Source: Tetraselmis striata (taxonomy: Eukaryota > Chlorophyta > Chlorodendrophyceae > Chlorodendrales > Chlorodendraceae). From it: a DNA stretch of 64,000 bases. This document shows positions 1 to 64,000 of the stretch, in pieces. Every line of letters begins with the position of its first letter. Position 1 is the stretch's first letter. Both the position numbers and the translations under genes were made by a program. The stretch covers positions 1-64,000 of the forward strand of contig VCJN01002277.1 in assembly GCA_006384855.1 (NCBI GenBank), written 5' to 3'. Under the pieces are notes generated by a model, which saw only the letters and a list, made by a program, of their open reading frames with translations, was not told where the DNA came from and did not search any database.

Positions 1-372
1 ATCGGCCTGCCAACCCAGGTCACGCCCACCTTGAAAGGGATTTCCTTGAGATCTTCCTTCTCGCCGGCGTTAGGTTGCTGCCTAGGCGAGTCGGGTCGGT
101 GACCTGGCCAGCGCGCAGCACCGGTGGTGTGAGTGGCGGCGGAGATGAAGTGATAATATTGCAGTTTGCGCCTCCGTAATAGCCACCGCAGCGGTTGCGG
201 CATGCAGCGTTGAGACGGTGTGTGAGACGGATACGTCAGGGAAGTAATGCTAATGTACTAGCTGTAACATGTTGGGGCAGCCCTGGACCAGCTAGCATAT
301 CCCATCCCCCCCCCCCCCCCTCCTCTCTGATTTGAGCAGATTCGGGTCCTAGAAGAGGAAATTAATTCTGAC
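1..372. repeat. dispersed repeat, copy 1 (cut by window edge)
   Basis: This stretch matches 7359-7702 with many substitutions. Shared landmarks are the start around GGTCACGCCCACCTTGA, the middle GGGAAGTAATGCTAATGTAC, a C-run, and the end CTCTGATTTGAGC. No coding potential is evident. It is an intergenic repeat of unknown class whose left end lies outside the window. Confidence 0.7.
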
Positions 373-631
373 TCGCTTTGTTATTGCTTAAAGGAAAAAA
401 ATACACCGGTAGGAGTACGAGTACTGTAGTATCGTGCACCCGCAGTAAACCACCGGGCAATATAGTACCTTGGCGCAGTGCAGGATGTGCTGTTTTGTGC
501 GCTTGTTTCACAATGTCGATGTTTTGTGCGATTCCGTGGGGTAGTTTGTTGTGGTCTGTGTTTTGATGATATCTCTAGCGATTCGATTTGATACGTGATT
601 TATATACCGTACCCGTTATTTTAGGCCTGTG

Positions 632-1450
632 TGACATGGGACGTGCTCTACCTGTAGACCGCTCTACCGCCGTAGTTTCTACACGCACAGCGCGCCACGT
701 CGCAAAAGTGCAATTCGGCCGTAGAGCGGTCACCCCTAGAGTGGTAGACCGGTCTAGCATTTCGGCGGTAGGCTGGCATCGGTAGCTACCGATGCCACCC
801 CCCCCTCTACCGCTCTACCGCTCTATTTTGAATGCGGCACCCTGTCGCTGGCGAATCCACCTTCATCGCGCTACCCCTCGCCCGCCGCTCCCTGTAGTCC
901 CACCGAAACTTCGCGCGGGCGGTACACGGACTCCACGCCTCACGGCCATGGCTGCGCGCCCGGAATCGCCCCGCAAGGCGCCACGGGCGGCCGGTCAAGC
1001 CGCCAGTCAAAGTGTGTGGATCCTTTTGGGCGCCGTGGGCGCCGGGCGCCATGCCGTTGTCCCAGCGTCACGTCTCGCCATCCGGTGCGCCCAGCGGGGC
1101 GCTGCCTCCTAGCGTGTTTCAACCGGAAGAGCATCGCCCCGCTGGCCACGCTGACCCGTCTCCATCTGGATCTCATGTCGCGGGCGGACAGCGCTCCACC
1201 GACTTGAGCCCAGTAGACCGAGCAGCAAGTGCGGCTGGTCCTGCGATGCTCGGTAGGGCGGTGGCGGCTAGTTTGACCGGTAGAGCTGTTCCCGTGTCAT
1301 ACTGTTCTCAGGGCTCCAAAAGGAACTGAAAAAAGTAAAATATTACATGGTGGTTGGCTAGTCCGCCATTTTGCTTTTTGCGACGTGGCGCGATGTACGT
1401 GTAGATATTACGGCGATAGAGCGGTCTACCGTAGAGCATGTCCCGTGTCA
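632..1450. mobile_element. foldback / long-TIR element
   Basis: The arms 632-708 and 1374-1450 are inverted copies of each other, about 77 bases each and roughly 85% identical by eye. The outer ends read TGACATGGGAC on one side and GTCCCGTGTCA on the other. The interior is GC-rich, with open frames on both strands but no recognisable protein. It looks like a non-autonomous DNA transposon. It ends 15 bases before the mariner-like element at 1465. Confidence 0.65.
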
Positions 1451-1464
1451 TACAGTCCTTATTA

Positions 1465-2359
1465 CAGTGACACTACCCTCTATAGTGAATATCCCCCCCC
1501 CCCCCCCCCTCGTTCACTATAGAGGTAGGTTTCACTATGGAGGTATTCACTGTAGCCTTCTGGCAGCCTACCTCTGCAGTGAATGTGTTCACTATAGGGG
1601 TAGGGTTTTCACTATAGGGGTAGTTTCAGACGGTTATCGTTGTGGCGGGGCGAGCGATTGACCTTTAGACAGGTGGGAATCGTTTCTTGCAATACATCAA
1701 ACAGCACCCCAGCCCTGAGAGGGATCTGTGGGCTGCACCCTTTCTACAGCGGTAAAATAAGAGCCCACGGCCCTTTGCCGATCTTGCTAGGCAAAAGATG
1801 CACAGGTGGGCCATTGGCACGTCACTGTATTTCTCGGGAAACTTGGCCTCGTACTCCCCCTGGCACACGTGGTGCAACAGTGCGGTGCAACCCGCTACAT
1901 ACACCACATACACTCTTTCAGCTCTGGCCCGCCGGGCTCTCCCCTGGCAGCAACTACGCAGTGCATGCCATAGCAGCAGCGCTGATGAGCGGGTTCCGCC
2001 ATGGCGGCGAAGCTTGCGTTGCTGTGATGGCAGCACCGATTGTGCATGCAGCGAATATATATGCCGCCAATAACACTGTGACACTGCAGTAGTACACTAT
2101 AGAGCCGCCGCGCACGCCGCCACCGCAGCCGGCGCTCTATTACAGCGAGTAAAGTACTGGAGGATCACTATAGAGGTAGGGAACCCCATTCGGGACCCCC
2201 CCCCCCCCCCCCCCGTTTACTAAAGGGGTAGGTTCACTATAACAGTGTGTTCACTATAGGGGTAGCTAACACGGTGTTAAGCGTTCCGTCCCCCCCCCCC
2301 CCGTTTACTATAGGGGTAGGTTCACTATAGAGGTATTCACTATGGAGGCAGTATCACTG
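1465..2359. mobile_element. mariner-like non-autonomous element, copy A
   Basis: The element starts CAGTGACACTACC and ends with the near-inverse GGCAGTATCACTG. It is flanked by TA on both sides, as expected for Tc1/mariner insertion. Both subterminal zones are filled with iterations of TTCACTATAGGGGTAG-like motifs in both orientations, interrupted by C-runs. The centre is about 80% alike to copy B at 10157-11020. On the minus strand, 1813-1873 encodes a short peptide conserved between the copies. No transposase is visible, so this is either a MITE or a relic of a larger element. Confidence 0.65.
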
Positions 2360-3382
2360 TAGTATCATCATCGTCAGTGTGCTGATTTTTCTTGATGATC
2401 GTGATAGTGTCACCACGTCGCTATATGATGTACAGGTACCTGTATATGGTTCTTCGTAGTAGCAAATCTGGTAGCGACTACTACCAGTACTCGTACGTAG
2501 CGCGTGGTACCTCACGCGTACTCATGTGAATTCTCGAGCGCGTACTCGTGTGAATTGCAGAAGGCAAGTAATAACAAATCTACCTCGCTATACAAGATCA
2601 TCCTCGTACTCGTACCACTATTGTATGTAACATCGAACGAACCTTGAATGTGGTTGCAGCTACCAGTACGCGAGCGCACGTATAAGTAATAATCCTCATT
2701 TTTACCCATATAAGCAAGGCAGTACCGTCTGCGGTAGTTACCACTACTGCCCTATAATAAGGATATCTCGGAACGTAATTGCAGTATCCGAAATACGTGG
2801 TACGAGTAGCACCCTCATGAATACCTTGAATATGCGGTCTTCATTCGCGGTATATCCCCGACCCTTCTCGTACCGTTTGAGGCTGACGGCGGTGCTCGAA
2901 CGTACGTGCAATTTTACCGTAAAATTGCGAATCGTCATTGGCGAAGTGCAATCCATACTGTAGGCGCGAATCACAAAAGCGCTATAGTGTCCTAGCAAAT
3001 CTACAGCGAAAAGCAGTACACATTGGCGACGAGTACGGGTACGGGCAAAAGGTACATTGACTAAGGGACCTACGAGGCTACGACTGCAGTTGGCGCAAGA
3101 GGTGATGCTGGGACGGGCTTCGGCCGATGTCCCGGGGCGAACTTGACCATACTTTTACGGGTACGGGTATGGATACGCGGGTAGTATTTGTTCCTGAATA
3201 CATCTGTACACAATACGGCGGGTACATATAATATAAATAGTGGGTTTACACAATACGGCATAACGGCGGATGTACATGTGTATATTATGTGAATACGAAC
3301 ACATCATATCATGGCAACTCTGGATAAGGATATCCTTATTTGTATCATTCCTATCCTCGTATATCCTTATCCCTGTATTATC
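2360..3382. other. intergenic, repeat-derived
   Basis: No gene was found. The stretch is rich in GTAC/CTCGTAC simple motifs (2430-2720). The part 2780-3060 is related to 7765-7985, sharing a TATCCCCGACCCT-like start, GACGGCGGTGC, and TACACATTGG-GACGAGTACGGG further on. Positions 3074-3165 match the SINE-like family described at 27195. Confidence 0.5.
3074..3165 (+). repeat. SINE-like dispersed repeat, truncated copy
   Basis: The core GACTGCAGTTGGCGCAAGAG, followed by CTTCGGCCGATGTCCCGGGG and a TACTTTTAC-type tail, is shared with copies at 15222-15325, 27195-27345 and 39605-39880 (minus). Only the 3' body is present here, without the tRNA-like head. Confidence 0.65.
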
Positions 3383-3410
3383 CATTTCAAAGTTGAGTCT
3401 GGTTTTGCCA
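3383..3410 (-). repeat. element terminus B2 (28-bp direct repeat)
   Basis: This is the outer right end of the element in its coding orientation. It is identical to 3688-3715. The copy at 32248 in the second element is similar. Confidence 0.8.
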
Positions 3411-3503
3411 AAAAGGTCGCGCAGGCTCATTTACACGGTCAAGAGCCGAAATTGGCAGGAAGGTTTAGCGAAAAGCGTGGAGGGAAAACGGAGTCAGGGG
3501 GGG

Positions 3504-3691
3504 CGCTGCGTGGAACGCAGCGAAAACTGGAAGATGGCAGGCTCAGCTGTTCTGGCTGCTTTTATGTCTACTCGTGCTGCACCCAACAAGGGCGCAACAA
3601 CAGTTACTAGTTCCCGTACCACTGCGCAGCACTTGTAGCTGAAAAGCGGTTAGGTCAAGGATGGAAACCCCATAAACTAGTTTAGATCATT
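3504..3691 (-). repeat. direct repeat A2 (188 bp)
   Basis: Identical to 6421-6608 except for one T/C difference. It overlaps B1 by four bases, so the B1-A2 joint reproduces the junction expected in a circular intermediate. Confidence 0.85.
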
Positions 3692-5395
3692 TCAAAGTTG
3701 AGTCTGGTTTTGCCAGTCTTGAGCGAACGGAGAGAGCGGTGGATTGACGGAGAAGGGGTAGCGCCAAGTCATGAAGGAGGCACTGGGAAGGCCACCGCTG
3801 CGGAGTCCTGTTGGACTTGGAAGTGGCGGAGGGGGGCGATGCGTCCAAAGAAGAACCACGCGCCAGGGAGAAGGAAGAACGTTGGGGTCGATGTAGTCCA
3901 GAACGACATCAGAGTTAGTGGCCCAACCGACCTGGTAGCGGATGTGGGATAGTGGCGCTCCAATGGCGTTTGCTGCAGAGGCTGCGCCCTTGCGTAGACT
4001 GTGTGAAGTCCAGGAAGTGCCAGCAGGGGGGGCAGCGTTGACTAGGTTGACTGCTGTAGACAACCAGTCTGACATCGTAGTAGCAGTCCAAGGTTTCGAC
4101 TGCTCAGCCACATTGACAGCCCAGAAGTTGGAGGTAGCCAAGCCAACAGTAACCAGGGGGACAGACTGGACGTTGTCGATGAAGTAGCGCAAGAGACGTG
4201 CCACTCGAGGGTGCTCGGACACTGGAAGGAGAAGTACGCGAAGGTCGTCAGGTCCACGCCGGCCGGCGCGACCCTTCTCGCGGTAGATCTGCAAGGTGAT
4301 GTTGTAGGTGTCGACATGCACATCTTGCACTCGACAGGAGACGCCAGTAAGGCCCCTGGCAAAGAACAGGAAGTTGACAACCGAGGCCAAGAGGGCTCGG
4401 TAGTCGAGGTGGGACTCTGGGTAAGGAGCAGACACAATTAGCTCGGCCTTTGAGACGAAGCGGTAAGCTACATCCGCAGGCAGAGGGACACGCAAAGGGG
4501 CAGCGTCCAGTCGACGCTGACGTAACATTAACCCACGTCTTGCCGAAGTGAGGTGTAGGCTGTCCTTGGCGATCGGGACGAGGTTGTGCAGCTCGAAGAA
4601 GGTGTTGATGGCAGACAGATAGGGCTGCAGCGATTTAGCTGCGATATGCCCTCGCTCCCCGATCCAGGCAACGTACCGAACAACAGTAGCAGTAGTCGCC
4701 TCTAGCGGGCTGATGTTCTCGGAGTCGTGGCAGAACTCAGCGAACTGAGCCAACCTGCCGGCGTAGCTCTTGAGGGTCTGAGCGCTGAGGGAGCTGGAGA
4801 GCAGGTCGAGCGTCCGCAAGCCTAGCTCGTCTGAGCCGAACGCGTCCTGTAGTCGGGATCGCAGTGACGCAGCCCACGGAGCGATAGCTGCGGGCTCGTC
4901 GATTACGTAAGTGCGTCGTTTTACTGACAGAGTGCCACCGGGACGGCTACTGTTCGCAAAGTACTCGGCAGCAGCGGTTAGGTTCCCGGCGGTTGGCCGG
5001 TAGTTGCTGGACGGGTTTGCAGTAGCTCCAGTACGGGTTTGCGGGGCTAGGTTCAGGTAGGAGGGCCGCCCCGCGCGCCCTTCGCGCTCATAGCGCCTGT
5101 CCCGTGCGTAACGTACACGCGCGAAACTTGGTCGTTGCGAACCGGTTGTAACTCGTAGTGTAACAACCGACGAACGCAGAGATGGGGTTGTAAGAAAGGC
5201 GGATGGTTGAGCCGCCATGTGCATGTGTGCGGATGGTTGAGCCGCACTCGGCTGTAGCTGTAAGAAGCGCCGCACCGAGGAAGGTCTAAATGAAGTCTGT
5301 AAGGTGGGGGGGTCAGGTCCTGACACAGGGCGCTCATCCCGTCGTTGAGCTGCAAGGGTGCGCCTTGCGGCGGTCACCGAAAGGTGGCCTCGCAA
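3692..5395 (-). CDS. tyrosine recombinase of the DIRS-like element
   Basis: A frame of 567 codons. The C-terminal half is a tyrosine recombinase that would cut and rejoin element DNA at the AATG core. A SAM-like core-binding region (about residues 205-300, around TLKSYAGRLAQFAEFC) is followed by the catalytic domain. The catalytic domain shows the H-x-x-R box HSLRKG (His465, Arg468) and the nucleophile Tyr501 in VVLDYID. The first catalytic Arg is not confidently placed. The frame has no good ATG near its start. It is in the same frame as the upstream gag ORF, separated from it by one TGA and twelve codons, so it is probably made by readthrough. The C-terminus runs into repeat B1. The N-terminal 150 residues are low-complexity. 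Confidence 0.85.
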   Translation of the reverse strand: MRGHLSVTAARRTLAAQRRDERPVSGPDPPTLQTSFRPSSVRRFLQLQPSAAQPSAHMHMAAQPSAFLTTPSLRSSVVTLRVTTGSQRPSFARVRYARDRRYEREGRAGRPSYLNLAPQTRTGATANPSSNYRPTAGNLTAAAEYFANSSRPGGTLSVKRRTYVIDEPAAIAPWAASLRSRLQDAFGSDELGLRTLDLLSSSLSAQTLKSYAGRLAQFAEFCHDSENISPLEATTATVVRYVAWIGERGHIAAKSLQPYLSAINTFFELHNLVPIAKDSLHLTSARRGLMLRQRRLDAAPLRVPLPADVAYRFVSKAELIVSAPYPESHLDYRALLASVVNFLFFARGLTGVSCRVQDVHVDTYNITLQIYREKGRAGRRGPDDLRVLLLPVSEHPRVARLLRYFIDNVQSVPLVTVGLATSNFWAVNVAEQSKPWTATTMSDWLSTAVNLVNAAPPAGTSWTSHSLRKGAASAANAIGAPLSHIRYQVGWATNSDVVLDYIDPNVLPSPWRVVLLWTHRPPPPLPSPTGLRSGGLPSASFMTWRYPFSVNPPLSPFAQDWQNQTQL

Positions 5396-5431
5396 GGCTC
5401 CTGCAGCTCCGACGAACGGCGCCCCACACCG

Positions 5432-5434
5432 TCA
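5432..5434 (-). promoter_or_regulatory. in-frame TGA-CGG between gag and recombinase
   Basis: The gag frame ends GAG CAC GAG TGA, followed directly by CGG TGT GGG in the same frame, which stays open into the recombinase. UGA-CGG is a known leaky (type II) readthrough context. In the decayed copy near 34.43 kb the TGA is also present at the aligned place, followed by TGG. The readthrough itself is inferred, not shown. Confidence 0.55.
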
Positions 5435-6307
5435 CTCGTGCTCACCTTCGCGGCCACGTCCACGTCCGCCGCCGCGTCCTCGCCCACGCCCGCGACCTGC
5501 AGCTGCAGCCGCCACTCGAGAGGTAGCGGTCGCCTTGGCGCTGCTGGCAACGGTCGCCTCGAAAACACGACGCTCGTAGTCCCGCATGAGGTCCCCAAAG
5601 ATCGCGGAACCCAGATGCTCCGAAGCAGGCTGAAAATGCTGAGCTCGCAGCACATCCAGAACACCTTGGTCACCGTGCACACGCTTGATCTCATTGAGCT
5701 TCCGTAGGAAGGCCAAACGAAACCGAAACGCCTTGTCGATGGCCTCGGCGTGGTTCCGGGCTCTCGCGAGGTAGGGGGTGAAGTCCTGGTTGCTGGAAGG
5801 GACATAGGGCAGTAGCTCGTCGAGCGCCACGAAAAGGGCGGCCATGTGGGCCCCGAAACACGACATCCACAAGTACTCCTCCTGAGCCGGCAGACGCCGG
5901 TCATCCTGCTTGAGGTACTCGTTCGTTAGGTCGGTGCTCAAAGGGAAAAGTCCAGGCACTCGGCTGACCGGTCGAACGGCCTCGTAACCAGACTCTGCTC
6001 TCTGCAGTAGCTCTGGCACCGCGAGGTAATCATCCTCGGCACTCACGGATTTTGCTCCGACACGGCCGCTCTGGGCTAGCTCTAGCAAGTCGGGGCGCTC
6101 TGCGGCTCCCCCGCTGCCTGTCGGCTGTCTCGCGAAGCGCTGCCTTGAGCCGGAGCCATGTGCCCCTTCTCCATCGACAACGCGATCACGAGCCGTCAAT
6201 TGTGCCACAGCTGTAGCCAGCTCTCGCAGTAATGAAGACTGGGCCCTCATATCTGCGTTCAGCGACTGCAGCGTCGGCTCAGCGACGGGTTCTTCTCCAT
6301 CTGACAT
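5432..6307 (-). CDS. gag-like protein of the DIRS-like element
   Basis: A 291-residue ORF starting at the ATG at 6307 (MSDGEEP). The N-terminal part is acidic. The centre (about residues 80-250) is helical and includes the SCFGAHMAALFVALDELLPY stretch. The C-terminus ends in an RG/GRG-rich tail typical of RNA-binding Gag-like proteins. It probably packages element RNA. No zinc knuckle is seen. It lies directly upstream of the recombinase in the same frame. Degenerate pieces of the same ORF occur at 34.5-35.4 kb. There is no homology beyond position and composition to named Gag families, so the name is an inference. Confidence 0.65.
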   Translation of the reverse strand: MSDGEEPVAEPTLQSLNADMRAQSSLLRELATAVAQLTARDRVVDGEGAHGSGSRQRFARQPTGSGGAAERPDLLELAQSGRVGAKSVSAEDDYLAVPELLQRAESGYEAVRPVSRVPGLFPLSTDLTNEYLKQDDRRLPAQEEYLWMSCFGAHMAALFVALDELLPYVPSSNQDFTPYLARARNHAEAIDKAFRFRLAFLRKLNEIKRVHGDQGVLDVLRAQHFQPASEHLGSAIFGDLMRDYERRVFEATVASSAKATATSRVAAAAAGRGRGRGRGGGRGRGREGEHE

Positions 6308-6420
6308 AGTAACGTACGGACGTACGGACGAGAATATCACACTCGGGTGGCGAGCCGGGTGTGGTCTTGAACAACCTGGGGTGACCTTGCTCGCAACGGG
6401 TTACGAGACAGTTTTTACAT

Positions 6421-6608
6421 CGCTGCGTGGAACGCAGCGAAAACCGGAAGATGGCAGGCTCAGCTGTTCTGGCTGCTTTTATGTCTACTCGTGCTGCACC
6501 CAACAAGGGCGCAACAACAGTTACTAGTTCCCGTACCACTGCGCAGCACTTGTAGCTGAAAAGCGGTTAGGTCAAGGATGGAAACCCCATAAACTAGTTT
6601 AGATCATT
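6421..6608 (-). repeat. direct repeat A1 (188 bp, left terminus)
   Basis: The left terminus in the coding orientation, with 187 of 188 bases identical to 3504-3691. The outer end is AATGATCTAAACTAG on the minus strand. It probably carries the promoter of the element. Confidence 0.85.
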
Positions 6609-7358
6609 CATAGTTGTTAAAGCCCTGATGTAAAAAGACAAATCCATGTATAGTATACGGCGGATACTTGTACTGCGATGAGCGCATCCATACTAATTTT
6701 TTCCGCCCAGTTTTCCCCGGACAGGACTGGCAGTCGTCTTGCACCAGTCAAGCAACCATCCAGGCATCCAGCAGTCGTTAGTATTTCAACGAGTTTCCTA
6801 TAGTGTGGATCAAGGTTTGTAAAGGCTAGTGAGAATTGATGTCCTGCTTTAGGACCCCCCTTCTGATTTGCCCCCCCCCCCCCCCCACACACACACACAC
6901 ACAATTTAGCTGACCAATGTTCTGTGTGAAGCGCTGTTGTCAACACTGCTAGGGGGAAAGCCGCAATGGCTCCCATATTATGCAGCAGCATGGACCTGTG
7001 CATGAGGGAAAGTACATTATAGAGTATATTCACATGAACACCAATGCGAGCAACATTATAGAGTGGATACCACATAATTACAACAGTATTTCACAACATA
7101 TCACATGTGCTTGGTGGGCGCTTAACGTCTGGCTGCTGGACGGCTGGCTCGAACATGCGGTTCGCTCCTCGGCTGCCCATAGCCCGCCACTTGTTCTTCC
7201 GCCTTGACGGTGGTGGTAGTCCTCGTGCTCAACTATCACCACCGTCATGGAGTCTGCTAGCTCGAACAAAACTTGCGGTCTAGCTCTTTTGTCATGTACT
7301 CTAGCAGCTCGTTACACGTGTAGACCCGCAGCCACTCCCCACCTAGTGGATATAGCTT
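6609..7358. other. intergenic
   Basis: No gene was found. The stretch contains GTTAAAGCCCTGATGTAAAAA at 6615-6637, repeated at 11978-11999, and a C-run followed by a short CA repeat at 6869-6902. Open frames here do not resemble known proteins. Confidence 0.4.
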
Positions 7359-7702
7359 GGGCCTGCCCCCACCGGCTTGACGGCCCAGGTCATGCCCACC
7401 TTGACAGGGGGTTTCCTCGACATCTGCCATCTTGCCGGCGTTACGTAGCTACCTAGATGGGCCGGGTTGGTGACCTAGCCAGCAAGCGGCACCGGATGTG
7501 TGGGAGGCGGCAGAAAAGTGGCAGCGCCCCTGCAATAGCTGCCACAGCCGTCGCGATGTGACAGTGCGTGAGACGGTTACGGCCGGGAAGTAATGCTAAT
7601 GTACTAGCTACAACATTTTGGGTCGGCTATCATATTTTCTCATCACCCCCCCACCCCCTCTGATTTGAGCTAGATTTGGGCCCTAAAACGAGACATCAAT
7701 GC
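7359..7702. repeat. dispersed repeat, copy 2
   Basis: Diverged copy of the repeat at 1-372, in the same orientation, including GGGAAGTAATGCTAATGTAC and the terminal CTCTGATTTGAGC segment. Confidence 0.7.
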
Positions 7703-8565
7703 TCACTGTCCTAAGGATCAATCCTTACATTCCGTCTGCATTCCTACGAGAAATCATCCTTCGCCCTCCTACAAAAAACAAGCAACTATATCCCCGGCCC
7801 TCTTAATACGGCATGAGGCAGACGGCGGTGCGCTGGAACGCTCATGAAAGTATTCCGTAAAAGTGCGAATTCTGCTGGGCGATGTGAACGGGTACTTGTC
7901 CGAATTAGAAAAAGTATTGTAGTAATACAGATAACGATACACATTGGTGAGGTGTACTCTTACGGGCACGGGTTGTTTTCCTACATTAATAATAACACGG
8001 ACTGAGAAGCACATACGAGAAGCACAGCAGCAGCTGGGTTTCGCCTCACAGCGTCCTTTTACATCGGCCATCAATCCTTACATGTAGTGACGGAATGGTC
8101 GTTAGTGTTATTGCGCGAGTACGAAACGAGTAATTCGAACGAGTACGGCACGCAGCGCCAGCGCGTACAGGTAGCAATTGAAACCCTAAACCCGAAAATC
8201 CGCTATTCCCAATTTTAGTTCAGCAAGAATTATGTCGCGAGAGATATGCTTCTCTAGTTTTCTGCTCCAGCGCATGAGCGCACGGGTCCAGCTTTGGCGT
8301 GGAAGATGAAGGAAGCACCAGGATAGATTGTTAAATATGTCTACTGTCTGCCGAGCTAAAAATAGTAATCATCAAACATCTGCACCGAACAATGAGGAAT
8401 TGACGCTCTTTCTCACACCCCATGGCACTGTGTTGCAGTCATCATAGCGAATATGAGATCAGGTTAAGTATACGAGTTAATTCAGGGCAGTGTTGCTATG
8501 TTTATGTATCAACTGAGAGAGCCCCTTTCCTGTGGCCATTACGTATCTCTGGTTGACTGTGTCAG
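7703..8565. other. intergenic, possible upstream region of the PHD gene
   Basis: Positions 7765-7985 share blocks with 2780-3060. The remainder is AT-rich with no gene recognised. A first exon of the downstream PHD-finger gene may lie at about 8.45-8.55 kb (ATG at 8498), but this could not be confirmed. Confidence 0.35.
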
Positions 8566-9733
8566 GACTACAAGGGAACCCTGCCAGTGCCCCCTGCACG
8601 CGTGGGAAATGCTGGCGAACTCGGGGTGGATGTGCCCCAGCATGAGCGGGTGCGCATCCACGTCACAGTGCCTCTGGAAGACAATGGGAGCACGGGCCGG
8701 AAGCTTGACGGTATCGCCTTCCCACGTCTGAAATCCCGTCCACTCGCCACTTGCACATGGGCGGCAGTCATCCAGGAAAATATTGAAGCGGATAAATAGA
8801 GAGAGCCACCATGTTGTGGTGCAGGCGTGCCATCGGAGCTGCTGGTGATGCGCAGGCGGGCGACCATCGGCGACCTGAAGAAAGCCGCTGCGGCAGCTTT
8901 CACTGCAAACTACAAGGTGTTCGAGCGGTTTGAGCCGCGCGAAATGCAAGGCATCCATGGCGAGGTGCTGCCCGGAGCTTTGCCTCTCCCCGCATATCTC
9001 TTCATTCGCAAGCTTCATGAGGTATACGGTGGCGACAGTGCCTTGCACACCTGGTGAAGTCTGTCTGTGTCTGTGTTTTCGCAGGCGCAAAGCGATCGTG
9101 TGCGCTTAACCAACATTCCGGATGAGACGCACGTGCTTCTGTGCGGCCGCGGCCTGGAAGCAGCTGAGAACTCAGTATGGCGCCACACGGGCGGCGGCGA
9201 AGACTGGCTCGTAGACTGCAAGTGCGGGACGATTGATGATGACGGAGCTCGAATGGTGTGCATCGCTCCTTGAGGCACCCCTCCGTCGGTGATTGCTACG
9301 GGCAGCTCTCTGGACTGAAGCCCCCCCCCCCCCCCCCCCGGCCTTTGGCCCTTCCTTTCTTGCGCGTGGACAGATATCGTGTGACGCATGCCAAGTATGG
9401 ATGCACACGCGTTGCAACGGAATTCCTGACAGTCAGCAAGTCCCTGCTCGCTTTACATGCCAACGATGCCTCAATGCGCGCGACGGCGTTCCAAGCTCAG
9501 GCACGGCCTCGGAAGCAACCTGCAAAGGACAAGCGCCAACCCCGCCTTCAAGCAACGGCCCAGCGACGAAGCCAAACGATGCGGCAGCCACTCAGTTGCC
9601 ACATCAGAGCATTCCGGACTTGGACAGCACTGGCACAAAATGCACACAGGTGGTACCATTGCCATCAATGCTCACTGTCTCCGAGCCAGAGGTACATCGT
9701 GACTGCGGTACTACAGCCATGCAGACTCTATAG
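8566..9733 (+). CDS. PHD-finger protein, MMD1/MS1-like (5' end unresolved)
   Basis: Four exons join in phase: 8566-8710, 8825-9021, 9085-9255 and 9374-9733. They encode about 290 residues. A conserved block around PSELLVMRRRATIGDLKKAA lies in exon 2. A complete C4HC3 PHD finger starts VDCKCGTIDDDGARM at the end of exon 3 and continues ISCDACQVWMHTRC to CQRC in exon 4. This DDDGERM-type PHD and the preceding block are hallmarks of the plant MALE MEIOCYTE DEATH1 / MALE STERILITY1 family, which are nuclear chromatin-reading transcription regulators. The intron inside the finger (9256-9373) holds a long C-run. The first exon and start codon are missing from the model. The C-terminal 80 residues are low-complexity. 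Confidence 0.75.
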
Positions 9734-10156
9734 CAGTCTGAAACACATACCCTTGCGCGCTTACCCCGCCCCACAGCATGCTTTTTTTCTACACGCCAGG
9801 GGTTTACGTTGGCGTCACGTAATAGACGAGCGTGGCCCATCACTGTAATGCCACATGGGCCACTCAGTCACTTGCACTCTGCTTTGCTTTTTTAAGTGTA
9901 GAGACTACCAATACTAACTTTGGTTGCTGCAAGTATGACTATCTATATGACTATGCTGCGAGTATCACTACTGATTGCCCACTTCGTTGCATGCACTCAC
10001 TATACCTGGTGCTGCCAACAATACCAGTACGCCGCTTTGCGGGTGTTTACTAACTTGCTGTGTTGATCTGTTTATATAGTACATTGGTACTTATTTAGCG
10101 GTGCATTTCTTATTGGTTTAGTGGTCTTTTTGAAAGTCACACCAGTAGTACGGGTG
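9734..10156. other. intergenic with dispersed repeat
   Basis: Positions 10020-10150 are related to 16430-16560. Both share CTTGCTGTGTTGAT and a TTTTTG-AA-TCACACCAGTA segment. No gene was found. Confidence 0.4.
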
Positions 10157-11020
10157 CAGTGACACTACCCCTATAGTGAATACCCCCCCCCCCCCCCCCC
10201 CCCCCTCCGTTCACTATAGGGGTAGGTCCACTATGGGGGTAGCCTTCCGGTAGCCTACCTCTACATTGAACTGTTCACGACAGGGTTAGAATTTTCACTG
10301 TGAAGGTAGTGACAGACGGATATCCTTGTGGTGGGGCGAGCAACTGACCTTAAAACACTTGCGAACCATTTCTTGTGTTACATCAAACAACACCCCAGCC
10401 ATGAGAGAATGGGGTTGTCATCCGTGGGTTGCACCCTTGCTACCCATTGGCACATCATTGTACTTCTCGGGAAACTTGGCTTCGTATTCCCCCTGGCACA
10501 CGACGCCACACGTGGTGCAGCAGTAGCAGTGTGGTGTAACTCGCTACACCACATACACTCTGGCCCGCCGGGCTCTCCTCTGGTGGCAACTACGCAGTGC
10601 ATGCCATAGCAGCAGCGCTGAGCGGGTTTCGCCATGGCGGCGAGGCTTGCGTTGTTATGGTGGCAGCACCGACTGGGCATGGCGCAACGAATATGTGCCG
10701 CCAACACTATGACAGTACGGTACTATACAGTTGTATATAGCCGCCTTTGCACGCCGCCACCGCAGCCGGCGCTCTTTACACTATCGTCAAGTACTGGTAG
10801 CTCACTATAGAGGTAGTAGGGAACCCCCATTCGGGATCCCCCCCCCCCTTTACTATAGGGGTAGGTTGATGCACTATAGCAATTGTTCGCTATAAGGGTA
10901 GCTTACACGGTGTTAAGCGTTCCGCCCCCCCCCCCCCCCCCCCCTCCCCCCCCCCTGCCTCCGGTTTACTACAGGGGTATGTTCACTATAGGGGTGTTCA
11001 CAACATGGGTAGTGTCACTG
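10157..11020. mobile_element. mariner-like non-autonomous element, copy B
   Basis: It begins CAGTGACACTACCCC and ends GGGTAGTGTCACTG, giving a near-perfect inverted terminal repeat of at least 13 bases. TA follows the right end, while the left flank is TG. Iterated TTCACTATAGGGGTAG motifs fill both ends. The internal minus-strand peptide at 10445-10505 is shared with copy A. C-runs occur at about 10183-10205 and 10923-10945. Confidence 0.65.
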
Positions 11021-11088
11021 TACCAGCCGTATACAGACCACTACCTGATGCACAACGCGATAATGAGTAATATTAGTTACATGAGCAC

Positions 11089-11643
11089 GTGGCAGGTTGC
11101 TCCGGGGGCGACTCCAATCACGCCGCACACGAGTGGGCGGCACATGGCCTTTCCGACGTTTGCCACGTCGTGAAGCCCTCCTTGGGCGTGGGATTCCAGA
11201 TCCTCACGGACCCGTCGGTGCTTGTTTCTCTTCCGAATGGCACCGCCGGCCGGCCGGCAGATGTTGGGCTTTTTGGGTATTGTGGTATCCGCGGGAACAC
11301 GGTTGCTGTCCATACCACCATTGCCCCTATCCTCAGCGTGTCAAGCTCGAGTCCAACGACTGCATTGCGGGCTGCATAGCGCCACAAAATCCAAAAGTAT
11401 GATGAGGGTGTCCGAAACGCCGCCAGCATGCTTTGCTTTGTTCCTTTCTCCGTTTCCGAAATCGGCCCGCTGGCCCCGCACGCCGAGGCTTTCTTGGTGG
11501 AGCTCGCGAAAGCTAGCCACACACACACTAGCCAAAAAATCGGCCAGCTCTTGTCAGCGTGGCGCCGCCGTTTCTCCTTGCTCATCAACATGGCACATGC
11601 AGACAACGTTCTTGGCGGGGTCGCGGCGGGTGATGGCACGTGA
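11089..11643 (+). pseudogene. retroelement C-terminal endonuclease-like remnant
   Basis: The first frame (11089-11379) contains NHAAHEW and later GRPADVGLFGYCG and TVAVHTTIAPIL. A second frame (11428-11643) continues with FVPFSVSEIGPLAPHAEAFL. This order, RPAD, then a hydrophobic VDVTV-like strand, then a KYDE-FVPF block, is what is seen after the reverse transcriptase in many algal non-LTR-type elements. The second catalytic Asp is replaced by His, and a stop/frame change separates the halves, so it is dead. No reverse transcriptase lies upstream. Confidence 0.5.
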
Positions 11644-12290
11644 TGGTGCTCATGTGCATGCATCGCGTCGCTCGTCGGCATGTGTTACTATGACCCGGGT
11701 CATTGATTGCAAGCGTACTCGCCGCGGCTGATGGCCTACCCTGGGGCAGTGGTCCCCATTGGTTTCATGTTCCCCTTTCGGTCTTTTTGGTCGTTCCCTG
11801 GCTTCAGTGCTTCCCTTGACCCTTTGGTCCCTGGCAGCTTGGCGACTTCGTGGTTCCCTTGGCTCTTCCTTGGTTCTTGGCTCCCTGCCTCTTGCTCGAC
11901 CTTGGTTTCAGGATTATGTCTCTCTTTTGCTGGCAACCTTTCATAGTTGATGTTAGTTCTGTTTGTAGTGCGCATATGTTAAAGCCCTGATGTAAAAAAT
12001 TACCTTAGTTACATGAGCAGCTAGCTGTAATGATGAGTAATCGTTCAGAAATACATGACAGCGCATATTATAAATGGAGGATCGAGTTTGTACACGGCAT
12101 ATATATTCCCTTTATCACTTCATGTTGAGTGGCCGAAATTCGGTGCAGGGTTTTAGGCTGAAGTTATATTACTAGAATACCGCCAGTAGTACTCGTTTTT
12201 AGAACGATGTAAAAAGGGACGACTGAAATTGAATCTTACTGGACAGTGTGTAGGTAGGTGTGGGTGTATACTACGCTTCAAAATAAATGG

Positions 12291-12340
12291 CAGACCCTAC
12301 TTTGGGTAGGGTCTGTGCTCACGCGCAATCGAAGCGCGTG
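12291..12340. other. two adjacent perfect hairpins
   Basis: CAGACCCTAC (12291-12300) pairs with GTAGGGTCTG (12306-12315) across a 5-base loop. CACGCGC (12320-12326) pairs with GCGCGTG (12334-12340) across a 7-base loop. Nothing around them is coding. Confidence 0.6.
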
Positions 12341-15221
12341 GCGCCAATCCTAATATGAGGGTTTGTTACATCGGAGTGCTGGCTACAACCCCTATGTTTT
12401 AGATTGCATTGATTTGGCCGTGTACATTGAGGTGTATCCCGATGTAAAAACGAGGCACGAATTTCGCACATCTCGAGTTAACATTAGCACAAATATTTAG
12501 AAACTTATTCCTTCGCGCAGCGCATGAGGAATCTTTGGCATGGCTTTATAGCAATAAACTGCCCATAGATGTGCTCGCATGGTGGACATATACGCATTTA
12601 CATCTAGCATTGGCGAAACGCTACATCTTGCCAGATGCAAATGCGTTACATCGCATGTATGCGGTGTACATTTTATCTAGGGTTGTACAAGGTATTTCTA
12701 AGCCCTATACTCTGAAAACATGCGGGGTCATGTTGCGGCTATCTTGCGTCGCGAGCCTATGACCGCGCTTGGCGTATGCGCTTAAAAAAATCAGCGATAC
12801 CCGCCCGCTAGTGCGCCCCGAAAAAAATAGAAATTGCCGCTTAGCAAGAAACTGCGCAAAATCTCAATAAGGTAAGTGCAAAAGGTCATAGTGTGGCAGT
12901 AATCTGTGCTTGTCGCGGTACTTAGTCGCACCCGCACCGGCTATGTCCGCGGTAAGACCGAAGTTGGTAACCATTTCCGATGAGGATGAGCAGGATATTA
13001 CAAATCTTGCGGCGCTGCGGGATTTACAAGACCCATATTCTGCGGCACGCGGACACGCCGGTGTGTCCACCGCATTCAAGTTGGTAATTATTGTCGGCAC
13101 CGGAACGCGCGACTGCACGCGTAGTTGCAGAACTAGGCCCGCACGCGCCCTCGCCGCCATGGCGCCGCCCCGTTATACTGCCCGCCGCCATGGCCATTAC
13201 CGATGCCATCCCCACAGACAACTACGCAGCGCTTCCGCGCTGCTCGTAGCGGAACCCAAACTACCTGCCCACACTACCAAGCTCTGGCGAGGTTGGAGCG
13301 GGTGCGTTGGACAACGAGGCGTTTTCCATGGTGGCGGCGAGTTTTCAAGTATTCCGACCGGAGCGGCTGGGCCGTAGACGGCGGGTCAACGCGCACGGCG
13401 CGCCCTATGATCGTTGGGGTGGGGCGCGATGTCAGTAGTACGCACCACAACAACCGCGTCTCGGCCGACCGTGCCGCCGAATGTGGGAGAGACCGCGAGG
13501 GAGGCGCGAGGGGTAGCAAGGTTGGGGTAGTGGGGGAGCCGAGCCGGTCGGGTTGGCGAACTCACTTGAAATGATGCGGCGCCAAATGATGCGGGCGGCG
13601 GCCGCAGGATTTGAGCCCCAAATCATGCGGCCGCCGCGCTCCGTGTCCGCCGCATCTCAAGATTTGGGGCTTTCATAGCGAGTTTTGGGGTTAGCAACTT
13701 CGCGGCGGGCGGACACCGGCAGATGAGGATTTCGATCCGGGTGAACTCGGGGATGATTCGTGGTCGAAAAATTATATCCAATCTTTCCCAACTTCGGTCC
13801 AAGTCCAACATGGTTGGCGCGCGGCGGTCTCGCCTCACTACGAGGAAATGTGCCGACGGCGGATCGAACCTGCTCACGGCCGTGCGCGCGTACAAAGAGC
13901 GTTGCTTTAACGCTCAGCATCAAGCCGCAGCCCGAAAGTGACGATCGCGCTTTTTTGGTTACATATGTATGTTACATATATAGTCGCTAGGTCGCTAGGT
14001 CGCTACGGATTACGGTACCCGGTACCGAACGGCTCGCTGTACCGCGCGTGGGGCAGCGATTGGAAGTTCGGGCGTTCGGCTGTGAAAAACCCGTTCATTA
14101 CTGTTGACGCCTGTAGTACACGGTACTGACGATAATATGTGGAAACCACGTACGGGTACCCGTACTCTGGAAGTCACGCGAGGCGGCGGCTACTGCGCGC
14201 ACGACTACTACAGGTACGGGTACGGGTACTCTACAGCGCCCGCGCAGCAAGCAGCAGGCGGTACCGCGCTGGTAGTCCTTGATATTAATACGCGACCAAC
14301 GCCGCGGAGCATATAACACTCGTAGCGTGTCGTATGATCTTCTCGCAGCGACAAACCGCCAGGACGAGCTGGGGAGATCTCACCGACTGGCATCCGTCCC
14401 GTGATCAAAATTATATTAACTGCGCCCATGCAAGTTTACATGAGGCATTGCAGTGTCGCCCATCCTGCAAGAAAATACTACGTATACATGCGTGTGGCAA
14501 GTATACTTGTTGTTGTAGGGCAGCCCTGGTTTGACAGACTCCGTAGATAGCCTATATATCTCGATAAAGCGCAGGGGAAGCCCCCCCAACGCCGGGCCGA
14601 AGGCCCGGCCACGCCAAAGGGGGGGCGGGGGGGGGGGGGGGGTCTGGGAAGGGGGCCATCCAGGCCCCCAGAATTTTTATATTTTCCGGTCAAAATAACC
14701 AATTTTTCCTTGTGAAATGGGGTGTCCATAGACTACACCGGGCAAACCCTGCCTCGCGGCAGGACTGTGGTCATATAACCTGCACAACTCACAACTTAGT
14801 CGCGAATATATTTCCCAGATCATATGGAAAACTGCAGTTGAGGCAGCAACAATTAGAAGTCCCGCTGCCGATGCCCGCGATGCACGCCAGTCCTTGCGCC
14901 CCTCGCGCGCCGCGCTCCGTCAGCACCGCCTTACTCCGTCACGCAATGGGGGCTTTTATACAGCGGAAAGTACGGCAATTGCGCGGGTATGCGCGAGTGT
15001 GCATAACGGAAAAAGCCCCCCTTAAGCGGGTGTTAGCGCGTCCCGTTGAATCCCAATGCGATATCTCACTGTTGTGCGGGTCCGCGCCGCACTGAAGTGG
15101 GGCTTTTTAAGCCATTGACACGCGCGCAATAGCCCCCACCGACTTGCCCCCATGCGCCCCTCTAGCAGTTCAAAATAGACCGCAAGATTGATGTGATGGG
15201 ACGGTACGGTACTAGCGTTCT

Positions 15222-15325
15222 ATGGGCTATGCCAGACCTACGACTGCAGTTGGCGCACGAGGTCAAGTGCTGGGGCGGCTTCGGCCGATGTCCCGGGGCG
15301 AACTTTACTTTACTTTTACGGTACT
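15222..15325 (+). repeat. SINE-like dispersed repeat, truncated copy
   Basis: Shares the body GGGCTATGCCAGACCTACGA, the CGGCCGATGTCCCGGGGCGA block and the ACTTTACTTTACTTTTA tail with copies at 27195 and 39605. Confidence 0.7.
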
Positions 15326-15915
15326 AGCGTTTCAGAAACACAAATTTCCGGGGATGCTGGTGATATTCAAGCGATGAGAGTTCATCACATCTCCAAATTT
15401 ATTGCAATGCCGGAGGCGTGTCTAGATATACCCGTCAGCAGCTAGCGGGGTTATTGATTAATCCCCCAAAATAGCAGTGAACCGGGCGGCCGACGGGCAG
15501 TATAATAAGGATTATAATATGGATTAATTCTGATTGAGTCTAACACTGCCCAGTGCCGCCAGTCCCTAGTAGTTCAAATACCAGTACGGCAGGGGGTGCT
15601 GGAGGCGCGGCAGGGGATATGCCGACATGTGTATCGGCACACAATAAACCAAAATCAGGCACAATCTATTGTGTTTCCCCGCCGCCCACTCTCTCACTCG
15701 GCAGTCGGCACTCGCCCACTCGGCCAGCACTCTACTACTATAGCGGTCCGTCGAGGCGCAGAGGCGTCGACCGTCATTCCGTGCCCCCACCTCCCCCCCT
15801 TCCCGTCAACGCCGTAGGCGCCCCCCGCATACACCCACCCCCAAATACCCAGCACTTTTCTAGGTAGGGTAGATAGTGCATTGTCTTGGAGAGCGGCGGT
15901 GCGAAGCGCGGCAAC

Positions 15916-17403
15916 ATGCGACTCTTCCCGTGTGGCACCTCGGCCTTCGCCGCTTGCACCGTGGCGTCCGTATTCATGTTTCTTCCCTGGCTGTGGGCAG
16001 ATCCAGTGCCAATCTGTGTACTGATCTCAGACTCTGGCGACGGCACAGCCCTGCTTCCTCGGACAGACTTCGCTCCCGAGTTGTTGACAGCTGTTCGAGC
16101 GATGCGCGAAATCAATGAAGGAAATTGCCCGTCTCAGTTTCTCGACCCGGAGGGTTGCCGACGGTTCCTCCTACAAGGTGCCCCCCCCCCCCCCCCCCCC
16201 ACCCACCCTCACCCTGCTTTCCTTCCTTTCTCCGCGGCATAGGTGCATCGCTCTCGCCTGCCGGCGTGGGCACAACCCGCGTCAGATCGTGGCACCACAG
16301 CCCGTCCCCCGGCGCGGCGCGGCCGCGTTGAGCTAGCCGGACCACTCCCGGCTATGTACGAGCAGGTTGCGGTACTACTGGACTACTGGTTTGAACTATT
16401 GGTTTGGACTACTGATACTGGTACTGTACTGCTATCCGATGGATGCGGGCCGCTTTTAGGCGGCTTGCTGTGTTGATTTTTTAGTACTACCTTTAGCAGT
16501 GGGTGGATTTGTTACTGATGCCCTTTTTGTAATTCACACCAGTACTGCTATCCTGCTGCTACGCGGTAGTAGTAGTACTCGTGGCACGCACTTATCAAGC
16601 ATCAGCATCATATAAAATATCACACCGGTTCGCGTAGGTACTCGTTTCTGAAGACCGTAAACGGGTCTCAAATCCGAGATGTGTAGCTGGCAACGCTTTT
16701 TGGCTACGTGGCACGCGCTACGTGCGTAATATTAGCACGTGACCGCTCGCGCTCCTCCCTCATCATCCCGCCGCCAGCCCCATCCCTGCCCGCGACACAC
16801 AAGACGAGGCACAAGAACGCCACCATATGCCTACATTAGCGCGCTGCTACCGCGGCATGCGCGTGATGTTGCCGGCCGGTGTGTTCGATTGGCATCGGGG
16901 GGGCGGGATGGGTTGGCGAGACGGGTGGTCACGTGGGCTCTGAGTTTTCATCAAATGACGTTATATTTGACTGTATCAACCGGATACTAATCACTATTCG
17001 CACTCGTTTCGGTAGTTGCATCTCAGGATTGTGACCCCGCTATACACAGCTTAAACCCCTGGAGGATTTCATTTAGCGAGTACCCGGGGAACCGGTGTGA
17101 TTGTCACGCGAATATATTAATAACAAGTAGACCCTTGCAGTAAGCCCTGCAGGGGTGTGGAATCCAGGGAGCCGCAAGGATCAATCGTAGTAGTCGCTAC
17201 ATTGTACGGCCCCGCGTCCGCCGACCCGCCGGCCCGGGGCCCGGCGTCCGTCGACGCGGACGGGCGGCGAGGCGGACGGGCGACGGTTGCCCGGCGTCCT
17301 GTGTCGATTTACATAGTAATCTATGCGAAACCGTTCCGAAAGTCGGCGACGGACAGACGGACACTCTCACTGATAGACAGACTCACCTCGTAATTGATAT
17401 GGT

Positions 17404-17455
<52 letters not shown>

Positions 17456-20400
17456 AATATCCTACCATTTTTAATATATGTATTTAAAAATATTAGACAC
17501 ACGTAAAATAAATATATTGTTCCTGTAATTATGAAGTTACATGAGCTAGCTGCAAAAGGCGACGATCAGGAAATCACCCAAATTTTATATGGTAGGATAT
17601 ATTAATGGCAGTACCAGGCAGGACCCGTCGTAGCTACATGTAGCATCATTGCAGCAGCATATCAGCAGCAGTGCACTAGTGCACTACTCGTACTCGTACC
17701 AGGGGGAACCCCTGCTCGTACGGTACGTAAGGCGTGCAAATCGGATCACCACGGGGCGAACTTTACTTTACATTTACCACGGGGTCAAAACAGGTACATG
17801 GTACCGCCGAAAGTGCCGCGGACGAAATGGTCTTGATGTTTATTTTTATCTAGTCGCTTCTATTTTTAGTCAAATGGATTATGCCAGTTAGAAAAGATGA
17901 TCGGGTTAACTCCCCCCTCCCCCCCCCCCCCCCCCCCCCGGCAGATTTGACCCCCCCCCCCGAAGTCATGTTGCTGGGTCATATACTGTGTGAAGTACTG
18001 TATTCAGCACTGTCCATGGACACGGGGGGGCGGGGGGGGGGGGGGGGGGTGCCAGTTGTGCATGTGTGTGTGCATGTGTTTGTGTAGCATCAACATGCAT
18101 GTGCTGGGGTGCCAGCATCAATATGCATGTGCCAGTTGTGCATGTGTTTGTGCAGCATCAATATGCATGTGCTGGGGTGCCAGGAGCCGGCAGGTTGTTA
18201 TTTGCCGAAGATAAATCGTCAGAGCAATGGGTAAAGATCCTTGCATGGGCAGCTGCATGCCGCGAAATGGCGACGGCGGGTGCCGAGGCGCACGCGCACC
18301 AGACGCACGCCGTTGAGGCCGTCAATTACTGCCAACGTACTGAGTCCCCCGTACGCAATATTCCTGTTCATACTGTACACCTCCCCCGCCCGGATTTTGG
18401 CCGTCTTGGTAACCCGACAATCTTTTTTAGCTGGTCTTACCAGTCGCTGCTTGATGTTCAGACTTTCGTGCTACCTGTACGTGTACTTGTCTCGAACAGC
18501 ACCGCTACAGGGTACTGGTGTGAATTACAAAAAGGGTACTGGTACTGGCACCGGTAAGCTACGAGACTCGTCGAATCCGCAGGCGACGCAAGCGCAGATT
18601 CTTGGTGCCCGTACTATTTTTCAGTACCCATACGGCAGTTCCAGACCAATCCGCAGATATTTTCAGCGCATCGTCTGCGGTCCGGAACGGTACCCTGTAA
18701 GCGAAGTCCGTCCGCGCGGACGCACATTCTCGCGGAGCGCGCTGTGTATTTAATGTTAAAATACACCTGTATCGTTTAAAATTATACAGGTTTATTATTT
18801 GTCCACAATTAATGTAAATAATAAACCTATATTATTGTATTTTAAATCCTATTCCTATTTCTAAATCGTATTCTAATTCAGTTCCACCTCGCAGTGGCTG
18901 TAGGTACTTGTAGTGGACGTTTCCTCTTGCCTTTTCGCGTGATCTCCTGATCGCCTTTTGCAGCTAGCTCATGTAATTAGTCGCTATATACTTCCAAATC
19001 AGTGAGAATACGCCAGCTATTACATGAGCTAGCAGCAGAAGGTGATATCAGGAAATCACAAAAAAACTCAGCTATTAATTTGTCCAGTTACACGGTCCGT
19101 GCACTACCGAGTACTGGTGTAAAGAGTATCCCTATACTGGTGTGAATTACAAGACTATCCCTGTATACTGGTACCGCGTGCGGGTAGCCACCAAAGCCAA
19201 GCGCCAAGTGGCTTCAGGTAGCGACGAACTACCCGTACTACTGTGCGGGGTAACCAAAATAATAGTAATATATTTTAAAACATAAATATCCGCGCGTTGG
19301 AGCCCCCTTGGAGCCCCGCCGGACGTCGGACATGCGGATCCATAGATCGGCGCGCGCCGGGCAGCATTATCATGCAGCGCAGACGAGGCGAACGTTTTGC
19401 ACGTACGAGTACTCGTACCCGTACGCGATATCTGCGCGTCGTCTGCGGACGCGCGCCGACTGTACTACCGGTACAGGTACCTGTAGCCTATGAGCGGGAT
19501 GAGTAAGGACCTTACCCGTAGCCACTAATACCCCGCAAATTAATTGTAATTAATTGTAATTAAAAATTACTAATACCCCGCAACGCGTGGAGAGATACTA
19601 CTCACTTGCAAGTCACCGCGAGGAGAAAGTACCCGTACTCACCCACACCTGCACGCGCGCCAGTGCTATCACAACACACTGGGGACATACCCGTGGCTAA
19701 CAGTTCTAGGACACAGAGTGTTACTCATAGCGGCGATCTTGGGCCTGTCTCGAACGCAAACTTGAAGACCGTGGTAGCACAACAAGAATCCTGCAGACGG
19801 CAGCGAATGAAGGAGCTGGGGGCATGGGTGGGCCGCTGGGTGGGGTGGCAAATGATGGAACTCCAGGGCACAGGCGGAAGGCACTCGAGCGGTAATTCGG
19901 CCGCGCATCGGACGCATTCGACCGCGTATGCTGCAGATTCTAGCGAAAGGGAGTGGGGGTGCAGCACCGCTCCACATTGTCCTACACCGACGTTGCGATG
20001 TGCGGTGCACGGCAAAGAGAACATGCTTAGCGGGCGGTGGAACGAAACGCCGGGAAAGAAAGCCGGGGGATGTACCTAGGGACGTAGTGGGCTTTGACAA
20101 GTCGGCTGCGAATTGGACGCATTCGACCGTACATGCTGCAGGGTGAAAGCGAGAGGGAGTGGGCGTGCAGCACCGCTCCACACAGTCCGATACCGACGTT
20201 GCTACACCTTGGGCTTTCGGGGGGGGGGGGGGGGGGGGGGGGGGTTGAAGAGGGTGTGGGCTGAAGGAACCGGCTTGAAATAAAACCTGAAAAAAACAGT
20301 GCTTAATTGCTGCTAATTGCTTCTTTTCGCCCGTACGCTTGATGTGCGCTGCGCAGGGGATGGCGGTAACGCCGGGCTCAGCATCATTGGTGTGTGGGAG

Positions 20401-23400
20401 CTGCCCAGCGGCAGCAGTGGGATGGCAGCAATTCTTGCAACTCGAGAGTGCCATGCAGGAGGCGGATTGGCAATGATTGGACCTGCAGGAGCAGAGCATG
20501 CTGTTGCAACATCGTGGATGGCAAAATCCCTGGGTATTTCCTGCCATTTCAACCTGTTGATACATATATCCATACATTTGCATGCTGTTGACGATTGCAC
20601 TGTCAATGGCTGTGTGAGTGTTTCCATTGACGCATGTCGCTTTTTTTGTCAGCAGAATGAATAGTGCGTCTGCAATAAAGCAGGTTTTGCTTCAGCGGCA
20701 TTGAACTCTGATATTGCCTCACCACATTGTTGAGACTAACAGTATCCATGCCATACTGCAGATATGCCAGTCGTTGGGTACACTGCCACTGATCTTCAGA
20801 TGCTACCTTCAGAGACTGAGGTACTCCTAGTCATTGTGATAATGCGTTTAGAGGCAATCAATGTCACCTGTGTTAATTACGTTTTTGACTCATGGCGCTG
20901 TATCTGACAGCCTGTGCTGTGCTCCAATTCTGGTCCACCGGAGGATGTCCAGGGATATGTACGGATGGCGGTGTCGGACAATCAGCGCGGGATGGCTCTT
21001 GTGCACTTCATACAATCATTCAAATGGGAACAGGTTTGAGGCCACTGCCGTTCCTGCTTGGGATTCTGATGCAGTGACTGCATAGCTGACTCAGTCGCAA
21101 CGTTTGTCGGTGGATGTTGATTGTCACATAATGTCATAGGCACACATCCTGCTGCTACAGTGACTACAGCTCCGCTGAGCCATTATATACCTCACCCTCC
21201 TGCCCACATATAGACTGACATTGTGGTGGCTGCGGCTCTGCCATTAGGCGGTCCTGGTGCACAGCCGAGACAAGTTTGGGAGCGGCATGGCGGAGGTGAG
21301 TACTGGCAGCTGTCCATGTACTACGTGCTTGCCAAGTCTCTGGTCCAGCTACTGAATTGGGGTGAGCTCAAGGTGTGTGTGTGTGTTGGGGGGGGGGGGG
21401 GGGGGGGGTCACCTGTGCAACATGCCACTTAAGTCCCAGTTAGCAATGATTGATATTGAATAATGTCTGACTTCTCCTCGGAAATGCATTCATTGTCAGA
21501 CCAGCCCATGCGCGAGCCTGACACACACATGAATATGTTACACAGTGCCGCATGCTCAACTAGCTGTGTCTGCCCCCACCCGCTGATGCTGCAGGCGCTC
21601 CAATCCCACGCGTCTGCGCTTGGCGTGCGGCTCGTATCCTATTCAGTGCCAGCCTCCCCTACAAGGCAGGCATTGGCAGATGTCGCTGCGCAGGTTGGGT
21701 CGGAAAGAAGCCGGGTGCGCCCCCGCCCTGCCCTGCGTGACGCAATCCGCACCCCCGTGCGCTAATCCCTCGTCAGCGCCGTCCGTCTGCCTCTGCTGCT
21801 ATATGTTATGCGGTGGGTCAGTGAACTGGTAAGCCAGGGCAGCCCCCTCAGTGGAGGCATGGCTCCCTCATGCGGATCTGCAATCTGCGCTGAGATCCTT
21901 GATGCCCGTGACCTCCCGCAGGTGGTGCTCCTGGCATTGACGCAGCAGCCGCTCCTGGAGTTCCTCCTGGAGTTTGACACCCAGGGTCTGGATGTGACCC
22001 AGAGAGTATGGCTCTCGGGGTGGCCATACCTGGAATGTGTGGCTGAGGCTGTGGAGCTTCTGCCTCCCGAGCGCCAGGCCGATGGTTTTCGTGTTCTCCA
22101 TGGGCTGGTTGCGGCCAGGGAGTGGGAGACGGACAACCTCACAGAGTGGCAGGATGTGAGCGCACCTACCCCACGCTTCATGGCTGAATCATGCCGGGTG
22201 ATGGTGTCCCGGACCCCAGCGGATCATGCTCACCCTGTGCCGTGCAATGCTGCAGGAACCGCGCGACCCAGAGCTTGAGATGGAGCTGCTGCTGCTTCAG
22301 CGCGGTATCAGTACCACAGGGAATTCAGGCGCCGTGCAAGTGAGGTCCAGCAGTTTCATCAACAACAGCATGGAGAAGATGTACAACTCCGTCTGGACCA
22401 TGGCCTTTGGCCTGGCCGCGGCAACCCGTGCCAACGCAACTGCGCGGCCCTCCGCTGCCACATTTACGGCGCAGCTGCTGGCAGGAGGGGAGGGGGCTCA
22501 GGAGCAGGGTGAGTGGCTGGGTCAATGGGACGCCCAAGGCAACATCAAGTCCTCGCGCATCACCATTGGCATCTTCAACTACCAGTCGCCGCTCGATGGC
22601 ACGGCTGGCAGCGCAGGCCCGGGCGTGGTCAAGAGAGTCGCCAGCTGGAACCTGCAGTCCAGGCCATCGGAGACCGCCGGCCTTCAGTGGCCCGACGGCT
22701 CGGCCTACCCTCAGGTACGTGTGCCCATGCGCCTTCATGTCGGAGCAACCCCCCCCCCCCCCCCCCCCAGCGACCGCTGTACGTGCCATGGCATGTATCG
22801 ATCACACTGTCCGTTGGCGCCCCCTACTCACCCAGCGAGTGGCTGGTACCCAGGTCCCCTCCGCACAGCTCGCGGATGCCAAACCTCCGCCCAGTGTATC
22901 TACAGCCCTCGTGGCCGCCACGAGCGTGCTTGCCGTGCTGCTGCTGCTCGCCGCCCTGCTCCCGGCCATCATGTGGGTGAGGGCGCGGCAGGGCGGCCGC
23001 AAGCCGCGGAAGAGCGCCCTGAAGAGCGGCATGGCATCCGATGGCGGCACGAGCAGCCGGCGCGTGCAGATACTGGAGCAGTCGTCGCTGTCATCCAGCG
23101 ACTGCGGGCAGGTGGGTGGCGCTCCTGTGCGCGCCGTCTCTGCATGCCAGGTTCCTGGGCAGTGTCGCCCTGATGACATCCCACGAAAAGGCCATTGCCC
23201 ATGCTGCATATATGTTGGCGTTATTAGCGGTGTGCCAGCTCGGACAAGCTCTTGGACACGGTGTTCAGCATGTAGATGAGCGTGATATCCCGAGGGCTGA
23301 ATCCCTCCCCTGCCTGCGTGCGGCAGGTCTCAGCCGGCGATGCGCAGAATCTGTCCGTGTCCTCAAGCGCTCCTTCTGAATCAGAGATTATGAAGTTCCT

Positions 23401-25928
23401 GGGCCGATTCGATTCCGACGCGGTGCGGAGCCAGGATGGCGCAGCCAGGAACGGCCTGGTGAATAAAAGCTTCCTGCAGAACCTCAGCATTCTGCAGGAG
23501 GAGAAGGTGCGCAGCATTGGGCGCCGGGCGAGTGACGACCGCTCCAGCGCCCGCACGGAGCTCGACCAGCACCGCCACAAGGACGCGATGGGGTCCGACG
23601 TGGTGCAGTACCTCATCGGCATCTGCGACCCGGACGACAGGGTTGCGCAACGCGCCTCTGTGGACCTGATCAGCGCAGCTGCGCTGGATTGCCGCAGCCT
23701 CGACATACCAACACCGGAAATCGGCCAGGCGATTTGCTGCGATCTTGAGCTGGAGGACATTGCAGAGGGGGTGGAGTCGATGTCGGCGTTGCCCGTGTCT
23801 GCCCTGGAGGAAGGCGACGCCGAGGAGCGGAACGCACACGCGGCGCGCAAAATCTCGCCCGTGATGCAGTCGCATCCGGACCTGTTTGCAGAGTCTTCTA
23901 CATCCCGGCCGCCTGCCGCTCCCCACGGCTCAGCGGCCGCTGCCGTGCTTCCCGGGGCGGTGCCGTCGGGAGGCCGACACAAATTGTGCCAGGGCGCCGG
24001 GGCTCGCCAGGGCAGCCTGGAGCACAGCGGCATCACCGTGCCACCGCGGCTGGCGCACCGCCTGGCGCGCGAGTTTGACCTGGACATGGTCACTGCACAG
24101 AGCCCGCTGAACGAGTGCCAGTCGCCACTGGCCGTCATCATGCAGCAGTGCGTGGAGCTCTTCGACCTGCGCTCGCACCTTCTGATCAGCCGCAAGAACG
24201 TGAACCGGCTCACGGCGTTTGCGACCCGCCTGGAGGCCGGCTACGAGGACGGGGGGTACCACTGCAAGCGGCACGCCGCGGACGTGACCAACCGCTTTGC
24301 GGCCATCCTGCACCGGACCGACTTTGCGAGCAACCTCAGCGCGTACGACACGCTCGCGGCGCTGGTGGCGGCCGCCCTGCACGACTACAAGCACCCGCAG
24401 GTCACCAACCAGTACCTCATCCTGCAGGAGCACGAGATCGCGGAAGCCTTCGTCGACCAGTCGCCCGCGGAGATGTACAGCTTGCGCTGCGCGCTGAGCA
24501 TGATGCGCCACGAGGAGGGGCTCAACTTCCTGGAGGACGTGTGGCAGAAGAACGGGGCGCTCTACCGCCAGAAGTTCCGGTTCCAGGTCGCCGAGATCGT
24601 GCTCGGCACCGACATGAAGAAGCACTTCCAGGTGCTGAAGCACTTCCGGCACGACGTCCTCCAGAACGAGCGGCTGGCGGGGATGGCGGGCGCCAGCAGC
24701 GGCGAGCTCTGGAGCGCGATGGACGACCCGCAGCGCATGCTCAGCCTGCAGGTCGCGCTCAAGGTGGCGGACATCGGGCACTGCGCGCTCCCGCTGGACC
24801 AGCACACCGAGTGGCTGCAGAAGCTTGAGAACGAAATGTTCAAGCAGGTGCGGCCCTGCCTGGCTGCTGCACCGGCTGGGCGCGACGCTGCTCGTTGCCA
24901 CCTGCCCGCCACTGGCACGCTCGCTCGCTCGCTCGTTTTTGCGTGCGCCCTCGCCAGAAACGCATCACCCGAACCCCTCCTTACCCCGGATCGTGCATGC
25001 TACCGCTGACTCACTTGTACCGTCTCGTGGCGAGGGGCCTGCAACTTGAGCGGGCTCTCGCGCATGCATGCACACGTGTCATGCAGCCTGCTGAGGAATT
25101 AAATGTTTTTTGATGGCGCATCACCCACAGGGCGACTCGGAGCGGCACGTGGGGCTTCCCGTGTCGCCCCTGATGGACCGCCGCCGCAGCGGGTAGAGAC
25201 TGCACCCCACCCCCCGTGCCCGATTGTCAACTCTGCCGTCCCTGCCACCCGCGCCATCTCCCTTAGCTCACTGACGCCGGACCCCCCCCCCCCCCCCCTC
25301 CCCCGGGCCCTACCCACCCACCAGCGTCACCTCCGCCAAGAGCCAGGTCGGCTTTTTCGACGTCATCGTGCTGCCGCTGCTGACCGACTTCGTCAGCATG
25401 TTCCCCGAGTGCAAGCCGCTGCTGGACCAGGTGACCCCCCCCCCCCCCCCCCCTTGCCCAATATCCTTTCTCCATCTGCTCCACCTTGTCGCATGGCCGC
25501 AGCCATCGCCGGCCGCACCAGTAGACGGAAAGGCTGACCGCGGTGGGTCGCCCTGCATTGCGCGCCCTCAGGCCTCCGCCAACCGCAAGTACTGGGCCCG
25601 GGTCTCCAAGCTGGAGCGCCCGAGCACGGACGCCCGGCCCAGCACGACCGTGTCGATGAGGGCGATCCCTAGCAGCCTCGTATCAGCCAGCGGCGACGAC
25701 CGCGACATGGACGGCACGGCGTCGGACGGCGCATCGGACGGCGCAATGACGGCGCCGCGCCTGGGGGACCCCAAGGGCCGGAAAAACATGGCATTCCGGA
25801 GCATGTCGATGGCTCCGACGCGCAGCGCGCTCCCGGAGCTCGGAAGCTCCGGCAGCTGGGAACGGCGAGGCACCTGGAGCGCTGTCCCTCCTGGAGCTGC
25901 TCGCCTTCCCGCTAAGAGGGACACCTGA
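15916..25928 (+). CDS. receptor-like cyclic-nucleotide phosphodiesterase (ligand-binding domain, one TM helix, PDE)
   Basis: Thirteen exons close in phase and give 1249 residues: 15916-16177, 20357-20533, 20762-20820, 20953-21033, 21248-21295, 21595-21693, 21895-22155, 22256-22714, 22854-23111, 23327-24847, 25131-25192, 25325-25430, 25572-25928. Residues 1-30 form a signal peptide. Residues 31-480 resemble the receptor-family ligand-binding (periplasmic-binding type I) fold, e.g. LAMIGPAGAEHAVATSWMAK, MPVVGYTATD and AVLVHSRDKFGSG. Residues about 500-527 are a single membrane helix. Residues 810-1160 are a class I 3',5'-cyclic-nucleotide phosphodiesterase. It has YHCKRHAADV (His880, His884), ALHDYKHP (His920, Asp921), VLGTDMKKHF and KVADIG (Asp1050), so the metal ligands are intact. 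It would sit in the plasma or ciliary membrane and hydrolyse cAMP or cGMP under ligand control. cAMP versus cGMP preference is not readable. The weakest junctions are intron 1 (4.2 kb) and the 21895 acceptor. Confidence 0.85.
17407..17452. repeat. (AT)n microsatellite
   Basis: Uninterrupted AT dinucleotides over about 46 bases, directly left of the small MITE at 17457. Confidence 0.95.
17457..17600. mobile_element. 144-bp MITE-like element
   Basis: The ends ATATCCTACCAT and ATGGTAGGATAT are perfect inverted repeats of 12 bases. The interior carries TTACATGAGCTAGCTGCAAA and AGGAAATCACCC, which recur at 27906-27950 and form the arms of the foldback at 18939-19060. Confidence 0.6.
17881..18190. 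repeat. C/G homopolymers and a GCATGTG minisatellite
   Basis: C-runs at about 17925-17960 and a G-run at 18026-18048 precede irregular tandem units built from GTGCCAGTTGTGCATGTG and CAGCATCAATATGCATGTGC (18050-18182). The frame is open in places but repetitive and non-coding in character. Confidence 0.6.
18939..19060. repeat. foldback with 40-base arms
   Basis: Positions 18939-18978 (GTGATCTCCTGATCGCC to CATGTAAT) are the near-perfect inverse of 19019-19060 (ATTACATGAGCTAGC to GGAAATCAC), with a loop of about 40 bases. The arm sequence is shared with the MITE at 17457-17600. Confidence 0.65.
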
Positions 25929-27194
25929 AGCTCTGCCCGTAATTTAACAGTGCCCTCCCTATCTATGATGCGGTAGTAATACTCGTGGTTAATGTAGCGA
26001 TCGCTGTTCTATCGGGATCTGCAACAGTTTGCTAGTGTTGCGACTCTTCATCAGTGCGTTGCTGCCTATTAGGTTTATATATTCAGCTCTGAACCCTCAC
26101 GGGCTTTATCATCATTAACGCTATCCCGCATTCATGACGCCCTTTACAGCGACCTGCGGCTTGTGTAACGGGGCCTCTCTCCCTCTCTCTCCAACTGTCA
26201 TGATGCATTCGTTTTGAGAAGGGGGGCGGAAGGAGGAAGGGAAGCGAGGGGGGCACACCGCATGCCGCGACATGTGTGTGGTCCTATTATTGTGCCCCCT
26301 TCGCAGCGTGCCAGGGGGTCCATCAGCACCCCGGCACTGACTGAGCCGCCTGCCCCCACCCCGCCAGGGCAATTTGCGTGCAAAGTACACGCCTGATGTT
26401 ACGTGCACCCGATGCTACGTGCCCCCGCGACAACCGCCCTGCGACCGAAGGAGTCCAATTCCGCAAATTTTACTACGCCGTATAGATGCTGTTGTGCCAT
26501 GATCGCCGCGGCAATTTGTCACGAGCGCTTCCAATCCTGACGACGTTGCTACGTACCGCCATGCGCCACCCTACCCGTCCCTCCGACACTGCGCTGTCGC
26601 GCGCGCCAATTTCATGTGATGTAATCGCAACTATCATGTCTAGAGTCCGGGTCGCCGAGCCGAATCGCGCCGGATAGTGGGCGACACGTTGGATCGGAGG
26701 GTGCTGGGGTATTACTCCAAGCCCGAAGGCCTTCTCGGGGTTATAACCGGGCGAGGGCACAATCACCCAGCCCCAAGGATGAACGACGGCTCCAATGCGG
26801 CAACACTTCGATACCAAGGGAGGAGTATATCTGGGACTGGGCTACCTTTCCCTTGATTATCTCGCCGGCCACTTGTACGGACCCCTAATTCAGTGATGGA
26901 TGTCATGCGATGGGCTATGCCTAAAAACGCAACAACTCGGGAAACAGTTTTGAGGTTTCCATATGCATGTTACTCAGGCTACCCTTGTTTGTACTCTCTC
27001 ACCGGAGGGGAAAGGGGTAGTGTGAATAAGGGAAAGCCCCGTTGGCACAATCATGCCAATCACAGCCACAACAATGACAAGACCGCAGTAACATGAGTCA
27101 ATGACTGCGGTATATGAACGTCGCATGTTGGAATACCGCTGGTCGATGTATTTCGGCAATGTCGTCCCGGCGTGTCCTGGTTTTCTACCCGGTT

Positions 27195-27345
27195 GATGCA
27201 CTAGCCCTTATTAGGGGTTCGAATGAGGCAATGGTCTACGGGCTATGCCAGACCTACGGCTGCAGTTGGCGCAAGAGGTCAAGTGCTGGGGCGGCTTCGG
27301 CCGATGTCCCGGGGCGAACTTTACTTTTACTTTACTTTTACCGCT
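27195..27345 (+). repeat. SINE-like dispersed repeat
   Basis: Contains the body shared with the copy at 39605-39880 (minus): GGTTCGAATGAGGCAATGG, GGCTATGCCAGACCTACG, GCTTCGGCCGATGTCCCGGG, then an ACTTTACTTTTACTTT tail. The tRNA-like head seen in the 39.8-kb copy is absent or too diverged to see here. Confidence 0.7.
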
Positions 27346-28299
27346 GTTGCTTTGGGTTCTTTACATATGATTTTTTACCCCCCTCCTTGCGTCAAGACGG
27401 ACAAAACTGTAATTTTCTGATGGATTCCGGAAATAAATATATTTGAGTGTATATCAGCGCAGCGGACAGAAACGAGGTATACCCTGGTTCATGTCTCTTG
27501 TTCCGCCGTGCTATCTAATCCATTTAACATCCGGATTGTTGATCCTTTAACATACAGCTGCGCACAATTGTGATATTAGGCCATGCGAAGCTACAGGGTA
27601 CACGTTAACGCGTTAGAAAACATATTTTCCAGCCCAATCAGCCTACTTCGTCCGTCTATAATTTGATATTAACTCTGCATGACGTTGTTTGCTCGTGTGC
27701 ATTTCGTAGTGATTTTAGTGCGTCGATCGTGTAGGCGGCTTCAGGAGCAGCATGCCTTTTCCCATATTCCGTGGTCATCTGCGAATATCCGCGACTGGAC
27801 GATGCGAAACAATTCGTTACACACTTGTTCAGCATAATTCATTCCTACTTCGTCCGAATTGAAAGGTACGCGGTAGTAATATATAAGGATTGGTAGTATG
27901 ATATAATTACATGAGCCAGATGCAAAAGGCGACCAGGAAATCACCCGAAAAGGCAATAGGAAACGTCCACTACAACAACTGCGAGGTGGATGCCAGCAAC
28001 AGAAGAGGGTGCGGAATGAGCACGGGCAGACGCATCGGACTTGGCCGTAATACACTGCACTACCCTTCTACTGCGATACACCCATACTGCCCGTCCGAGT
28101 GGAATTCAAGGAACTACAGCATACAGACAAAAGTAGGCTGGCGTTGGTTCCCCTACAACCCACCTTGCCGCAGCGGCTGTGTCGGAGATAAGCCTCCTGA
28201 GCTACGCGCCCCGAGTGCGCAGACTCAGCTGCGCAATGATGCCGATAAACTGTAAGGGTGTGTAAGAGTATACATTCAAACATCACATAGTTGCGAGCT

Positions 28300-28540
28300 G
28301 AGAGAAAATATATGAGGTGAGATATGCGATCAGATGGGATGGGATGACAGATGAAATGACGCGAGATTGGACGGGTACGAGATGAGTTGAGTGGAAATGG
28401 GATGAGATGGGACGCGACGTGAGATGAATGAGATGCGATGAGATGTAACGCGAGATGCGATAAAATGCAGTATGAGATGAGATGGGGTGGGATAGGATGA
28501 AATTCGAGATGAGATATTCGCCTTGAGATGAGGTATGCGA
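28300..28540. repeat. irregular GAGATG/GATGA array
   Basis: About 240 bases of imperfect 5-6-base units (GAGATGA, GGGATG, GATGAGATG). It is low-complexity; the long open frame on the other strand is a by-product. Confidence 0.8.
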
Positions 28541-30347
28541 TGGGAGCGCCAGCCTAGGGGCAAGTACTCCCCGCACCAGGCAGACGCTTCGTCCCATCCT
28601 GGGGATCGGATCATCCGGGCGCATGGCCGTGCTTGGGGTGGACATGGCGGGACGGGGGTGGATGGTGGTGTGGGGGGGGGGGGGGGGGGGCGGCGGAGGG
28701 GGGGAGCAAAGGCGCGTCAGGCTGCGGGGCAGCGCCTTCCCCCGGCACCAATACATGGCGACAAGAACAGAATGAACGTAAGAAGGAAAAAGAGGGATCC
28801 GAGTGGTTCCGCCATTCTTAGGCGGATGCGGTATTGCCCCCATTGAAACCACGCACATCGAATCAATCAGTGTTGCTCACAGCTTGTCGGGATACTAATA
28901 CTCACGGAAGATGGTCCACTGCCCTGTTTATCCGGATATATATGGGGATTCATGGACAGATGCACTAGCGATCCTTCTGAACCCTCGCTAGATCCTCCTT
29001 AATCCTCCTGAAATCCTCGGTATACTCATCAGCAAAGCAAAACTCATTCAATTGACACTGCCCCTGGTACGGATCAGCCCCTGCATTGACTTGGGGTGGT
29101 CCACACTTGTTTCTCTTTTAGTTACCCGAGAAACTTTGAATTTAATCAGCAGTGAAACACTCTCAAGCACAGGTGTAGTGTCACAAGGGCCCTCTTCCAT
29201 GTTGTCCTTCCACCAGGAGACCGTTTACTCCTACTGTCCGCCGACTCGCGAGTGCCTTGAAGCCTGGGCCAACGTGCCGCCTCCCTCCCTGGGTGTCTCG
29301 AGGCCTTGGGAGGTGGCTTGCTCGAGTCTTGGAGAATCATTGAACACCAACCTCACTGGCTCCCCCCACAGCTCCATGTACGGCCGCTGCCCCATGGGAA
29401 AGCAGGAACGCGAGGGAGTAGCGCGGGTCCCGGCGCACAGTAGCGCAGCAGCACCGCCCCCGTACCAGTACCAGGGTTCAACCAGTTTCCACGGCCCTCC
29501 ACGGCACCTGGGGGGTCCTACATCCATGACGCGCTGCAAGGCACCGGCGGCGCCTCTCGTTTTTTTCCTTTCGATCGCCCCCGGGACAGGACTGGCATCC
29601 TGACAACAGTGAAACCCCTTGCGGCGTCTCTACGGCGGCTTCTTACCTATATCGATCCTTTCGTTCCCCGCCTCTTGCCCCACCTTGAACGCCGTACCCA
29701 TCGCATGATGTACGTGCGTCATTACATTTCGGTGCGGTCACCTTCCCCATTTGGTCACCTTCCCCATTTCACCGCACAGTAGATATGCTGCATGAGGTAG
29801 TCCCTCCGCCCCTGTAGGGAGCGTCACCCTGCACGGGGTCGCCTGATTGGCCTTCCGAGGCCATCCGCTCCACGGCATTGCTCCGCAGTACAGAATCGGT
29901 GCAGACTTGGTGTACACGGCGTGGCATAAAAATGGAAGTTATTACAACATTGTCCCCACACAATCCAGGCCAGCTGCCTTACAGCCCGGCTAAATGAGCC
30001 CGCACAGGGCCGGCTGCGCCCGTAGCATGCAGCCCTCTGACGGCAAGGCGGTGTGCCGTACTCGTTGCGACAGTGAGGCAAGCTCCCGACGAGCACAAGG
30101 CCATCTTTTTTGCAGCTTGTGTTGATCTCCTAGCACGGATTTTAGCTGTGGATTTAGGGTTAGTAGGATTTTAGTCATTTGTTGCTGGACACTTCACACG
30201 AGCACACAGGACAAAGGCCCACGCCCTATGGGGATGGCGTGCATGCGGCATGCGGCGCGGCGGCGTGCGGGTCTTTTGAGTTACATTCGATGATTTTTAG
30301 GGTGTGCATGGGGGCCGTGGGGGGAGGGCAACGTGGCGCAGCTACGC

Positions 30348-31819
30348 CTAGAGCGCAAAGGTCATGAACCTGAGCAGGTAGCCCTCGGACTCGATGTCGG
30401 GCTTGGACAGCATCCTCTGGGCGACCTGGGCGGTGGACCGCTTGGCCGCGTACCGGTACAGCACGTAGATGCCCTCCCAGTGGCTGCGGGCAGACGCACA
30501 AGTGGGGAGGGGGGGTCAGCGAGCCCGGCAGTCTTTCACGTACAAAAGTCAATTAAGATGACAGACTGAGGTTAGGTCTTCTATTCATCAGTAAAGTGAA
30601 CGCGCACGGCAGGGGTAGCTGTAGGGCATCGCCGCGGCTCTAATTGAGTGCCTGAACATGGCCCCGTGAAAGAGTCGGAGGTGGGGGGAGACAGATGAGT
30701 AAACAAAGGGGGGGTGGGGGGTGGGGGGTGGGAGGTGGGGGGGGGGGGGGGGGGAGGGAAACGCGCTCACCCCTGCATGGGGTAGGCCATGCGTTGCCGG
30801 CCGCGGATCATGGCGTTGATCTCCATCGCCTCCTCGTTCTTCAGCATCAGCTCAAACTTGGCCAGCTCGCGGTCCCTAAGCGCGCCACGCGAGCATGAGC
30901 CGTCAATGCCAGCGCGCGCAGCCTCCTGCCAGAAAGTATATGCGCGCTGCTGCCCCATCCCCCCCGCTAACCCCTCAAGACAGTACCCATTGCCGTCCCG
31001 CTGCTGCCAGCCACACCGCCAGGCGCTCTCACCTCTCCTCCTCCGTGATGTTGGGCCTCATGACAAGCATGGTCTCGTATCTGACATAGCCGGCGGGCAG
31101 GGTCTCCGCCTCGGAGGCCACCGCCGCGACCACCTGCGGCACCAGCAGGCAGCATGCGAGCGGCAGAGCAAGAAGTCAGCCAGTGCCCCCGCCCCCCCCC
31201 CCCCCCCCTTACCATACCATCCCAAGTCAGCGCTCTTTGGGGAGGGTGTTTCAACGGCTGTTGTTGCGTAATGGAATCAGCTGTCAGGGACTTTGATCCA
31301 GAATTTTGAGGGTCACTGCGAGGGTGAGGTGCGGGCGATGGGGCAACTGAGCTACGCGCATTGGCCTCCCGGTTGCGGGCAGTGGAGAGCCACTGACCCA
31401 CGAGAGTGAAATCAGCGCATCCGTGGCCTGCGAAATCCCAGATAGGATATCTAGGGAAGCGGTGGTGACGTGCCGGCTCGGCTCTCAAGGCTCGGGGGCG
31501 CCGCGAGGTCGTGTCGGCGGGGGGCGCCAATGCAGCGAGTTGGGGGGGGGGGGGGGGGGGGGGGGGGGAGACCACGAGACGGAAGGGAGATCTATGCAAG
31601 GGGGTGGGGGGCGAGCGTCGGAGTGGTGGGCGGGCTCACCCGCTTGGGTGCGGCGGCCCGGACCGCGGCGGAGCGGCGGGCGGCGGGGCGAAGCGCGGCC
31701 GGCTGGCGGCGGGCCAACGGGGCGGGCAGCGCCACGACGGGGGACCGGCGGCCGGCGGGCGAGCACGGCGCCGCCGCGGCTGCTGCGCTGGACGCGCGAG
31801 AAAGGCAAGCAGACGCCAT
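30348..31819 (-). CDS. plastid ribosomal protein bS6
   Basis: Four exons close in phase and encode 173 residues: 31640-31819, 31033-31133, 30771-30875 and 30348-30483. Exon 1 codes a 60-residue Ala/Arg/Ser-rich plastid transit peptide starting [10 protein letters not shown]. The rest is the S6 fold: [17 protein letters not shown], then [23 protein letters not shown], and [13 protein letters not shown], ending [11 protein letters not shown]6 sits on the small subunit beside S18 and binds 16S rRNA. The protein is nucleus-encoded and imported. Mitochondrial targeting is the alternative, but the leader composition favours the plastid. Intron 1 (31134-31639) holds both a C-run and a G-run. Confidence 0.85.
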
Positions 31820-32247
31820 CCCAACCCTGTCTGTCCTTGGCGACAGAGCTGCACCACCTACGGACTGAGCTTGGGTGCAGGGTGGAGTGGAAAGTGGGGC
31901 GGATTGAGGCTTGGTGAGGCGGCTGCGAGGCGGACGTCGCACGCACAAGCAGGATGGCCGCCCCCAATGCCGCGTTGGCGGCGGGGCGGCGCGCGGCGGA
32001 CCGGATAATAACCTCGTAGGATGAGGGTGGGGCGATCTTCCCTATGATACAAGGATTGCACACGAAATGTAAAAGGTCGCAACACGATACATCGACTGTT
32101 CTTTTTTATTAAAAACCGCGATCGCCACTACCTGCGATGGTAGGCTTCCACGATAGCACGCAAAATAGTAGTTATTGCTTTTCTCCAGGGTTGCACTGCT
32201 ACTACACGACATAGATAGTTGCAAGTACAGTACGACATGCGCGCGCG
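31820..32247. other. short gap between bS6 and the second DIRS-like element
   Basis: The bS6 promoter should lie here. No motif was recognised. Confidence 0.35.
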
Positions 32248-32593
32248 TTTCAAAGTTGAGCCTGGCTTTGCCGAAAAGATAACGCACGCTGAGGTACACA
32301 ATCAAGAGCCGGCGAAATTGGCAGAGATGACGTTCACTGAAAGCGTCGTGCTGGGAGGGAAAACGTCGTGCCGGAAGGGGGGCGGCGGGGGGGGGGGGGG
32401 GGGGGGGGGGGGGCTGTGTGGGACACAGCGAAACTGGAAGATGGCAGGCTCACTTGTTACGGCTGATGTTATGTTTGCTCAGATTGCACACAAAGGGGCA
32501 CAGCGGCGGGTAAACTGGTAACCCATATCGCTCCGTCAGCAAATGCAACTAGAAAGCGATTGAGGAAATTCTGAGGAAACCCCATAAACTAGT

Positions 32594-33692
32594 TTAGAAT
32601 ATTCCAAAGTTCAGTCTGGTGTTTTTTTCCCAGGGAAGATCGAACGGAGAGCGCGGCGCAGACTGACGAAGGGGTAGCGCCAGGTCGCGGACGAGGCACC
32701 GGTAGGTCGCCACCGCTGCGGAGTCTTGAACTTGATCATGGAATAAGTGGCGAAGAGGCGCGCGATGTGGCCAAAGAAGAAAAATGGCACTACGCGCAAG
32801 GGGGTGGGCGATCATCGGGGTCGCCCAGTCAAGAACAACGTCACAGCTACGCGCCCAACCTCCCATGTAGCGGATGCGGGACAACGGAACGCCGATGGCG
32901 TTGGCAATAACAGAGACCACACCCTTTCGGAGGTTATTGCGAGAGCTCCTGGCGGGGATGCCGGCAGGAGGCGCCGCACCGACGTGACGAACTGCCGTAG
33001 AAATCCACTCCAACATGGGCCCGGCTGTCCACGAGGTCGAGTGGTCGGCAGGGGTGGAAACCCGAAAGTTACAGTCGGCCAAGGCAACATGGGACTAGGG
33101 GGTCTAAATGAACTGTGTCGATGAAGTGCCGGAGGAGACGAGCAACGCGGGGCGGGTGCTCGGCTACGGGGAGGATCAGGACGCGCAACGCGCATGTATT
33201 TCGCCAGTGCCGCGCTACTTTCTAGCGCGGCCCTTCTAGAAGTAAATATGTAGGGTGATGTTGTACGGATCGACATGTACGTCTTGTACTCGACATGACA
33301 CACCTCGAGCCCCCAAGCCAAAAACATGAAGTCGACGACCGTGGCCACGGGGGCGCAGAAGTCATACCGGTACTCGGGGGAAAGGGGAGTGGGGGGGGGG
33401 GGGGGGGGGGGGGGGAGGCAGCAACGAGCAGCTCGGCCCGCTCAACAAACGAGTAAGCGGCATCAAGCAAGCAGCGGGTAGAGGGACACGCTTGGCAACC
33501 GTACTCACGCGGCGTTGCCGAAGCAGCAAGCCCCGACGAGCAGCCGTGAGGTGCACGCTGTCCATTGCCACGGTGGCGATGTTGATGTGCAGCTCGAAGA
33601 AGGTGTTGATGGCCGACAAGTAGGGCCCCGATGTGGCCCCGCTCTCCGATCCAGACGACGTACTTAACGGCCGTCGCGGTTGTCACCTCCAT
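32594..33692 (-). pseudogene. tyrosine recombinase remnant, catalytically dead
   Basis: Pieces at 32594-33082 and 33222-33692 match the intact recombinase in different frames. The H-x-x-R box reads NNLRKG, with His replaced by Asn. The nucleophile region reads VVLDWATP, with Tyr replaced by Trp. A G-run of about 24 bases interrupts the coding part at 33391-33414. Confidence 0.75.
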
Positions 33693-34429
33693 TATGGCGG
33701 GGCTATATTCTCCGAGTCGTGGCGGAACTCGGCCAACAACTTCAACTTCCGAGTGTAGCTCTCGAGGGTCTGATCGGAGAGGGAGCCATAGAGGAGGTTG
33801 AATACGGTCCGCTGTCCCAACTCGTCGGATTTGAAAGCATCACGTAGACGAGCACATAGTGATGCCGCCGAAGGGGGACCGCTGCGGGCTCGTCAATGAC
33901 GTATTTAAGTGCGACGCTTGAGAGAGGTGGTAGCAACAGGGGCCGCGACAATAACCGGGAAAAATATCCGGCGCGGCATCCGTGAAGTCGCCGGCAGTTG
34001 CATTGTAGTTGTTGGAGGGGTGACACACGGTACATGTTTGTGGGGGCAAGGTTTAGGTAGGAGGCCCGGCCCCGCGCGCCCGTCACGATCATACTACACA
34101 ACATAGCGAACGTGCGCAACTGAAGGTCGTTGCAAACTAGTTAAAACCCGTAGTGCAACAACCGAAGGACGTTGGTTCGAAATGGAACGGGGAACGGGTT
34201 GCTGAACCGTCATGAGCAGGCGTGCAGATGGTCGAGCCGCACTCGGTTGATGCTGCATGCATCGCTGCACCGAGGAAAGTCTAACTGAAGTCTGTAGCAA
34301 ATGGGCCCCCGGTCCAAATACTACGGGGCGCTCATCTCGCCGTTGAGCCGCCAATGTCCGCTGATGTGCGGCGGTCACCGAAATAAAGTGGCCTCGCAAA
34401 GCGCCGGCACCTCCGACGAAAGGCACTCC

Positions 34430-35433
34430 ACACCATCACTACCCGCGCTCCCCTACTTCGCGCCCACACCCGCGAGGCCGCGACCCCCGTTACGTTACGC
34501 TCACGCCCACGCTTGCGCCTGCGACGACCTGCGAGTGTCGCATGCACGTCGCGCGCCATACCTGTGGCCTTGGCATTGTTGGCGATTGTACAATCACCAC
34601 CTGTGTCTGGGGCGACGTCGCCTCAAACACCCGACGCTCGTAGTCACGCATCAGGTTCCCGAAGACAGCCGAACCGAGGTGCTCGGCGGTGGGCTAGAAG
34701 TGTTGAGCCTACAACACGTCAAGCACGCCCTTGTCACCGTGCACATGCTTGATTACGTTTAGCTTTTGGAGGGATACCATACGAAAACGGAACGCCGCCT
34801 TGTCGATGGCCTCGGCGTGATTACCCGCACGCGCGAGGTGTGTATAGGGGGTGCAGTCTCGGTTAGCAGTATGGATTTAGGGCAGTAGCTCGTCGAAAGC
34901 CACAAAAGGGCGGCGGTTTGAGCCCCAAAACACGCCATCCAAAGGTAGTCTTCATGTGCCGGCAGACGCCGGTCATTCGTCTGGTTGAGGTAGTCGTTCG
35001 TGAAGTCGGACCGTAGTGATACATACTGGGCACCTGGCTATAACCGGCCGAACTTATTCGTAACCATGCTATGCTCTATGCAGTAGCTCTGGCACCGCGA
35101 GGTGGTCGTCTTCGTCTCTCGCGGATTTGCAAGATGTGTTCGGCCGATGTGCAAGGCTAGCTCTAGCAAATCGCGGGGCGCATAGTGGCTCCCCCGCTGC
35201 ATGTCGGTTGTCTCGCGGCGCGCTCGTCGATTCCGGAACCGTGTACCCCATCTCCCTCGCCTTTGCGACCACGAGCCGTCAATTGAGCCCGCGGCGAAGT
35301 AAGCTCCATTGGCAACGGAGACTGGGCATGCATGTCCGTCTGATGAAGCGACTCGAGTGTCGGATCGTTCGGCAACGGTTTTTTCTCCACCTGACGACAT
35401 GGCGACGCACATACGTACGGATGTGAATATCAC
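34430..35433 (-). pseudogene. gag-like remnant
   Basis: Broken frames align by eye with the gag ORF at 5432-6307, for example the DLLELA block and the DDRRLPA region (about 34970). The TGA at the gag end is conserved near 34430. Confidence 0.55.
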
Positions 35434-35694
35434 ACGCGAATGGCGAGCCGAGTGCGGTCTTTAAACAATCTGTGACCCTGCCCGCAACAGGTTATGGGTC
35501 AGTTAAGCGCTGTGTGGAACGCGGCGAAACTGGAATATGGCATGCTCAGTTGTTACAACTGCTTTTAAGATGCACACCTACAAAGGGGCACATCGACGGG
35601 TCAACTAAAAGCACATCCAATAGCACACGCAGCGAGCAGAAAGTGCTTGGGGCGGAACGGAGGAAACCCCATATAATATGAACTAGTTTAGAAC

Positions 35695-36380
35695 TAGTAG
35701 CATTGTTCATACGAGTACTCATACACGCGTACCACCGCCGCATCATCACCGCTGAATCGCTGATACAATCCTCAATACTTAATGCCTGATGTTTCACCCA
35801 GCGCCGAAAGTGCGCGCGGAGCCGTGGTCCCCTCCATTTATGCCAAAAGGTATGCGGGCATGCTTACAATTGGCATCACCACAGCCACCACTCCACGTGC
35901 TTCGTGGTGAAGAGAAATAGATACGATGGAGCTATCGGTACTGTCCGCAATATTTGCGCGCACACCTGGCCTTCAGAGGGCTGCACGCTACGCGCTTTCA
36001 CTAGCGGACCCTATGCGGGTTCGTGCAGCCGGGCCGTAAGACAGCTGGCATGTGTAGCAAAGCCTAAGCGCGAACAAAGTGGGAACAGAATGCAATACAG
36101 GATTAGTAGCAAAGCCTAAGTGCGAACAAAGTTCAAATTTGCGTGCAAACAGTGTTAGTACATATGAAACAATACAGGATTAGATGTTTTACATGCTTTT
36201 GCGTATTTCGATTTCACATGCTGATTGCAGCATTGCTTTCACGACAGCCTGTCTGGCATCCACACGGCTACGGTGCGTCCCGCCACCATGCATGCAGCGT
36301 AGGAGCGGGGGGGGGGGCTTGGTTTTTATTGAAGAATCGGAGTCGTGATGTTGTGGCATGCGCCGCGCCCGCTCACTCGC
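35695..36380. other. intergenic
   Basis: No gene was recognised. A short direct repeat (AGCAAAGCCTAAG-GCGAACAAAG) occurs at 36055 and 36108. This is the 3' flank of the TBC gene. Confidence 0.35.
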
Positions 36381-39300
36381 TCAGGCGTCCAGGGGCACGG
36401 AGAAGGAGCTCTTGCGCAGCTGCTCCCGCGGCCCCAGGGCGGAGCTGACCATGAGGCCCTGCAGGAGGGGCGCCACCTTCATCTGCGACAGGTCGTCCAT
36501 CACGTCCTTCACCTCCTCGTAGCGCTCCGCCGCCAGCAGGATCTCGCGCCTGCGCCGACGGCCAACCAGGGCGGCGATCATCCACCCCGACGAACCGTCC
36601 CATCCCAGTGGACGACGGGGGCCAGTGGACGGCGCCCCTTGGCCACACCGGGCGAGCCCCCTCACCGATGGCACAACAAAGTTGCAAACATGGCTTCATA
36701 GCTTGAGCCCCAGGATCCAGCCATTACGGGTTCGGTTGGCAGCGCGGTGGGCCCCATCCACTGCCACACCGGCGCAGGCCAAAGATGACCCCGCCGGATC
36801 GACCGAACCTGGCGAAGGGAGCTTGCTCGGGGTGGCCAGTGGGGACAGCAAAGGGGGGGGGGGGGGGGGTGGGGGGGGGGATGGGGGCTGTTGCCTGAAG
36901 GCCATGATGGCGGCCGCCATCATCGCCAGCGGCATCAGCGAGTCGTACCCCACCACGCGGTCCCACAGCAGCAGAACCTGCGGCCACGGAGCAAGGGGGC
37001 GGGGCATGGGGGCGTGAGGGCAAGATGCACGCCAATGCCGCGCTCATGATGAGCACGATGCGTGCACCATGCGCGACGCGATGCTTCGGCCACACTGAAT
37101 AATTCGAGGGGGGCGCTCCGGCCGCTCGTTCTGTGGCCCCGGGGAGGACATGGTCTGCAACGGAGGGGGTGGTCTTCCGGGGTGGTGTGAGCAGTAGCGT
37201 GTGTGGCACGGGCGGCGAATGGCGGCGTGTGCTCTACGCGACCAGGGGGTCGGGCTAGGATGACGCTCTGAAGGAAGAGGCGGCGCGGGTGGAGGTGGCC
37301 TTATTGGGAAGGCGGCGGCATATACTGAGGCGATTGAAGGCGTCAACACCGTCGTTGCCTTGCGGAAGGGAGACGGAGACGGAGAGGGAGAGAGGGCGGG
37401 GAGATAGAGGGGCAGGAAGGCCGCCAGGTGGGTACTAAGTAAGTGCAAATGGTGGCAAAAAAGCGGCAATGGCGGCAACAAACACGCAGCTCGCCGGGGA
37501 TTCGGCCAACAGAGCGCTCCCGGGGCTGCTGCTCCGTTGCTGGCTGAGCAGGGATGGTTTAACTTAAGGATCCGAGTCTGATTGGTAATGATCGAGGAGG
37601 ATGAGCAGGGGGGGGGGGGGGGGGGGGGACCTGGTCCATCTGCAGGTAGCCCACAAAGGCGCGCGCCATCCAGGGGAACGCGATGCGCAGCGGCGGGCAC
37701 TGGATGCTGAGCAGGTGCCAGCAGATCTCGGGCTCCACCTCCTGCAGCAGCGCCTCGAAGGCGCGGCAGAGGCCCGGCAGCGCGGGCGCGCCGGCGGGGC
37801 CGCCCGCGGGGTCCACTGCGAAGGAGTGCAGCCGGCACCAGTGGCGGCAGTACAGCGCGCGGAAGGCGTGGTACAGCTGCGCCGCCTCCGCGTACAGGTA
37901 GCACAGCGGCCCCGCCAGCAGCGCCAGCCCCGCGAAGGGGAGCACCGCGGAGGGCGGGTAGGTGCCGTGCCGGCGGCCGCCCTTGCCCATGCCGACGAGC
38001 TGCGGGTGGGGCGGCACCGCGCACATGGCGGCCACCGCGGGGTCGCGCGTGAAGGCCAGCAGCACGCAGCGGATGCGCTCCTCAAACAGAAAGTAGTCCT
38101 CCTGGGGCGCGATGTTCGCCTCCACGTCGGCGGCCACCTGCCCCCCCCCCACACCGGGGGAGCACCCGCCCCCAGCCAGCCTACTCAGCGCCCACCGGCA
38201 GGCGGGCCCCGTCATTCCCCATCATCGGGCGGGCCAGAAGGGGCGGCCGCGCACCAGGTAGTCCGTGAGCAGCTGCCGGTTCTCCACCTCCGCGCACAGC
38301 GCCTCAAAGTGGCTGATGTCCCTGCCGGGCAGCCACGGGCGGGGGCACGCAGTGACGGGGTCGGCCGCGTGGAGCGCGACGCGCAACGGCGTCATCTCAT
38401 CTGAATCTGAGCGCACCTACGTACGGAATCGCCATAAAAAGAAACCAGTGCGAGCCCGTTACGGCCTTCATACCCGATCCCCCAGCTGCGCCGAAGCATC
38501 GTGAATCGTGAATTCATAGTGAACCACGTGTGAATCTCAGAAAGATGCCCCAATATCAGCGAGTTCCACAAATTCCAGTGGATTTCAGAAGTTCGCTCCG
38601 CGATTCACAGAAAGTAGAGAACCTACGGCATGACAGGGCGCTGCTGAGCCAGAGCGTCGCCGATTTTGCCAAAAAGGCGTCATCTGCATCCACTTTCAAA
38701 GGCCTGTTTGGCCTATTTGGCCCAAGCGGTCCTTGGGTGCCGACCCGACGAAAAGAACAAAAGCATTAAGGACGCGCTATGACCTTACTGGTCCAATCAT
38801 TATAGACGGAAATACATCACGATGTCATTGCGAGAATCAAGAACTAAATAGCACCCCATTTCTGAGAGCAAAAAAATGGATATCATAGTCGGGCCGCCAT
38901 CCGTATGCGGTTCCAACGCGACAGGAGTATGGTTGCAGGCATCGCCGTGGAAGCAGCAGAGGCGGAGCCGGCTGGTGTGGTCCGGGCCAGCGGGGGGGCG
39001 CGGGCTCACGTGAACATGGTGGGCGGGATGCACAGCGCGGTGGCCCACAGCCGGGGGCGGCTGCCCGGCGGCACGCCGGCGCGCGCCAGGCGTCGGCAGG
39101 CGGGGATGGAGCCCTCCCCCACGGCGCGGTCCGCCGCCTGCGTGCGCTCGTCCTCAAACCACTCGAACAGCTCGTCGTCCAGGCCCACCTGCGCGCTCGC
39201 GGGAGGTTGGCACATGCGCAGCACCCCGCTCTCAGTCAGGGCTGCCCCCTTCCCGTAACCGCGACTCGAGACGCTCACCATCAAAATGCCCAGACGGCCG

Positions 39301-42128
39301 ACTACGGGGCAGAGGCTCTGCCTTGGAGGCGCAAGCAACGAGGGGGGTATAGCATTGGGGCATCAGATATTATGGACTGGGGCAAACATGCCAACTTCAG
39401 GTCAGCGTGAACTGCACTTCACGGCGTGCCGGTCGGAATTCACTGCGTCCTGAAATCATCGCGATTCGAACTGAATTCGGCGGGTAACGCGGAACAGTAG
39501 CGACACTGGACTCAGGTCAGCAACTACGGCCGGCGCGGCCTCCTGTTGAGTAGGGAAACATCGTCTGGAGCTTGCGCTGGATTCACTGTTAACCTTTCTC
39601 GGGCCACATCCGCTTGAAAGTAAAAAGTAAAGTTCGCCCCGGGACATCGGCCGAAGCCGCCCCGACACTTGACCTCGTGCGCCAACTGCAGTCGTAGGTC
39701 TGGCATAGCCTCACCTCAGTCGCCATTGCCTCATTCGAATCCCGATCACGGGCTAATCCATGCATAAAGCAGGCAAACCCAGGACATGGGCCCGGTCGCG
39801 GTCGAACCGGGACCTCCTGTATAAGAGACCATCGCTCTCCCGAGCGGATAGACAACGAGGCATAAATAGATATGGGAAAAGCCCCCGATCAAGGTTGGAT
39901 GCATTGCAGTGTATGTACAGCAACATCGGGTCGCTATCAGAGCTGTCAGAGCGCTGTACGCAGATACACTACCGACATCAGATCACGTACCCAACAGGTA
40001 GCGGGGCCCCGCAAGCTGCCGCGCAGTACGGGCAATGTTTCATACCCGCGTACAATAGAGTGACGTATCCCAATATCCCGAGCTACAGGACGATGCGAGC
40101 TGAGACGGTACCGGCAGGAGCGCAGCCGCCAGTGACGGTGACAAGAAACCTGCCCCGGGCAGGGATCGAAACTCCGACTTCACGACTCGCAGGCACTTGC
40201 TCTAGCAACAGACTCCCCAGAGGCGCCGGCCTGAAACAGTGAATATGTGTGACTATTCAAGTGGGGGAGCTGAAAGGCACGGAATTGAGTGCCGTGCCGC
40301 TACTGTCGCGAATCTCATGCCCAAATCAGGCCATATCTGGTCGAGTTCGGGGCAAAGTGAATTCACGCCAGACAGGTGCGAACTTCCGTTCATCCTGCGA
40401 ACTTCCGCTCAGCTTCAGTACGTGGTCCCCCGGCTACCCTCCTCCCCTCTCCCCAGTATGAGGTATCAGCCTCAAGGCGGATCTGGAGAGGAACACGGGC
40501 GAGATTGGGGTCCTTCAGGGCACACGGGCGCACGCAGCAGGGCTAGCCCTCCTCCCCGCACCCTTTCACCCCGAGCCTAATGACATGGTGGGGGCTGTCC
40601 CTCTGAGGCTGGGTCCCTCATGGGGCGGGGCACCCGCCTGGCGCTGCCTGGGATGCAGCTCCCGGAAGCGCGCCTGCAGCTCCGCCACGCTGGGTGTCGG
40701 CAGCGCCAGCGTGACGGCGCCCCATTCCAGCGCCGCCAGCTTGTTGGCCGCCGCCACCGGCCGTCCGCTCCGCTCCTGCACGCACACCGCCCCCACACAC
40801 ACACGGAGGCACTGGAGCACGTCACTCTGCGCCGCTCGTCCATCGGTACACGGCGCCATGCATGAAGACGCCATCCGCGACAGCGCCACCAGGAAGGGCA
40901 AGTCAGGTGCAGGATGCGTCTGGCAGATGGAAAAGGAGAGGGGTGTGGGAGTGGGCTGCGGTGTGCGAGCACTGCGGAGGCGCTCGAAGCAGGTGGAGGA
41001 CAGAGCGACAACACAAAAGGGATGGATCACTGGGTGGTTTGGCAGCAGGCCTGCTAGACCGACGGGGGCGGGGGGTAACAGCGTCATGTGGTGGGTGTAA
41101 CAATCGAGGTGGCATTCATCTTAAACGCACAACAATTGCCACACGGCGGCCTGATGCCGTATATGTACAGGTACTCGCCGTAGCCTCTGGTACACATCGT
41201 ACACGTACGAGAACTCGTACCGTATATAGACTTCGGAATTGCCACAGTGGGCACCCGCATGCAAAGAGGGGACAAGGCACGCTGGAGCGCGCGAGCGAGA
41301 GGGAGCGAGGGCAAGAGAGAGCGAGAGGGAGAGAGAGGGAGAGGGAGAGCGAGAGCAAACAGAGCGGGGGCGCGGCCGCGAGTGAACGACTACCGCCACC
41401 GTCTGCCTGGGTTACCGTGCAGGTGGTCAAGATAGAAACGAGGGCATTGGCATGAGGCTATAGCACAGGCCGTCAGGCTGAGCTTCCGTATGAGTGCTGC
41501 CATGGTGATGCGGGAAGATCTTGGGCGGGGTGACTGGTCATTAGAGCACCACACAGCCCTACTGGGTCAACAGATGGAATACTGCCTTGACCGTGTGTTG
41601 CGCCGCTGTGGCGGCCGGGCGGCCGGGCACGGCGAGGGCGGGGCAGCAGCCCACCCCGGTGCTGGGGTCGGTGCCCGACATGGAGCACAGCGCGCGGTAG
41701 AGGTCGTCGGTGCCGTAGATGTGGCGCGCCAGCAGGGCCTCCGGCACGGGGAGGTAGCCGTACTCCGCGTCCGGGTCGCCGATGCGCTCCGAGGGGCGCG
41801 GCAGGCCTGGCGGGGACCGCCCGTCCAGGACAACAGAGGGGGGCGAGGGGGCGCAGGTCAGGGTGGTCAGGGCAGCGATCCGTGGCTGTCTGCCCTGCGG
41901 CGATCCGTCCCCAAATCACGGTTGCCTGAATCACGGATGTTTCCGGTGTGAATCCAGCCTGCTGAACTGCGTGTGTTCCAAATCTACGAATCGGGATGAA
42001 ATCCAGCAATGCCCCGGGATCGGGATCGCTCGTGTACCCGCACCGTTGCCGGGGTGCCTTTGCGGGCGCAAAACATCGATTGTCTTGCAGCGCCTCAACC
42101 GTAGTTATCTGGTGTGTGTGCCTGTGTG

Positions 42129-42173
<45 letters not shown>

Positions 42174-43524
42174 TGACCTGGTAGATACTGCCCAGTTCAT
42201 CGCATTCCTCCTTCCAGAAGGAAAGGGGGGGGGGGGGGGTCTGGAGCGTGGATGATGCGGGAACCCAGGGTTAATCTGATTACGGTAGCCCTATGAGTAC
42301 TCGTAGAAGCATCTGGGAGGGCGCGTTCCAACCAGGAAGGTGTCCGTATTCACGCCAAGCTCGCTGCATGGACCGGGAGTGGGGCAAGGATATGCCTAGT
42401 CGAGCTGCAGCATGGGATGTGTACCCAGGTACTTGCACACCCAGGCTCAAAGGTAGGCAGGGATCAGTGCCCCAGGCCAGCAGGGGGGGAAGGGGCGGGG
42501 AGGGGGGGGAAGGGGGGGCACTGCGAGTGTAAAGGCAGGCAAAGGCAGGGTCGGCAGGTGGGCCGGGCGGTACGGGTCCCGCTCGGGGGCGCACCGCCGC
42601 TGCGCAGCTCCTGCAGCTCCGCCTCCGTGCGCTGCCGCCGCGCGAGCGGCATGTCCGCGCGCACGCGGTACTCGTTCAGCCGCTGCACCACCAGCTCCTG
42701 CCACGCCGCCTGCGCCGCCGCCACCTCCTCCAGCACGCGGGGCGGGATGCTCTGCGGCGGCCGTGCGCACCGCCGCGCAGAGGTGAGGCGCCCGGTGCGC
42801 CTGCGGTGCGGAGAGGACTTTGCTGCCCGCGGCGGGGAGACCTTCTGCCTCTTGGGGGGGTGCGGAGGGGTGGGAGGGAGGAGGAGGTAGGGGCAGCTCA
42901 CAGTGGCCGTTGGCTCGCAGTCCGCCGGGGCCCGCGACGCGGGGGGCGGCTGCCCCGGTGACTTTGTGACGGGCGACCTGCCTTCCGCCGCCATGCGCTC
43001 GCCCAGCGTGAAGGCGCTGTTGGTGAGGCGGGTGGCCAGGCCCTTGGCCTCCTGGGGATTGGGAGGGGGGCGGGACAGGGGGTAAGGGGGCACACGTGTG
43101 TGGGCATGTTGTGTGAGCGGCGATGAAGGCGGAAGGGAAGAGGGCCGGGGGAGGGGGGGTAGCTGGGCAGCAGGAGCGGGCTCGCGGCACCATGATGGTC
43201 TTCACGGTCTGCCGCAGCTCCGCGGGGCCGGTGCCAGACTTGGATATCTCCGCCTGCGCAGCGCCGGAACGTGTACTTTGAACCACGGCCGCCGCGCCGA
43301 TGGTAAACCCAGGCCGAGCGCCGCTGACGTCGTCTTTGAGCAGCGGCTGCCCCCGTTTCGCGGGAGGCTGGCCGAGGGCGAGACCGGGGGGCTTGAAGGG
43401 GAGGAGGGGGCAGGCGCCTCGCCTGTATGTCGCGCCGTATCTTCCACGTGTCCAGGTTGTCCTCCATCAGGCGGCACACCTCCGCCACCAGCTCCTCCCG
43501 CCCCGCGCCCCCCTCGCGCGCCAT
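36381..43524 (-). CDS. TBC-domain RabGAP, TBC1D19-type
   Basis: Eleven exons were found: 43423-43524, 43191-43253, 42902-43051, 42595-42751, 41655-41806, 40634-40775, 39010-39188, 38255-38321, 37631-38137, 36895-36977 and 36381-36549, giving about 590 residues. All joints are in phase except 40634 to 39188, where a small exon is probably missing. The TBC domain runs from RLARAGVPPGSRPRLW through LCAEVENRQLLTDYL, a variable insert, LCYLYAEAAQLYHAFRALYC, FPWMARAFVGYL and LLLWDRVVGYDSL. The order and the N-terminal region (ANKLAALEWGAVTLALPTPS) fit TBC1D19 rather than other TBC families. The catalytic Arg/Gln fingers of typical RabGAPs are not evident, as in that subfamily. It is predicted to act on a Rab GTPase at endomembranes. 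Introns 43254-43422 and 36550-36894 use GC-AG boundaries. Confidence 0.8.
39605..39880 (-). repeat. tRNA-derived SINE, longest copy
   Basis: Read on the minus strand it starts with a tRNA-like head: a D-arm CGCTCGGGAGAGCG and a B-box GGTTCGACC, at about 39878-39800. The body shared with 27195 and 15222 follows, then an ACTTTACTTTTTACTTTC tail. It lies inside the TBC gene intron. The anticodon stem is degenerate, so it is not a functional tRNA. Confidence 0.6.
40143..40212 (-). repeat. second tRNA-like sequence (tRNA pseudogene or SINE head)
   Basis: On the minus strand GTCTGTTGCTAGAGCAAGTG resembles an A-box/D-arm, and GAGTTTCGATCCCTGCC resembles a B-box/T-arm. The acceptor stem does not pair convincingly. 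It is unlike the 39.8-kb head, so it is a different family. Confidence 0.4.
42112..42172. repeat. (TG)n microsatellite
   Basis: About 60 bases of near-uninterrupted TG dinucleotides within an intron of the TBC gene. Confidence 0.95.
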
Positions 43525-46500
43525 CGCCCCCACCCTCGCCCCACCTGGCCCGCCTGACCGGCTCCGGCCTGCGCGCGCCGCCCCCCAGCCTCAGCCTTCC
43601 CTGTGTCCCCCCTCCCCCCCCCCCCCCCCCCCGCCCCCGCCAACCGATCGCCGCATCGGCAGAGACGCCCACATGGTGCAGCCAGCCTACCGACTGCCCT
43701 CCCCGCAACACATAGACTCTCCGCCTTTGCACGCCACCTCCAATCATGTGACTTGATAGTCGACAACTGCGCGGCCACTGAGCCGACCAACGCGGGCGTA
43801 AATGTGTTTGGGGGGAGGCGGGGGGGGGGGGGGGGGGGGGCTGCCTCGGGCCGGAGCCCAGCGTCCGGAACACCCGTGGCGCCGCTGCCACATCGAGCCA
43901 GAGGCTCGTCCGGCCCGCCGACCGGCGGTTGGGGCGGGCAAGCCGAGGCGCTGAGCAAGTGGGTGGGCAGTGGGTGGCGGAGCAGACGCACCTGTCGCTG
44001 CCTGTCGGTGGGGGGCAGCCGGGGGGTGTCCGTCCCAAGCCGCGGCGCCGTCAGACGGGCAGACGCGTGTGGTACGAGTCGTGTGCGAAGCAGCTGGCGG
44101 CGGGGGCGTTCGTTCGCAACGGCCTGATATCGAACATGCAGATGTGCAGACGCTGGGTGGTCGCCTGCGTGCTGCCTGGCACGGGTTGACCGCGACCGCA
44201 GTAGTCGCCACGCCGACTGGCGGGTCAGCATGTCAGCCTATGGCATCCTCGTCGCAGACTCGGCATCAGCATCGCGTCGTCAACTGATATGGGTTCATCG
44301 ATCTTCAAAGTAAATAAATGGGTTTGGTCGACACACGGGATAGTGTCGGCGTCCAGTCGTCGTCAGCGCGCGAGAAAGTCAAGCGCGACTACTTCTTTTA
44401 AAATTAATCCTTATTATCATTAGCAGCAGTATTTTTAACAGCGACTCGATTATTTAAAAATCGACGGTGAGTAGGTCGTCGTCGTCGTCCAGGGCATGGT
44501 TGTGCTTAACAAACTCAAGTCAAGTCTCTTACGTGAAGTTAAATCATTTTAGTTACCTTGGGGTAAGGTAAGTCACTCCCGAAATATGACTCAACTTGGG
44601 GTCGACAAAGTGCTCAAATAGCAGCAAATTAAATCCGCAAAAACAAGCAATTACTAAGCCACTTGTTGTGGCTAGCCTCACGGCAGTAGGCAGGGCAGCA
44701 CAAGCATGCCAACAACTTAGCAGCATTTCACTGGCCACGGTGTCGACCGACGACACATAATCGTCAGAATCATACATGTCTTGGTCCTCGGCGGGCCGAG
44801 TGTGCGACGCCCCAGCCGCCTTGCGCATGGCATCCCGAACCTCATAATAGGAATGTTGTCTCGCTCTGTGATGTACCTCTCACACAATTCCATCCAGGCG
44901 CGTCGTCGTCGTCGTGTAACAACAATAGTCTGAATTAATAGTCTAAACATATCCACAGCAATAAATAATTCTTATATTAATAGTCTAAACATATTTACAC
45001 TAGAATAGATATAGACTATAGAGATTATATTAATGATGACGATGGCGAGAATAATAAGGATATATATACCCACCCCTCTACATGAGTATGGTGGGTTTGC
45101 GAATTCGACCCACACGCCCGCCATGCGCGGCTACACTGAGACCGTGCGCGCGTGCATGCATGTTACTCAGGGGCGTACGGCTGGGGGGGGGGGGGGGGGG
45201 GGGGACGAATGCTGCGATAGCGCGATCCACCTGACATTGCCACGCGGTAGCAGTTGCCGTCAACACTTTCATTTAGGGAAAAGCATGGCTTATGGCGTAC
45301 TCGCCTCAAAACCACAAATTGCGCCACTCGTGTGCCATTTATATAGGCATGGGAGACCACTGCCCCCGTACTCACACCACATCACCCTTGGTATGATAGC
45401 TATCCACCATGCACGTAGGGCATTGAAATTAGGTCATTCACGACCTGGACCAAGCCCTACGTGTCGATGATGATGGTTATTATGGGCAAAATGATGGACA
45501 CAATGCGGTTGTGATCGCTGCACGCGCATGCAGGAGAGGATTCTCGCTGCCTCCTTGCCGAAGGCCAAAGCTTTCTACAGTAATGCATGGTCGCATGTTC
45601 AAGTACGCCATGGTGCGCCCAGTGGGACAGCAACGGCGTGCACCTTAATGCATCGATGCTGGTGGTGCTAAAGGAGGTGGAGGCGGGGCTATAACTTGAA
45701 ATAGTGTTGTGAAAGGGGGAATCCGGCATGGCGGTCGTGAGCATCGCTCAAGAGGGGTATGTGCCAAGTATGAGTGGTCCGTGCACAAATACACACAACA
45801 CACTGCTGTCCCGCCACCTGTATCAGGTTTTGAGATCCACTTGGCGTAAAGTTTCACGCCAATGCGTTGACCACACGTTGACACAAACGCTACAATTCGA
45901 CATTTTATTTCTAAAACACGAAAGTGCCTAAATGGCCTCTGACGACGTGCCGCTACTGTGGAAATTGTAGCCCTGCTCGCGTAAATTTTAGTGGCATTTA
46001 TATGAAAATTTTCGCACGTTTCCTCGCAATGCACTGATGAGCGATACCGCGAGTTTGATATTGAGCCGCATCACAAGGCAGCACTGCAGTGGGGATGGTA
46101 TCACGCCACAGCGTGCACGGGCGCACGCCACTATGGCCCCACCCCAGCCAAAAATACCGTAGCCTCTTTGCTGACATGTTTTCTCGCCCACCCATGGCCA
46201 TCCCACCATGGAATGGTCTATGCATGCGCGGCGGGACGTACGGGGCACCAACCCTCGTAAGTTGTGGGGGTACTGGAAACGCTCAGTGTGGCGCAAGTGC
46301 CACTCGTGTAGGACACTTGTTAGGGCCAAACGGCTTGCTTACACCCTGTGGTGATGGAGGCTGAGCATAAATGTGCAACATCCCAGGATTTCAGGTCATA
46401 AAAACCTAGATTCAGCTGCCGCACTATTCGTAAGCTCGGATTCGGCGAGAAAGGGGCCTTATGTGGAGAGGTATTTGACAGTCGCTACCACATTTATGAT

Positions 46501-47056
46501 ATGTGGGTAACAGCGATCGTTAGATGTGACGAATCTTTATTTATCTGCTATGTACAGCTACCAGTGCTATATGGACGCGATTCCTACTTCGTGAGTATAT
46601 ACAGGTAATGTTCACATATGTATGGGACTGCCCCCCCCCCCCCCCCGCCGCTGGCTCCGCCTGCCTCTGCGCGCCCCCGCGCCACTGTAATATTACGCGC
46701 CCGCCTGCGCTCCTCAGCCGCGCCCTGATGTCCTGCCTGAGCTATCAAAGGCTGCCGCGAGCACTTTCTCGGGATGAGCGCGAAGGCGACGCGACGCGGA
46801 TGGCCTGCTGCTGCAACGCGGCAACGGTAGTAGTGGGGCTCGCGACTGCTGATACTCAGCGCGCAGGAAAGTTGCACCGCTGTGTAGTCGAGAACACGGT
46901 GAGCCTACTGGCACAGACGGCATTCATAAGTGCGACACATATACCGTCGTCCGCGTGGAGCGCCCCCCCCCCCCCCCCCCCACTCCCAGCAGCGTACCGC
47001 GGTGTATTTGGGCCTGAGAAGAGGGTGGCTTCTGGGTAAGGGGGAGGACGGACACG
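43525..47056. other. intergenic between TBC and U-box/pseudokinase genes
   Basis: GC-rich, proline-coding open frames on both strands at 43.5-44.2 kb resemble nothing and look like composition artefacts. AT-rich stretches with a small direct repeat (AGTCTAAACATAT at about 44940 and 44985) follow. C/G runs occur at 43611, 43822, 45183, 46629 and 46964. No further gene was recognised. Confidence 0.35.
44553..44956 (-). pseudogene. unrecognised broken ORF
   Basis: Two overlapping frames (44717-44956, RRRRRAWMELCERYITERDN; and 44553-44828, an acidic DMYDSDDYVSSVD segment followed by a hydrophobic stretch) look like one reading frame broken by a single-base shift near 44.83 kb. It may be a transposon-encoded protein fragment, but no family is recognised. 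Confidence 0.2.
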
Positions 47057-48543
47057 ATGATGGAGCTGGAGCAGCGTTTCTTTTGCCCGCTGGCCGGCGA
47101 GCTGCTGGAGGAGCCGGTGCGAGCGGCCGATGGCGTCACGTACGAGCGCCGCGCGGTGGAGGATTGGCTGGAGGCTGGCCTGGGGTGGCTCAACCCCGTC
47201 GGCGCGGGTGCCCGGCTCGACGACGGCGATTTGGAGCCGGACACCGACCTGGCGCAGGCGTACCAGCAGTGGGTGGAGGGGAGCAAGGCCGCGCTGCCCC
47301 AAGTTGACTGGCGGTGGGAACGCACAGCCCGGCTCCAGCGAACATCTCTGTCAGGGAGGCGTGCCCCCGTTCCTGTCGCTCTTGCTATAAGTCACCTTAT
47401 CGTGCAATCCCCCCCCTCCCCCCCTTCCCTGTGATCAGGGATGTGGCTGTCGATTCGCAGCCGGCAGCATCGATGGCGGGGACCACGGCAAACGCACAAT
47501 GGGAGGGCCGCCCCGTGGCCCTGCTGCGCCCGCACCCCTCGGTGACTCTGCCTGCGGCCGAGGCCGTTGCGGCATTGGAGCGGGTGGGGCGCCACCCCAG
47601 CGCGGTCTCCCTCCTCGCGAGCACGACGGACAGCGCCGGCCGGCTGCACCTGCTCCTGGAGCAGGCGCCGCACGGCACGCTGGCCGAACTCCTGGCGGCG
47701 GCCCCTGCGTCTGGCCTGCCTGCCGCTTCCGCGCGCACCATTGCCCTGCAGGTGCGCACGCTGCGCATGTGAACGGGGCCCACTCTGAAGTATCGAAACC
47801 CCACCATAGCTCTGCCATCGCGCTGGCGATGTGTCCCAAGTATCGGACCGCGCAGCTGCTGGCTGCCGCTGGCAGGGGAGGCTGCGCCCCCGCCGCCCGG
47901 CATCTGCTGGGCGGAACGCCACACTGGCTTCATGCCTAGCTTCCTGACTCCGCGGGAACGTACCCAATTGACTGATCACGCGTTGGTTGCCATGTCACTG
48001 TGCCAGCTCACACCCCGGCGCCCTCGTGCAGTGTGGAAGCCTCCGACCTGTTGAGCATGCCGCTGCCGGCGCGAACATCCGCAGGTGTGCGAGGGGATGC
48101 AGATGCTCGGGGCGTACGGCCTCATCCACCGCTCGCTGAGCGCGGAGAGCGTGTACGTGTTTGGCCGGGGAGGGGACCCGGGCGGGTGGAACGTGAAGGT
48201 GGGCGGCCTGGGGCTGCTGTGCGTGGACGAGGAGCTGGAGGGGGCGGCTGCCGGTGCGCTACCGGCCTGGCTGGCCCCGGAGGCCATCCAGAAGGGGCGC
48301 TGGTCGGACAAGTCCGATGTCTGGGCGTTTGGCCATGTGCTGTGGGAGCTGCATGCCGGCTGCGGGCGCCGCGCTGCGGCGCTGCTGGACGCAGCGGACG
48401 GCAGGAGCAGTGGTGAGCTGCCCCGTCCCAGCGGCTGCCCGGACGAGGTGTTCTCCGTCATTTCCACCTGCTGGGCGACCAGCCCACGCAAGCGCCCCAC
48501 GTTTGGGGAGCTGCATCAGAAGCTCGTTGCCGCCTATGCGCAG
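47057..48543 (+). CDS. U-box protein fused to a pseudokinase
   Basis: Exons 47057-47313, 47439-47751 and 48085-48543 close in phase and give 343 residues. Residues 5-80 form a U-box (FFCPLAGELLEEPV, VTYERRAVEDWL), the E2-binding fold of ubiquitin ligases. Residues about 110-340 follow a protein-kinase fold: GRPVALLR, HPSAVSLL, GLIHRSLSAESV, GGLGL, and LAPEAIQKGRWSDKSDVWAFG. The VAIK lysine, the HRD aspartate and the DFG motif are all replaced and no glycine loop is seen, so it cannot be an active kinase. It probably recruits substrates for ubiquitination. Plant PUB-kinase fusions place the kinase before the U-box; here the order is reversed. The last exon ends in phase 0 with a GTGGGC donor, so the protein may continue into the exon at 48705. 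Confidence 0.75.
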
Positions 48544-48704
48544 GTGGGCGGCTTCTTCCCTAGAATAGCACATAGCCTACTGGATGCGCGGCCAATGCCG
48601 ATCTGTGATAATCCTACTCGTGCGGCTTTTCACTGCTCAGCACTGCACCGAGCGATGGAAATATGCGACCCTCTGACAGCTCGACACGTGTCGCCGCCTG
48701 CCAG

Positions 48705-50153
48705 GTTATGTGGTTGGGGCAGCAGCAAACGAGCGGCCTGGGCGTCGTCGGCGACGCGCCCGCCGACCCGATGAAAGCGCTAGAAGTGATGCCGTCGGCT
48801 TCCCCGACGACGACTGCAACATCGGCGGCGCAGGCGAAGCCGCGACCGCCGGCTCTGCCGCTGGACACCGTGTCGGACGTGCTGGCGACAGGCACGTACA
48901 ATCCCAACCTGACGGACCACATCTCCGTCCTCGCGCTCACCGACACTCGGGTCGTGGTTTCGTTCGGCTCCTGGGGCGACATATTCCGCGGCGCGGCCGC
49001 GGTGGGCACCCTGCACCGCGTCGGTCAGTGTAGTGCGGGCACCTCGTCGGCGCCGACGCTGCGCTTCTGCCCCCCGTGCTTCTTCACCGAGAAGGTGCCA
49101 CACCCGGTTCCGGCGCTCCTGGCACGCGTGTCGCCGGAGACAGTGCTAGTCCTACAGCAAAGGAGCCGCGTGATGTTAGCTCGAGTGACGGACCCGGCGC
49201 CGGACAGCGAGCAGGGCGACGACCCGGGGGTGGCGGGCCTGGAGTTTGGCGAAGCACTGAGCGCGCCGACGGGAACTAAAGTTTCGTACTGGACGAGCCA
49301 AATCTGGGTGGCGTCGGCGGGGTTGGCGGCGGTGCTGCACCTCGCCAGCGGCGCTCCTTGCGTTTCGCTCGCCCACTTCGACGAGACGCGACTCGCCGTC
49401 GACAGCTGGGACGAACCGCTGACATCGGAAGGGCTGCCGCTCGGGTTTGAAGGCTGGAAGAAAAGCGTCATCCTGTCACCCACCACGTTTCTGCTTTTGT
49501 ACGTCGCCGCGCCTGCCGGGGGCGATGCGACGAGCGATAGCGGCGCCCGAGGTAGGCGAGGACGACGGGACGAGCAGGAGCTGATGGCGGTGGTCGGCGC
49601 GGTGGACCTGAAAGCTGGGGTGGTTCGATTCGGGCCACCCACACCAGTGCTCGTCCCGCGCAGCGGCGACGACGAGGAAGAGGAAGAGCGGCCGCAGGTG
49701 TGGGACAGCGCGGTAGCCGTTCTCACCGAGTCGCTGGCGTTGGTATTCTACGCGCACAGCGACGAGCGAACCGGGACCGTCGTTGCCGTGAGCGTCGACC
49801 CGTACTCTCTCGCCCTCGACCCGCACGGCTGGGTCGACGTCCAGTCGCATGGTGTGTGGGAGGTGGCGGCGGCCGCCATTCCAGGCCGCTCGAGCGCCGT
49901 TCTCGCCTTTTCCGACTCGCCACAAGGGCGCGAGGACCAGTGGCAGACGATGGCCGGGCCAGGCGTTGCGACGCTCGCTCACTACAGCACCGCGAATGGC
50001 CGGCGCCTCTCCCTCAGTGGTCGCACTATATACGAGACCTCTCGGGTCTGGAAGACTCGCATGACCACCCTCGCACCAGACGTGGCGGCTATCGCCCTGC
50101 GCAACTATTCGCGCCGGCAATATGGTGAGATGGTATTACTGCAGCTGCTGTAA
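48705..50153 (+). CDS. large exon with propeller-like repeats, unknown function (possible C-terminus of the U-box/pseudokinase gene)
   Basis: Open for 482 residues to a stop at 50151-50153. It contains at least five spaced strand motifs of one type: SVLALTDTRVVVSFGS, VSPETVLVLQQR, SPTTFLLLYVA, LTESLALVFYAH and the ALRNY segment near the end. Each is followed by a glycine-rich or acidic loop, which suggests a beta-propeller. No named family is recognised. The acceptor CTGCCAG at 48704 is in phase 0, matching the donor at 48544, which would give an 825-residue U-box/pseudokinase/propeller protein. The alternative is a separate gene starting at the ATG at 48771. Only 160 bases separate the two, which favours fusion. 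Confidence 0.55.
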   Translation, partial: VMWLGQQQTSGLGVVGDAPADPMKALEVMPSASPTTTATSAAQAKPRPPALPLDTVSDVLATGTYNPNLTDHISVLALTDTRVVVSFGSWGDIFRGAAAVGTLHRVGQCSAGTSSAPTLRFCPPCFFTEKVPHPVPALLARVSPETVLVLQQRSRVMLARVTDPAPDSEQGDDPGVAGLEFGEALSAPTGTKVSYWTSQIWVASAGLAAVLHLASGAPCVSLAHFDETRLAVDSWDEPLTSEGLPLGFEGWKKSVILSPTTFLLLYVAAPAGGDATSDSGARGRRGRRDEQELMAVVGAVDLKAGVVRFGPPTPVLVPRSGDDEEEEERPQVWDSAVAVLTESLALVFYAHSDERTGTVVAVSVDPYSLALDPHGWVDVQSHGVWEVAAAAIPGRSSAVLAFSDSPQGREDQWQTMAGPGVATLAHYSTANGRRLSLSGRTIYETSRVWKTRMTTLAPDVAAIALRNYSRRQYGEMVLLQLL

Positions 50154-51782
50154 AAGAGTGACGACCGGCACCTGTAACGGTACCATAGTAGTTGGCCCAG
50201 CACAGGTGGTGTTTGCAAGGTCACCGTAAATTAGTTTGCTTGAATGCGACGACACCGCACGCCAATGGCGCATCATACCCCAGCACTTTCGGGGCGCTTT
50301 GCTGCTAGCTCCTTTCCGGCACTTAACTGCGGTCTCATGTCTTCGATATCGTCGCCATTCTCTTTTCAGCAGTGTGTAAATGACCTCGAACTGCGCATGA
50401 TTGCTGTCACTCATTAACAAGAAGGGAGTAATAAAAGCATCTAAGGCCCGGCTGCCTCCGTGTATCAGTCGAGATGGTCCTGGATGGCTCAGAGCGAACT
50501 TGACTTGCGATGGGACGATTCAGATGGATATGCGGCTGCTGTGAGATGAAGATTCCACCAGAGCCCAGCGCGGTGATGATGCATGTAACGACCACAGCAT
50601 TCGTAAAGTGAGTCCTTACCAGAGATAGCCTTTATGCGAGGAAAGAGCAATGCGTGGTTGTGTAGTGGTTATTGATGGGAATGCCGGACTTGCTGCAAAA
50701 ACACGGCACATTCTGTAGGCGCGGAATAGTGCCTGTGCCGACGGTCAATCAAGCTAGCATTATTGGCCATCTCGCACGGCAACGCAATAACGCATGGCCA
50801 CGTCTCGTGCGCCCTGGCTGGCGGCCATTTCCACTCAGTCGGTCTGTCAGTCAGTGTTACGCGCGCCCTGTCTCAAAGGGATTAATGACGGATGATGCGC
50901 CGTATCACGGTTTCACATTTGCGAATTCTCTGAGATTCAGGTCCGTCTATTCCTAAGACAATTGTTCACAGTAAGCTCAAGTCGGTTTTTAATCCAGTCG
51001 GTACTATGAAGAAGCCGCTAAGTCAAGTTCAGACGGCCCACGCCGGTTTCCCGAGAAACTCGAAATAAAATATGAAACACGGGGGGGGGGGGGGGGGGGG
51101 GGGGGGCGGAGGGGGGCGGGGGGATCCGCAGCTTGCTTCCATGTTGCCTGGCGGGACTCGTAAAGAATAACTCGAAGCTTGGGTCGAGCATACTGTCTTT
51201 TCCATACTACTAAGAAGTTTACAGCTTGAGGTGCCGCGCGTGAATATCGACTATCGAGGACACCCTTTACTGGAAGCTGATCGCTGACTCGCCCAGTCGA
51301 CAGTAGTACCATCGGAACCGCCTTTGCGCGGTCGTGCTGTTACGCCAGTAAACGAGGCATGTCACAGAGTTTCGGTTCCGTGATTGCCCCCCTCCATGAA
51401 TGCCGGGATTCGAAGCAACGGCGATTGATGTGGCAGCTATCCCCTCGCGGAGATGCAAATGACCCTGGTGGCGACGAGCGCCGGGGACTACCCGGGGTAC
51501 GTGACTATACGGCACGGCTATTCCTCCAGCCGGACGATCCCGGCGTGGATTGCGAGTGCCCTCTTGGCAGGGAGGCCATTGCGTCCGCGCCGAGACTCCG
51601 CAGAATGGCCATGGTACGTGAGGCGAGCTTTAAAGGCTGATGGCTACTGTGCACATTCTACGCGGTCGGCATTGAAACCCCCCGGAGTCGCAACAATAAT
51701 AATGAACTATCTCTCTCGGCGTCGGATATTTCGACTCGCTCCCAGGTTGTGAAGACAGGGCTGGGTCGAGGCTGCGCTGGCG
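50154..51782. other. intergenic
   Basis: No gene was recognised. There is a G-run of about 27 bases at 51081-51107. The two flanking genes converge here, so both 3' ends lie in this stretch. Confidence 0.4.
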
Positions 51783-53400
51783 CTACGTCATCAGAAGCGA
51801 ACGCCGAGCTGGGGCAGCCCGGAGGGTGCACGCCGTCGCGTCACCTCCTGGGCAGCGGCCTCCAGCACCTGTCTGGCTGCCCCCTCTGGCTCAAATGAGT
51901 TGCCTACCAAGGCGCACATCGCGGCGACCAATCAGTCCCCCCCCCCCCCCCCCCCTCGCACACACCCCTCCACCCCCAGCAAGCACCGCCCTGTCAGCTA
52001 CAGATTTGCACGCAACCCGCCGTACAAGGAACCCAAGCAACGTAAAGAGCAACAGCTCGTCGAAGGCGCACTCACACATGAGGTTGAGGCTGAGCAGGGC
52101 AGTGTTGACTCCGTGCGCCCCCTCTCGCGGCTCCAGCGCCGCGGCAAGTGCGCGCACGCCCGCCTCCCCGATCTTGCAATCTGCGCAGGCGCACCGCAAA
52201 CACAGCGCAGCGGCTGATGCGACCGACGAGGCGGCCGAACGAAAAGAATTGGGGGGGGGGGGGGGGGGGGTGCGCTCACATCCGATGTCCAAGCTGCGGA
52301 GGCGGCTGGCGCTGACCCAACACTGGTCGGCGTCCTGCGTTGGCTGTAGGGCTGAGGCCAGCACAGCGGCTCCGCTGTCCCCAAGCGACCCGCCTGCGCA
52401 CCGACCCGTTGCCGTCAGACGGCAGTCCGGCACCGCGTGCGGGAGTGGGGCAGGGGCGGGGAGGGCGACCACGTGCGCGGCGATGTGGGGCCGGGAGAAC
52501 TTCAAACGCGGGTTGCGGGGTCGTACATAGGGAGAGGGTGAGGTGCTGCAGGCCCAGCCCGTCAACGAGAGCGCCCCCGGGGAGGCGCTTGGCGGTGAGC
52601 GCGTCCGCCAGCGGCCGCAAGCTGTCGCCGCTCATGTTGTTGCCTGCGCGGCGCATGTGGGCTCGTTAGCTCGCGCAAGCAGGAGGCATGGCGCTGTGTG
52701 CCGAGGCCTACCCGGCGCAGCCGCACTTGCCACGAAGGCCCAAGCGGCGAGTGAGTTCGTGTGCACGGCCCCGCATGTGCATGCTTGCGTAAATCACTAA
52801 TGCATATGGTTTCCCATCTTGAAGGTACGCTCCTTGGCAAGCAATGATTTGCGAGCTCTTCGGGCATTCATCATGGGTGACATGTATGTAGACCACGAGG
52901 TCTGTCTAGTTTGGTGCGCAGTGTAGGAGGCCCAACACAGTGGCAAGAAGATCCCGTGAACCACAATTCAGATGGACAACACCATCAGGGAGAACAAGAA
53001 CATAAATTGGGCCACCTTTGCACCTGGCTTGTGGCTTGTGGCCATTGGCGTCATCCATCTCACAAGAAAGCCCGCGACATGCAACATATGCATGGATTAT
53101 CTATAAATCATCACATCAATAATACAAACGACGGCATATTTCGTATGGCATATACAACCCCAGGGGGTTGGGGGGAGGGGAGATACCGTAGAGGCTGAGC
53201 GTCTGCAGGGTGGAATTTGTGCTCCAGGTGCCGTCCGCGTTCTCCCTCGACTGGAGCGCCTCCCCGATCGCTCTCGCGCCATCGCACTCGATCTCATTGT
53301 CTGCGCCAGGGATAAGCATCGCCGCGTGACGGCAGGGAGGCAATGGGCGCGCCGTCAGCACCGTCGGGGGGGTGGGACAGAGCGCGGCAGTGGGTGGGGC

Positions 53401-53431
<31 letters not shown>

Positions 53432-56400
53432 GCGGCGCCCACCTCTGAGGTCGAGCGCGGCGAGGGGGAGGCCGCTGACGTGAGTCCCGTCCGCGCACAA
53501 CTGCGGGGCCATGGCCCGCGCGATGGCCTCCGCGCCCTCGTCGCCGATTTCGTTCGCTGCGGGCACACAGAACAGCAACGCCGCGGCGGTCCTTCAGTAC
53601 GGAGGGCGCTGCGGTGAGCCGGGCGCCGGGGGTGGCCGCTCGCGATACCTGTGAGGACGAGCTCCGTGAGGGCGGTGTTGCGCACCCAGCCGCCCGCGGG
53701 GTCCCTCCGCGGCTTGAGCGCCATGGCAAGCGCCGCCGCACCGCTGTCGCCCAGTCGCTCACCTGCAAACGCAGCGTGCAACACGCGCGTCATCCACTCG
53801 CGACTCTCAACGTACAGACAGATTGATGAGTCAGCATGCATCACCCCCCTCCCCCACCCCTCCCTCCCCCTCTCCCCCCACCGCTCCCGGGCGGCACGTA
53901 CTGATGAGGCGTAGAGATTGGAGGCGACTGGGAAACACGAAGCTCCCATCCTTATGTTGCTGTGGGGAGAGGGCCTCCGCCAGGGCGCTCGCGCCGGCAG
54001 CGCCAATCTGATTCTCTGCGATGGCAGTGTCGCAGCGAGCGGCGCTGTTAGCGCCCTTGGCGTGGCACTTGGGGGGTTCGGGGATCGTGCGGGCAGGCAG
54101 GCGGTGCCCGCGCACTGTGCAGCTCCAGGCGCTGTAGGCCCGCCGCCACCCAGCTGCCGTCCGGGTTCTGCTTTGGGCGCAGCAGCTCGGCGATTGCAGC
54201 AGCTCCGGCGCGGCCGATCCGGTTTCCTGCGTGGCCGCCAGGAGCGGGACTAGTGAGAGCGCGGTGTGGCATGCGCTTGACGAACAGGCGGCGGCTGCGA
54301 GCCATTGAGCGCGCGGCACGGCATGGGATGTCAGCTGCCGGGGAGGCCGGGTGAGGCGTGGGCGCGCACTATCGATCACCAGCTCGCTCAGGTGGCTGCT
54401 TGGGGCCCAGAGGTCTTCAGGCCCCTTGCGCAGACTCAGTGCCTGGGACACCAGCTTGATGCCCTCGCTGCCTGCGCCGTTGGCTGGGCTCGAGGGAACA
54501 CACATACTTCAGCACATTGTGTGGTGGCGCTGCCGCACTTTGAAGAGCAACGACTATATTTGCGATCGCTGCCGAGGCGCACGCGTACATCCTTCCTCAA
54601 CACACAGTACCTCCCTATTAACACACAATAGTTTGTGGGTCTAGAACCGAGGCAGAAAAGGGCAAGGCACGCTCTTATTATCTGTGTGTTCTTCAAGGTA
54701 CGTCGGCATCCGTTGTTGTGGCGCCGCCGCATTTATTACCACAGAACATTCACAACCATGTGCTCAGACCCCATGAATGTAAATCTAGACGCAAGTATTC
54801 CGGATTGCCAAGTCGTTACGGCATTTCGAACCATTTGCGGGCACCTTGTCTACTCTGATGGGAAACATACAATTCGGGCAACTTCTGTTCAGCACCCTGT
54901 GTGGTGGCGCTGCCGCACTTTGAAGAACACTGGCAACTATATTTGCTATCAAATCCGAGGCGCACGCGTATACCCTTCCTCGTGACACAGTACATCCCTA
55001 TTAGCCTGTAGGTGGCAACGTTTTTTAAACAACGGTGCCTGGCCGTGTTGTGCCACCTTTCTATCGTTTTTTTATTTCTATTCTATTCGAGTAGCGACTG
55101 AAATTCTACTCTCTTCTTAGTATCGCTGCAGCTCCATCGGGATACACTGTTCTTTCGACACGGAAAGGTTTTCGTAATCCTTCATGCTTGCACTTGATCA
55201 CACGGCGCTTGCAATCATTACCAAACGCACTATGTAATCCTTATAAGCATCTATACGGGTGCCGGCCCGACAATAAGAACCCAAACCCGTCATTTGCTCT
55301 CGGAAATAGGGTGTTGGCGAATGTTCTTAATCCTCTTAAGGAAATCGTTATGCATTCGTCTAAACTCGGACCAGTGAGGACATAGCGCTGTTAGAAAAAA
55401 ATGTTCTTACAGTCGGGTCGGCACCCTTACGCATTCTACATGCGTTGAATATACAGCAAAAATGATAAGGATTACGTGACTCGTACTGATATAACCTGCC
55501 ATCGTTGCCTGAATGATTAACGGTGTCTTACCGTTGTGCATCGGTCCGCATTCCCGTATCGCTGTCTAATTGCACACAATGGACTTGGACTTTTCCTCGA
55601 ATAAATGGCCAATACAAACTCAAACAGTATACTAAGTGCTTTCTGAAATCCATTCGCTATACGACTGAGATGTATCCGTCAATTGTTTTTCAAAATAATT
55701 CAAACTCCCCGCACATTTTATATTTCATTCTGTTTCTAATTGCCAAACTTGCATCGTAATAGACTGCTTAGTTTAACACACAATACATTGGTTTATAACC
55801 GAGCCAGAAAAAGCAATCAGGCGCGTTCTTATAATAATCGGTGTTCTTTAAAGTGCGTCGGCATCCATATAGTACAGGATTTACAGGAGAATATTAGGAA
55901 GCACGTGCCCCGACCCACGTGCACGTGTGCCGATCTTCCGAGAACTTATTTAATCTAGACGTAAGTATTCCGGATGGGCTAGCCGCGACGGCTTTTCGAC
56001 CCATTTGCGGGCTCCTCATCTATTCCAGGCTTAACATTCGAGAAACTCTGAGTGAGGCGCTTCCCGCAGTGCCGCTGCTGGCTACTGGGATAGCCCGCTC
56101 ATGCAGCGATGGCATACGCGGCGTCGGGCGGTAGGAGGAAGGCAGGCAGCTAGGGGCGAGGGGGGGGGGGGGGGGGGGGGGAGGCTGTGCAGCCCACCGG
56201 CAAGCTCGAGCCGCGAGAACGCGGCATTTGGAACGACGGCTCCGTCTGGATTGGTGTAGCCGGCCAGCACCGAGGCAAGCGCCTCGCAGTCGGCGCGCGA
56301 CAGGCTGACGCCGGCGAGTGCGAGCGCCTGCGCCGCGTGAGAAAAGCGCAGCGTCCCCGTGTCCTCGTTGCGCTCGGGCAGCGAGAACGACATGTCTGCC

Positions 56401-57208
56401 CCGCCGAGGAGGGCAGCGACACGCCTCCGTGCATGAGCACGCTCGTCCTGCAGCCCGGCATGTCAGTCCGAGGTGTCAGTGCATGTCAGTCCGAGGTGCG
56501 ACTGGGCAGGGTGGGCGGGCGCTCCGGGCGGGCATAGCGGCGTGGGCGGCGGGTACGGCGGGGGGGGGGGGGGGGGGGGGGGGCGCAAAGGAGGCCGTGC
56601 CCGCGTCGGCGGAGCGACCTGGAAGAGCTTGGACATGAAGGCGTGGATCGCGCTGCGGAGCGCGTAGGCTTGCGTGAGCGTGGCGCTGGACAGCGGCAAC
56701 CCCGTCATAGGGCAGGTGCTGTTCTGCGACAGCCACTGCGCGATGTTTGCCTTCTCGTACACGTGGCCGGTCTGCAACGCAGGGCAGCGCGGGGGCAGGG
56801 TGAGGGGCGGCAGTGCCCCCGGAGCGCGTGGCGCCACCGCCTAGCCGGGCAAGCAGGTTCGTCGATGATGTCACCGCCGCTGGCGGGTGGCCAAACCTCA
56901 ATCGCCACTGGCTCCACCATGACGTCGGACGAGATCGGGCAGCGGAACTCATCCGGAATGTCGGGGTGCGAGCACGAGGGGTTCCAGAAGACTTCCCGTG
57001 CCACAGCCGCTGCCGCCTCCGCCTTGGCGCTGCCACTCGTGCTCTTGCCCTCCGCCACGTGAGCGGGGCCCGCCGCGGATGCGGCGCTAGCGCCACCGCC
57101 AGCGCCACCGCCACCGCCCTTTTTTTCTCCCTCCGCAGCGGGCGCGTTGACCCCCTTTGTTGTCACCGAATCGCGCTCCGCCTCGTGGCCAGTGGTACTC
57201 ACAGCGAC
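51783..57208 (-). CDS. U-box plus leucine-rich-repeat E3 ubiquitin ligase, ten LRRs one per exon (5' end unresolved)
   Basis: Fourteen-exon model minus the first exon(s), about 605 residues. U-box exons: 56897-57208 and 56619-56771. The LRR exons are 56198-56447, 54370-54483, 54116-54226, 53902-54015, 53649-53762, 53443-53556, 53187-53300, 52527-52643, 52280-52393 and 52076-52180, followed by the last exon 51783-51868. The N-terminal part is Gly/Ala-rich. The U-box reads IPDEFRCPISSDVMVEPV, then TGHVYEKANIAQWL and CPMTGLPL. The LRRs are of the ribonuclease-inhibitor type with a NxIGxxGAxAIAxAL core and an unusual inserted DGxW segment. E2 binding through the U-box and substrate binding through the LRRs are inferred from the families. 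All LRR introns are phase 1. The start codon lies upstream of 57208 and was not found. Confidence 0.8.
54500..56060. repeat. intronic segmental repeats
   Basis: Within the 1.7-kb intron between LRR1 and LRR2, 54520-54620 is repeated at 54894-54990 (GTGTGGTGGCGCTGCCGCAC, GAGGCGCACGCGTA). Positions 54788-54860 recur at 55958-56025 (AAGTATTCCGGAT, CATTTGCGGG). Positions 54600-54710 recur at 55770-55870 (AACACACAATA, GTGTTCTT-AA). The nested order suggests repeated insertion of one element family. Confidence 0.55.
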
Positions 57209-57542
57209 CTGCACACAGCATGCAGTGAGCACCCATCAGGGCCTCGGGTGGGCCGGGGAGCGCTGCAGTGAGCAGCAGCGACCATACATGCTCACGTCAG
57301 CGCATTGGAATGATGCCCTTCAGCACACCATGTTGATGCACATTCCTAGTCGAGCGCTAGCCCTCTCATTCCCCCCCTCTTGCTGATATACATATAATAT
57401 ATATAGTATGTATCTATATCTATATTCGTAAATATCTATATCTATGCTATATCTTTATCTATATAATATGAACATATATATGTATGACATCAATATAAAT
57501 GTATATATATACATAGAGACATATGTATACAGAAAGAAACAT

Positions 57543-57584
<42 letters not shown>

Positions 57585-58320
57585 ACATATACACACAAAT
57601 ATATATGTACGCATACACACATACATATATATACACGAGAACATATGTACACACACATTCATATATATACACAAACATTCAGTATTTAAGCACGGCGGTT
57701 GATGCCCTTTAGCAACCCCCAGGCCTCCGGGCTGGGCGCGTTTAATAATACCAAACCATATTCAAGCACATGTAACATACATGACTACATATGTATAGTG
57801 TTTTTGGACCACTCGCAGATAGTCACACTATTTCATCCGGGTTCCATCAGAATTTACCAACACGGGATATCTGACTTGGTACTGAGTAAAGAAAAAGACA
57901 CATGATTGGCGCGCTGTCGGCTACGACGCGCGCCAATGAAGTCGGAGCTGCTGCAGCGGACGCGCTGACGAAAACGAGCCAGGCGGAGGCAGAGGCTTCG
58001 ATGGCGCTGGCGTCCGGGCAGGCGGCGGAGGTCAAGGCGGACGCGGCGCAGGTGACGGTGGCTGCGAGGGCGACGGATCCTGCGGCGCTGCAGGCGGGCG
58101 TCCCTTCACAGCTCGTGCGGGGCGATGTATGATGCATACTCATCGATGCAACACCTCTACAACTCGTACGTACACATACGATGAATAAATGTTTATGTGC
58201 CATGAAGGTAGATAGAGGGAGGGATGAGCATGCGGGACGAAACAGACGGCATGCGGCGATGATGACAAGTAGACGCTGACACACTGCACGGACAGGCTTG
58301 GAAGGGTAGAGAGGCGCAAC
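57209..58320. other. intergenic / 5' region with AT- and AC-rich simple repeats
   Basis: Positions 57380-57690 are TATA/ATAC-rich, with an (AC)n tract at 57547-57588. A 76-codon Ala-rich frame at 57902-58132 (plus) and its complement are both open. Neither is supported by a family, though one may be an exon. The missing first exon of the U-box/LRR gene and the last exon of the unknown gene on the right should lie here. Confidence 0.35.
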
Positions 58321-60903
58321 CGGCGGGTGCAGCGGCGCCAGGTCCAGCTGCTGCTCATCGGTGAGGCTGCACAGGCCAGCGGCGGGCTGCAGCACGCGGC
58401 AGATGGCCCGCAGCCACGCGTCCACCGCCTGCCTGGCCGGGACGTATCCCGCTGCCGCAGCGGCCCCCAGCATCTGGCGGCGGTAGTCCGTCACAAAGGG
58501 GTGCAGCTCCCGGGCCAGCGGCGGCGGCAGCAGCCCCGCCTCCAGCATGGCGCCCAGCAGCTGCTCCGGCGGCGCGTCGGGAGGCGGCAGCGTCGACCCC
58601 TGTGCGCCGCTGAGGTTGGCCTCCGCCGCGCAGCGCAGCACCTCCGGTAGCTTCAGCGCGCAGCGCGCCGCCACCTCCGCCGGCTCCAGCTCCGCCGCCT
58701 TCCACTGCGCCCGCAGCCACCCCACCAGCTCCGCCGCGCGCTCGCCCCCCAGGCGCTGCGCCGCCGCGATGGGCAGCAGCTCCACCTCCGACGGCGCCCG
58801 GCGCAGCGACCCCTGCAGCGCCGCCCTCCCCAACTCCGCCACCTCCGCCACCTCCAGCACCGCCCCTCCGCCCGTCGCCTCCACCACCGCCGTCACGACC
58901 CCGAACAGCCTCCCCCCACCGCCGCGGCTGCCCCAGGCCACCCAGCGCCCCGAGAACTGCGCCTTCGCCTCCTCCACCGCCAGCGGCGCAGCCGCGGCCG
59001 CCTTGCCCCGGCCGCTCCCGGGGCCGTCACCCTCAGCAGCGGCGGCGGCGGCAGCGAGCATGTCCAGGAAGCCGGGCGGCGCGGCAGGGAGCAGCCCGTG
59101 TGCGGCGAGCTCGCTGCCGCCCAGCCACGCAGTGCGCAGGCTGGCCGCGAGCGCCGGCGCCGGGCACGGGGAGGGCAGCGCCCAGGGGCCCACGGCGCCG
59201 CCCGGCAGCGCCAGCGCCAGCAGCGCCAGCGGCGCCGCCACCTCCAGCCGCCCAACGCCGCTCAGCTCCAGCGGCGCGGGGGGTCCATCGGCAGCGTCGA
59301 GTGCGATCTGCAGGGCGAGGGCGGCGGGCAACGGCGCCGCCACGCGAGCCACCAGGCTGCCGCGCGAGAAGCCCAGCACCCGGAACGCCACGGCGGCGCC
59401 AGCGCCAGCCGCGGCCGCGGCCACTGCCCATCGCCACGGCGGCTGCCCGTCGCCTGGGGGGGCAGAGGCGTCCTTCCCCGCCACGCGGGCCACCAGCTGC
59501 CTGGCCAGCTCCGGCGCCCACGCTTCCGCCCGCAGCTCCGCCGGCAGCGCGCCCGGCGCCGTCGCCATGGTCAGCTCAAACGTGGCCTCCAGGACTGCGG
59601 GGCCGTAGGCCGCCGCCAGCTGCGTGGCGAGCGCCAGGGCGGCGTCCCTCGCCGGCAGGCCCAGCGTGGTGCCGGGCGGCAGCTGCCCGCCCGCCTGCCG
59701 CAGCCGCAGTAACCGCGCCCTGCGGATGGGCGCCAACCCATGCAAGCGGACAGGAGTGGAGGGCACGGGGGCGCGGGGGAGAGGCGGTCAGCGACGCGTT
59801 GCTGCAGCCACAGGCCCAAGCCCCGACTCCCTCAGCCCCCCCTCCCCCCCCCCACGACAGGGAGCGGGGGAGGCGCAGACATTCGGCTCATCCAACCGCA
59901 GCGTGCCTGAGCAGCAGCTAGGCCCCGGTTTCACAAGTGAACGCGGGTGCCCAGGGGAGGGACCACCGAGCTCCCGTGCGGCGAGGTACGTGTGATCTCA
60001 GCCTCCGGAGGAGTTGGACTCAGCAGTCTCTTAGTTGGGATGTAAGTGCGGCAATGAGATTAGAACGGAAAAGAAAACGCCTTGGTGATTTGGCTTTTCT
60101 TGAAAGAAGTCTTACGGATGCATCTTATAGCCGTAGTCCGAATCGATTTCAACACTAAGGACATTTCTTTGTCCGTTTGTTCAGGAAAACTTTGTGTACA
60201 TTGATTGAAAATACAAAGCAATACAGGAACGCGGATCGATGCGCGACCGCGAGAGTCCTACATGCGCGTTAGTAGTACGATGAATACAGTGCACGTAAAG
60301 TAGATCGTCCTGGTAGTACCAGTACCCGAGTCTTATTGCAAGCGGTTTATTGCCACGCGAGAAGAGTAGCGAATTTAAACACGGCCAGGCACCGCCGTTT
60401 AATATCAGTTGGTTCCTACGCCCTAGTTTGATTCATGTCCAAACGGACCCCATGGGACGCCAACCAGCCGCGACAAGTATTCGGGGGTATACCTGCGGCA
60501 ATCATGTTTGACCCCCCCCCCTCTACCGCAGGGGATGGCGGCGCTACTCAGACGTCACAGCTACATAGCTCTGCGCACACTTTATCCATTGCTTCTCAAT
60601 TGCAACATCCCAGGTACAGCAAGCCGCGTAGGCAGGTCGCATCACCAACTACGTAGCGAGAGAGAAAGAGAGGGAGGGCGGGAGAGAGACGGAGGAGAGG
60701 GGGGGGGGGGGGGGGCAGCGGGGCATCAAGTGTACGTATTTAAGGCGGCCAACGCACGAATTTGGCGTAGTAAGGATTATAACATTCCACAAACTTTCAT
60801 GCTATCCTCACCTTGCTGCCCACCATAATCCCATCGCGCACGCGCGGTGAATTATTGTATTATTAGGTGTGAAGATACCGGTACGCTTGTCGTCGTTGTT
60901 AGA

Positions 60904-60941
<38 letters not shown>

Positions 60942-61291
60942 AGAGAGAGAGAGGGACCGTACGTGGAGCTGCAGGTGGTTGGAGAGCATCACCGCATCCC
61001 AATTGAGTAACTAAGCCGCCAAGCCCTCCTCCCCAACTGTCGATGTATTCTTTATAGTCACCTCATCATCTCTTGCGATGCCGCCCCCATCGCGCGCGTA
61101 GCAGCGGCAGCCGGGGCTGCCGGGCGGCGACGTCTGCCGCATATGAGGCTCATGATGGGTGCACACGGTCCGTAGAACAGACGGCCGGCATCCGCATCTA
61201 CAGGTTGTGATATCACTCCTCCATGTGGCCAATACAGTTCAAGCGTGGCACGGCACTTTCAAAGTCATCCACACAAGCCAGGTCCGCCGGG

Positions 61292-61328
<37 letters not shown>

Positions 61329-63094
61329 AGAGACCTTACGTGGAGCTGTTAGTAAGTGGTTGGAGGGCATCACCGCGTCTCATTTACCAGGTCTGCCAAG
61401 TTTCCGTATCTATTCATCGATGACGCAGTGAGCAAGGGGGAGCTGTTTCATGGTCCCGTCAGCAACCCCCCCCCCCCCCCCCCCCCCATCCGGAATATGG
61501 TACGTAAGCGCCGGCCACCACCCTGGCATCGCTGGGCGGGCTTGGCGGTCCATGCTGTGGACATGCATGCTGCTGATTAGGACCGGTAAGGGTCTTAGGG
61601 CTTATGTCATTCAGGGCCCTAGGGTCCTCTAGGGTGTTATGTCATTATTGGGCCTAATTTCGCTATTAGAGCCTTAGGGATGGTTAGGGCCTTAGGGATC
61701 CTTAGGTCCTTATGGCACTATTAGGTCCTTAGGGCATTTTTTTTAAGGCGTCACTGTATGATGCATAGGCACGAGGCCAGCCTCACCTCTGGCGGGGCAG
61801 CGCCTGGCAGAGCTGCGCAAAGTCCGCGTCATCAAGGCGGGAGACCAGCGGGAGCAGAACGCCCGTTTCTGCGCCGTGTCCGAGCGCCAGGTCGAGCGCG
61901 ATGTCGGCCTGCGCCGCGAGGCCGGCGCGCACCTGCATCGGCTGCGCCACCGAGCGGCTGCCCTGCGACAGGAACTCCGCCAGCCAGGCGCGCAGCTCGG
62001 CGGCGTGCCGCGCCGGCAGCGCCTCGTGTGTGGCGGCCAGCCAGGGGGGCGGCCTGCCTGCGCCCCACTCCGCCAGCTCCGCCGCCAGCAGGTAGCCGAG
62101 TGCGGGGTCGTAGAAGCCACGGCCAGTGGCTTCGCGCGAGCCCACCGCCGCCAGGCCCACGCCGCCGCCGCCCGCTTTGCCGGCCTTGCCGCTCTTCCTC
62201 TCCGGCTTCAGCGCCCCCATCAGGAGCTCCAGCCACGCCTACGATAATGCAGCACCTCGGGGGCTGAGAACCGGGAAGATGCCGTGCCTCCGCCCCCACC
62301 CCCACCGTTCGCCCACCCACCGACTAGGCAGCCCGGACGCTTCTGCACGACACGGCCGGGCGGCGGAGCGGCTGCGCTCCGATAGCGGCATACAGGAGAA
62401 ACGTCGGCTCAGCGGGCCGGGATAAGGGAATGAGGGCCACCTGGGGTGCTCGCTCCGCGGGCCAGGGCGCGGGGACGATGTCCGGCGGCTCGGCGAGAAA
62501 GTGCCAAGCGCGGCGCCAGAGGTTTTCGTCGTCGGAGGCCGGGTCGCCGGTGTAGTTCACCAGCAGGTCGTCGGTACCCGCGTCGCCGCGCTGCGCGTCC
62601 TCCGCGGCCTGCGCCGACCACAGCTCGCACGCTCGGCGTGCCCAGGCCTCCAGCTCCAGCGTACGCTGCACGAGCGCGAGCTCGCCGCCGTCGGACGGCC
62701 AGCCGGCGAGGTCGGGGAAGTCGGGCGCCATGCGGAGGAGGCAGTGGAAGAAGCGCGCGATGGCGGCCAGGCAGAAGCGCGCGCGGCGGGGCGGCAGCGG
62801 CGTGTCGGGCTCGGAGGTGTGGCTCATGGTGTTGCGCAGCGTGCGCATGGTGCCGGCCAGCAGGTGCAGGTGCTGTGCCGCGCGGCGCGCTCCCGCCAGC
62901 GCCTCCTCCGCCGCTACCAGCTCCGCCCCTGCCGCGGCCCGGCGCTCCTCCTGAGTCGCGCTCGCAGCCCGGCTCCTCGCGCGCTCCACGCCCAGCTCCC
63001 AGCGCGCCAGGTCTTTGCCCTTGCCCTCCGCCGCCTGCCCGGTGCTGTGCACGTAGTCCACCAGGAAGTCCTGCTCATCGCTGCTCACCAGCTG

Positions 63095-63131
<37 letters not shown>

Positions 63132-63533
63132 CGCTCAGCTCACTACCACATACACTGCCTACGGCGATAGGAGAATCAGGCGGAAAGAATAAGAAGGAAA
63201 ATGACATAAGCATATAGTTTCAGAGCAATAGTTAAGCCCCCCCCCCCCCCCCCCCCCCCCCCGGGCCTCTGACAACCCATGCGGAGTGAAAGTGGGCGAC
63301 GGGCGCACCGATTGCTTCATCCGCACTGAGTCCACCCCCAACGCCACCTTCCGGCTGCCCAGGAAATCCATCAGCAGCCTACCCCGCGCCACCTGCACTC
63401 GCTCGTGCGGCTTGACCGCCGCCTCCACCGGCCGCTGTGCCGACATTTCGTCGCGCATCAGCACCGCAGTGAGAGGACTGAGGCCACCAAGCGTCGAGCT
63501 ACGGGCGGCTGGGGGGCTATAGCTGCTCGCCAT
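58321..63533 (-). CDS. large multi-exon protein of unknown function (3' end unresolved)
   Basis: Exons 63309-63533, 62441-63091, 61787-62238 and 58321-59719 join in phase (phases 0, 0 and 2), giving about 909 residues from the ATG at 63533. At least one more exon must carry the stop. Visible features: a helical, charged segment (residues about 75-160, including GKGKDLARWELGVERARSRA), a conserved-looking LLVNYTGDPASDDENLWRRA block, a helical third exon (FYDPALGYLLAAELAEW), and a very Ala/Leu-rich fourth exon with no clear membrane helix. No family is recognised. Phase closure over four exons and a steady GC-rich codon pattern argue that it is a real gene. The large intron 59720-61786 carries (GA)n repeats. 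Confidence 0.55.
59720..61786 (-). other. 2-kb intron with GA microsatellites
   Basis: (GA)n tracts at 60908-60955 and 61291-61335 are each followed by the same flank (TACGTGGAGCTG, GTGGTTGGAG-GCATCACCGC), so the tract and flank were duplicated together. A C-run lies at 61467-61487, and an AGGG-rich degenerate array at 61580-61740. No other gene was seen. Confidence 0.5.
61580..61740. repeat. degenerate CCTTAGGG array
   Basis: About ten imperfect iterations built on CTTAGGG / TTAGGGCC / CCTTAGG. They resemble a decayed telomere-like array but lack regular spacing. Confidence 0.5.
63098..63262. repeat. paired G-run and C-run inside one intron
   Basis: A G-run of about 30 bases (63098-63127) and a C-run of about 25 bases (63238-63262) lie in the first intron of the unknown gene. 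In gene sense the former forms the pyrimidine tract right before the acceptor CGGCAG. Confidence 0.85.
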
Positions 63534-64000
63534 CGCGCGCAGTGCTTCGCGGGCGGCGCGTTGCTGCAATGCAACGTCCAAGCAACTTCGGGTCGCCTCC
63601 CTCGTCGTGAGGTGAGTTGCATGCGAGACTCGTCGGAGTCCTTGCCACCGCGGCGTAGGTTGCGATGTGATGATCCCATCGTCGTCGCGCGCGTGTACGC
63701 CGATAATAATGATTGCGGCGTCGCGCGTCAGGCCGCGTCAGGTTCATATTTTCTCTTCCGTCCGCCCTTGGTGATGGCTGATCCTGTACTCGCGTGTGAA
63801 TTACAAAAGCGCGCAGCAAGTAACAAGAAACTACAGCGAAGTACAACATTACCCTAAAAGTCTAAAGCCGAGTGCTGGCGGTCAGTCATCGTCTCGTCCT
63901 CAGTAGTATCTCGTCAGCTTCGAGTGCACCTCCCAGCGGCACCGGTTGCGCCACCCCAGCTTGTGCCGACGTCGGGGGACGCGGTGCGTTGGACCCCATA
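63534..64000. other. upstream region of the unknown gene
   Basis: No gene was recognised. A fragment GTGTGAATTACAAAAG at 63793 belongs to the TACTGGTGTGAATTAC motif family also seen at 16531 (inverse), 18516, 19111 and 19137. Confidence 0.35.

Follow-up and report, generated by a model that had tools for sequence, protein, structure and literature searches.

Introduction

Receptors in which a ligand-binding part is joined to a cyclic-nucleotide-producing enzyme are well documented. Among animals, receptor guanylyl cyclases of the natriuretic-peptide type combine an ANF_receptor ectodomain, one membrane helix and a cyclic-nucleotide enzyme inside the cell. The receptor-type adenylate cyclases of Trypanosoma, a flagellated protist, are described as having a Venus-flytrap ectodomain, one helix and one cyclic-nucleotide enzyme (PMC6027212). 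For the hydrolysis of cyclic nucleotides, a precedent is Rh-PDE of choanoflagellates, which is reported to unite a membrane sensor, a linker and a phosphodiesterase (PDE) acting on both cAMP and cGMP in one protein (PMC7644710). No description of a ligand-binding ectodomain fused to a cyclic-nucleotide PDE was found among the literature matches listed, as judged by title and start of abstract.

The locus analyzed here lies in a window of 64,000 nucleotides from the green alga Tetraselmis striata (contig VCJN01002277.1), for which a gene joining a receptor-type ectodomain, a membrane helix and a PDE had been predicted from the DNA sequence.

Gene structure and conservation of the locus

The gene extends from an ATG at 15916 to a TGA at 25928 on the forward strand, with 13 exons joined in frame by GT-AG introns, and encodes a protein of 1250 residues. 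The exons and closing phases of the original prediction were recovered, while its length of 1249 residues was replaced by 1250, a value obtained after the start of exon 4 (20944) and the end of exon 6 (21714) were set according to P0001 (1254 residues before). P0001 is a JGI/EukProt gene model of Tetraselmis striata that has ectodomain and PDE in one protein and may rest partly on prediction; no transcript of the window gene itself was found. The exons are as follows:

Exon 1, 15916..16177, + strand: initiation codon, a signal-like hydrophobic stretch at residues 8-26, and the beginning of the periplasmic-binding fold
Exon 2, 20357..20533, + strand: ectodomain; AG/GT borders, phase closes
Exon 3, 20762..20820, + strand: ectodomain; P0001 begins inside this exon
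Exon 4, 20944..21033, + strand: ectodomain; start according to P0001
Exon 5, 21248..21295, + strand: ectodomain; its two junctions conserved to the residue in paralogue C1825
Exon 6, 21595..21714, + strand: ectodomain; end according to P0001, its two junctions conserved to the residue in the paralogue
Exon 7, 21922..22155, + strand: ectodomain; 46% amino acid identity with the paralogue over 61 codons
Exon 8, 22256..22714, + strand: end of the ectodomain; 43% amino acid identity with the paralogue over 105 codons
Exon 9, 22854..23111, + strand: membrane helix at residues 501-519 (approximately 22905-22961), then a basic stop-transfer segment
Exon 10, 23327..24847, + strand: linker and most of PDEase_I (PDE from 24257)
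Exon 11, 25131..25192, + strand: PDE domain; the paralogue is without intron 10|11 and its frame is continuous there
Exon 12, 25325..25430, + strand: end of the PDE domain with the glutamine motif SQVGF; 77% amino acid identity with the paralogue over 35 codons
Exon 13, 25572..25928, + strand: final part of the PDE-like tail, then the C-terminus of low complexity and the stop

A second copy of the gene, on contig C251, keeps all 13 exons with no indels or early stops and with GT-AG borders at 12 of 12 introns. The two copies differ by 3 synonymous and 8 replacement codons (dN 0.0028, dS 0.0033), too few differences for selection between them to be read; exon 1 accounts for 3 base differences without indel, and exon 13 is identical over its 357 bases. 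Exons 1 and 2 are absent from P0001, and are supported by the C251 copy, by homology to P0003, P0007 and P0010 and, in the case of exon 2, by its partial overlap with the Pfam ANF_receptor match, which begins at residue 113. Exon 1 ends in a GT donor in phase 1 and could be aligned with exon 1 of the paralogue (31% over 54 codons). Exon 4 would be longer by 11 residues if it began at another AG, the one preceding 20911, but the family alignment calls for no insertion there.

The paralogue pair C1825/C1968 likewise contains a signal-like start, ectodomain, helix and PDE. Junctions 4|5, 5|6, 6|7 and 12|13 fall at the identical residue in the window gene and C1825, a count that omits 7|8 (uncertain alignment) and 11|12 (anchors displaced by one base). 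The joint that separates helix from enzyme, 9|10, occupies the corresponding place in the paralogue, in a stretch that is not alignable residue by residue. Codon position 2 changes least between paralogues in ectodomain exons 1, 4, 7 and 8, as judged on single exons 1, 4, 7, 8, 10 and 12, with exons 2, 3 and 11 outside the comparison; exons 5, 6 and 13 and the pooled figures were given no weight because the local aligner had misplaced those pieces.

Domain composition

The profile matches anticipated in the original prediction were found at both ends of the protein. ANF_receptor matched residues 113-390 (Pfam, 1e-20; 74.5 bits vs. a cut-off of 25.4), in company with Peripla_BP_6 (33.7 bits vs. 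a cut-off of 31.7). Based on a profile built from three sequences, the best matches were T1R3, CaSR and mGlu, and no natriuretic-peptide receptor appeared, among the best 60 of 172 matches listed. By profile, then, the ectodomain is of the type I periplasmic-binding/ANF_receptor kind, nearest to the flytraps of class C GPCRs among the matches listed. The comparison with animal receptors coupled to cyclase or kinase-like domains is better moved to class C flytraps, and this proximity suggests a small, amino-acid-like ligand. In the structure model of P0001, residues 21-150 are the only well-modelled part of the ectodomain (pLDDT 76-89); the P0010 model was poor (mean 53), and the two-lobed fold is at most partly visible in the models.

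The single membrane helix originally proposed is borne out by hydropathy (residues 501-519, Kyte-Doolittle 2.75), being the sole strong membrane stretch and followed by basic residues; the P0001 model places a helix at 339-370. A third hydrophobic stretch (1105-1123) lies within the PDE fold and was not counted. The N-terminal stretch at residues 8-26 reaches 1.61, barely above the threshold of 1.6. Such a stretch is above threshold in P0003 and P0006 as well as in the window model (that of P0008 falls in a repeat), and is below it by hydropathy in P0004, P0005, P0007, P0009, P0010 and P0011, several of these failing models appearing to be cut at the N-terminus. The linker has pLDDT values below 50 in the P0001 model and is rich in low-complexity sequence. 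Among the four Pfam families matched by the 1250-residue model up to E 1 there was neither a guanylate cyclase nor a seven-helix or rhodopsin domain, and hydropathy indicated one helix.

PDEase_I matched residues 880-1132 (2.9e-56; 191.3 bits vs. a cut-off of 24.8), and a genome-wide family match covers 24257-24850. When aligned to PDE4D, the metal ligands H881, H885, H921, D922 and D1051 and the glutamine Q1104 are all present (residue numbers in the window model are family-alignment positions shifted by 159), in keeping with the intact metal-binding residues noted before. The metal ligands (H, HD, D) are invariant in 10 of 10 family members, as are E792 and T838 in P0001 numbering, while the glutamine occurs in all 8 members that extend that far. 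Two neighboring positions depart from PDE4D: HC replaces HN next to the first histidine in 10/10 members, and HPQ or HLQ replaces HPG after the HD pair (Q in 10/10), so full PDE activity should not be assumed. The PDE part of the P0001 model is mostly at pLDDT 76-97, falling lower at 771-790. The best Foldseek row was PDE4B (TM 0.84, normalised to the target's length). For the P0010 model, VIA-align listed PDE rows only and bears on the PDE part. By profile and alignment, the domain is a class I cyclic-nucleotide PDE with its catalytic residues intact.

Gene family and phylogeny

Ectodomain and PDE matches occur in order and on one strand on 13 contigs of this genome, which were counted as eight loci or more; the single green-alga gene of the original prediction is present, and belongs to a family wider than was claimed. 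Related transcript-derived proteins come from T. astigmatica and from an MMETSP transcript. Transcript-derived P0010 carries both parts in one chain (ANF 3.7e-22, PDE 9.2e-48), its PDE match ending at position 201 of 238 and the protein end reading as foreign sequence. The transcript-derived T. astigmatica protein P0004 has a strong PDE match (3.8e-61) and an ANF match under the Pfam cut-off (1.9e-4, 21.0 bits), and is without the ectodomain start. The ANF match of P0005 (17.3 bits) is also under the cut-off, and P0011, another clade member, lacks any ANF match, its PDE match ending at 184 of 238.

In the PDE-domain tree, for which 108 of 109 proteins passed the length filter, the family formed one clade of ten among the 108 (support 100/99). 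The ANF label, which includes P0004 and P0005 despite their sub-cut-off matches, corresponds to two changes on the tree, not one, because P0011 falls inside the clade. Precomputed Pfam assignments place ANF in 7 of 108 PDE rows, all within the clade. Outside it there are 99 PDE proteins (the 108 plus P0002, less the ten), 40 of which were chosen by hand for a domain scan; 36 of these gave no ANF_receptor or periplasmic-binding match among the 25 families listed out of 29, and one weak CHASE match (0.0058). In the other four, P0012 to P0015, ANF gave no match with an E value of 1 or below. The whole-protein search returned two proteins and the family-profile search one, and since only about 8000 candidates were scored in each, these searches say little on how widespread the ectodomain is. 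At a different locus of the same genome (L029), ANF, kinase-like and guanylate-cyclase domains seem to occur together, i.e. with the opposite output.

Proposed mechanism and alternative explanations

The protein is probably a single-pass receptor phosphodiesterase, in which a ligand outside the cell alters cytosolic hydrolysis of cAMP or cGMP through one helix. The extracellular Venus-flytrap domain, probably dimeric, would bind a small molecule, most likely amino-acid-like; lobe closure would act by way of the membrane helix, followed by a helical linker, on the cytosolic class I PDE, whose rate of cAMP or cGMP hydrolysis would change. Such control across the membrane is an inference, with rhodopsin-PDE as its precedent. 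The role in cilia or nutrient sensing put forward in the original prediction is hypothetical. Ligand binding might raise PDE activity or could equally lower it, and in the latter case the signalling logic would not be inverted.

That two neighboring genes were wrongly joined by gene prediction is highly improbable. The lack of exons 1-2 in P0001 and the 4.2 kb of intron 1, which contains repeats, would fit such a misjoin, but the C251 copy, the in-order matches on 13 contigs, the occurrence of joint 9|10 at a corresponding place in the paralogue and the one-chain, transcript-derived P0010 and P0004 argue against it. Both a misjoin and chance closure of the exons were rejected on the C251 copy, the paralogue and the transcript-derived proteins. 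Since these keep the layout, a chance fusion is excluded, and on sequence comparison ectodomain, helix and PDE are one gene, as the original prediction had held and as P0001 also indicates. It is quite improbable, too, that the PDE is catalytically weak or dead and serves the receptor as a scaffold or a sensor of cyclic nucleotides: the HC and HPQ/HLQ replacements, judged against PDE4D, point that way, but the invariant metal ligands, E792 and T838, the conserved glutamine and the strong Pfam and fold matches speak for an enzyme.

A membrane-anchored, constitutive PDE, whose flytrap serves localisation, adhesion or nutrient capture and has no regulatory role, is unlikely, yet several observations are consistent with it. 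The linker is the low-confidence, low-complexity-rich part described above, and in the alignment the paralogues differ at ectodomain positions that we take to be ligand contacts of mGlu receptors; Rh-PDE itself is reported to be loosely coupled, with high dark activity (PMC7644710). On the other hand, ectodomain, helix and PDE have been kept together across a clade whose branches are long, and the low rate of change at codon position 2 in exons 1, 4, 7 and 8 is as expected if the ectodomain matters.

If the coupling of the receptor phosphodiesterase is real, one protein would provide chemical control over the breakdown of cAMP or cGMP, as rhodopsin-PDE's counterpart driven by a ligand, as well as a route to asking how algae sense chemicals without animal receptor sets and a possible scaffold for chemically controlled PDE tools. 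More tentatively, Tetraselmis may possess an enlarged set of chemoreceptors that sense outside the cell and destroy a cyclic nucleotide, opposed by a receptor guanylyl cyclase whose ectodomain is of the same kind, so that ligands could directly push and pull one pool without G proteins.

Comparison with known systems

Class C GPCRs (T1R3, CaSR, mGlu) offer the closest solved ectodomains by profile, among the matches listed, but they have seven helices and G-protein output, in contrast to the one helix and enzyme of the algal protein. With receptor guanylyl cyclases it shares the ANF_receptor ectodomain, one helix and an intracellular cyclic-nucleotide enzyme; theirs, however, makes cGMP and is accompanied by a kinase-homology domain, whereas the algal protein has a PDE and no kinase-like part. 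Bacterial c-di-GMP phosphodiesterases with periplasmic-binding sensors use EAL or HD-GYP, a different catalytic domain from the algal PDE. Trypanosoma receptor adenylate cyclases differ in their cyclase output and in having mostly, as reported, two flytrap domains (PMC6027212). Like Rh-PDE/RhoPDE, the algal protein joins a membrane sensor by a linker to a PDE in one chain; the sensor of Rh-PDE is an eight-helix rhodopsin for light, whereas the alga has one helix with a ligand-binding domain outside the cell.

Gene structure and evidence for a single gene

The gene under study, on a contig (C1836) of a 224-Mb assembly, was resolved into 13 exons with GT-AG introns and a closed reading frame, in agreement with the exon number and phase closure of the original prediction. 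The public gene model jgi/Tetstr1 TSEL_004029.t2 (EukProt; hereafter P0001) showed 98% identity to it across 87% of the query, which points to Tetraselmis striata as the source; two exon boundaries were set according to this model, and the corrected product was 1250 aa long. Features located in the window were as follows:

15916-25928: the 13-exon gene
16178-20356: its intron 1
17501-18827: 1.3-kb stretch of intron 1, inverted in the second copy (contig C251)
Near 16183, 22750, 25285 and 25437: intronic C runs of about 15-20 nt, often near splice sites, with similar intronic runs in the paralogue (L027)
3695-5431, minus strand: open frame of 579 aa, matched by Pfam to a phage-integrase N-terminal SAM-like domain (6.5e-8) and perhaps a tyrosine-recombinase mobile element; Pfam gave no match in nine other long window frames

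The claim that this is one gene, and not a chance fusion of two, was borne out by the C251 copy and by a paralogue. In the C251 copy, which we take as an allele, all 13 exons were matched, with 0 indels and 0 early stops, and 11 codons differed, eight of them replacements. The paralogue pair (C1825 and C1968) contains a signal-like exon 1, an ectodomain, a helix and a phosphodiesterase (PDE) part about 54% identical to that of the window gene. Introns 4/5, 5/6, 6/7 and 12/13 fall at the same residue in both genes, and joint 9/10, between the receptor and enzyme halves, has a corresponding place in the paralogue, where intron 10/11 is absent. Between the two, ectodomain codons of exons 1, 4, 7 and 8 showed the fewest changes at position 2 and the most at position 3 (exons 5, 6 and 13, misplaced in the alignment, were left out of the count).

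Domains, topology and predicted structure

Both profiles expected from the initial reading were matched by Pfam in the 1250-aa model: residues 113-390 fit ANF_receptor (1e-20) and residues 880-1132 fit PDEase_I (2.9e-56), with Peripla_BP_6 slightly over the cut-off. The signal-like start and topology were read from hydropathy and charge; the single membrane helix proposed earlier was strong (501-519), and the N-terminal stretch proposed as a signal peptide passed the hydropathy threshold barely. Since arginines and lysines come after the helix, the PDE domain is predicted to be cytosolic. The metal-binding residues described as intact were indeed present in the alignment with PDE4D (both histidines of YHxxxHAADV, the HD pair and the later aspartate), as was the SQVGF glutamine. 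The family departs from PDE4D first in having HC for HN, and second in HPQ (HLQ in the family protein P0007) for HPG, a change expected to break the short PROSITE-type motif that marks class I PDEs.

In the predicted structure of P0001, the PDE (650-987) was good, with a dip at 771-790, ectodomain residues 21-150 were fair, and the linker had no confident structure; the best 50 Foldseek rows were all PDE4 chains. The model of the transcript-derived protein P0010 was poor, its listed matches being a mixture of PDE4, a single PDE3 and class C GPCR structures, with very high rmsd for the GPCRs. Among the best 60 of 172 rows, a three-ectodomain profile matched best the solved class C GPCR ectodomains, T1R3 first (1.2e-22), then CaSR and mGlu receptors, which favours a small, amino-acid-like ligand. 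Since the paralogues differ at positions that we presume to correspond to mGlu ligand contacts, different family members may bind different ligands.

Distribution of the family

Ectodomain and PDE matches on the same strand and in the right order were found on 13 contigs:

C1836, C251, C1825, C1968, C1502, C554, C1031
C436, C75, C2388, C1114, C1552, C132 (the last by a single stretch of each, that for the PDE being weak)

These were taken as at least eight loci once likely alleles were paired, the exon-by-exon comparison covering C1836/C251.

A search with the PDE part, in which 7996 candidates were scored, recovered at least 108 proteins, at least seven of them with ANF_receptor in precomputed Pfam: five Tetstr1 models (P0001, P0003, P0007, P0008 and P0009), P0006 (source lgn) and P0010, an MMETSP transcript protein labelled complete. 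The receptor-PDE family may extend to further lineages. The PDE match of P0010 reaches only position 201 of 238, and this protein is cut or misread close to the PDE end. P0004 (T. astigmatica) and P0005 had weaker ANF matches, below the Pfam cut-off, and the Pfam scan found no ANF_receptor in P0011 (Tetraselmis sp. GSL018). In the tree of 108 PDE domains, these three and the seven ANF proteins formed one clade (support 100/99), whose sister rows, as drawn, include P0015, a Tetraselmis PDE whose large N-terminal part is of another kind. Residues 1-78 of P0008 recurred on 32 other contigs, and 79-120 on some of those; its start (1-120) is probably a mobile repeat joined to the receptor-PDE gene by prediction.

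Other genes with related ectodomains

A further locus had a match to an ectodomain of this kind:

C1671:133500-143400, minus strand (L029): ANF_receptor, kinase-like and guanylate cyclase matches at about 4003-8117, on the same strand and in this order

L029 is described from these ordered matches; by eye, a hydrophobic stretch separates the ANF and kinase-like parts, and the catalytic kinase motifs look altered or lost. This domain order, in a green alga, matches the layout of animal receptor guanylyl cyclases. Beside the receptor-PDE it suggests that, in the T. striata genome, an enzyme that makes cyclic nucleotides and one that degrades them both carry ANF-type ectodomains.

Two other algal ANF_receptor genes, L030 (C1933) and L032 (C2622; C940/L033 has the same start), showed by eye cysteine-rich and several hydrophobic stretches downstream; the genome family searches listed no PDE or cyclase match on the L030 and L032/L033 contigs, and L030 and L032 are a different receptor class. 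Contigs of L031, L037 (C1610), L034 (C2280) and L036 (C1115), where long uninterrupted reading frames occur and periplasmic-binding genes adjoin transporter-like frames, look like bacterial companions within the assembly.

Proposed mechanism and comparison with known systems

We read the window protein as a receptor phosphodiesterase. Ligand would close the flytrap ectodomain, the probable dimer would shift, the single helix and linker would relay the change, and PDE activity would change, up or down. The ANF_receptor and PDE pair was already present in public gene models; no description of it was found among the open-licence papers listed, judged by title and start of abstract. In rhodopsin phosphodiesterase (Rh-PDE), a linker lets a membrane sensor drive the same enzyme class, albeit with a light dependence of about 2-fold (PMC7644710). 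The sensor-to-PDE combination is shared, but the input is light in Rh-PDE and a ligand-type ectodomain in the window protein. Known proteins already provide the parts, and for their combination Rh-PDE is a precedent in which light replaces ligand.
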